A model generated the notes under the pieces. It did not search any database. It saw only the letters and a list, made by a program, of their open reading frames with translations, and was not told the DNA's origin. The position numbers and the translations under genes are program-made. From the NCBI RefSeq assembly GCF_030973515.1, contig NZ_JARGZA010000026.1:1-36521 (forward strand): a stretch of DNA of 36,521 bases. Direction: 5' to 3'. The DNA comes from Jannaschia maritima (lineage in GTDB: Bacteria > Pseudomonadota > Alphaproteobacteria > Rhodobacterales > Rhodobacteraceae). The stretch's first letter is position 1. Each line of letters begins with the position of its first letter. Shown in pieces: positions 1-36,521 of the stretch.

Positions 1-17
1 GGACGGTGCCTCGCGTA

Positions 18-55
18 TGTACGGGGGGTGTACAGGGGGTGTACGGGGGGTGCAC
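18..55. repeat. 11-bp direct repeats with G-tracts
   Basis: Four units start at 18, 29, 40 and 51, exactly 11 bp apart. The first three read TGTACGGGGGG, TGTACAGGGGG and TGTACGGGGGG; the fourth is a decayed TGCAC. The first unit is preceded by CGTA. The same arrangement occurs at the other end of the window (36482-36503), again after CGTA. The phasing puts every unit on one face of the helix, as expected for cooperative protein binding. The array lies beyond the 3' end of repA, between repA and the partition region if the molecule is circular. Its function is unknown; a second replication or partition site is a guess. Confidence 0.8.
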
Positions 56-119
56 GCCTTGTTTCGGCCGTTCCGGCACCACGAGCAATCAGGTTTATGT
101 CGTATCCGCTCCGCGGTCG

Positions 120-140
120 CCCGCCTCCGGCCGGGGCGGG
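120..140 (-). terminator. Possible hairpin downstream of repA
   Basis: CCCGCC at 120-125 can pair with GGCGGG at 135-140, and the inner CC/GG pairs extend the stem across one bulged base. It lies just past the repA stop in the direction of repA transcription. No T-tract follows, so this is a weak terminator candidate only. Confidence 0.25.
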
Positions 141-148
141 GGGGGGCT

Positions 149-1186
149 TCAGGGGGAGCCGTGCCGCGCCTGCCAGGTCTCGCAGAACTTGGCGAAGAGG
201 GGGTCGGCGTCGGCGGGGGCGGGCTTGCCGGTGTGGCTCCACCAGACGGCGAAGCGCTCCGCCAGGTAATGCGCGTCCCAGCCGGGCGCCGCCAGGCGCG
301 CCGCGTCCAGCCCGTCGGGCGAAACGCGGGCGCGCACCAGCGCCGCGCATTCCGCGGCCTTGGCGGTCGCGCGCGGCATCGTGTTGCGGTTCACGAAGGT
401 CACGAGGTCCTGCTCCTCGTCGTAGAGGACGCGGTAATCGGGCAGGAAGTCGCCCTCGACGATGGGCTTCATCTGGCGGCGGAACTCCCGCAGGGTCCCC
501 TTCGACCCCGACTTCTTGTGCAGCGTGGTCATCAGGAAGGTCCAGCCCTCGTCCTGGCCCACGGCCTTGCGCGCCATCTCGTAGATGCGCCGCTCGATGG
601 GGCGGGACAGGCGGAAGTAGTCGCGGTGCAGCGTCAGCACGTCCATCTCCTCGACGGAGGAGACGACCATGTCGCTGAGCTTCAGCTCCAGGGACTTGAT
701 CTTGCCCGTGCGCTCGCAGGTCCGCATCTTGGCGCCGTCGATGATGCCCATCCATTCGTCCGTGCGCGTCCCCTCGAACAGGATGTTGGTGCGGAACCGC
801 GTCCCGTCGATCCGGTCGATGCTGTCGCACAGCGCGTCGTAGTCGCGCCCGCCCGTGCCGCGCTGCGTGAAGACGAGGAACGCGTAGGGATCGATCTGCA
901 CCCGCTTCGAGATCGGGCGCCCTTCGCGCACGCCGGCGATCAGCTGGGAGATCGCGTAGATGATCAGGTCCTTGTCGTAGATCGTGGGCAGGCCCTTGAT
1001 GGAAGGGCGGAACTCGATCCACGCGTCCTTGTACTCGTAGCGGCGCGGCTCGCGGTCGGGCTTCTTGCTGAGCGAATAGAACGGGTGCTCCATCGAGGCC
1101 ATGTCGTCCTTCAGGATGACGTCGGTGATGTCGCACACGAACAGGTCGCCCTGGGGGTGCTTGATCGGCTTGAGGTGCTCGCTCAT
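149..1186 (-). CDS. repA: Plasmid replication initiator RepA (RPA family)
   Basis: A 345-residue protein recognised as a replication initiator of the RPA type found on alphaproteobacterial plasmids, from the N-terminal block (HPQGDLFVCDI, DMASMEHPFYSLSKKPD), the central RYEYKDAWIEFRPS and the later RPIERRIYEMARK stretch. Such proteins bind iterons and open the origin. The ATG at 1186 is chosen because GGGAGAG lies just upstream and the conserved block starts within ten residues. Longer in-frame extensions run into the iterons and are low-complexity. The gene reads away from a 670-bp origin region carrying six iterons, the classic arrangement for an autoregulated iteron plasmid. No repB or repC is present, so this is not a repABC replicon. 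The family call is firm; the compatibility subgroup is not determined. Confidence 0.93.
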   Translation of the reverse strand: MSEHLKPIKHPQGDLFVCDITDVILKDDMASMEHPFYSLSKKPDREPRRYEYKDAWIEFRPSIKGLPTIYDKDLIIYAISQLIAGVREGRPISKRVQIDPYAFLVFTQRGTGGRDYDALCDSIDRIDGTRFRTNILFEGTRTDEWMGIIDGAKMRTCERTGKIKSLELKLSDMVVSSVEEMDVLTLHRDYFRLSRPIERRIYEMARKAVGQDEGWTFLMTTLHKKSGSKGTLREFRRQMKPIVEGDFLPDYRVLYDEEQDLVTFVNRNTMPRATAKAAECAALVRARVSPDGLDAARLAAPGWDAHYLAERFAVWWSHTGKPAPADADPLFAKFCETWQARHGSP

Positions 1187-1277
1187 GCGCGCGTCTCTCC
1201 CATCGGGCCGCACTCGCGGCGGGGCAGGGGGCGGGCGCGGACGGCCCGCGCCGGAGGCGGAAGGGGCGTGGGTACGT

Positions 1278-1790
1278 GTTCGGGAAACACACACGCCCCC
1301 GTGTGTCCTTGTTCGGGAAACACACACGGATGTCCAGGGGTCCGTCGGGAAACACACACCATCGGACTGGATCGGACCGATTCGGATGCCGAAAGAACGA
1401 TTCGCGGGCCCGACGAGGCGACGATGGGCGAATCGGGATTCGTCCATTCGGGCAGACGCGATTCCACGTCGGACGAATCGGGATTCACACACGCTATTTC
1501 GGGAAACACACACGCTCGTTTCGGGAAACACACACGCCCGACCCGAAAATGTATCGCGCATCCCCCTGATGCACATGGATTATTCTGGATGGTCGGATCC
1601 TTAAACACATATTCAAACACATGAAAACACACGCTCCGTATCGAATCGGACGGGACCGAAACGGCGAATCGCAGAAGATTGGATGGGGAATGGGACGATT
1701 CGCGACGCCGACGGCGCGGAACGGGACCCGCCGGACCGGACGGACGCGGCGGGGCGGGCGGGGGCGGAACCGTTTCGGGAAACACACACG
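1278..1790 (+). repeat. Six RepA iterons
   Basis: The 14-base core CGGGAAACACACAC occurs without change at 1281, 1314, 1346, 1500, 1522 and 1776, all in the same orientation. Most copies extend to TTCGGGAAACACACACG. Spacings are 33, 32, 154, 22 and 254 bp, so the closely spaced copies are about two or three helical turns apart. Identical direct repeats beside an initiator gene are the expected RepA-binding sites. Confidence 0.93.
1603..1632 (+). repeat. AT-rich half-iterons (putative unwinding element)
   Basis: AAACACAT at 1603-1610 and 1615-1622, then AAACACAC at 1625-1632, repeat the 3' half of the iteron without its CGGG. They sit in the most AT-rich stretch of the origin. This fits a DNA unwinding element recognised by the initiator as single strand, but that role is inferred. 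Confidence 0.6.
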
Positions 1791-1854
1791 CCCCCGCGTT
1801 GAGGATGGGGCCCATCCAGCCTATCCGCGTCCCGACCAGATGCGGACGGACGCC

Positions 1855-2862
1855 ATGACCGAAGCCACCGACGAGATCCCGCCGCGCGCCGCCCCCGAGG
1901 TCGCGCGGGTCGCGGTGGTGGTCGTGAACTACCGCATCGCGGATCTGGTGATCGACGGCGTCCAGAGCGTGGTCGACCGCGACCACGGGGGTCGCGAGGT
2001 GACGGTGCACGTGGTCGACAACGCGTCGGGCGGGACGGACGTGGGCCGGCTGCGCGCGGCGCATGCGGCGCGGGGCTGGGGCACGCAAGTGACGATCCGG
2101 GCGGAGGCTGTGAACCACGGCTTCGGACGAGGCAACGACGTGGTGATCAGGCCCCTGCTGGCGGGGTCGCGCCCGCCCGACGCGGTGATGCTGCTCAACC
2201 CCGACGCGCGGTTGGACAACGAGGCCGTGGACATCCTCGCTCGCGCGCTGGAGGACGACGCCCGCGCGGGCGTCGTCGGGCCCGCCATCGTCGGACCCGG
2301 CGGAGCGCCCGTCCCGGCGGCCTTCCGCTTTCCCACGGCGGCCAGCGAGTTCTCCGACACGTTGAACCTCGGCTTCGTCGCGCGGCGCCTGGCGCATCGC
2401 AGCCAGATCCTGGCCGCGGACCATCCCGGCGGGCCCGTCGACTGGGTGTCGGGCGCCGCGGCGATGATGCGCGCGGACGCCCTGCGCGACTTGAACGGCT
2501 TCGACCCCGACTTCTTCCTCTACTACGAAGAGGTGGACCTGATGCGCCGGGCGCGCGCGGCGGGCTGGCGCTGCCTTTACGTGCCCGAAGCGCGCGTCCT
2601 GCACGAGGAGGGGGTCTCGACCGGAGTGACCGACAAGGCCTGGGCGGTGCCGCGGCGACCCGCCTACTTCTACGAATCCTGGGCGCTCTACCATCGCAAG
2701 GCGGCGGGGCGTGCGGGCGCCCTGGGCCGGGCGGCGGCCCGGGCGGCGGGGGCCGTCGGGAACCGGGCCCTGGGATCGCTGCCCCGGCGCCGCTCGATCG
2801 TGCCGGAACGCTTCCTGCGCGACTTCTGGCGCCACGCCGTGCGCCCCCTGCTGCGCGGCTAG
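1855..2862 (+). CDS. Family 2 glycosyltransferase (WbbL-like)
   Basis: A 335-residue cytoplasmic GT-A enzyme expected to add a sugar from an NDP-sugar to the lipid-linked EPS repeat unit. Visible landmarks in order are VVVVNYRIADLV near the N-terminus, HVVDNAS, NHGFGRGND, the metal-binding LLNPDARLD, and the acceptor/catalytic region FDPDFFLYYEEVDLMRRARAAGW. These match the WbbL-type rhamnosyltransferase group, although the sugar cannot be read from sequence. Two starts are possible, the ATG at 1855 and one 15 bases upstream at 1840; neither has a strong ribosome binding site. The gene starts directly beyond the origin and reads away from repA. The tail after about residue 270 is Arg/Ala-rich and basic, which would suit membrane association. 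Confidence 0.85.
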   Translation: MTEATDEIPPRAAPEVARVAVVVVNYRIADLVIDGVQSVVDRDHGGREVTVHVVDNASGGTDVGRLRAAHAARGWGTQVTIRAEAVNHGFGRGNDVVIRPLLAGSRPPDAVMLLNPDARLDNEAVDILARALEDDARAGVVGPAIVGPGGAPVPAAFRFPTAASEFSDTLNLGFVARRLAHRSQILAADHPGGPVDWVSGAAAMMRADALRDLNGFDPDFFLYYEEVDLMRRARAAGWRCLYVPEARVLHEEGVSTGVTDKAWAVPRRPAYFYESWALYHRKAAGRAGALGRAAARAAGAVGNRALGSLPRRRSIVPERFLRDFWRHAVRPLLRG

Positions 2863-2919
2863 CCGAATCCCCCGAATCCGTCTTATGTCAAAACTCGCTC
2901 CATCGACCGAAAGCCCCCC

Positions 2920-3912
2920 ATGACCCCCACCTGGCCCGCCATTCCCCATGCCCCCTGGGCCGGAACCTGCGCGGCGCTGCACCTGTGGTGCCAAATCATC
3001 GGGAAGTACCGCCTGGCGCATACCCGGTGGATGAACCATTCCTGGCAGGCCACGCTCTACGTCACGCCGCGCGGTCTGACGACGGGGCCGGTCCACGACC
3101 CGTCGGGCGTGGCGGTGCAGGTCACGCTCGACCTGTGCGACAGCCGCGCGGTGGTGCAGGCGACGGATCGGCCGGACCGGGCCTTCGACCTCGGACCCAC
3201 CAGCGTGGCGGGGTTCCACGACCGGATGCGCGACGCGGTGACGGCGCAGGGCGGGACGTGGGACGTCCACGGCTCGCCCAACGAGGTGCCCGACCCCGTG
3301 CCCTTCGCGCGGGACGACGCGGTGCGCCCCTACGACGCCGAGGCAATCGCGCGCTTTCACGCGGCGCTCCTGCGGATCGTGCCGGTCCTCGAACGGTTCC
3401 GCACTTCGTTCCTGGGCAAGAGCAGTCCCGTCCACCTGTTCTGGGGGTCGTTCGACCTCGCCGTGACGCGCTTCTCGGGTCGGCGCGGGCCGCTGCATCC
3501 GGGCGGCTTTCCCAACCTGCCCGATGCGGTGACGCGCGAGGCCTACGACCATGAGGTGTCCTCGGCGGGCTTCTGGCCCGGAGGAAACGGAGCCGACGAG
3601 GCGATGTTCTACAGCTATGCCTATCCCGTCCCGCCGGGTTTCGCGCGGGCCGCCGCCCTGCCGGACGGGGCGCGGTTCGACGAGGCCCTGGGCGAGTACG
3701 TGATGCCCTATGCGGCCGTGCGCGACGCGCCCGACCCGGAGGCGGTCCTGCTGGCCTTCCTGCGCGCGACCTATGCCGCCGCGGCCGATGCGGGCGGCTG
3801 GGACCGCGACCGGCTCGACTGCGCGGAGGCGGAGCGCCGCGTGCCCCGCGCGGTCTCGGCGCCCCGCCCCGAGCACCTGCCCCGCCACGCCGGCGGAACG
3901 ATGGGTCCTTAA
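2920..3912 (+). CDS. DUF5996 family protein
   Basis: A 330-residue protein recognised as DUF5996 from its N-terminal block (TCAALHLWCQIIGKYRLAHT, then WMNHSWQATLYVTPRGLTTG) and the later HLFWGSFDLAVTRFSGRR, followed by YSYAYPVPPGF. The family has no established biochemical function to my knowledge. There is no signal peptide or membrane segment, so it is probably cytosolic. Several His, Trp and Asp residues fall in conserved-looking blocks, which suggests an enzyme, but no known catalytic motif is visible. It sits 57 bases after the glycosyltransferase and 80 bases before the sulfurylase/kinase, on the same strand, so the three may be co-transcribed. A role in the EPS pathway is possible from position only. 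Confidence 0.8.
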   Translation: MTPTWPAIPHAPWAGTCAALHLWCQIIGKYRLAHTRWMNHSWQATLYVTPRGLTTGPVHDPSGVAVQVTLDLCDSRAVVQATDRPDRAFDLGPTSVAGFHDRMRDAVTAQGGTWDVHGSPNEVPDPVPFARDDAVRPYDAEAIARFHAALLRIVPVLERFRTSFLGKSSPVHLFWGSFDLAVTRFSGRRGPLHPGGFPNLPDAVTREAYDHEVSSAGFWPGGNGADEAMFYSYAYPVPPGFARAAALPDGARFDEALGEYVMPYAAVRDAPDPEAVLLAFLRATYAAAADAGGWDRDRLDCAEAERRVPRAVSAPRPEHLPRHAGGTMGP

Positions 3913-3992
3913 CCGACGCGGCCCGGCGCGGTTTGCGCCCGGGCGGATGGGGTGTATGGGTCCGCCGCCCGACCCACCCACAGGAACGCCCG

Positions 3993-5717
3993 ATGCCGTC
4001 CGCCGTCCAGCACGATCCCGTCCCCGAACTCTACGTCCCCGCCGCCGACCGGGCCGCGCTGCACGACGCGGCGGGCGACATGCCGTCGTGGGACCTGACG
4101 CCGCGGCAGCTCTGCGACCTGGAGCTCCTGATGAACGGCGGCTTCGCGCCGCTGACGGGGTTCCTGGGGCGGGCCGACTACGATGCCGTGCTGCGGAACA
4201 TGCGCTTGGCCGACGGCACGCTGTGGCCCATGCCGATCACGCTGGACGTGTCCCGGGCCTTCGCCGACGGGGTCGGGCCCGGCGCCGACGTCGCCCTGCG
4301 CGACGCGGAAGGCGTGATCCTTGCGGTGCTGACCGTGTCCGACGCCTGGACGCCCGACAAGGCGGCGGAAGCGGAAGCGGTGTTCGGCGCCGACGACACC
4401 GCCCACCCGGCGGTGCGCTATCTCCACGAGACGGCGGGCGACGTGTATCTGGGCGGGCGGATCCGCGGCCTCGCGCCGCCGATGCACCACGACTTCCGCG
4501 CGCGGCGCGACACCCCCAACGAGCTGCGCGCGCGCTTCGCCAAGCTGGGCTGGCGCCGCGTGGTGGCCTTCCAGACCCGCAACCCGCTTCACCGCGCGCA
4601 TCAGGAACTGACCTTCCGCGCGGCGCGCGAGGTGCAGGCCAACCTCCTGATCCACCCCGTGGTGGGCATGACGAAGCCCGGCGACGTCGACCACTTCACC
4701 CGCGTGCGCTGCTACGAGGCGGTGCTCGACAAGTATCCCCAGGCTACCACGACCATGAGCCTGCTCAACCTCGCCATGCGCATGGCCGGCCCGCGCGAGG
4801 CGGTGTGGCACGGGATCATCCGGCGCAACCACGGCTGCACCCACATGATCGTCGGTCGCGACCATGCGGGGCCGGGCAAGGATTCGGCAGGCGAGGACTT
4901 CTACGGGCCCTACGACGCGCAGGAGCTGTTCCGCGCGCACCAGGACGAGATCGGCCTCGAGATGGTCGACTTCAAGCACATGGTCTACGTGCGCGAGCGC
5001 GCGCAGTACGAGGCCGTGGACGAGATCGCGGACAGGGACGCGGTCACGATCCTGAACATCTCCGGCACGGAGTTGCGGCGACGCCTGCGCGAAGGCCTGG
5101 AGATCCCCGAATGGTTCTCCTTTCCCGAGGTGGTGGCCGAGCTGCGCCGCACCTCGCCCCCGCGCTCGGCCCAGGGCTTCACGGTGTTCTTCACGGGCCT
5201 GTCGGGCTCGGGCAAGTCGACCGTGGCCAACGCGATCATGGTCAAGCTGATGGAGATGGGGGGCCGTCCCGTGACGCTGCTCGACGGCGACGTGGTGCGC
5301 AAGCACCTGTCCTCCGAGCTGGGCTTCTCCAAGGAGCATCGCGACATCAATATCCGGCGCATCGGCTACGTGGCCAGCGAGATCACGAAGAACCGCGGCA
5401 TCGCCATCTGCGCGCCCATCGCACCCTATGCCGCCACGCGCCGGGCCGTGCGCGAGATGATCGAGGGCTTCGGCGCCTTCGTCGAGATCCACGTCGCCAC
5501 GTCGCTGGAGGAATGCGAACGGCGCGACCGCAAGGGGCTCTACAAGCTGGCGCGGGCGGGCAAGATCCCTGAATTCACCGGCATCTCGGATCCCTACGAG
5601 GTGCCGGAATCGCCCGAGCTGCGCCTCGACACGGAGGATCGCGCCATCGACGCCTGCGCCCAGGAGGTGCTCCTGAAGCTGGAAGGGATGGGCCTGATCG
5701 CGCGGGGCGCCGCCTAG
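3993..5717 (+). CDS. Bifunctional sulfate adenylyltransferase / adenylylsulfate kinase
   Basis: A 574-residue PAPS synthetase. The N-terminal two thirds is ATP sulfurylase (sulfate + ATP to APS), with QTRNPLHRAH at about 194-203 and GRDHAGPG at about 288. The C-terminal third is APS kinase (APS + ATP to PAPS), with the P-loop GLSGSGKST starting at about 402, then DGDVVRKHLSSELGFS and a basic IRRIGYVASEI stretch. Both active sites look intact. The ATG at 3993 follows AGGA at a suitable distance, and the frame upstream of it is low-complexity. PAPS can feed sulfate assimilation or sulfotransferases; the setting among EPS glycosyltransferases favours polymer sulfation, but no sulfotransferase was recognised in the window, so that is inference. 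Confidence 0.95.
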   Translation: MPSAVQHDPVPELYVPAADRAALHDAAGDMPSWDLTPRQLCDLELLMNGGFAPLTGFLGRADYDAVLRNMRLADGTLWPMPITLDVSRAFADGVGPGADVALRDAEGVILAVLTVSDAWTPDKAAEAEAVFGADDTAHPAVRYLHETAGDVYLGGRIRGLAPPMHHDFRARRDTPNELRARFAKLGWRRVVAFQTRNPLHRAHQELTFRAAREVQANLLIHPVVGMTKPGDVDHFTRVRCYEAVLDKYPQATTTMSLLNLAMRMAGPREAVWHGIIRRNHGCTHMIVGRDHAGPGKDSAGEDFYGPYDAQELFRAHQDEIGLEMVDFKHMVYVRERAQYEAVDEIADRDAVTILNISGTELRRRLREGLEIPEWFSFPEVVAELRRTSPPRSAQGFTVFFTGLSGSGKSTVANAIMVKLMEMGGRPVTLLDGDVVRKHLSSELGFSKEHRDINIRRIGYVASEITKNRGIAICAPIAPYAATRRAVREMIEGFGAFVEIHVATSLEECERRDRKGLYKLARAGKIPEFTGISDPYEVPESPELRLDTEDRAIDACAQEVLLKLEGMGLIARGAA

Positions 5718-5766
5718 CGGACGCGCGGGCTCCTTTTCCCGGCCCCGATTCCGGCCGATACCCATC

Positions 5767-6852
5767 GTGCCCGCCCGCGCCCGTCCGGAGGTCCCGACCC
5801 TGCCCGCCACGGCTTCCCCTTCCATCGGACTGGTCGCCATCGGCCGCAACGAGGGCGCGCGCCTGGAGGCCTGCCTGACGGCCGCCGTCGCCATGCTGCC
5901 GCCCGACCGCGTGGTCTACGTCGACAGCGGCTCGACCGACGGCAGCGTGGCCTTCGCGGCGGGCCTGGGCGTGCGCGTCGTGGATCTGGACGTCAGCGGG
6001 GGATTCACCGCGGCGCGGGCGCGCAACGCGGGCGCCGACGTGCTGCTGGCCGCGGCGGATCCGCCCGACCTCGTCCAGTTCGTCGATGGCGACTGCGTCC
6101 TGGCGCCGGGCTGGCTGGGAATGGGCGCCGCCGCCCTCGCCCGCGATCGCGGTCTGGCCGTCGTGGCGGGGCGCGTGCGCGAGGTGGCGCCCGACGCCAC
6201 GATCTGGAACCGCTTGATCGACATGGAATGGGACGCGCCGGCGGGCCCCGCGGACGCGGTGGGGGGCATCGCGCTCTATCGCGCGGACGCCTTTCGGGCG
6301 GTGGGGGGCTTCGATCCCGGCCTGATCTGCGGCGAGGAGCCGGAACTGTGCTTCCGCCTGCGGGCCGCGGGCTGGCGGGTCGAGCGGCTGGCCGCCGAGA
6401 TGTGCGGCCACGACGCCGCCATGACGCGGCTGGGGCAGTGGCTGACGCGCACGCGACGCACGGGCTGGGCCTTTGCGGAGGGCGCGGACCGGATGGGCGC
6501 GTCGCCCGAGCGCTACAACCTGCGCGAACGGAACCGCATCCTGGTCTGGGGGGGGCTCGTGCCCGCGCTGGTCCTGGTCCTGGCGGCGGCGGCGCTCCTC
6601 CTGGCATTCCTGGGATCGGCGCGGTGGTGGGTTCCGGGGGGGGCGTCGCTCCTGGGGGTCCTGCTCTATCCCGCGATGGCGCTGCGCGTGGCGCGGGGCC
6701 GGATGCGGGACCGAGGCGATCCGTTCGGCCGGGCGATGGTCTGGGCGCTTCTGGTCATGGGCGGCAAGCCCTGGGAGATGGCGGGCCTCCTGGCGTACCG
6801 CCGCGCGCGGCGCGCGGGCCGTCGCGGCGCGCTGATCGAGTACCGGGCCTAG
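5767..6852 (+). CDS. Membrane-anchored family 2 glycosyltransferase
   Basis: A 361-residue protein with an N-terminal GT-A domain and hydrophobic C-terminal segments. Motifs seen are GLVAIGRNEGARL, VYVDSGSTDGS, the metal-binding FVDGDCVLAPGW, and CGEEPELCFRLRAAGW as the acceptor/base region. About three membrane segments follow (roughly residues 260-285, 292-315 and 320-340), so the catalytic domain should face the cytoplasm. It likely adds one sugar of the EPS repeat. The start is a GTG with no clear ribosome binding site, but the catalytic domain begins about 20 residues in and no better start exists. Its TAG stop shares the palindrome CTAG with the stop of the convergent flippase gene. Confidence 0.83.
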   Translation: MPARARPEVPTLPATASPSIGLVAIGRNEGARLEACLTAAVAMLPPDRVVYVDSGSTDGSVAFAAGLGVRVVDLDVSGGFTAARARNAGADVLLAAADPPDLVQFVDGDCVLAPGWLGMGAAALARDRGLAVVAGRVREVAPDATIWNRLIDMEWDAPAGPADAVGGIALYRADAFRAVGGFDPGLICGEEPELCFRLRAAGWRVERLAAEMCGHDAAMTRLGQWLTRTRRTGWAFAEGADRMGASPERYNLRERNRILVWGGLVPALVLVLAAAALLLAFLGSARWWVPGGASLLGVLLYPAMALRVARGRMRDRGDPFGRAMVWALLVMGGKPWEMAGLLAYRRARRAGRRGALIEYRA

Positions 6853-8282
6853 GCCGCGAGCAGATAGGCCAGGCCCGCCGCCGCCAGCGTCGCGCCGATC
6901 ATGGCCATGTCCCAGCGGATCGATATGGCGGGCACCGCGCGCTTGGCGTGGACGAACAGGATCGGCGCTGCCGCCAGGGGGGCCAGGACCATGGCCAGCA
7001 CGGTCGCGTTCGGCCCCGCCAGCCGCCACGCCGTCAGCATCCCCGCGATCATGACGACCACCGCGACGGCGTTGGCCACGGCCATCACCGCGCTGCGCCC
7101 CTCCGACAGGAGGATCGAGGAGGCCAGCGATTGCTGGCGGATCAGGAAGTCGACCGACATCAGGATCAGGAACACGGACGCGCCGTAGTATTCCTCCGGA
7201 TAGATCGTGCGGATCAGCAGGTCGCCGGCCCCCAGAGCGCAGGCGAAGCCCAGGGCCAGGATCGCGTAGAAGCCCGCCCGCGCCCTGCCCAGGAGGGCGG
7301 GAAAGGCGTCGCGCCGGTCGCGCAGCGTTTCGGCGAAGGCGGAGAAGATCACCGAGTTCGATATCGCGCGCATCACCGTGACGCCGGACTGCACCCAGAG
7401 CATCGCGATGGCGAACAGGCCGAAGGCCCGCGCGTCGAGCAGCGCGCCGAGGATCAGGCGGCCCCCGTTGCTCAGGATGAAGAACGCGACCGAGGACCCG
7501 ATGATCCAGCGGCCGAACGTCCACATCTCGGCGGCGATCGCCCGGTCCCAGACGGGCGGCCCGACCAGGTCGCGATGCAGCGCGTGCGAGGCGAGGACGC
7601 GGAAGGCCGTGCCGATCGCCGTGCCGATGACCAGGGCCCAGACCGACGGCTCGATCAGGACCGCGCCCAGCGTCGCCGCGAAGGTCACGACGTGGCTGAC
7701 GGTCATCAGCACCGTGTTGCGCCGCAGGTTCATGCGCCGCGCATCGCGGATGACGCCGATGGATTCCGCGGATCCCAGCACGATCGTCAGGGCCGAGACG
7801 GCGATGAGCGCGGGCAGGCGGGGATCGGCATAGACGCTGTCGGGCGGCGCGAGCGCCGGGGCGAGCAGCCACAGCAGGCCCGCCACCGCCAGGACCCCGC
7901 CCGCCACGAACAGGCCGCGCACGAACCGCACCGTCCAGGCGACGCGCAGGAAATGGCGCTCCTCGCCTCGCTCGGAGCGGATGACGCTCTGACGCACGCC
8001 GATGTCCGAGATCAGCTCGATCATGACGCCGACCATGACGACCACCGCCATCAGGCCGAAGGCTTCGGGCATCAGCAGGCGGGTCAGGATCAGGTTGCTG
8101 ACCAGCGACAGGCTGCGCTGGAGCCCCGTGCCGCCCAGCGTCCAGGCCAGCGAGGACAGGCTGCGGCGGCGGAAGGTCCGCCCCCGCTCGGCCCGCGCGG
8201 CGGCGTCCGGGTCGGAGCCAGGGGGCGGGCTCGCGGATCCCGGGGGCGGAGGGGCGGCCCCACCCGCGCTGAGGTCAGCCAA
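6849..8282 (-). CDS. Wzx-type polysaccharide flippase
   Basis: A 477-residue integral membrane protein of the oligosaccharide flippase (PST/MOP) group, expected to move the undecaprenyl-linked EPS repeat unit across the inner membrane. The entry is recognisable from SLAWTLGGTGLQRSLSLVSNLILTRLL followed by MPEAFGLMAVVVMVG; the rest is a succession of about 12 or more hydrophobic segments with short basic loops. The only plausible start is TTG at 8282, which overlaps the end of the upstream glycosidase gene by eight bases and implies translational coupling. A Pro/Ala-rich lead of about 35 residues precedes the first helix. At its 3' end it overlaps the convergent glycosyltransferase by four bases. 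Confidence 0.88.
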   Translation of the reverse strand: MADLSAGGAAPPPPGSASPPPGSDPDAAARAERGRTFRRRSLSSLAWTLGGTGLQRSLSLVSNLILTRLLMPEAFGLMAVVVMVGVMIELISDIGVRQSVIRSERGEERHFLRVAWTVRFVRGLFVAGGVLAVAGLLWLLAPALAPPDSVYADPRLPALIAVSALTIVLGSAESIGVIRDARRMNLRRNTVLMTVSHVVTFAATLGAVLIEPSVWALVIGTAIGTAFRVLASHALHRDLVGPPVWDRAIAAEMWTFGRWIIGSSVAFFILSNGGRLILGALLDARAFGLFAIAMLWVQSGVTVMRAISNSVIFSAFAETLRDRRDAFPALLGRARAGFYAILALGFACALGAGDLLIRTIYPEEYYGASVFLILMSVDFLIRQQSLASSILLSEGRSAVMAVANAVAVVVMIAGMLTAWRLAGPNATVLAMVLAPLAAAPILFVHAKRAVPAISIRWDMAMIGATLAAAGLAYLLAA

Positions 8283-11226
8283 GGTCGATCACGTAGATGT
8301 GGGCATTCGCCTCCGGCAAGCCGCAGGCCGGGCCGCCGGTGGTGCCGTCGACGCGCAGGACGCCGCCTTCGATCACGCCGCCGCCCATCTCGACGGTCTC
8401 GATGCGCGCGGGCATGCCGTCGATGCCGTTGTCGTCGTGGCGCCCCGCGGTGCGGTGCAGCGTGACGCGCGCGACCCCGTCCGCCGCCTCGCGCGGCAGC
8501 GCGATCTCCAGGGGCGTGCAGCCGCGCCGCGCGGGGTCGGGGTGGTCGGGCACCTTGCGCGACACCGCGGTCACGGTCAGCCGCACGGGCGTGCCGTCCG
8601 CGTCCCGCTCGCGCGAGGCGTAGACCGCGACCAGCGGTGAATCCGGGACGTCCACGCGCCGGCCCCGCCCCGCCTCCAGATCGGTGCGCGGCGCGGACAG
8701 GGTGCGCACGGGCAGCGTCTCGCCCGGGCCCGCGCGGTTCATCAGCGTGGGCAGGGCCCAGGACATGTAGGTCAGGTCCCCCAGATGCCACGGCGCGTGG
8801 CTGCTCCAATGGGTGCCCTCGCGGAACAGGAAGAAGTTTTGCATCGAGAACCCTTCGGCGCGCATCGCCAGGAAGCCGTCCAGCGTGGCGACGCCCGCCG
8901 CCTGGCTGTTCATCACCCGGATCTGCGCCTCGGTCTGCGCTTCGGTGACGCGGTGTCCGTTCAGTCCGTTGATCGTGTAGCCGGGTCCCGCCTCGTAGGT
9001 GCCGATCTCGATCTCGCGGTCCTGGTCCGCCGCCACGGCGTCCACGGCGGCGCGCAGCCTCCGGGCATCGGGCAGGATGACCTGCCCCACCTGGTTGAGG
9101 ACGCTGAAGAAGCTCTCCGGCGTCGGCTCGACGGGCCCCTCGCCGGTGTCCCAGCCGCCGTTGTAGGCCGCAATGGAGACCAGGTCGGAGGCCTCCGGCG
9201 CCGCGCGCGCGGCCTGCGCGCCGTACTCGTTGATGGCCCAGCCGCCGATCACGAAGCGCGTCGCCTCCTCCAGGCCGGAAGGGTCCCACCACGGGCTGGA
9301 GCGCAGGACCCGGGCGACGCGGACCTGGAACAGCCCGTAGACGGTGCCCTCCTTCAGGCGCTCGCCCGTGGCGGCGTCGCGCATCCGCGGAAAGGTCCAG
9401 GGCGCGAACATGCCGTTCCACGTCTCGTTTCCGACCTCGAACCAGATGCGGTCGAAGGCGTCGGTCCAGGGCGCGGTGCGGCCCTGGGCGTGGCGCAGGG
9501 CGGCCCAGGGCTTCTGGGCGGGATCATCGGTGTCTGGATCGAAGGGCGCGGCCAGCCATTCCACCAGGCCCAGCCATTCGGCGTCGCTCAGATGCGGCTC
9601 GACCTGCAGCCAGGGATCGATCCCCGTCTCCTCCATCAGGCGCAACGAGGTGGCCAGGCCCGCCCGCCCGCGATAGTCGTCCAGAAGGGCGCGGAGGTCG
9701 TAGGTCCGCACCCCGGTCTTGATCGTCTGGTGGGTGCGCAGCGCCGACAGCCCGGCCTCGCGCAGGCGGTCCCTTGCCTCGGGCGGGGCATAGACGTGGC
9801 CCGTGTCGGCGCGGTACAGGCGCATGTCGTCCACGTCGACGCGCCCCGGCCCCCGCAGCACCAGCTTCAGCCGTCCGGGCGACTTGGACGTCAGGACGGC
9901 GGGGATCCGCAGCTCCACGACCGCATGGGTCCAGTCGGTGCCATAATCCACGATGACGGGCCGCACGAGGCGTTCGAGCGGGCCGTCGAAGGACAGGGTC
10001 GCGCGGCCGGGGCGCGACCCGCGCAGGCGGACCTCGAAGCGGTAGGGGACGTCGTCGCGCAAGATGGGATACCAGCTCTGCTCCGTGCCGGCGTGGTTGT
10101 ACCGGCCCAGCGTCACGGGGCGGGGACCGGCCAGGTCCAGGCGCAGGAAGCTGCGCCCGCCCCATCCCTCGGCCAGCGCGAACCCGTCGGGATGCGGCTC
10201 GTGCGTCCAGCGCGCGTCCGGGCGCTCGTCGGGCCACCAGCCCACCATGCCGCGGCGGATCCGCGAAGCCTCGTTCGCGTCCCAGATCCGGTCGGAAACG
10301 AGCGCCCCGCGCCGGGGCGTCGCGATCTCCTTGCGCACGATCACCATGTCGCCGCGCCGGACGGGCGGGCCCGCATCGCCCAAGTCGACGAAGTTGCCGC
10401 GCATCTCCTCCGGCGGACCGTAGCTGGAATAGACCAGATAGGCCGCCACGGGCGTTTCCGGGGCGTCCCAGTCCAGGCGCACTAGGCCGCGCGCGTCCAC
10501 CCGGCCCCGCAGGCCCCGGGGCGCGTCCGGCCCGCCCTCCGCGGCCCCGTCGATCTCCGGGCGGTCGATCAGGCCGTCCTTTCCCGCCTGCTTCAGCGTA
10601 CGGGGCAGCTGGACGCGCACGGCCTCCGAATGGTCCGACAGGCGCCCCTGCGCGTCCACCGCCCGAAGGGAGAACCAGCGCGGCCGGTCCGGGCGCGACC
10701 ATTCGGAGAAGCCCAGCCGGACTTGGGTCGCGTTCCCCGCGACGGCGCTGCGCTTGGAAAGCGCCCGGTGCCATCCGGTCAGCACGTGCCCGCCTTCGGG
10801 CACGACATCCTCGCGCACGATGCGCAGCCGTCCGTCCTCGATGCGCATCACCGTGACCTGCGCCCCGTCGAGCGCCCCGCTGCGCAGGGTGTCGAAGCGT
10901 CCCAGCGCCACCGGATCCGCCAGGATGAGGCCGGGGCGGTCCGCGGGCGCGTCCGCGTTCGCGAAGAACCGGTCGCGCAGGAACACGGGCTCGAAGTCGC
11001 CCCCCAGCATCGCGGGCTCGCCCTGCCTGATGGTGGCGACCGTGGCGGCCATCGCGTGCGGGGGCGGCGCGACCGCCGCCTCGCCCACCAGGAAGCGCGC
11101 GACCTCCGCGGCCCGGCCGGGTGCGGCCCCGAGCGTCGCGGCCAGCGCCGCCACGACGACGACGCGCGCGGCCGCCGCGATCGCGATGGGAATCGATGGG
11201 AAGGGGATGGGCGCGATGCGTGGCAT
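8275..11226 (-). CDS. Large secreted glycoside-hydrolase-like protein
   Basis: A 983-residue protein starting at an ATG preceded by GGAGAT, with a signal peptide of about 38 residues. After an N-terminal region it shows a fibronectin-like stretch (about 240-270), then a beta-sandwich-like region that may bind carbohydrate, then a probable (beta/alpha)8 barrel. In the barrel, WFEVGNETWN (Glu near 601) has the Asn-Glu acid/base signature of clan GH-A enzymes, and EIGTYEAGPG (Glu near 745) is a good nucleophile candidate. This suggests a retaining glycosidase or lyase-like enzyme acting on the exported polysaccharide in the periplasm or outside. I cannot assign a numbered GH family. It is followed by the flippase with an eight-base overlap. 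The 243 bp between it and the divergent polymerase gene hold no gene and no clear promoter. Confidence 0.72.
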   Translation of the reverse strand: MPRIAPIPFPSIPIAIAAAARVVVVAALAATLGAAPGRAAEVARFLVGEAAVAPPPHAMAATVATIRQGEPAMLGGDFEPVFLRDRFFANADAPADRPGLILADPVALGRFDTLRSGALDGAQVTVMRIEDGRLRIVREDVVPEGGHVLTGWHRALSKRSAVAGNATQVRLGFSEWSRPDRPRWFSLRAVDAQGRLSDHSEAVRVQLPRTLKQAGKDGLIDRPEIDGAAEGGPDAPRGLRGRVDARGLVRLDWDAPETPVAAYLVYSSYGPPEEMRGNFVDLGDAGPPVRRGDMVIVRKEIATPRRGALVSDRIWDANEASRIRRGMVGWWPDERPDARWTHEPHPDGFALAEGWGGRSFLRLDLAGPRPVTLGRYNHAGTEQSWYPILRDDVPYRFEVRLRGSRPGRATLSFDGPLERLVRPVIVDYGTDWTHAVVELRIPAVLTSKSPGRLKLVLRGPGRVDVDDMRLYRADTGHVYAPPEARDRLREAGLSALRTHQTIKTGVRTYDLRALLDDYRGRAGLATSLRLMEETGIDPWLQVEPHLSDAEWLGLVEWLAAPFDPDTDDPAQKPWAALRHAQGRTAPWTDAFDRIWFEVGNETWNGMFAPWTFPRMRDAATGERLKEGTVYGLFQVRVARVLRSSPWWDPSGLEEATRFVIGGWAINEYGAQAARAAPEASDLVSIAAYNGGWDTGEGPVEPTPESFFSVLNQVGQVILPDARRLRAAVDAVAADQDREIEIGTYEAGPGYTINGLNGHRVTEAQTEAQIRVMNSQAAGVATLDGFLAMRAEGFSMQNFFLFREGTHWSSHAPWHLGDLTYMSWALPTLMNRAGPGETLPVRTLSAPRTDLEAGRGRRVDVPDSPLVAVYASRERDADGTPVRLTVTAVSRKVPDHPDPARRGCTPLEIALPREAADGVARVTLHRTAGRHDDNGIDGMPARIETVEMGGGVIEGGVLRVDGTTGGPACGLPEANAHIYVIDLG

Positions 11227-11469
11227 GTCCGCGGATCTCCGTGGTGATGGTCTGGGCGGCGGCCTCCGCCGGAGCCGGTCCCGCCGGGACGACCGGACGG
11301 CTACAGCATCGCCCACGGATGTGAAAGCCATCCTAACGGGGCCCGGCGCGGTGTCGCGGCGCCGTGCCGGTCCGGTTCGCATTTCCGCCGCATCCGTGGC
11401 ATAGGCCCCCCGCAGGCCCCGCCTCCCGCGGCGGCCCCGACCCGAGCCCATTCCCGAGGCGGACGCGCG

Positions 11470-13953
11470 ATGACCACCCTCGCCCTCATGCTGTGGCCCA
11501 TCGTCGTGCTGGTGCTGTTCCGCCGGCTGTCGATCCCGGCCGCCCTGGCCTGGTCGGTGGTGGGCGGATACCTGCTGCTGCCCCCCGGCGCGCGCTACGA
11601 CCTGCCGGTGCTGCCGCCCTACGACAAGACCACGATGCCCATCGTGGCGGCGGCGCTGATGTGCCTGCTCGTCTCCACCTCCGCGCCGGTCCGCCGCGCC
11701 CTGCGCGGGACGCGCGACGACCGCCCGGCCCGGCCCGGGGGCCCCCGCGCCGCCGCGCGTGGCGGCGGGGCCGATCCCACTCTCGCGGTGCTGCGGGCGA
11801 CCGCGCGGCGGCGGTCCAGCCGCCCGGCCCTCCTGGGGATCGCCACGCTGCTGCTGGCCGTTCCGGTCGGGGCCGCCCTGACGAACGGCGAGTCCCTGAA
11901 CTTCGGACCGCGCTTCCTGTCGGGCCTCGACTTCTACGACGCGCTATCGGGGGTGTCGCGCTTCCTGATGATGCTCCTGCCATTCCTCGTGGCGCGGCGC
12001 TACCTCGTGACCGCCGACGCGCAGGCGACGCTGCTGAAGGTGCTGGTCCTGTCAGGTCTGGGCTATGCCCTGCTCGCGCTGGTGGAGGTCCGCCTGTCGC
12101 CGCAGCTCAACAACTGGATCTACGGCTACTACGCCCACAACTTCAACCAGCACATCCGGGCGGGCGGGTTCCGGCCCATGATCTTCCTGGAGCACGGCCT
12201 GCGGGTCGGCATCTTCTTCGCGATGACGGTTCTGCTGGCGGCGGCCCTGTGGCGCGCGGCGCGGTCCGGACGCCTGTCCGGCGCGGTCCCCGACCCCGCC
12301 CTGCCCGCCGAACCGCCGCCGTCCGCCGACACGGCCCCCGCCTCCGCCGATGCGACCCCCGCCCCCGCCGGTCCCGGTCCGTCCCGCCGTCCGCCCCCCC
12401 GCCCCCCCCGGGGGGGGCGGGCGCCCGCCCTGTGGCTGGCGGCCTGCTTCGCGCTCTTCGTCACGCTGTTCCTGTCCAAGACCTTGGGCGCCTTCCTCAT
12501 CGCGTTGGCGCTCCTGCCCGTAGCCCTGCTGCTGCGGCCGCGGTTCCAGACCCTCGTCGCGGCGGGCCTGGCGCTGTTCGTGGTGGTCTATCCGATCACC
12601 CGGGGCGCGGGCCTCGTGCCGACGGGCGCCATCGTCGACGCGGCGGCGCGCATCGACACGTCGCGCGCCGCCTCCCTGGCGTTCCGCTTCGACAACGAGG
12701 ACATCCTTCTGGACCGCGCGGGCGAGAAGCCGCTGTTCGGCTGGGGCGGCTACAGCCGCAACCGGGTCTTCGACCCCGAAACGGGCCGCGACCTGTCGAT
12801 CACGGACGGAACCTGGGTCCTGACGATCGGCACCTACGGGTGGGTGGGCTACCTGGCGTATTTCGGACTGCTGACGCTGCCGTTGTTCTGGATGCTGCGC
12901 GTGCCCGCCGCGCGGGGCGACCCGATCATGGCGGGCTTGGCGCTGGCTCTGACGGCGAACCTGATCGACCTCCTGCCGAACTCGGCGCTGACCCCCCTGA
13001 CCTGGTTGATCGCGGGGGCGATGGTCGGCCGGCTGGAAGCGCTGACTACCCCGATCCCGGCCCCCGCCCCCGCTCCGGTTCCCGCCCCCGGGGACGGGAC
13101 GCGGACCCGCCCCGGGGGGCGCGCGGCGCAGCCGTCCAGGCCCCGCCTGCCGACCGCCCGCCCCGCCCCCGCCGCGCGGGCGGCGGACGCCTCGGGGCGC
13201 AGGCCGTCGGGAAGGCGGCCTTCCAGCGACCCGTCCAACAGGCGGCGCAGCCAGGCGGCCTCCCGCGGGAGGGCGAACTCGGCCACGACCTTCGCGCGGC
13301 CCGCCCGGCCCATCGCCGCGGCGCGCCCCGGGTCGCGGGCCAGGGCGTCCATCGCGCGGGCCAGCCCCGCCCCGTCGCCCGGCGCCACCAGGAGGCCGGA
13401 CACCCCGTCCTCCACTAGCTCCGGCACGCCCGCGATGCGCGTGGTCACGACCGGAAGGCCGGTGGCCATCGCTTCCATCAGCACGACGGGCACGCCTTCG
13501 GCGAAGGAGGGCAGGACGAGCATGTCCGCCACCCCCAGCGTGTCCGCCACGCCGCTTTGGGACAGGTATCCGGTGAAGGCGACGCGGTCCCCGAGCCCCA
13601 GCGCCGCCGCCCGCGCCTCCAGGGCGGGTCGCTCGGGACCGTCGCCCACCAGCGTCGCGCGCAGCCCGGGATGGTCCGACGCCAGGCGGGCCAGCGCATC
13701 CAGGAGCAGGGGCGCCCCCTTCACGCCCGCCAGGCGGCCCACGAAGACTACGTGGCAGGCGCCCGCCTCCGCGCCCGCCCGCGCCGCGGCGGGGCCCCGG
13801 GCGGGCAGGCGGTCCGGATCGACGCCGCAATGCACGATGCGCAGCCGGTTCCAGTGCCCCTGGTCGGAGAACAGCATCGCCTGGGAGCGCGCGAAGTGGC
13901 TGATGCAGGCCACGAAGGCTGCGCGGGCGACCTTCTCGTCCAGGCGCCAGTGA
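11470..13953 (+). CDS. O-antigen ligase/polymerase-like (Wzy) membrane protein
   Basis: The credible protein is about 530 residues: repeated hydrophobic segments from MTTLALMLWPIVVLVLF onward, a Pro/Ala-rich loop at about 278-317, and a large polar loop (RFDNEDILLDRAGEKPLFGWGG, then FDPETGRDLSITDG) followed by more helices, as in O-antigen ligase/Wzy polymerases. It would join flipped repeat units in the periplasm. The ATG at 11470 follows a GAGG. The last helix ends near 13040, but no in-frame stop occurs until 13953, so the formal 827-residue frame continues through a Pro-rich linker into sequence antisense to the GT4 gene. That tail is low-complexity and probably not native. A frameshift is possible: TGA sits in another frame at 13043-13045. 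Confidence 0.72.
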   Translation: MTTLALMLWPIVVLVLFRRLSIPAALAWSVVGGYLLLPPGARYDLPVLPPYDKTTMPIVAAALMCLLVSTSAPVRRALRGTRDDRPARPGGPRAAARGGGADPTLAVLRATARRRSSRPALLGIATLLLAVPVGAALTNGESLNFGPRFLSGLDFYDALSGVSRFLMMLLPFLVARRYLVTADAQATLLKVLVLSGLGYALLALVEVRLSPQLNNWIYGYYAHNFNQHIRAGGFRPMIFLEHGLRVGIFFAMTVLLAAALWRAARSGRLSGAVPDPALPAEPPPSADTAPASADATPAPAGPGPSRRPPPRPPRGGRAPALWLAACFALFVTLFLSKTLGAFLIALALLPVALLLRPRFQTLVAAGLALFVVVYPITRGAGLVPTGAIVDAAARIDTSRAASLAFRFDNEDILLDRAGEKPLFGWGGYSRNRVFDPETGRDLSITDGTWVLTIGTYGWVGYLAYFGLLTLPLFWMLRVPAARGDPIMAGLALALTANLIDLLPNSALTPLTWLIAGAMVGRLEALTTPIPAPAPAPVPAPGDGTRTRPGGRAAQPSRPRLPTARPAPAARAADASGRRPSGRRPSSDPSNRRRSQAASRGRANSATTFARPARPIAAARPGSRARASIARASPAPSPGATRRPDTPSSTSSGTPAMRVVTTGRPVAIASISTTGTPSAKEGRTSMSATPSVSATPLWDRYPVKATRSPSPSAAARASRAGRSGPSPTSVARSPGWSDARRASASRSRGAPFTPARRPTKTTWQAPASAPARAAAGPRAGRRSGSTPQCTMRSRFQCPWSENSIAWERAKWLMQATKAARATFSSRRQ

Positions 13954-14453
13954 TGGGGGGCGAAGAACTCCGCCGGGCCGTGCAGCGTGAAGCTGAAGGG
14001 CAGCCCCGCGATGCGCGCGGCCAGCATCGCCACGCTGCACGAGCTGTCGGCGAAGTGGTTGTGCAGGTGGTCCGCGCCGATCGCATGGAGGCGGTCGGCC
14101 AGCACCCCCGCCTCCAGCAGGTAGAACCCCTGCCACAGCGCCGCCTTCGCCCCGGGCGGGCGCATGCGCCAGGCCAGGGCCGCGGCCCCCAGCCAGCGGC
14201 GCGGCGCGCGCGCGAAGGTACGGGCCTGCGCCCCCAGAAGCCGCCGCGGCGATCGCGCGGCCTCCAGCACGGCGAAGGTGGCGGCCTGCTCCGCGCGCAG
14301 GGCGTCGTCGACCATGTGCTCCGCGCCCGCGCGCCGGATCGTGTGGGTGGCGACGTCCAGCCCCCCCGCCCGCAGGGCCGCGACCTCGCGTTGGATGAAG
14401 GTGTCGGTGGCGCGGGGGTACTCGCCGGTCAGGTAGGCGATCCTGCGGGTCAC
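12849..14453 (-). CDS. Family 4 glycosyltransferase (WcaL-like)
   Basis: A GT-B enzyme of about 420 residues: N-terminal acceptor domain with YLTGEYPRATDTFIQREV and HLHNHFADSS, FTLHGPAEFF, then the nucleotide-sugar domain with VVFVGRLAGVKG, LVGDGPERPALE and the E-x7-E region FAEGVPVVLMEAM (about 318-328). It resembles colanic-acid WcaL-type transferases. The GTG start at 14453 overlaps the TGA of the epimerase gene (GTGA), which fixes it. Family similarity ends near residue 421 (about 13190). No in-frame stop follows until 12849, so the frame continues 113 residues antisense to the polymerase gene. A TAG lies in another minus-strand frame at 13046-13048, so a one-base indel in the C/G runs near 13085-13120 could explain the extension. 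Confidence 0.8.
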   Translation of the reverse strand: MTRRIAYLTGEYPRATDTFIQREVAALRAGGLDVATHTIRRAGAEHMVDDALRAEQAATFAVLEAARSPRRLLGAQARTFARAPRRWLGAAALAWRMRPPGAKAALWQGFYLLEAGVLADRLHAIGADHLHNHFADSSCSVAMLAARIAGLPFSFTLHGPAEFFAPHHWRLDEKVARAAFVACISHFARSQAMLFSDQGHWNRLRIVHCGVDPDRLPARGPAAARAGAEAGACHVVFVGRLAGVKGAPLLLDALARLASDHPGLRATLVGDGPERPALEARAAALGLGDRVAFTGYLSQSGVADTLGVADMLVLPSFAEGVPVVLMEAMATGLPVVTTRIAGVPELVEDGVSGLLVAPGDGAGLARAMDALARDPGRAAAMGRAGRAKVVAEFALPREAAWLRRLLDGSLEGRLPDGLRPEASAARAAGAGRAVGRRGLDGCAARPPGRVRVPSPGAGTGAGAGAGIGVVSASSRPTIAPAINQVRGVSAEFGRRSIRFAVRASAKPAMIGSPRAAGTRSIQNNGSVSSPKYAR

Positions 14454-15370
14454 CGCGCGGCGTCCCGGTCGGCCGCCAGGGCGCGCGCGAAGGGTCGGGC
14501 CGGCGGCGCCCCCGCCATCAGAGCGCGCATCGCCGCGTCGTCGTAGGTCACGGGCCGGAACCGCGCGGCGAAGCGGTCGCGCCGGCCCAGGGGGGCGGCC
14601 AGCGCCAGGACCGGTCCCAGCGGCACGCCCACCGGGCGCAGCCCCAGGGCGCGGGTCCAGTCGGCGCGCGTCGGCGGGTCGGGGTCGACCAGGTTCACGG
14701 CCCGCACCGCGCCGGCGGGCGGCGGGTCGTCCGCCACCCGGAGCAGGGCCTCGGCGCAGCGGTCGACGTGGATCGCGGGCACGCGGCCCCGGGCCGCGGG
14801 GCACAGGACGCGGCCCCCGCCCAGGCGGAAGCCAACCTGCGCGCTCCAGTCGCGTCCGGGGCCGTGGATCGCGCCGGGCCGGGCCAGCGTCACGGCCGGC
14901 CCCCCCTCCCCGGCGGCGGCGCGCGCCGCGTCCTCCTGCGCGCGCTTGGCGGCGGCATAGCCGTCGGGCGCGGCGCCCGCGTCCACGAGCGGCGAGGCTT
15001 CCGACAAGGTGTCGCCATCCGCCATCCCCGCCACGTCGTAGACCGAGAACGAGGACACCAGCACCAGATGCGCCACCCCCGCCCCGCGCATCGCCACCAG
15101 GACCGCGTCCGTCGCGGCTGCCGTGTCGCGCGCCATGCGCGCGGCGTCGCCGGTCGTCGCGGCGGCCGCGTGGATCACCGCGCGCGCGCCGCGCAGATGC
15201 GGCACCAGGGCGGCCGCGGCGTCGGGGGCAGACAGGTCGCAGGCGATCGTGCCGTCCTCGCCCCGCCGGGACAGGGCCGTGACGGGCCCGCCCGCCGCCG
15301 CCCGCGCCGCCGCCACGACGGCGCGCCCGAGGAAGCCGTTCGCTCCCGTGACGGCCAGGGCCCCGCTCAC
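14450..15370 (-). CDS. NAD-dependent epimerase/dehydratase family protein
   Basis: A 306-residue extended SDR protein. The Rossmann glycine motif TGANGFLG is at about 8-15, a Ser-rich LVLVSSFSVYD stretch near 106, and the catalytic YxxxK as Y138/K142 in DGYAAAKRAQ. It probably modifies a nucleotide sugar (epimerisation, reduction or dehydration) for the EPS; the substrate is not readable. The GTG start at 15370 overlaps the TGA of the upstream Gfo/Idh gene by GTGA, and its own TGA overlaps the GT4 start the same way, so translation of the three is tightly coupled. It carries the full set of SDR residues and normal length. Confidence 0.87.
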   Translation of the reverse strand: MSGALAVTGANGFLGRAVVAAARAAAGGPVTALSRRGEDGTIACDLSAPDAAAALVPHLRGARAVIHAAAATTGDAARMARDTAAATDAVLVAMRGAGVAHLVLVSSFSVYDVAGMADGDTLSEASPLVDAGAAPDGYAAAKRAQEDAARAAAGEGGPAVTLARPGAIHGPGRDWSAQVGFRLGGGRVLCPAARGRVPAIHVDRCAEALLRVADDPPPAGAVRAVNLVDPDPPTRADWTRALGLRPVGVPLGPVLALAAPLGRRDRFAARFRPVTYDDAAMRALMAGAPPARPFARALAADRDAAR

Positions 15371-16539
15371 GGCAGATCCCCCGCGGCCCAGGGCATCGGC
15401 GCCATCGGCGCGAACCGGGTGCCTATGTCGCGCACCGTGCCGCGGCCCGCCTCGTGGATGGCCAGCGTCACCTCGTTGAGGTGCAACGCGAAGTCGGCGT
15501 CGAGCCGGGGGCGCCGCCCCGCGGCGAGCGCGTCCAGCACCTCCGCCGGGCCCAGCATGAAGTTCATCGACGCGGCCCCCGTGCGCCCGACCTTGGGGTG
15601 GGTGGGCCCCTTCAGCCGCAAGCGGCGGGGCAGGCCCTCGAAGACGCGGCGGCGGACGCGGAACCGGCGGCGGCGCCGCACGGGCGCGGCGTTGTCCCAG
15701 GTTTCCGCCAGGCGCAGCGTGCCTTCGGTGCCCGTCACGGTCAGCGCGTGGTCGTGCGGCGCCAGGATCGAGCAGGTCAGCCGCGCCACCGCGCCGCCGG
15801 CGAAGTAGAGCGTGGCGCAGCTGTAGTCGGGGGCGCCCGCGGGTCCCCCGTCCAGCTTGACGCGGTCCAGCTCGGCGCCCGCGGCCACGACGCGCGCCAC
15901 GGGGCCGAAGATCGCCATCAGCCAGGTCACCACGTAGCCCGCATGCTCGACCGTGCAGCCGACGCGGAACTCGTCGGCGGCGGGCCAGCGGCTGCCGCTC
16001 GCCCCGCGCCACGTCTCGTACGGGGCACGGCCGATGAAGCCGTCGTCCATCTCGGCATAGACCAGCAGCGCCTCGCCCGCGGCCCGGCCCCGCACGGCGG
16101 CCCACAGCGTCTGCGCGCTCTCGCCCAGGACGGAGCAGGGCGCGGAGGCCAGCACCAGCCCGCGCTCGCCCGCCAGGGCGTGTAGGCGTCGCGCGTCGCC
16201 CATGTCCATCGCCAGCGGCTTTTCCGAATAGACGTGGCGCCCGGCCTCCAGGATGGCGGTGGACACGCCCGCATGCTCGTGCGGGTTGGTCAGGTTCAGC
16301 ACGAGGTCGGACGCTTCCGTGCGTCCCAGCAGGTCGTCCAGCGAGGCGGCGGGCGCCACGTCCCAATGCGCGCAGAACGCGGCCAGCCGGTCCGGGTCGC
16401 GGTCCCAGGCCGCGCGCACGGCGATGTCGGGGAAGGCCGCGGCCGAACCCATGTAGAGGTCGGCCACGAAGCCCGTGCCCACCAGGGCCACGTGGCGCGG
16501 CGCATGGCGCGCGGGGGGATGCGTCGCGTCCGCGCTCAC
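15367..16539 (-). CDS. Gfo/Idh/MocA family oxidoreductase
   Basis: A 390-residue NAD(P)-dependent sugar oxidoreductase. It shows the nucleotide-binding VALVGTGFVADLYMG (about 17-31), NLTNPHEHAG, and the family's catalytic EKP (about 106-108). The C-terminal half has the usual beta-sheet substrate domain, including FRVGCTVEHAGYVVTWL and FALHLNEVTLAIHEA. In EPS loci such enzymes often oxidise or reduce NDP-sugars, for example when making amino or uronic sugars; the reaction here is unknown. The GTG at 16539 is chosen because GGAAGGA lies upstream in the 22-base gap after the GT2 gene; longer versions add Arg-rich filler. Its stop overlaps the epimerase start. Confidence 0.87.
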   Translation of the reverse strand: MSADATHPPARHAPRHVALVGTGFVADLYMGSAAAFPDIAVRAAWDRDPDRLAAFCAHWDVAPAASLDDLLGRTEASDLVLNLTNPHEHAGVSTAILEAGRHVYSEKPLAMDMGDARRLHALAGERGLVLASAPCSVLGESAQTLWAAVRGRAAGEALLVYAEMDDGFIGRAPYETWRGASGSRWPAADEFRVGCTVEHAGYVVTWLMAIFGPVARVVAAGAELDRVKLDGGPAGAPDYSCATLYFAGGAVARLTCSILAPHDHALTVTGTEGTLRLAETWDNAAPVRRRRRFRVRRRVFEGLPRRLRLKGPTHPKVGRTGAASMNFMLGPAEVLDALAAGRRPRLDADFALHLNEVTLAIHEAGRGTVRDIGTRFAPMAPMPWAAGDLP

Positions 16540-16561
16540 CGCCCGTCCTTCCGGTCCCGCC

Positions 16562-17401
16562 TCACCGTCCGCGGGTCCAGGCCAGGTCGGACCGGCGCGC
16601 GCGCACCGCCAGCGCCACGCCCGCATAGACCGCGAAGCCCGCCGGGTCGGTCGCGGCCAGCCGCGCGGCGCCGCCCGCGCCCAGGGGCGCCTTGCCCTCG
16701 TTGGCCATCAGTTCGGGATGGCGCGCGGCCAGCTCGCGCACGCCCGCGTCCTGGCGGCGGCGGACGCGGACGAGGTTGGACCACCCCTCGACCATGGGCC
16801 AGTGGTAGCGGGCGGGCACCTCGACGCGCTCCCCGGGCGCGAAGTGCAATCGCACGAACGTGTCGTCCGAGATGATGTCGGGGAACGTCCCCCAGCGTCC
16901 GCGGCCCGCGCGGTTCACCGCGAACAGCCCCGCCCCCACCGCGCCGCCGCGCACGAAGGGCAGGCGCCGCCACACCCGCGCATAGAGCCGCGTCGCCCCC
17001 GTCCGCGCGGGCGCCACCGCCAGCGTGCCCGTGGCATAGAGCGGGGATCGCGGCGCCAGGGCCTCCGCCAGCTGCGCGACCAGGTCGGGGTCGCAGCGCA
17101 CGTCGGCGTCCAGGTAGATCCGGGCGGGCGCCCCGCCTTCGGCGTCGATCGCCGCGTCGGCCCTGTTCAGCGCGGCCAGCTTGCCGGGCTCGGGGGCATC
17201 GATCACGTCCAGCCGCCAGCCCATCGCGGCGAAGGCGCCCTCGTGGGCGTGGGCGCGGGCGACGGTGTCGTCGGTGCAGGCGTTGGCCGACACGATCACG
17301 CGGGCGCGCGCCACGCCCCGCTGCGCGGCCAGGGCGGCCAGGCAGGCGTCGATCCAGGCGGATTCGTCGTTGGCGGGGATGACGATGGCGGGGACGTCCA
17401 T
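16562..17401 (-). CDS. Family 2 glycosyltransferase
   Basis: A 279-residue GT-A protein, first gene of a four-gene minus-strand operon. It has VIPANDESAWIDACL at the N-terminus, VSANACTDDTV, the DxD motif in YLDADVRCDPDLV, and DIISDDTFVRLHFAPGE as the likely acceptor/base region. One hydrophobic stretch near the C-terminus (AGFAVYAGVALAV) could touch the membrane. It should transfer one sugar in repeat-unit assembly on the cytoplasmic face. The ATG at 17401 has an AGGGAA upstream. The 143 bases between it and the divergent WecG-like gene must hold both promoters; none is clear. Confidence 0.85.
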   Translation of the reverse strand: MDVPAIVIPANDESAWIDACLAALAAQRGVARARVIVSANACTDDTVARAHAHEGAFAAMGWRLDVIDAPEPGKLAALNRADAAIDAEGGAPARIYLDADVRCDPDLVAQLAEALAPRSPLYATGTLAVAPARTGATRLYARVWRRLPFVRGGAVGAGLFAVNRAGRGRWGTFPDIISDDTFVRLHFAPGERVEVPARYHWPMVEGWSNLVRVRRRQDAGVRELAARHPELMANEGKAPLGAGGAARLAATDPAGFAVYAGVALAVRARRSDLAWTRGR

Positions 17402-17544
17402 GGCCGGTTCCCTAGGACGCCGCGTCCGTGCGCGCCAGCCCCGTGCGGCCCGCGGGGATAAGCGGAGGTTAAAGCCCGCCGGCGGCGCGGGGATCCGTCC
17501 GCGCCGCGTTCCCCGTCCCGCCGGGCGGTGCTAGGGGGGCGTCC

Positions 17545-18357
17545 ATGAGCGCGCCCTCCGCCCCGCCCTCCGGCTCCGCCCTCGCCCCCGATGGCCTGTC
17601 CTTCCACGCCCCCGCCCCGCCCGGCGGCATCGCGGTCGGCGTGGCCTCGCGGTCGGCGCTCCTGGACGACCTGGGCGCGCGGCTGGCCGCAGGGCGGGGC
17701 TTCACCCTGGCGACGCTGAACCTGGACCATCTGGTCAAGCTGCGCGCGGACGACGCGTTCCGCACGGCCTATGCGGCGCACGGCCACGTCGTGGCGGACG
17801 GCAACCCCGTCGTCTGGCTGCACCGCCTGGCGGGCCGCGCGGTCGAGCTGATCCCCGGATCCGAGCTGGTCGCGCCCCTCGCGGCGGCGGCCGCGGCGGC
17901 GGGCGCGCCCGTCGCACTGCTGGGCTCCACGCGGGACGTGCTGGACGCCGCCGCCGCGCGGCTGGAAGCGGACCATCCCGGCCTGCGCGTCGCGGTCCGG
18001 ATCGCGCCGCCCATGGGCTTCGACCCCGAAGGCCCCGGCGCGGACGACGCGATCGCCGCGCTGGGGGCCGCGTCCGCGTCCGGCCTGTGCTTCCTCGCCC
18101 TGGGCGCGCCCCGGCAGGAACGCTTCGCCGCCCGCGCCGCGTCCCGCCTGCCCGGCTGGGGCTTCGCGTCGGTGGGCGCGGGGATTGATTTCGTCGCGGG
18201 GCATCAGGTGCGCGCACCCGTCTGGACGCGGCGCATCGCCATGGAATGGGCTTGGCGCCTGGGACGCGACCCCCGCCGCTTGGGCGCGCGCTATGCGGCC
18301 TGCTTCGCCGTGCTGCCGGGGCTGGCGGCCCGCGCCCGCGCCGCCCGGCGGGGCTGA
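17545..18357 (+). CDS. WecG/TagA/CpsF family glycosyltransferase (GT26)
   Basis: A 270-residue protein recognised as GT26 from TLNLDHLVKLRADD (about 57-70), VVADGNPVVWLHRLAG (about 82-97), ELIPGSELV, then CFLALGAPRQERF and GAGIDFVAGHQVRAPVWTRR in the C-terminal part. The family transfers N-acetylmannosaminuronate, N-acetylmannosamine or glucose to the lipid-linked intermediate; the sugar here is unknown. It is soluble with a peripheral membrane C-terminus (basic, MEWAWRLGRDPRR). The ATG at 17545 has an AGGGGGG upstream. It stands alone on the plus strand between a divergent operon and the exosortase gene. Confidence 0.92.
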   Translation: MSAPSAPPSGSALAPDGLSFHAPAPPGGIAVGVASRSALLDDLGARLAAGRGFTLATLNLDHLVKLRADDAFRTAYAAHGHVVADGNPVVWLHRLAGRAVELIPGSELVAPLAAAAAAAGAPVALLGSTRDVLDAAAARLEADHPGLRVAVRIAPPMGFDPEGPGADDAIAALGAASASGLCFLALGAPRQERFAARAASRLPGWGFASVGAGIDFVAGHQVRAPVWTRRIAMEWAWRLGRDPRRLGARYAACFAVLPGLAARARAARRG

Positions 18358-18489
18358 GCGGGCCGGATCCGCGATTTGTCATGCGCCCCCCGGTGCTGTA
18401 GGGGGCAGGCCCGACGCTCCGGTCCCCCCGCCTCCGCGTCGTCCCCCGCGCGCGCCGCGCCGTTGCGCCGGGGACGGGAGGGGGCCATG

Positions 18490-18538
18490 TTTACGGATTA
18501 TTGACGAACCGACCCTTAATCGACGACCCCGACCCTTA
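18490..18538 (+). promoter_or_regulatory. Direct-repeat site upstream of exosortase
   Basis: CCGACCCTTA occurs at 18509-18518 and again at 18529-18538, exactly 20 bp apart, in an AT-richer patch just before the exosortase start at 18548. TTTACG (18490) and TTGACG (18501) are possible -35 elements, but no good -10 lies at the proper distance. Two same-face repeats suggest a regulator site. This is suggestive only. Confidence 0.35.
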
Positions 18539-18547
18539 GGTGCGCCC

Positions 18548-20170
18548 ATGTCATTCGCAGACCGATCCGCCGAGACGTCCGTCCGCCCCGATTCCCGGTC
18601 CGGGCCGATGCGCTTCGCGACCCCGGGCGTGGCGCTCCTGGTGCTGTCCGTGCTGGCGGCGGCGTTCTTCTTCCGCGACGGCATCGACGCGCTCCTGCGC
18701 GCCTGGCAGCTGCCCGAATACAGCCACGGCCCCCTGATCCCCGTTCTGTCGGCGCTGCTGTTCCTGCGCCAGCTCAAGGACGTGCCGGAGAACCACGGCC
18801 CCGTTTCGGACCGCTGGCCCGGCGTCGCGCTGCTGATCGTGGCTCTGGCCCTGGGCGCGGTGGGCAAGGTCGCCAACATCGAGGACATCGTGGCCTACGC
18901 GCTGATCCTGTGGGTCGGCGCGACCATCCTGATCTCGTTCGGCTGGTCCACGGGCAAGCAGTTCTGGCCGGGCGTGCTGCACCTCGTCTACATGCTGCCG
19001 CTGCCCGGCGTGCTGTACTACAAGATATCCACCGTGCTGCAGGCCATCAGCTCCGAGCTGGGCGTGTGGATGCTGCGCCTGATCGACGTACCGGTCTTCC
19101 TGGACGGCAACATCATCGACCTGGGCGTCCTGAAGCTGCACGTCGCGGAGGCGTGCTCCGGCCTGCGCTACCTGTTCCCGATCCTGTCCTTCTCCTACGT
19201 GTTCGCGTGCCTCTACCGCGGGCCCGTCTGGCACAAGGCGGTGCTGCTGCTGGCGGCCGTGCCGATCACGGTGGTCATGAACTCCGTGCGGATCGCCTTC
19301 GGCGGCTGGATCGCCAACCGCTTCGGCATCGAATGGCTCGAAGGGTTCACCCACTTCTTCGAGGGCTGGGTGATCTTCCTGATCTGCGTCGTGCTGCTGT
19401 TCCTCCTGGCCTGGGCCATGCTGAAGCTGCAGCGCTCGCCCATGACCCTGCCCGAGGCCCTGGACCTGGAGATGTCGGGCCTGCCCGCGCAGATGGCGCG
19501 GGTGCGCCTGGTGCGCCCGTCGCCCGCGCTGATCGCGGGCACCGTCGCCGTCGTGGCGGGGGCGGCCGCCTTCTTCGTCAGCCCCCCGCCGGAGCGCGTG
19601 GCCCCCGACCGGGAGCCGTTCGTCCTGTTCCCCACCGCGCTGGGGGAATGGCGCGCGGGCGCGCCCCTGGCCCTGACCCCGGAGGTCGCCGCGGCCCTGG
19701 GCGCGGACGACTATCACTCGATCGACCTGGTCCATCCGGACGCGGCCGCGCCCGTGGGCTTGTTCATGGCCTATTACGAGGACCAAACGAAGGGCGGCAT
19801 CCATTCGCCCGAGATCTGCCTGCCCGGTTCGGGCTGGGAGATCGCGTGGCTGGAGCGCGTCGACCTCGCGCCGACGATGGCGGGCCGGGACGACGCGTTC
19901 AACATCAACCGCGCGATCATCCAGAAGGGCGAGGCGCGGATGATGGTGTACTACTGGTTCGCGCAGCACGGCCACCACACGGCCTGGGACTTCGCCGCGA
20001 AGATGCAACTGGTCTGGTCGGGCATCACCGCGGGCCGCACGGACGGCGCGCTCGTGCGCATCCTGACCCGCATCCACCCGAACGAGGACGACGCCGCGGC
20101 GGAGGCCCGTCTGCGCGCGGTCTTCGACGAGACGGTCGAGGTCCTGCCCCGCTTCGTGCCCGAACTCTGA
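18548..20170 (+). CDS. xrtD: Exosortase D fused to EpsI domain (VPLPA-CTERM specific)
   Basis: A 540-residue membrane protein. The N-terminal part has about eight membrane segments and the exosortase catalytic residues: Cys203 in EACSGLRYLFP, Arg248 in MNSVRIAF and His269 in THFFEGW. The C-terminal part (from about residue 335) is an EpsI-like periplasmic domain with GGIHSPEICLPGSGWEI, followed by YYWFAQHGHHTAWD. Exosortases are transpeptidase-like enzymes that cleave C-terminal sorting signals as the protein crosses the inner membrane. The fused form acting on VPLPA-CTERM proteins is the Rhodobacterales XrtD. A VPLPA-CTERM protein is the very next gene, which supports the call strongly. The ATG at 18548 is chosen because the frame upstream is not membrane-like. 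Confidence 0.94.
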   Translation: MSFADRSAETSVRPDSRSGPMRFATPGVALLVLSVLAAAFFFRDGIDALLRAWQLPEYSHGPLIPVLSALLFLRQLKDVPENHGPVSDRWPGVALLIVALALGAVGKVANIEDIVAYALILWVGATILISFGWSTGKQFWPGVLHLVYMLPLPGVLYYKISTVLQAISSELGVWMLRLIDVPVFLDGNIIDLGVLKLHVAEACSGLRYLFPILSFSYVFACLYRGPVWHKAVLLLAAVPITVVMNSVRIAFGGWIANRFGIEWLEGFTHFFEGWVIFLICVVLLFLLAWAMLKLQRSPMTLPEALDLEMSGLPAQMARVRLVRPSPALIAGTVAVVAGAAAFFVSPPPERVAPDREPFVLFPTALGEWRAGAPLALTPEVAAALGADDYHSIDLVHPDAAAPVGLFMAYYEDQTKGGIHSPEICLPGSGWEIAWLERVDLAPTMAGRDDAFNINRAIIQKGEARMMVYYWFAQHGHHTAWDFAAKMQLVWSGITAGRTDGALVRILTRIHPNEDDAAAEARLRAVFDETVEVLPRFVPEL

Positions 20171-20397
20171 CGAGCACAGCGCCGGCGCCGGTGCGGTTTA
20201 CGCAAGGTATGGGCGGAATGTCGCGGATTGTCGGGAACAACGGGTCGGTTCCGGGCCTTCTCCCTATGCGATGGGACCGGCCGCGCGGGGACGTAAGTGG
20301 CTTGCACGGCGGTAAAGAATCGGTTAACGCCTTGGGAAAGGCCTGGATTGGATCGTCGTTCCTGAGCGGTGATCTTTGTGAAGATGGAGAGTTACGC

Positions 20398-20985
20398 ATG
20401 ACGATTTCGATCAAAGCTATGGTGGCTGCGGCCGCCGCTACATTGATGATGGGCACGGCCGCGCAGGCGACGACGGTGATCTCCGTCGGCGGCGCCGACG
20501 GCACCATCACGGCGGGCACCACCGGTGCCGGGTCCAACGACACGCTGGTGGCGACGGGCGGCGTCGACGAAGTCTTCCTGGGCTTCACGGCGACCGACAA
20601 CATCACCGTCCCGACCTTCTCGATCACCGGCAACGGCCTGAGCAACGGTGCCGACCTGGCCAACGTCCGTTTCGAGCTGCTCGTCAACGGCTCGTCCGTC
20701 GGTGGCGTGGGCTCGTTCGATCCGGTCAACACGAGCGGCGTTGCCGGCGACAACACGTCGAACGGCGCGGAGTTCTTCCCCGGTTCGGCCACGACGATCA
20801 TGGCGAACCAGGTCTTCGGCATCCGCTTCTTCGAAGCGCCGGGCACCAACATCGCGAGCGACGTGCTGGTCGACGTGACCTTCAACACCATCGCGCCGAT
20901 CCCGCTGCCCGCCGCCGCGCCGCTGCTGCTGGCCGGTCTGGGTGGCATGGCCTTCGTCGCCCGCCGCCGGAAGGCCGCCGCGTAA
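20398..20985 (+). CDS. VPLPA-CTERM sorting domain protein
   Basis: A 195-residue exported protein with a signal peptide (about 1-24, ending TAAQA), a Gly/Thr/Asn-rich body with a beta-strand pattern, and a C-terminal sorting tail: PLPAAAPLLLAGL from about 169, a short hydrophobic helix, then RRRK near the end. This is the canonical VPLPA-CTERM arrangement, with Ile in place of Val before PLPA. It should be cut by the adjacent exosortase and end up at the surface or in the EPS matrix. GGAGAG precedes the ATG at 20398. The body resembles no enzyme I know. The preceding 227 bp have lower GC and are long enough for a separate promoter (TTGCAC at 20302 is a weak -35 candidate). It is the only VPLPA-CTERM protein in the window. 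Confidence 0.93.
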   Translation: MTISIKAMVAAAAATLMMGTAAQATTVISVGGADGTITAGTTGAGSNDTLVATGGVDEVFLGFTATDNITVPTFSITGNGLSNGADLANVRFELLVNGSSVGGVGSFDPVNTSGVAGDNTSNGAEFFPGSATTIMANQVFGIRFFEAPGTNIASDVLVDVTFNTIAPIPLPAAAPLLLAGLGGMAFVARRRKAAA

Positions 20986-21021
20986 GCGACGCCTATCGAG
21001 ATACGGCGCATTCGCGTCACG

Positions 21022-21044
21022 GGGGCGGTCCATCGGGCCGCCCC
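21022..21044 (+). terminator. Hairpin terminator after VPLPA-CTERM gene
   Basis: GGGGCGG at 21022-21028 pairs with CCGCCCC at 21038-21044, extended by a T-G and two C-G pairs around a three-base loop. A pyrimidine-rich TTCTCGTTCG follows. It lies 36 bases past the stop codon, a good intrinsic terminator position. Confidence 0.65.
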
Positions 21045-21918
21045 TTCTCGTTCGTGTCGTTGGGGTCCGAATCGGTGCGGCACGGTCGTCCACCACGGCG
21101 CCGTCTTTCCTCGTCACCCGATCCAGTACGCTCCATCGCCTTCGGGCCCTGACCGAGGGCGGCATCCCGCCCCCGGACGACCCTTCCTGCCCGGGCCACG
21201 GGACGGGGCCGCGTCGCACTCGGGCGCGCATGGAGGTGACAGGCCCCGAAACCACCCCGCATGCCCGTCCCGGTTCGTGCCGATCCTCGGCGGACGGGTG
21301 CCTCCCCCGGGGGTAAGCGCGAGCATGACGCGGCGGTACGGACCTCATGCGGAAAGGACGCGGACGCCGCGAGAGCGATCAGGCAGCTGCCCTGCCGCCT
21401 GCGGCGTGCCCGTCCGCGCGCGCCTCGCGCGTCCCATGACAGGTCATCCCGCCGCCGATCCTGGCCCCGTTCCGCAAGCGGGATGTCGGGGACCTCCGCT
21501 CCACGCACGCTCGGGCTCCGACTGACATCCCAATTGAGGGGGAGGTTGGGCACCTGTCGATACGACCCCCATCCGCTCCGAGGGATCGGGGAGACCGAAC
21601 CGTAGGGCTTATGCGGCGAACTTCATGTGTCTTCGAACCGTTCATCAACGCTTTGCGCGGCGACGTTCGAACGGGGTTCCGGGATCCGTGGACGAACGCC
21701 CCGCGTTATCGACGCCGATCCGTCCATCGACGGGATCGCCCGCCATGCCGTGGCGAGATGGCGTCCGATCCACATCGACGGTGATCGCATCGGTCGTCCA
21801 CCCGGCGCCGGCCGGTTCCGCGCCCGGGCCTCCGGGCCGCGTCGACCGGCCACCCGGCCGTCGCCCCCTCGCCGTTCCGGCCGACGCCGTTCGCCGGCGC
21901 GGTCTGGAGCGCGGAAAC
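21045..21918. other. Long gene-free region
   Basis: About 870 bases between the convergent VPLPA-CTERM gene and the BY-kinase gene. Open frames exist on both strands, but their translations are Arg/Pro-rich and match nothing I recognise. The stretch 21540-21780 is less GC-rich than neighbouring genes, as a decayed gene or acquired segment might be. No repeat, RNA gene or origin signal was seen here. Confidence 0.6.
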
Positions 21919-22782
21919 CTAGTAGTAATAGTAGTCGGAGGTCTGCGGACCCGTGTGCTTGCACTTGTTCAGCACCACGCCCAGCACGGGGACCTGCGCG
22001 GCCAGTTCGCGCTCGCAGGTGTCGATCTCGGCGATGGTGGTGGTCCCGGCGCCCGCGACGATCATCGCGCAGTCGACATGGGCTACCAGCCCGATCGTGT
22101 CGTCGCTGACCAGCAGCGGCGGCGTGTCGAACACCATCGTCGTGGGCTGGTACTCCGCCTGCAGGCGGTCCAGGGCCTCGGCGGTGGAGCGCGCCTGCAG
22201 CAGCTCGGCCGTGCCCCCCTTGGCGCCCCGTACGAAGCCCGCGGCGAAGTTGTCCCCCAACCGGACGGATTGGCTGGCGAAGGACGCACGGCCCCGCAGG
22301 ACCTCCGTGAAGTCGCGGTCCGTCGGCGCGCCGGTCAGGCGGCCCAGCGACGGGCGGCGCAGGTCCATCTCGCACAGGACGATCCGGGCGGCGTCCTGGC
22401 GCGTCAGCGAATAGCTCAGGTTCAGGGCGATGGTGCTCTTGCCGCAGCCCGGCCCGGGCGAGGTGATCGCCATCCGGGTCCAGCCGTTGGCCTGCATCTG
22501 CTGGGCGATACGGGTGCGCAGCTTGTCGAACTCGGTGCTCTGCCGGCCGCCCGTGGCGGTGACGATGCGCCCCCGTTCCAGGAGCTTGGCGTCGGGCGTG
22601 AAGCGGGGGATCGCGTCCCAGGCCTCCGCCCCCGCGCCCTCGGCGGCAGGGGGCGCCGCGACGTCCGGCGCGCGCCGGGGGGGGCGGGTCCGCGGGGCCT
22701 CCGCCGCCACCGCGTCCGGATCGGCGGCGGCACCGTCCCGCGCGGCGCGGGCCTTGGCGATGGCGACTTGCAGGCGTTCCAT
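21919..22782 (-). CDS. Capsular exopolysaccharide family tyrosine kinase (BY-kinase, CpsD-like)
   Basis: A 287-residue cytoplasmic P-loop protein. It has the Walker A region SPGPGCGKST (about 108-117), the A' motif CEMDLRRPSL (about 137-146), Walker B in MVFDTPPLLVSDD, and a C-terminal tail ending in four tyrosines (SDYYYY), the expected autophosphorylation cluster. Such kinases control polymer length by cycles of binding and phosphorylation with the Wzz-like co-polymerase, here the gene just upstream (16-base gap). Kinase and membrane anchor are separate proteins, as in Gram-positive CpsCD, not fused as in Wzc. The first 60 residues are a low-complexity Ala/Pro/Arg linker. GGAGG lies upstream of the ATG at 22782. 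Confidence 0.92.
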   Translation of the reverse strand: MERLQVAIAKARAARDGAAADPDAVAAEAPRTRPPRRAPDVAAPPAAEGAGAEAWDAIPRFTPDAKLLERGRIVTATGGRQSTEFDKLRTRIAQQMQANGWTRMAITSPGPGCGKSTIALNLSYSLTRQDAARIVLCEMDLRRPSLGRLTGAPTDRDFTEVLRGRASFASQSVRLGDNFAAGFVRGAKGGTAELLQARSTAEALDRLQAEYQPTTMVFDTPPLLVSDDTIGLVAHVDCAMIVAGAGTTTIAEIDTCERELAAQVPVLGVVLNKCKHTGPQTSDYYYY

Positions 22783-22798
22783 GGCGCCCTCCTCCCCC

Positions 22799-24412
22799 CT
22801 AGAGGCCGGCCGTGTCGATGACCGCCAGGAGGCGGTCCAGCGGCAGGCGGTCCATCACGCGTTCCGCCAGCAGGTCGAGCGGCATGAAGTAGGTGTCCAC
22901 CGCCCACAGCCCCGCCGGCACCACCAGGATCGCCGTGGCGAAGGCCGCGCCGATCAGCGCGCGGCGGCGCAGGATCTCGCCCCGGGTGCGGATGAAGGAC
23001 AGCGTGGCCAGCGGCGTGATCTCCAGCTTGTCGACCAGCTCGACGGGGCGGCGCACGGCGCTCGTCATCAGCTCCAGCAGCGCGATCAGCCCCAGCCCCA
23101 GCAGCAGCCCGCCGCCGCCGCCCGCGGCCAGCAGCTTGGTGCGGTCCGGGCTGGACGGCTCGCGCGGGACGATCGCCTGCTCGATCACGGAGATCCGCTC
23201 GCCCTTGGACAGCGCCTCGATCATGTCGCCCGTTTCCGCGCGCGCGCGCTTGGCGACGGCCTCGTCGTACTGGCTGCGCACGTTCTCGTAGTCGCGCTGG
23301 AGGGCGTTGATCGTCTGCGCGTTGGCGGGCGTGGCGGCGATGGTGGCCTGCAACTCCTCCAGCTGGCCCTGCAGGCGGGTGCGCTGCTGGTCCAGGAACT
23401 CCAGCTGGCGGTCGATGTCGGCCAACTGGATGTCGTAGGCGGTCAGCGGCACCGGCGCGTCAGCCGTTTCGCTCGCGCCCTCGGCCACGGCGCGGGCGGC
23501 GTCCGCCCGCTGGCGGGCGACGATGGCGGCCATGCCGTCGATGCGCTGGCGCAGCACGCGCATGCGGGGGTTCTGCTCGGACAGCACGGACAGGTTGGCG
23601 GCGTATTCCTCGCGCATGGCGCGCAGCTCGACCTCCTCGCGGGTCAGGTTGGCGTCCGCCCCGCCGCCCAGCTCGCCCGTGGCGGCGTACAGGCGCTCCA
23701 GGTTGTCGCGGCGGTCGCGCAGGCGCGCGACCTCGCGGTCGATCTCCAGCAGGCGCTCCTGCCCGGAGGTCAGCTGGTTGCGGCGGAACTCCAGGCTGTC
23801 GGGCAGCGCGTCGCGGTTCTGCTCCTGGAAGGCGGCGATGCGCGCGCCGGTCTCGGCCAGGGCGCCGTCCAGGCGCTCGACCTCCTGCTCGAAGAATTCC
23901 AGCGTCTGGCCGGACACCCCGGTCCGCATCGCCACGTTCTCCTGCAGGATGAGGGTCACGACCTCGTTGGCGACGGATGCCGCCAGGCGCGGGTTCGCGT
24001 CCTGGAAGCTGACGTCGACCAGCGTGGCCTGCCCGCTCCGCCCCGCGCCGCGGGTGCGGATGCCGATGCGCCCGCGCAGGTCGGACACGATCTCGTCGGG
24101 GCGCAGCGGCTGCGCCTCGCCGGGGCGGCGGTCGTAGACGTTGAGCCGGTTGGACATGTCCAGCAGCCGGTCGCGCGTCAGGATCCGCTGCTCGATGATC
24201 TGCAGCTGCTCGGAAGCCTCCGTGCGCACGGTCGTGGCGGCCAGGTCGCCCGGGATCTGCTCGGACTCGACCACCAGCCGGGCCGACGCGACGTAGCGTT
24301 CGGGCAGCAGCTCGGCCACGGTGAACCCCGCCGCCAGGCCCAGGATCGTCAGGATCAGCACGTAGTGGATGCGCCGCAGGACCAGCGACAGGTAGAAGCG
24401 GACGTCAGGCAT
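22799..24412 (-). CDS. Wzz/GumC-like polysaccharide co-polymerase
   Basis: A 537-residue inner-membrane protein. A first membrane helix (about 17-35) precedes the Wzz-domain start (LLPERYVASARLVVESEQ). Long coiled-coil stretches fill about 175-400, including IDRQLEFLDQQRTRLQGQLEELQ, followed by NALQRDYENVRSQYDEAVAKR, typical of the GNVR region. A second helix is Gly/Leu-rich (about 428-450), and an extra hydrophobic segment follows near 485-505. It should set EPS chain length with the downstream BY-kinase and couple to the outer-membrane exporter. Its start overlaps the end of the ATPase gene by eight bases, so the trio forms one operon. The coiled-coil length resembles the exosortase-associated chain-length proteins. 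Confidence 0.9.
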   Translation of the reverse strand: MPDVRFYLSLVLRRIHYVLILTILGLAAGFTVAELLPERYVASARLVVESEQIPGDLAATTVRTEASEQLQIIEQRILTRDRLLDMSNRLNVYDRRPGEAQPLRPDEIVSDLRGRIGIRTRGAGRSGQATLVDVSFQDANPRLAASVANEVVTLILQENVAMRTGVSGQTLEFFEQEVERLDGALAETGARIAAFQEQNRDALPDSLEFRRNQLTSGQERLLEIDREVARLRDRRDNLERLYAATGELGGGADANLTREEVELRAMREEYAANLSVLSEQNPRMRVLRQRIDGMAAIVARQRADAARAVAEGASETADAPVPLTAYDIQLADIDRQLEFLDQQRTRLQGQLEELQATIAATPANAQTINALQRDYENVRSQYDEAVAKRARAETGDMIEALSKGERISVIEQAIVPREPSSPDRTKLLAAGGGGGLLLGLGLIALLELMTSAVRRPVELVDKLEITPLATLSFIRTRGEILRRRALIGAAFATAILVVPAGLWAVDTYFMPLDLLAERVMDRLPLDRLLAVIDTAGL

Positions 24413-25388
24413 CGCGGGCCCCCTTGCCGGTCTCGGTCACGACCTTCCCATGCATGCCTTCCGGCACGGCACCCCCATGCGCGCCTTCCGGCGCGGCACC
24501 CTTGGGCGCGCCCTCCGGCACGACCGGATCGATCAGGCGCAGCGGGTCGCGCTTGGCGCGTCCCCCGAAGAAGACGTCGTCGTCCAGGACCTGGCGCACG
24601 ATCCCTTCCGTGACGCGGTCCGATCCGTCCGTGAACGCATAGAGCAGCGCGAAGTCGCACAGCTGGTTGACCAGCCGCGGCACCCCCCCCGTGCGATCGT
24701 GGATCAGGAGCGTGGCCCCCGTCTCGAAGGTGTCGTCCGCGCCGCCCGCGACCGCCATGCGGTGGGCGATGTAGTCGGCCACGTCCTCGGCCGACAGCGC
24801 CGGCAGGTGGAAGCCCACCGCCACGCGCTGCGCGAACTGGGTCAGGTCGGGCCGGGCGACGACGTCGCGCAGCTCCGGCTGGCCGACCAGGATCAACTGC
24901 AGGATCTCGTCCTTGACGGAGTTGATGTTGGTGTACATCCGCAGCTCCTCCAGGGCGCTCCGCCCCAGGTGCTGCGCCTCGTCGAAGATCAGGATGACCC
25001 GGCGTCCGGCGGCGTACTCGTCCAGGAGGAAGTCCTGGAACTGCGCGAACAGGTCGACATAGGTGCGCTCCGGCGGCGCGGGCTGCTCGAAGGCGTGCAG
25101 CACCCAGCGCAGCAGCTCGCCCTGGTCGCCCTGCGCGTTCGACACCAGGCCCACGGTGACGTCGTCCTCGATGCGGGTCAGCAGGTGCTGCAGGAGCGTG
25201 GTCTTGCCCGCCCCCACCTCGCCCGTCAGCAGGGTGATGGGCGCGCGCGTCATCAGGCCGTATTCCAGCACGGTGAAGGCGCGCCTGTGCGACCGGCCCC
25301 AGAACAGGAAGGTCGGATCCGGCACGAGGCTGAACGGCCGCTCGGACAGCCCGAAGTGATCGCAGTAGATGTCGGAAGTTCTGGCCAT
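24405..25388 (-). CDS. ExeA-like AAA ATPase (exosortase/EPS-associated)
   Basis: A 327-residue ATPase that opens with YCDHFGLSERPFSLVPDP, the hallmark of ExeA-type proteins in PEP-CTERM/EPS loci. Walker A GEVGAGKTT is at about 56-64 and Walker B VILIFDEAQHL at about 131-141, followed by GQPELRD and a C-terminal helical lid (TGGVPRLVNQLCD). In exosortase loci this ATPase accompanies the chain-length protein and kinase; its exact task is not established. It is first in a three-gene minus operon. The C-terminus carries a nine-residue repeat in three copies beginning PEG, encoded by 27-bp tandem repeats (24438-24518), an unusual tail. The ATG at 25388 begins the conserved block after a few residues. 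Confidence 0.9.
   Translation of the reverse strand: MARTSDIYCDHFGLSERPFSLVPDPTFLFWGRSHRRAFTVLEYGLMTRAPITLLTGEVGAGKTTLLQHLLTRIEDDVTVGLVSNAQGDQGELLRWVLHAFEQPAPPERTYVDLFAQFQDFLLDEYAAGRRVILIFDEAQHLGRSALEELRMYTNINSVKDEILQLILVGQPELRDVVARPDLTQFAQRVAVGFHLPALSAEDVADYIAHRMAVAGGADDTFETGATLLIHDRTGGVPRLVNQLCDFALLYAFTDGSDRVTEGIVRQVLDDDVFFGGRAKRDPLRLIDPVVPEGAPKGAAPEGAHGGAVPEGMHGKVVTETGKGARDA
24438..24518 (-). repeat. 27-bp tandem repeat in ATPase gene
   Basis: Three 27-bp units encode PEGAPKGAA, PEGAHGGAV and PEGMHGKVV (residues about 291-317). The unit length is a multiple of three, so copy-number change would keep the reading frame. Confidence 0.75.
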
Positions 25389-25886
25389 ATCCTCGAGACG
25401 TCCGCCGCCCTGTCCGCAGCCACCCTATACCAAACCAAACGGGACCGGCGGGCGTCCCGCCATCGCGGCCGCCCCCGATCCCCTGTGACCGTCAGCTATA
25501 GGGCCGGACCCCTCGGGGCAAGCCGTCGCGGCCTCCCGCCCCCCGGGCCGCGGGCGACGACGGCCGCGCGCGGGACGCCATCGTCGCCCGCGGGGGGCCT
25601 TGGGGGGCGAGGCGCCGCCACGATGTCGCCGCGGTCGGGCGCCCGCGCGCGCGCCCGCCGATCACGGTTCCGCCATCGCCGCGTCGCGGAACCGGCGACA
25701 ATCCCGGCGGAATGCCCGAACAAGCCGCGTTCGGAGGACGATCGACCCCGATCCGGCGCGGCGGCCGGCGGAAATCGGGCCCTCCGGTGTCGAAAGCCGG
25801 GTTAGATGTGGACCTGGGCTCCGACAGCCACTAGGTGTCGGCCCGTAGAGATAGGCACGAATTTTCCTCGTAGTTTTAGTGGTTAC
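25389..25886. promoter_or_regulatory. Divergent promoter region with inverted repeat at 25821-25841
   Basis: 498 bases separate the divergent ATPase and sugar transferase genes. CCGACA (25821-25826) and TGTCGG (25836-25841) form an inverted repeat with a nine-base spacer, extendable by GGG/CCC with a bulge. An unusually AT-rich leader (25858-25890) follows directly before the sugar transferase start. This would suit an operator or a 5' hairpin for the export operon. No clear -35/-10 pair was found, and no gene is credible here. Confidence 0.45.
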
Positions 25887-26765
25887 ATGATGACAGTTCG
25901 AACGGACGACGCGCAGACGACCGTATTTCGGGACGTATCCGCGCGGGGCGGCATCGCCGCCGACGGGATCCATCCGACCGGGCCCGTCCTCGTGGCGGCG
26001 GGCGATTCCCCCGCCGACCGACCCTCGCCGACCGCCCCTTCCCCCGTCGGCGGCCTTCCCGCCCCCGTGCGGCGGCCCGCCATCCGCGGCGCCGCGGGGG
26101 CCGCGCTCGACCGGATGCTGCAGGACGAGTCCGCGGACGCCGCGCGGCCCGTGCGGTCCAGCCTCTACCGCTCCCCGGTCAAGCGGGCGCTGGACCTGAT
26201 CCTGGTCTTCGCCTTCGCGCCGATCGTGGCGCCGATCATAGGCCTGCTGGCGCTTCTGGTGATGCGCGACGGCGGGCAGCCCTTCTACGGGCAGGACCGC
26301 ATCGGGCGGGGGGGGCGCGTGTATCGCATCTGGAAGCTGCGCACGATGGTCTGCGACGCCGACGCCCTGCTCGAAGCGCATCTGCGCACCGACCCCGCCG
26401 CGCGGGCCGAATGGAACAGCAAGCAGAAGCTGCTGGCCGCCCCCCGCATCACGCGGATCGGGCGGCTGCTGCGCAAGACGTCGCTCGACGAGCTGCCGCA
26501 GCTGTGGAACGTGGTGACGGGCGACATGTCCCTGGTCGGGCCCCGCCCGATGATGGTGTCGCAGCGCCGCCTGTACCGCGGGCGCGACTACTTCCAGCTG
26601 CGCCCGGGCATCACGGGGCTGTGGCAGATCTCGGACCGCAACGCGTCGACTTTCGCCGACCGCGCCAAGTTCGACACCGTGTACAACCGCATCCTGTCGC
26701 TGCCCACGGATCTGGGCATCCTGCTGGCCACCATCCGCGTCGTGCTGCGGGGCACGGGCCACTAG
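25887..26765 (+). CDS. Priming undecaprenyl-phosphate sugar phosphotransferase (ExoY-like)
   Basis: A 292-residue bacterial sugar transferase. After a disordered Pro/Ala-rich lead of about 90 residues comes SPVKRALDLILVFAFAPIVAPIIGLLALLV (one membrane hairpin), then GQDRIGRGGRVYRIWKLRTM, KTSLDELPQLWNV, GDMSLVGPRPM and RPGITGLWQISDR. These are the catalytic signatures of PF02397 enzymes, including the Asp-Glu pair in LDELPQ. It loads the first sugar-1-phosphate onto undecaprenyl phosphate and so starts EPS synthesis. It has the short ExoY/WbaP-C type architecture without extra N-terminal membrane helices. Two adjacent ATGs at 25887 and 25890 both serve as candidates. It opens the plus-strand export gene group. 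Confidence 0.95.
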   Translation: MMTVRTDDAQTTVFRDVSARGGIAADGIHPTGPVLVAAGDSPADRPSPTAPSPVGGLPAPVRRPAIRGAAGAALDRMLQDESADAARPVRSSLYRSPVKRALDLILVFAFAPIVAPIIGLLALLVMRDGGQPFYGQDRIGRGGRVYRIWKLRTMVCDADALLEAHLRTDPAARAEWNSKQKLLAAPRITRIGRLLRKTSLDELPQLWNVVTGDMSLVGPRPMMVSQRRLYRGRDYFQLRPGITGLWQISDRNASTFADRAKFDTVYNRILSLPTDLGILLATIRVVLRGTGH

Positions 26766-27048
26766 TAGGACCCGTCGGACGATCGGCCCGCGGGGCCGGG
26801 AGGGCGACCTGGGGCGGATGCCGCGCACCGCCCGCCATCCCGCCCGGGCCCTTCCACGAGACCACCGCCGACGGGGCCGCCTCCGTGGCGACCGGCCGGG
26901 CCGCGTCCACCGCCGCCGAAGGGGGGAGCGGCGCACGGGCCGGGCGCGCGACCCCGGACGGGATCCCCGCCCCCGGTTCCCGGGGCACGTCCCCCTTGCG
27001 CCGCCGGTCCCGCCGGGGTTTCCCTTACGGAAAACGGAAGGGCCCTCC

Positions 27049-28299
27049 ATGAAGCGCATCGTGATCCTGTGCGACGGGACCTGGAACCGGTCCGACAGCG
27101 CCACGCCGACCAACGTGGTCCGCTTCGCCCAGGCGATGCGGCCCGTCGATCCGGTGGGCGTGGCGCAGGTCCCCGTCTACGTGCAGGGCGTGGGCACCGG
27201 GCGCGGGCCGACCCGCTGGCTCCGGGGCGCCGACGCGGTCCTGGGGGGCGCCTTCGGGCTGGGGCTGATGGACGTCCTGGTGGAGGCCTATCGCCACCTG
27301 GTGTTCCTGCACGAGCCGGGGGACGAGATCTTCGTGCTGGGCTTCTCCCGCGGGGCCTACACGGCGCGGTCGCTGGTGGGGCTGATCCGGTCCACGGGCA
27401 TCGTCGACCGCGACGCGCTGCACCGCATCCCCGAAGCCGTGGCCCGCTACCGCACCCTGGACGATCCGGACACCCATCCGGGCAGCGAGGCCAGCCACGC
27501 CTTCCGCGCGCGCATCTCCACCCGCGTCACCACCTCCGAGGCGGAGCGCCTGTGGCGGGGAACCGAGGGACACCCCGACGCGGCCGTGCTGCGCATCCGC
27601 TATCTGGGGGTGTGGGACAGCGTGGGCGCGCTGGGGGTGCCGGCCTCGGTGCCGGTGCTGGGCCATTGGACGGCGCGCAAGCACCGCTTCCACGACGCGG
27701 CCCTATCCAGCATGGTCGAATCCGCGCGCCACGCCGTGGCCCTCGACGAGACGCGCCGCGCCTTCGCGCCCACCCGCTGGGACAACGTCGCGGCCCTGAA
27801 CGAGGCCGCGGCCGCGGCAGGCGCCGATCCCGCCGATCCGCCCTACCGCGAGCTGTTCTTCGCGGGCGACCACGGCTCGGTGGGCGGCGGCGGCGACGTG
27901 CTGGACCTGTCGAGCATCGGCCTGCTCTGGGTGATCGAGGGGGCGCAGGCGGCGGGCCTGGGCTTCGACGCCCGCGCGCTGCAGGCCATCCGCGCGGCGC
28001 AGAACCCCCACGGTCCCCTGCGCAACCGGTCGCGGCCCGCCGCGGGCTGGGGCGAGCGCCTGACCCGGATGCGCCCCCGTCCCCGCCGCGGTCCCGACGC
28101 CGTGTCGCAGCTCCATTCCAGCGTGCTCGTCCGCTATGCCGCGGAGGCCAAGGGCCGCGGCTTCCGCCCCTACCGTCCCGCCAGCCTGGCGCGGCTGGAA
28201 GCGGCCCTGGCGGAGGCGGCGCGGCGGGACGGCCGGGGGGGGGCCCACCTCGTGACGACCCCCGCCCCACCTCGTGACGACCCCCGCCCCGCCTCGTGA
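27049..28299 (+). CDS. DUF2235 domain alpha/beta-hydrolase-like protein
   Basis: A 416-residue protein with the DUF2235 start (MKRIVILCDGTWNR), the nucleophile elbow GFSRGAYTAR (Ser about 100), then RYLGVWDSVGALG and the later FFAGDHGSVGGGG, where Asp and His complete a plausible catalytic triad. The domain is related to Tle1-type phospholipases, but many members are not type VI effectors and no T6SS gene is present. No signal peptide is seen. GGAAG lies nine bases before the ATG. It sits in the EPS export gene group after a 283-base gap that holds no gene. The 3' end lies in a 22-bp tandem repeat, and the TGA comes from the third copy. Confidence 0.87.
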   Translation: MKRIVILCDGTWNRSDSATPTNVVRFAQAMRPVDPVGVAQVPVYVQGVGTGRGPTRWLRGADAVLGGAFGLGLMDVLVEAYRHLVFLHEPGDEIFVLGFSRGAYTARSLVGLIRSTGIVDRDALHRIPEAVARYRTLDDPDTHPGSEASHAFRARISTRVTTSEAERLWRGTEGHPDAAVLRIRYLGVWDSVGALGVPASVPVLGHWTARKHRFHDAALSSMVESARHAVALDETRRAFAPTRWDNVAALNEAAAAAGADPADPPYRELFFAGDHGSVGGGGDVLDLSSIGLLWVIEGAQAAGLGFDARALQAIRAAQNPHGPLRNRSRPAAGWGERLTRMRPRPRRGPDAVSQLHSSVLVRYAAEAKGRGFRPYRPASLARLEAALAEAARRDGRGGAHLVTTPAPPRDDPRPAS

Positions 28300-28311
28300 C
28301 GGCCCCGCCCC
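28246..28311 (+). repeat. 22-bp tandem repeat at DUF2235 gene end
   Basis: Three units of about 22 bp start at 28246, 28268 and 28290 and share CCTCGTGACG. Because 22 is not a multiple of three, each copy is read in a different frame, and only in the third does TGA fall in frame. Confidence 0.8.
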
Positions 28312-28425
28312 GCGCCCCGTCTTCATCTTCCGTTCACTCCCCCGTGCGAGGGGCATGACAATCCCGCGCCGTCCGTCTAGGCGTCGGGACCGACGCCCCA
28401 TCCCCAGAACGGACACGTCTCGGCC

Positions 28426-30951
28426 ATGCCCTTCCGGTTCCTGCTCATCCCCGCCCTCGCCCTGGCCCTGGCGGCCTGCAACTCGTCGGAGGAGCGGGCG
28501 GCCGAGTTCTTCCGGTCGGGCCTGGAGCTGCGCGAGGAAGGCGACCTGAACCGCGCCGCCATCGAGTTCCGCAACGTGTTCCGCTACGACGGCGAGCATC
28601 GCGACGCCCGCCTGAACCTGGCCGAGATCCTGCTTGAGCAGGGCAAGGTCCCGGAAGCCTATGGCCAGTACCTGCGCCTGTCCGAGCAATATCCCGACGA
28701 CCTCGACATCCGCACCGCCATGGCCCTGATCGCCATCGAGGCGCGCCAATGGGACGAGGCGGAGCGCCATGGCCGCATGGTCGTGGACGGCGGCGTGGAC
28801 ACGTTGGACGCGCGCGTCGTGGGCGTGGGCCTGGATTACCGCGCCGCCGTCGCGGCGGAGGACGCGGAGGCCGGGGCCGAGGCCGTGGCCCGCGCCCGCG
28901 CCATCCTGGAGGAGGCGCCCGATCGCATCATCCCGCGCCAGGTCGTGATCGCCGACCAGGTGGAGGGGGGCGACCCCGCGGCCGCGCTGGACGACATCGA
29001 CGCGGCCATCGCCGCGCGGCCCGACGCCATCGACTACCAGATGCTGAAGCTGCAGATCCTGGCGCAGGGAGGCGACGACGACGCCACGGAGGCGCATCTG
29101 CGCGCCATGTTCGACCGCTTCCCCGACAACCAGGAGGTGCAGAGCACGCTGATCGCCTGGTACGTGCGCAACGACGACTTCGACGCCGCGGAGGCCTTCC
29201 TGCGCGAGCTGGCGGGCCCCGACACCGGCGAAACGGCCGGCCACCTCGCCGTGATCCGCCTGATCGAGCAGGCCCGCGGCCGCGACGCCGCGATGGCGGA
29301 GGTCGCCCGCCTGGCCGAGGCCAACGAGGGCGACGTCGCCAACTCGCTGTTCTACCGCTCGCTGGAGGCGTCCTACCGCTTCGACGGGGGCGAGGCGGAG
29401 GATGCCATCGCCGCCCTGCAGGCCGCCCTGGAAACGGCGGAGGCCGCGCGCGACCCCGAAGCCGAGGACGCCGCCGCGCTCGGCACCGAGATCCGCCGCG
29501 TGAAGGGCCTCCTGGCCCAGATCCTGCTGTCGCGGGGCGACGTCGTGGGCGCGCGCGCCCTCGTGGAGGAGGTCCTGGCCGAGGACAGCACCGACGTCGT
29601 GGCCCTGCGCCTGCGCGGCGCCATGCTGATCGAGGACGACCGCCCCGACGAGGCCATCGTCGACCTGCGCCGCGCGCTGGACCAGGATCCGCGCCAGACC
29701 GACGTGCTCCTGCTGCTGGCGGAAGCGCATGGCCGCAACGGCAACCGCGAGCTGATGGGCGAGCGCCTGGCCACCGCCGTGCAGGTGTCGGGCGCGGCTC
29801 CGCGCGAATCGCTGCGCTACGTGCGCTACCTGCTGGACGACGACCGCGCGGCGGCCGCGCGCACCGTGCTGGCCGACGCGCGCGAGGCCAACCCCCGGAA
29901 CGTGGACATCCTGGTCGAGACGGCCCGCCTGGCGCTGCGCGAGGACGCGCTGGGGACCGTGCGCTCCGCCCTGGCCGACCTGGAGCGGATCGCCGACGCT
30001 GATCCCGCCGCGGCGCGGGCCGCGACCTCGCTGCGCTCCGCGCTGCTGCTGCGGTCGGACCGGCGCGAGGAGGGGCTGGCCATGCTGGCCGAGCAGGCGG
30101 GTGCGGCGGGCGAGGACGCGCGCTCGGTGCTGGCCATCGTGCAGGCCCGCCTGGCCGCGGGCGAGATCGCGGAGGCCCGCACCTATCTGGACGATCTGCG
30201 CGCCCAATCCCCCGACAGCGCCGACCTGCGCCTGATCGACGCCGCGCTCCTGGCCGCCGAGGGCGACCTCGAAGGCTCGGAGGCCACGCTGCGCGCCATC
30301 CTGGAGGACGTCCCCGGCGCGCCGGAGGCCGTGCGCCTGCTCTACGGGCAGCTCAACGCGCAGGGCCGCGCCGAGGAGGCCTCGGAGGTGCTGGCCACGG
30401 CCCTGAAAGCCCAGCCCGACAGCCGCGCGCTGCGCATGATGCGCGCGGGCGAGCTGGAACTGGCGGGCGAGCTCGACGCCGCCATCGAGGTCTACGACGG
30501 GCTCTACGAGAGCAATTCCGGCGACATCGTCGTGGCCAACAACCTGGCCAGCCTCCTGACCACCCACCGCGAGGACGAGGCCAGCCTGGAGCGCGCGAGC
30601 GCCGTGGCGCAGCGCCTGCGCGGCACGCAGGTGCCCGCCTTCCAGGACACCTATGGCTGGATCGCCCACCGCCGCGGCGATTACGGCGAGGCCCTGTCCT
30701 ACCTGGAGCCCGCCGCCGAGGGGCTGCCGTCGAACCCGTTGGTGAACTTCCACCTCGGCATGACCTATGCCCGGCTGGACCGCCCGGACGAGGCCCGCGA
30801 CCGGCTGGAGCGCGCGCTGGAGCTGTTCGGCGAGGCCCAGGTCCCGCAGGTGGCGATGGCCCGCGACACCCTGGCCCAGCTGGACGCCGCGCCGACGGAG
30901 GCGACGGACGCGGTGGACGGGGCGGACGGGGACGCCCCGGCCGCGGACTAA
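28426..30951 (+). CDS. TPR-repeat lipoprotein (PrsT-like, exosortase/EPS system)
   Basis: An 841-residue lipoprotein. The signal peptide ends in a lipobox LAAC with Cys18, so it should be membrane-anchored. The rest is helical, with many tetratricopeptide repeats, for example GDLNRAAIEFRNVFRYDGEH followed by RDARLNLAEILLEQGKVPEA, and RPDEAIVDLRRALDQDP. It matches the long TPR lipoproteins found with PEP-CTERM/exosortase EPS loci. It probably acts as a scaffold between inner and outer membrane machinery during polymer export. Rich in Asp/Glu, it ends in an acidic Ala/Asp tail. The ATG at 28426 has only a weak ribosome binding site, but the lipobox places it well. The next 157 bases hold no gene. 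Confidence 0.9.
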   Translation: MPFRFLLIPALALALAACNSSEERAAEFFRSGLELREEGDLNRAAIEFRNVFRYDGEHRDARLNLAEILLEQGKVPEAYGQYLRLSEQYPDDLDIRTAMALIAIEARQWDEAERHGRMVVDGGVDTLDARVVGVGLDYRAAVAAEDAEAGAEAVARARAILEEAPDRIIPRQVVIADQVEGGDPAAALDDIDAAIAARPDAIDYQMLKLQILAQGGDDDATEAHLRAMFDRFPDNQEVQSTLIAWYVRNDDFDAAEAFLRELAGPDTGETAGHLAVIRLIEQARGRDAAMAEVARLAEANEGDVANSLFYRSLEASYRFDGGEAEDAIAALQAALETAEAARDPEAEDAAALGTEIRRVKGLLAQILLSRGDVVGARALVEEVLAEDSTDVVALRLRGAMLIEDDRPDEAIVDLRRALDQDPRQTDVLLLLAEAHGRNGNRELMGERLATAVQVSGAAPRESLRYVRYLLDDDRAAAARTVLADAREANPRNVDILVETARLALREDALGTVRSALADLERIADADPAAARAATSLRSALLLRSDRREEGLAMLAEQAGAAGEDARSVLAIVQARLAAGEIAEARTYLDDLRAQSPDSADLRLIDAALLAAEGDLEGSEATLRAILEDVPGAPEAVRLLYGQLNAQGRAEEASEVLATALKAQPDSRALRMMRAGELELAGELDAAIEVYDGLYESNSGDIVVANNLASLLTTHREDEASLERASAVAQRLRGTQVPAFQDTYGWIAHRRGDYGEALSYLEPAAEGLPSNPLVNFHLGMTYARLDRPDEARDRLERALELFGEAQVPQVAMARDTLAQLDAAPTEATDAVDGADGDAPAAD

Positions 30952-31108
30952 GGCGCCCCCGCGGCCCCGTCCACCGCGACCCGCGCGCAACGCTTTCCCG
31001 CCGCCTGGGCCGCGCGGGACGGCGGCGTGTTGCCCCGCCCCCGCGGCCGGCGCATCCTGCCGGCCGACGTCCAAGGACCATTCCACGCCCGCCGCCCGCA
31101 GGAGTACC

Positions 31109-31741
31109 ATGACCTTCCTCACGCATGCCCCTCGCCGCCTGTTCCGCGCCTTGCTGACGCTGGTGGCCCTCCTGATGATCCCCACCGCCGCCCCGGCCCA
31201 GGGCGAGTACCGCGTCAGCCGCGGCGACGTCCTGCGCATCGAGGTCCTGGAGGACGAGACGCTGAACCGCTCCGTGCTCGTGGCGCCCTCGGGCCAGGTC
31301 ACGCTGCCGCTGGCGGGCCAGGTCTCCGCCGCGGGACGGTCGCTGTCGGCCGTGCAGGCCGAGGTTCGCGACCTCCTGGCGCCCAACTTCTCGAACCCGC
31401 CCACGGTGTTCGTGTCCCTGGAATCGGTCCGCCCGCGCGAGGATCCGATCGAACGCGAGCCCGTGACCATCGGCGTGTTCGTGCTGGGCGAGGTCGCCAG
31501 CCCCGGCCGCCTGGCCCTGGAGCCGGGGACGACGCTGCTGCAGGCGATCTCGGCGTTCGGGGGCTTCGCCGACTTCGCCGCCACCAAGCGCATCCAGCTG
31601 CGCCGCCGCGGCCCCGACGGCACCGAGCGGATCTATCCGATCAACTACCAGGCGATCCAGGAAGGCCGCTCGCCCAACGGCACCGTCACGCTGATCGACG
31701 GCGACGTGATCCTCGTGCCGACGCGCCGCCTGTTCGAGTGA
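31109..31741 (+). CDS. Short polysaccharide export protein (Wza-family, poly_export/SLBB)
   Basis: A 210-residue exported protein. A signal peptide of about 30 residues (ends AAPAQ) is followed by the polysaccharide export domain beginning EYRVSRGDVLRIEVLEDETLN, with PSGQVTLPLAGQV, and then one SLBB-type domain (GVFVLGEVASPGRLALEPGT, then LLQAISAFGGFADFA). It is about half the length of E. coli Wza, has no lipobox Cys and no C-terminal membrane-spanning helix. It cannot form the whole outer-membrane channel alone and presumably works with the barrel encoded next. GGAG precedes the ATG at 31109. Its TGA overlaps the ATG of the barrel gene (TGATG). Confidence 0.93.
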   Translation: MTFLTHAPRRLFRALLTLVALLMIPTAAPAQGEYRVSRGDVLRIEVLEDETLNRSVLVAPSGQVTLPLAGQVSAAGRSLSAVQAEVRDLLAPNFSNPPTVFVSLESVRPREDPIEREPVTIGVFVLGEVASPGRLALEPGTTLLQAISAFGGFADFAATKRIQLRRRGPDGTERIYPINYQAIQEGRSPNGTVTLIDGDVILVPTRRLFE

Positions 31742-33069
31742 TGGGACGCGCGGGGGGACGGGCCGGGCGGCGGAACGCGCCGCGCCGGGCGGGGGGGCGA
31801 TTCGCCCCCGCCCGCACGGCCGCCTGCCTGCTCCTGGGCGCCGCCGTCGCGGGCCTGCCCGCCGCCGGGCAGGATGCGGGCCGCCTGCTGACCTTCGGCG
31901 TCAGCACCGGCGTCACGGCGCGCACGAACGCGGATCTCAGCGCGACGGATCCCGAATCGTCGCTCGCGGGGAACGTCGGGCTGGACTTCTCCTATTCGGA
32001 CGCGACGCCGGTCCAGTCGCTGTCCTTCTCGGGCAACCTGACGCTGCGCGCCACGAACGAGGACGACCTGTCCAACGTCGGCGGCCCGCGCCTGCGCTTC
32101 GGCTATGCGCGCGCGGGACGCGACGCCCGGCTGGGCGTGAACGCCTTCGTGAATAGGATCGATATCAGCACATTGAGGACGACCCTCGATCCCATCTTCG
32201 ACCCGGATCTGGGACTGATCTTCGATCTGGACGAGATCGACGGCGTCGGCACTAGGTTGGACTTCGGCCTTTCGACGGAACTGGAACTGAGGCGGCGAGC
32301 ACCGTTCGGAATCACGCTGTCGGCGGGCTATGCAGGGCAGCGGTTTCCCGACACCGATGACGGAAGCGAGGACCGGTTTCGCCTGGGAAGCAGCTTCCGG
32401 TTCGATCTGAACCCGGTTTGGAACGCTAGTCTGGGCCTGTCCTGGTCGCGTTTCGAGAGAGACGCCGAGAGGTCACTCACGATCAACGGGCCAGTCCTCG
32501 TGCCCGCCGAGTCGCGCGATACCTACAGTCTATCCACCGGGCTGACGCGCGATTTGCCCACGGGCTCGGTTGGCGTCGTCTTCGACGCGACCCGGACGGA
32601 GGACGGGGAGCGTTATTCCACCCGTCTGACCCATAGCCGGGAGCTGCCCCTCTGGACGCTATCGGGCAGCATTGGTCTGGCCGAGGGGACATCGCAAGAT
32701 CTGAGCGTCGTCGGCACGTTGGACGCCGTGCGGCAGCTAAGGAACGGGCAGGTCTCGATTGGCCTGGTCCGGACGATCGAATCGGACGGCGACGATGACG
32801 AACGCGAGCGCACCAGCTTGCGCCTGGGCTATGGCACCGAACTGAGCCCATTGATGGGGTTGAACGCCAGCCTGAACTATATCGAGACGAGCCAAAGCGG
32901 TGCCGACGACAGTGCGGGCAACATCAACATCGATCTCAGCCGCCGCTTGACCGAGGACATGTCGCTGAACTTGGGGCTGGCGCACCGCTACGATCGCGAC
33001 GGGGACGGTACGGCCCGCGACAATATCCTGTCGTTGAGCCTGCGGCGCACGATCGCTTATAGGCCCTGA
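31741..33069 (+). CDS. Outer-membrane beta-barrel protein of the EPS locus
   Basis: A 442-residue protein with a basic lead, a signal peptide (about 24-44, ending LPAAGQ) and then an alternating beta-strand pattern to the end, closing in SLSLRRTIAYRP. Repeated strand pairs such as LRFGYARAGRDARLGVNAFV and NIDLSRRLTEDMSLNLGLAH are typical of outer-membrane barrels. In exosortase EPS loci a barrel of this kind is the likely outer-membrane channel for the polymer. The start codon overlaps the export gene stop (TGATG). From about position 32150 onward the codon use changes: AGG, TTG and TAT codons appear and GC falls, unlike the first 130 codons and the flanking genes. The gene may be mosaic. Confidence 0.82.
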   Translation: MGRAGGRAGRRNAPRRAGGRFAPARTAACLLLGAAVAGLPAAGQDAGRLLTFGVSTGVTARTNADLSATDPESSLAGNVGLDFSYSDATPVQSLSFSGNLTLRATNEDDLSNVGGPRLRFGYARAGRDARLGVNAFVNRIDISTLRTTLDPIFDPDLGLIFDLDEIDGVGTRLDFGLSTELELRRRAPFGITLSAGYAGQRFPDTDDGSEDRFRLGSSFRFDLNPVWNASLGLSWSRFERDAERSLTINGPVLVPAESRDTYSLSTGLTRDLPTGSVGVVFDATRTEDGERYSTRLTHSRELPLWTLSGSIGLAEGTSQDLSVVGTLDAVRQLRNGQVSIGLVRTIESDGDDDERERTSLRLGYGTELSPLMGLNASLNYIETSQSGADDSAGNINIDLSRRLTEDMSLNLGLAHRYDRDGDGTARDNILSLSLRRTIAYRP

Positions 33070-33098
33070 TGCAGGCCTCGACGGCGGCCATGCCCTGA
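33069..33098 (+). CDS. Possible nine-codon coupling ORF
   Basis: ATG at 33069 overlaps the barrel stop (TGATG), encodes MQASTAAMP, and its TGA at 33096-33098 overlaps the rhomboid ATG at 33098 (TGATG again). It fills the gap exactly and could hand ribosomes from one gene to the next. It may equally be chance. Confidence 0.3.
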   Translation: MQASTAAMP

Positions 33099-33763
33099 TG
33101 GCCCAGGCGCTCCGGCCGCGCCCGATGCGGACACGGCCCCCCCACCCCACCCCGAACGCGCCGGGCCCGTGGTGGATCCTGGGCGCGGTCGTGGCCCTCT
33201 GCACCGGCCTGGAGGCGCTGGCCCAGGCCTCCGAGCTGGGGCTGACCGACGGGCGCCGCTGGCGGGGCGCGCTGATCGTCAACCTGGGCTTCTGGCCCGG
33301 CCTCCTGGAGAACTGGGCCGCCAACTACGCGGTTCAGCCGTGGTCGATGTTCGTCACCTACGCCTTCGTGCATGCCGACTTCTGGCACATGGCGGGCAAC
33401 ATGGGCGTGCTCGCGTGGCTGGGGCCGCCGGTGGCGCGCGCGGTGGGGACCGGGCGCCTGATCGTGCTGTGGTTCCTTTGCGCGGCGGCGGGCGGGCTGG
33501 TCTTCGCCGCCCTGGCCTCCGGGCCCACGCCGATGGTGGGGGCGTCGGGGGCGCTGTTCGGCCTCCTGGGCGCCGACGCGGCCCTGCGCCAAAGGGCCGA
33601 CCCGAACGCCCGCCGCGTGGCGCAGGCGGCCGTGCTCTTCGCGGTGCTGAACGTCGCGGGCTACGTCATGCAGGACGGCCTCCTGGCCTGGCAGGCCCAT
33701 CTGGGCGGCTTCCTCGCCGGCCTGGCGCTGGGGGCGTCGATGCGGATGCGCCGCACTCCCTGA
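33098..33763 (+). CDS. Rhomboid family intramembrane serine protease
   Basis: A 221-residue protein with about six membrane helices. It carries the rhomboid landmarks: HADFWHMAGNM (about 92-102), the nucleophile in GASGALFG (Ser150) and the catalytic His201 in QAHLGGFLAGL. It cleaves membrane proteins within the bilayer. Being last in the export gene group, a role in processing a surface or envelope protein of the EPS system is plausible, but no substrate is evident. The ATG at 33098 overlaps the stop of a possible nine-codon reading frame that begins at the barrel stop; a second ATG at 33125 is an alternative start. Confidence 0.93.
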   Translation: MAQALRPRPMRTRPPHPTPNAPGPWWILGAVVALCTGLEALAQASELGLTDGRRWRGALIVNLGFWPGLLENWAANYAVQPWSMFVTYAFVHADFWHMAGNMGVLAWLGPPVARAVGTGRLIVLWFLCAAAGGLVFAALASGPTPMVGASGALFGLLGADAALRQRADPNARRVAQAAVLFAVLNVAGYVMQDGLLAWQAHLGGFLAGLALGASMRMRRTP

Positions 33764-34002
33764 CGGTCGGGCCGCCGGCCGCGCGGGGCGCCTTCGCGGC
33801 CACGGGATCCATCGCCGCCACCTCCCCGCACCCCGCCCGCCCGTCGCCGGTCCGCGAACGGTCCGTTTCCCGCGTTCGGGCGAAGGCGATCCGAATTCTC
33901 AAGCGGGGCTTAACCGCCGGACCGTCACGGTCGCCATCGCGTCCCGGGCCCCTGCCCCCCCACGGCCCGGACGCGACCCGTTTCTCGTGGAGGTCCTTTC
34001 CC

Positions 34003-34215
34003 ATGCCACTCGGCGCGCTCATGATCGGTGTCCTGTCCGGGCTGACCTGCACCGGCGGGGCGGCCGCGGCCGGCGCGGGGCCGTGGGCGCTGGCGGCCTA
34101 TCCGCTGGGCGGCGTGCTGGGCACCGGCGCGGCCCTGGCCTGGGCCCTGCACCGCCTGGAAGCGGAGGAAGGGCGCGACGCCGGAGGGGATACCATCCGG
34201 ATAGCCGCCGAGTAG
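34003..34215 (+). CDS. Small membrane protein
   Basis: A 70-residue protein with a strong GGAGG before the ATG. It shows two hydrophobic stretches (LGALMIGVLSGLTC, then Ala/Gly-rich WALAAYPLGGVLGTGAALAWAL) and a charged tail (RLEAEEGRD). I know similar small proteins in Rhodobacterales but no function. The last eight codons overlap an 11-bp repeat array. The 239 bases upstream hold no other gene. Confidence 0.6.
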   Translation: MPLGALMIGVLSGLTCTGGAAAAGAGPWALAAYPLGGVLGTGAALAWALHRLEAEEGRDAGGDTIRIAAE

Positions 34216-34232
34216 CCATCGGGTAGCGGCTT
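34189..34232 (-). repeat. Four phased 11-bp units (partition-type motif, inverted orientation)
   Basis: Units start at 34189, 34200, 34211 and 34222: GATACC, GATAGC, AGTAGC and GGTAGC as first hexamers, exactly 11 bp apart. On the other strand these read GGTATC, GCTATC, GCTACT and GCTACC, the same hexamer family as the large array at 36224-36355. The array lies on the far side of the parA operon and just before the toxin-antitoxin operator. Confidence 0.75.
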
Positions 34233-34251
34233 GCCGACCTCCGACCCCGGG

Positions 34252-34275
34252 GTTACATGTAACGGAACCGTTCCG
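34252..34275. promoter_or_regulatory. Toxin-antitoxin operator: two adjacent palindromes
   Basis: GTTACATGTAAC (34252-34263) is a perfect 12-bp palindrome, and CGGAACCGTTCCG (34263-34275) is a perfect palindrome around a central C; they share one base. They lie 17 bases before the antitoxin ATG, a typical place for autorepression by antitoxin or toxin-antitoxin complex. A GGAGG ribosome site follows at 34280. Confidence 0.7.
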
Positions 34276-34292
34276 CTCCGGAGGTTTCCGCC

Positions 34293-34514
34293 ATGCCCGT
34301 TTCCAACCGCGACCGCGTCGCCAAGCGCCGCGCCGCCCTGCGCGCCCAGGGCCTACGCCCCGTCCAGATCTGGGTCCCCGACACCCGCGCGCCGGGTTTC
34401 GGGGAGGAAGCCGCGCGGCAGATGCGCGTGCTGCGCGACGATCCGCACGAGGCGGAGATCACCGAATGGATCGCCGCGATCTACGAGGACCCGGACTGGG
34501 ACTGGGATGCCTGA
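34293..34514 (+). CDS. MazE-like antitoxin (DUF3018 type)
   Basis: A 73-residue protein, recognised from RVAKRRAALRAQGLRPVQIW, followed by VPDTRAPGF and the acidic end ITEWIAAIYEDPDWDWDA. Members of this family pair with MazF/PemK toxins. The basic N-terminal part should bind the operator palindromes upstream and the acidic Trp-rich tail should block the toxin. GGAGG precedes the ATG. It overlaps the toxin gene by eight bases, so the toxin is made only after antitoxin translation. Confidence 0.88.
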   Translation: MPVSNRDRVAKRRAALRAQGLRPVQIWVPDTRAPGFGEEAARQMRVLRDDPHEAEITEWIAAIYEDPDWDWDA

Positions 34515-34845
34515 GGCTCCCTTGCGTGGCGACATCGTCGCCGCCGCCCTGCCGGGAGATTACGGAAAGCCCCGTCCCGTCCTGATCGTGCAGTCGGACA
34601 CGTTCCTGGACTGCCCATCGGTAACGGTGCTTCCCCTGACCAGCGCGATCCGGGACGTCGACCTGACGCGGCAACGGGTCGGGCCCGGACCTCAGAACGG
34701 GTTGCGCCTTCCGTCGGATGTCATGATCGACAAGCCCGTGACGATACCGCGCGGGAAGATCGGCCCCCGCATCGGCCGCCTGGACGCCGCGACCCTGTTG
34801 GAGGTCGACCGCCGCCTGGCGGTCTTCCTGGGCATCGCGGCCTGA
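34507..34845 (+). CDS. MazF/PemK-family mRNA interferase toxin
   Basis: A 112-residue PemK/MazF protein. The N-terminal RGDIVAAALPGDYGKPRPVLIVQSD is the family signature (Arg-Gly-Asp strand and the KPRPVLI strand). It continues with the VTVLPLTSAIR strand and the DKPVTIPRGKIG segment. Such toxins cleave mRNA at short sequences when the antitoxin decays, so the pair stabilises the plasmid by killing or stalling plasmid-free cells. The start at 34507 lies inside the last codons of the antitoxin gene. Length is normal and no key segment is missing. Confidence 0.93.
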   Translation: MPEAPLRGDIVAAALPGDYGKPRPVLIVQSDTFLDCPSVTVLPLTSAIRDVDLTRQRVGPGPQNGLRLPSDVMIDKPVTIPRGKIGPRIGRLDAATLLEVDRRLAVFLGIAA

Positions 34846-34848
34846 GGG

Positions 34849-34867
34849 GGGGCGCGCCGCGCGCCCC
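34849..34867. terminator. Bidirectional hairpin between convergent genes
   Basis: GGGGCGCG (34849-34856) pairs perfectly with CGCGCCCC (34860-34867) around a three-base loop. It fills most of the 25-base gap between the toxin stop and the parA-partner stop, so it can serve both strands. There is no T-tract. Confidence 0.55.
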
Positions 34868-34870
34868 GCC

Positions 34871-35278
34871 CTACCCCGCCCCGCCCCGTCCGCGCGCCGC
34901 CTGCTCCGCTTCCAGAAGCGCCACCGCGCGCTCGAAGGTTTCGCCCAGGCCCCAGTCGTTGCCGTCGGCTATAGCGGTGAAGGCGGCGATCGTGTCGGGG
35001 CGCAGCTTCAGGTTCAGCTGCGCGTTGCGGCCCGTGCGGCGGCGGCGGACGGGCGGAACGGCGGCGTCCGCCGCGGGGGCCTGCCGGCCCTCCGCCGCCT
35101 CGCGCGATCGGAAGCCCAGGCGCTCGGCGCCTTCGCGGACCGCCTGCGGCGCGGGCCGCGGGCGGGCGCCGGGCGCGGGCGCCCATTCGGATGGGTCGAA
35201 GCCCGCCAGCCCGGGCGCCGTGGCCACGGGCTCGGAATCCAGGTCGTCGAAGCCCAGATCGGTGCGCACCTTGTTCAT
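34871..35278 (-). CDS. Small partition partner protein (RHH-like, putative centromere binder)
   Basis: A 135-residue protein directly after parA. The ATG at 35278 overlaps the parA stop (TGATG). The first 80 residues are Pro/Ala-rich and look disordered, like the flexible N-terminal arms of ParG or Omega. Residues about 86-126 fit a ribbon-helix-helix fold: a strand (AQLNLKLRP), a helix (DTIAAFTAIADGN) and a second helix (LGETFERAVALLEAEQ). Small ribbon-helix-helix proteins following a short ParA are the centromere-binding components of type Ib partition systems. They bind arrays of short direct repeats, here most likely the 11-bp units at 36224-36355. The fold and DNA target are inferred; no homologous sequence was compared. 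Confidence 0.72.
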   Translation of the reverse strand: MNKVRTDLGFDDLDSEPVATAPGLAGFDPSEWAPAPGARPRPAPQAVREGAERLGFRSREAAEGRQAPAADAAVPPVRRRRTGRNAQLNLKLRPDTIAAFTAIADGNDWGLGETFERAVALLEAEQAARGRGGAG

Positions 35279-35997
35279 CACGCCGCCCCCGCCAGCTCGG
35301 CGGACGCATCCGCATCCGCATCCGCATCCGCGTCGGCCGCGCGCAGCCGCTCCAGCACCTCGCCCGCGAAGGCCTGCGCGTTGGCGCGCGCCTTTCCCAG
35401 GTTGCTGACCTGGCCGTCCGGCAGGTCGGACAGGAGACCGCCATAGTCGAAGATGTCGCGGAACGCCGCGCGCTCCACGATCGTGGTCCGGAACAGCGGC
35501 ACCCCCGCCCCTTCCAGCTGCTCGCGCACGTTACGCAGGGAACGCGACGCGACCGCGGCGGAGGTCCGCGTCAGCAGCACGGCATGCGCGACCTGGCGGC
35601 GCAGCATCCGCTCCTGGTTGCGGATCAGCCGGATGGTCTTGGCCGCGCCCTTCGCGTCCATGGACCCGCCCTGCGTGGGGATCACCACCAGGTCGGCCAT
35701 GCCCACCGCGTGCGCCGCCATCAGGCTCGCCGTGCCCTCCAGGTCGACCACCACGAACTGCGCCGCCGCCTGCGCCTCGGCGATGGCGTCGACGATCCCC
35801 TCCTCCGTGACGCCCTCCACCACGCGAAGCGCGTCGGGCCGTCCCGGCAGGCGGCCCCAGCCCGAGATCCAACGCTCCGGGTCGGCGTCGATCACGGTGA
35901 CGTCCGCGCCGTGGGAGGCCAGCTCGGAGGCCAGCAGGAGCGCGGCCGTGGTCTTGCCGGCCCCGCCCTTGGGGTTGGCGAATGCGATGACGGGCAT
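35278..35997 (-). CDS. parA: ParA family partition ATPase (short, type Ib)
   Basis: A 239-residue ParA. The deviant Walker A KGGAGKTT is at residues 10-17 and DADPERWISGW follows as the A' region (about 38); VVVDLEGTASLMAA carries the Walker B Asp. It lacks the N-terminal helix-turn-helix domain of type Ia ParAs, so repression should fall to the partner protein. It ends in an ADADADADA stretch encoded by hexanucleotide repeats. AGGAGG lies upstream of the ATG at 35997. It moves plasmid copies over the nucleoid. The gene sits between two arrays of the same 11-bp motif and is the last gene before the presumed junction with repA. Confidence 0.95.
   Translation of the reverse strand: MPVIAFANPKGGAGKTTAALLLASELASHGADVTVIDADPERWISGWGRLPGRPDALRVVEGVTEEGIVDAIAEAQAAAQFVVVDLEGTASLMAAHAVGMADLVVIPTQGGSMDAKGAAKTIRLIRNQERMLRRQVAHAVLLTRTSAAVASRSLRNVREQLEGAGVPLFRTTIVERAAFRDIFDYGGLLSDLPDGQVSNLGKARANAQAFAGEVLERLRAADADADADADASAELAGAA
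35306..35332 (-). repeat. Hexanucleotide repeat in parA 3' end
   Basis: Four to five copies of GCATCC (minus strand GGATGC) encode alternating Asp/Ala near the ParA C-terminus. Copy number can change in steps of two residues without breaking the frame. Confidence 0.75.
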
Positions 35998-36223
35998 GGG
36001 GATGCCTCCTGCGATGGGTTGCCTGTACGTCCTCGGACGGGCCTCTCTGGCGGGGGCCGCGCCATGGGGGGAAGGCTAGCCCGCCGAAGGGGCTAGCGGC
36101 TAGCCGTCGCGTATCCACCGCGCCCGGGCGTGGCGCGGCGGCACCGGACGGTCCAGGGGTGGTGGTAGCCGCATGGTACCGTTGGCTTCCGTGGTGGTAG
36201 CGAGGAGGCCGGCGCCGGGGATC
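35998..36223. promoter_or_regulatory. parA leader with scattered GCTAGC and GGTAGC motifs
   Basis: The region upstream of parA holds three GCTAGC copies (36075, 36092, 36098-36103) close to the gene, and GGTAGC (36164), GGTACC (36175) and GGTAGC (36196) further off, with TGGTGGTAGC repeated at 36160 and 36192. These use the hexamer of the main array but without regular 11-bp spacing. The copies near parA could form the operator for autoregulation. No -35/-10 pair was identified. Confidence 0.5.
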
Positions 36224-36355
36224 GCGAGCCGATGGCTAGCGGAACGCTATCCGAAGGCTATCGGATAGCTAGCGGAACGCTATCGTGGCGCTAGCCGTAG
36301 GCTACCGGACGGCTATCCGGACGCCCGCGGACGGCCGTCGGCGGGCGTCCGGGGC
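36224..36355 (+). repeat. Phased 11-bp repeat array (putative partition centromere)
   Basis: GCTA recurs at 36235, 36246, 36257, 36268, 36279, 36290, 36301 and 36312, exactly every 11 bp. The eight units begin GCTAGC, GCTATC or GCTACC. Flanking units at 36224, 36323, 36334 and 36345 keep the leading GC and a C at position six, so about 12 units cover 132 bp. A 17-base stretch, GCTAGCGGAACGCTATC, is repeated exactly 33 bp apart (36235 and 36268). An in-phase direct-repeat array upstream of parA is the expected form of a type Ib centromere, to be filled by the small partner protein. Confidence 0.88.
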
Positions 36356-36521
36356 AAGCGGCGGAACGGATCGGTCCGAGACTCGGAACGTGCTCCGCCC
36401 GCACGGGCCGCCGGACACCACCCCCTGTGTCGGAACGGTCCTGCATACCACCACGTCGACCTCGAGCGGCGCCTCCACGTATGTGCGGGGGGTGGACGGG
36501 GGGGCGAAGGACCGGTCCCGC
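36356..36521. other. Non-coding end region with G-tract repeats at 36482-36503
   Basis: No gene is credible here. CGGAACG recurs at about 36362, 36385 and 36430. At 36482-36503 two 11-bp units, TGTGCGGGGGG and TGGACGGGGGG, follow CGTA and match the array at 18-55, which supports joining the two ends. The last bases form the palindrome ACCGGT and run straight into the window start. Confidence 0.7.

Follow-up and report, generated by a model that had tools for sequence, protein, structure and literature searches.

The locus analysed here raises the question of whether a row of short repeats, phased at 11 bp and lying upstream of a gene for a short ParA, is the centromere (parS) of a partition system and, if so, whether it represents a new type, as a preliminary description of this DNA had suggested. 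The window, by which we mean the whole stretch of 36,521 b, is an entire contig (C18) of an assembly of 3.67 Mb in 45 contigs, and is most likely a plasmid of the RepA type. The parA and parB genes lie at the contig end opposite repA, and the features on which the argument draws are the following.

149-1186, minus strand: repA, replication initiator (PF10134 match)
1282-1790, plus strand: five GGGAAACACACACG repeats adjoining repA, likely replication iterons and different from the GCTANC array
34189-34227, unstranded: minor array beyond parB, four units (GATACC, GATAGC, AGTAGC, GGTAGC) at 11-bp steps (TAGC chain of 3 at period 11)
34871-35278, minus strand: parB, 135 aa, candidate centromere-binding protein, its ATG overlapping the parA stop as TGATG
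35278-35997, minus strand: parA, 239 aa, an ATPase with a deviant Walker A motif and no N-terminal DNA-binding domain
36075-36104, unstranded: candidate operator of three GCTAGC sites (starts 36075, 36092, 36099), closest of all to parA at 77 bp from the start codon
36164-36201, minus strand: two GCTACC half-sites (GGTAGC on the plus strand; starts 36164, 36196) between the array and parA
36224-36229, unstranded: possible ninth unit, GCGAGC, with one mismatch in the five fixed letters
36235-36317, unstranded: main array and candidate parS, made of eight units of GCTANC, which read GNTAGC on the strand of parA
36317-36352, unstranded: 36-bp near-perfect palindrome abutting the array, with 18-nt arms that are 94% complementary and no spacer

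An 11-bp array upstream of a short ParA

The main array consists of eight units of the form GCTA[GTC]C, which start at 36235, 36246, 36257, 36268, 36279, 36290, 36301 and 36312, a step of exactly 11 bp throughout, and which lie 238-320 bp from the parA start on its upstream side. The row of eight exactly spaced units and its position upstream of a short ParA and a 135-residue partner, both put forward in the preliminary description, were borne out, the former far beyond chance: in 200 first-order Markov sequences, each as long as the contig, the longest GCTA chain at any period from 5 to 60 had a length of 2 (179 runs) or 1 (21 runs), and all other 4-mers of the window gave chains of at most 5. 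When the autocorrelation that had been proposed as a check was run over 36224-36329, 11 bp and its multiples took the five highest lags (44, 33, 22, 55 and 11, at 0.69-0.62, against 0.43 for the next), and Tandem Repeats Finder called the tract with periods of 22 and 11 bp. A three-unit pattern is unique to the array in the 3.67-Mb assembly, with six overlapping forward matches and none in reverse, and a reversed control of this pattern gave no match in the same assembly.

The earlier count of twelve units, reached by adding four decayed units in register, could not be upheld. The sequence at 36224 departs from the unit by one mismatch and those at 36323, 36334 and 36345 by two each, and since these latter three fall within the palindrome at 36317-36352, we rejected the twelve-unit reading. 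Sequences with at most one mismatch occupy 1.3% of window positions and those with at most two occupy 12%. The palindrome holds the contig's best at a length of 32 bp (30/32 versus 26 for the next) and has a z of -3.5 as single-stranded DNA, and no T-run follows it. The idea that such a palindrome regularly accompanies the array found no support: among the best 14 of 49 loci, whose palindromes were classed by eye as made of or overlapping array words or otherwise, only those of the window and locus L025 are free of the array word. To the earlier description we add the half-sites nearer to parA (36075, 36092, 36099, 36164 and 36196) and the units of the minor array at 34189-34227. A promoter scan of 35950-36521 returned no sigma-70-like site, against 0.1 expected, a result that is uninformative for such GC-rich DNA.

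ParA carries the Walker motif KGGAGKTT from residue 10 and matches the Pfam families AAA_31 and CbiA above cut-off, and the solved structures closest to it in sequence belong to TP228 ParF and to another ParA in its length class. With 239 residues and no N-terminal DNA-binding domain it has the form of a type Ib ParA, for which an extract of PMC3235114 gives a size range of about 192-308 aa. It also scores 64.3 bits against the Pfam VirC1 model (PF07015; cut-off 24), a resemblance that could suggest a transfer-related site, with the array acting near oriT. However, it scores 63.1 bits against the VirC1 equivalog model, below the cut-off of 313, its best NCBIfam match is a partition ATPase model (126.6 bits, under that model's cut-off of 180), and 18 of the 25 plasmids in which we found the ParB are typed as non-mobilizable, which makes a role in transfer highly improbable.

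The word and its lattice beside homologous parA genes

A tblastn search with ParB matched 25 of 72,556 plasmid records, and a profile scan of genome contigs gave at least 27 loci. Within the window's family, six of 295 genomes matched, its own included (the locus L012 among them lacks a parA hit), and within its genus the only match among 20 genomes was its own; taken together, these counts describe a system with a wide yet sporadic distribution. Eight ParA relatives are 63-71% identical to the ParA of the window, and ten ParB relatives 48-66% identical to its ParB. L012 and L044 were dropped for an absent parA hit, and for counts over 35 non-redundant loci the duplicates L009, L011, L032 and L046 were left out; from a larger set we dropped the duplicates L014, L032, L040, L046, L062 and L065, as well as L077 and L085, for which the upstream DNA was short.

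The preliminary description had held that its proposal would be refuted if homologous parA operons lacked the array, which proved not to be the case. At least three half-sites (GNTAGC or GCTANC), a threshold chosen after some of the sequences had been viewed, are present in 33 of the 35 loci, window included, within the 400 bp that precede parA; the remaining two, L010 and L047, have two and none, respectively. In 31 of these loci the half-site count was reached by at most two of 200 dinucleotide shuffles, and the loci that failed this comparison are L010, L016, L042 and L047, the first three of which are loci with weak word counts whose ParB carries the residues Q-x-N-x-K (Q-N-K) discussed below. 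Pairs of GNTANC over the 35 loci are strongly concentrated at lag 11 (120 versus 0.34 expected), followed by lags 7 (85), 4 (71), 22 (50), 18 (49) and 29 (38), for each of which at most 0.32 were expected, and 146 of 291 forward-reverse pairs of half-sites stand at +4 modulo 11. These lag and strand-pair counts define a family unit GNTAGCTANCn, in which TA steps are alternately 4 and 7 bp apart. When 318 non-palindromic half-sites of the 43 other Q-N-K loci are combined into a consensus, the letters of the neighbouring TA steps are found at 72-85%.

The window's own array is laid out differently, most units having one TA step per turn and all lying on one strand. Its same-strand run of eight is the longest among 44 Q-N-K loci, the runner-up being three; with a relaxed word, the second-longest run is six, on the Cupriavidus plasmid L058, so that long direct runs at 11 bp are rare but not unique. 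What sets the window copy apart is thus the unbroken succession of eight units on one strand. Such a layout could result from a recent local expansion, and the array might then be a functionless tandem repeat, but its 5-bp spacers have diverged while GCTANC was kept, and the word and its phase recur beside homologous parA genes, which together render this explanation barely credible.

The half-site closest to parA lies at a median distance of 41.5 bp (44 loci), which suits part of each array to an operator, and the array could conceivably serve parAB autoregulation only, with the true centromere elsewhere, for example at 34189-34227, where the second 11-bp array exists. An extract of PMC5016525 likewise describes operator and centromere as separable in type Ib, as in TP228. 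Nevertheless, the 238 bp between parA and the main array are a long distance for a repressor site, separate half-sites stand closer to the gene, and of 35 loci a single one (L042) has a lattice array of at least three sites outside the parA upstream region, which identifies the upstream array as the conserved one. We therefore regard the purely operator role as unlikely and return to the centromere below.

Several more distant loci show other arrangements. The Nitrosomonas plasmid L057, whose ParB lacks the TGR motif, holds ten GNTAGC/GCTANC words at lags of 8, 28 and 37 instead of 11, that is, the same word in a different geometry; together with L075 (seven words) and L081 (three), it belongs to the loci that hold the word beside other kinds of ParB. 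The ParA relatives L067 and L069, both in genomes of the window's class, have no GNTAGC word upstream and a strong 14-bp period (z about 11), and their repeats are possibly another type of centromere. In L079, L081 and L086, where ParA is more distant still (32-35% identity), the upstream lags are 12 and 24 bp.

ParB as the probable reader

The 135-residue ParB is encoded downstream of parA, which it overlaps, and no member scanned matched a Pfam or NCBIfam model. A ParB profile compared with solved structures matched ribosomal protein L34 only, at E 0.41 or worse. In the structure model an extended stretch precedes two confident helices, 94-106 and 111-132 (block means 88-93); residues 61-90, among them most of the presumed strand (about 85-92), are modelled with low confidence (51-59), and residues 81-90 have a mean pLDDT of 59, with no strand assigned in this lone-chain model. 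Foldseek returned 44 matches to the model, none of them at E <1.9, and most, to judge by their titles, are ribbon-helix-helix proteins (Arc, CopG, MatP, AmrZ and ParG, 1p94). A ribbon-helix-helix fold is likely, though not proven. In proteins of this fold, alternate residues of the strand read bases, for example in Arc. Across 23 ParB sequences Q87, N89 and K91 are invariant, as are R5 and S58-R59-E60, the residues considered for the arginine finger that type Ib ParBs carry in a flexible N-terminal tail. The length of ParB is slightly above the range of 46-131 aa quoted for type Ib ParB in an extract of PMC3235114.

We then compared the triad of strand residues Q-x-N-x-K with the word upstream of parA. 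From 70 loci, 19 without a TGR-type ParB were set aside, which left 51; the distant ParA relatives (most of L066-L086) have no such ParB and are omitted from this comparison. At least three half-sites within 350 bp are found in 43 of 44 Q-N-K loci and, counting the strict word, in none of the seven loci with other triads (Fisher 6.9e-8), and the subset with ParA below 60% identity gives five of five against none of seven (P 0.0013); these P values assume independent loci, which the loci are not. On the ParA tree this label changes at least twice, one change falling between the well-supported sisters L054 (Q-S-K) and L064 (Q-N-K). The seven loci with other triads mostly stay on the lattice, with lags of 29, 18 and 11 in L054, 22, 29 and 11 in L052, 33, 22 and 11 in L047, 11 and 33 in L063, and 29 and 22 in L055, where 35 and 36 are off the lattice; L056 is weak (11, 29), and L051 has 29 and 30. 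By eye, L052 has the word GTGAGC/GCTCAC, L054 a GACAGC-like word and L055 a GTCTAC-like one. The word change is slight in L051 and L063 (Q-N-R), since both still hold words of the GATATC type.

Judged by these sequences, the family appears mostly to keep the 11-bp spacing while the word co-varies with three residues of ParB, its probable reader. A broader proposition, on which we would place even odds, is that these loci form a family of type Ib centromeres on a fixed lattice (4 + 7 = 11 bp) whose word is set by the ParB triad: Q-N-K would read GNTAGC, Q-S-K, V-S-K, T-S-K and Q-N-R would go with other words, and the window would be an extreme with mostly one site per turn on one strand. If this is true, new plasmid incompatibility arises by word switching while the geometry of the segrosome is kept.

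The covariation also bears on whether RepA binds the array as a set of replication iterons. Iterons are typically direct repeats that recur about once per turn close to a rep gene; however, the RepA of this contig has its own repeats (GGGAAACACACACG, five copies), the word precedes parA in three loci where the stretch shown has no rep gene (L018, L053 and L060), and the word varies with the residues of ParB, with no sign that it tracks rep rather than parA. We consider iterons very improbable.

The array as a candidate centromere

We put the probability at roughly 0.85 that this array serves a type Ib partition system as its centromere (parS) and, together with the nearer half-sites, probably also as its operator. 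Extracts of PMC5016525, PMC3235114 and PMC7308502 describe type Ib systems as having a short ParA and a small ribbon-helix-helix ParB with an arginine-finger tail, and the extract of PMC5016525 places their centromeres upstream of the operon, which is repressed by the centromere-binding proteins; in the window, too, a repeat array lies upstream of the operon. ParB dimers would dock through their two-stranded ribbon on sites of the GNTANC type, and with sites one helical turn apart the dimers would line up along almost one face of the helix, which would let them pack cooperatively along some 85 bp. Through its N-terminal tail, with the invariant S-R-E, ParB may contact nucleoid ParA-ATP and trigger hydrolysis, by which plasmid copies would separate, and ParB bound at the near sites (36075-36104 and 36164-36201) would repress the parAB operon, the former group being the putative operator. 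Of the earlier proposal of a new parS type, the parS part gains from the recurrence of the half-sites beside homologous parA genes. The claim of a new type needs qualifying, since the word and the 11-bp phase are common to a widespread family and thus not peculiar to the window plasmid.

A relative of this family may already be described. The parS of the Agrobacterium plasmid pTAR, reportedly the subject of work by Gallie and Kado in 1987 and Kalnin et al. in 2000, is said to lie upstream of parA, to consist of short palindromes about one turn apart and to be bound by ParB with an operator function. The pTAR ParB is shorter, at about 94 residues against 135 in the window. Should pTAR use the same word, the family would already be known, and only the link between residues and word and the layout of the window copy would be new. 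In an extract of PMC3235114, pTAR is named as a type Ib representative.

Other systems resemble the window in part, according to extracts of the sources cited. ParF-ParG-parH of TP228 shares the short ParA and a small ribbon-helix-helix protein, ParG, but the spacers of parH are AT-rich (PMC7308502), whereas those of the window are GC-rich and the step is 11 bp. The delta-omega system of pSM19035 has a repeat centromere (parS1-3) read by a ribbon-helix-helix protein, with repeats direct or inverted and several sites that overlap promoters; it differs in its heptad repeats and in having its genes in separate transcription units (PMC5016525). The centromere of pCXC100 ParAB consists of direct repeats only, like that of the window (PMC5016525). 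In ParCAB of the Myxococcus plasmid pMF1, ParB represses its operon and binds iterons that lie upstream and downstream as well as in other parts of the plasmid, comparable with 34189-34227 in the window, but the repeat units are similar to AGATGTCT and there is an extra gene, parC (PMC3235114). Among the matches listed in a search of literature titles, none presents the GNTAGC/GCTANC word as a plasmid centromere.

The array is a strong centromere candidate that represents a variant within a known kind, and the family-wide pattern is of more interest than the single array. A mostly alphaproteobacterial group of plasmids, in whose scanned members no Pfam or NCBIfam model recognises ParB, gains a recognisable candidate centromere, and two questions become testable: what determines the word that a ribbon-helix-helix centromere protein selects, and whether the segrosome needs helical phasing rather than the word. 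If the reading is right, the sequences of such plasmids could be used to predict which of them are incompatible in partition.

The minor array at 34189-34227 may be a second ParB site by analogy with pMF1 and pSM19035, which have several. It is oriented opposite to the main array and lies directly before a pair of genes for a MazE-like antitoxin (34293-34514; PF11455) and a PemK/MazF-like toxin (34507-34845, scanned from 34510; PF02452). A further 11-bp tandem, TGTACGGGGGG-like, occurs near both contig ends (17-56 and 36481-36506) and would sit between repA and the GCTANC array if the contig were circular.
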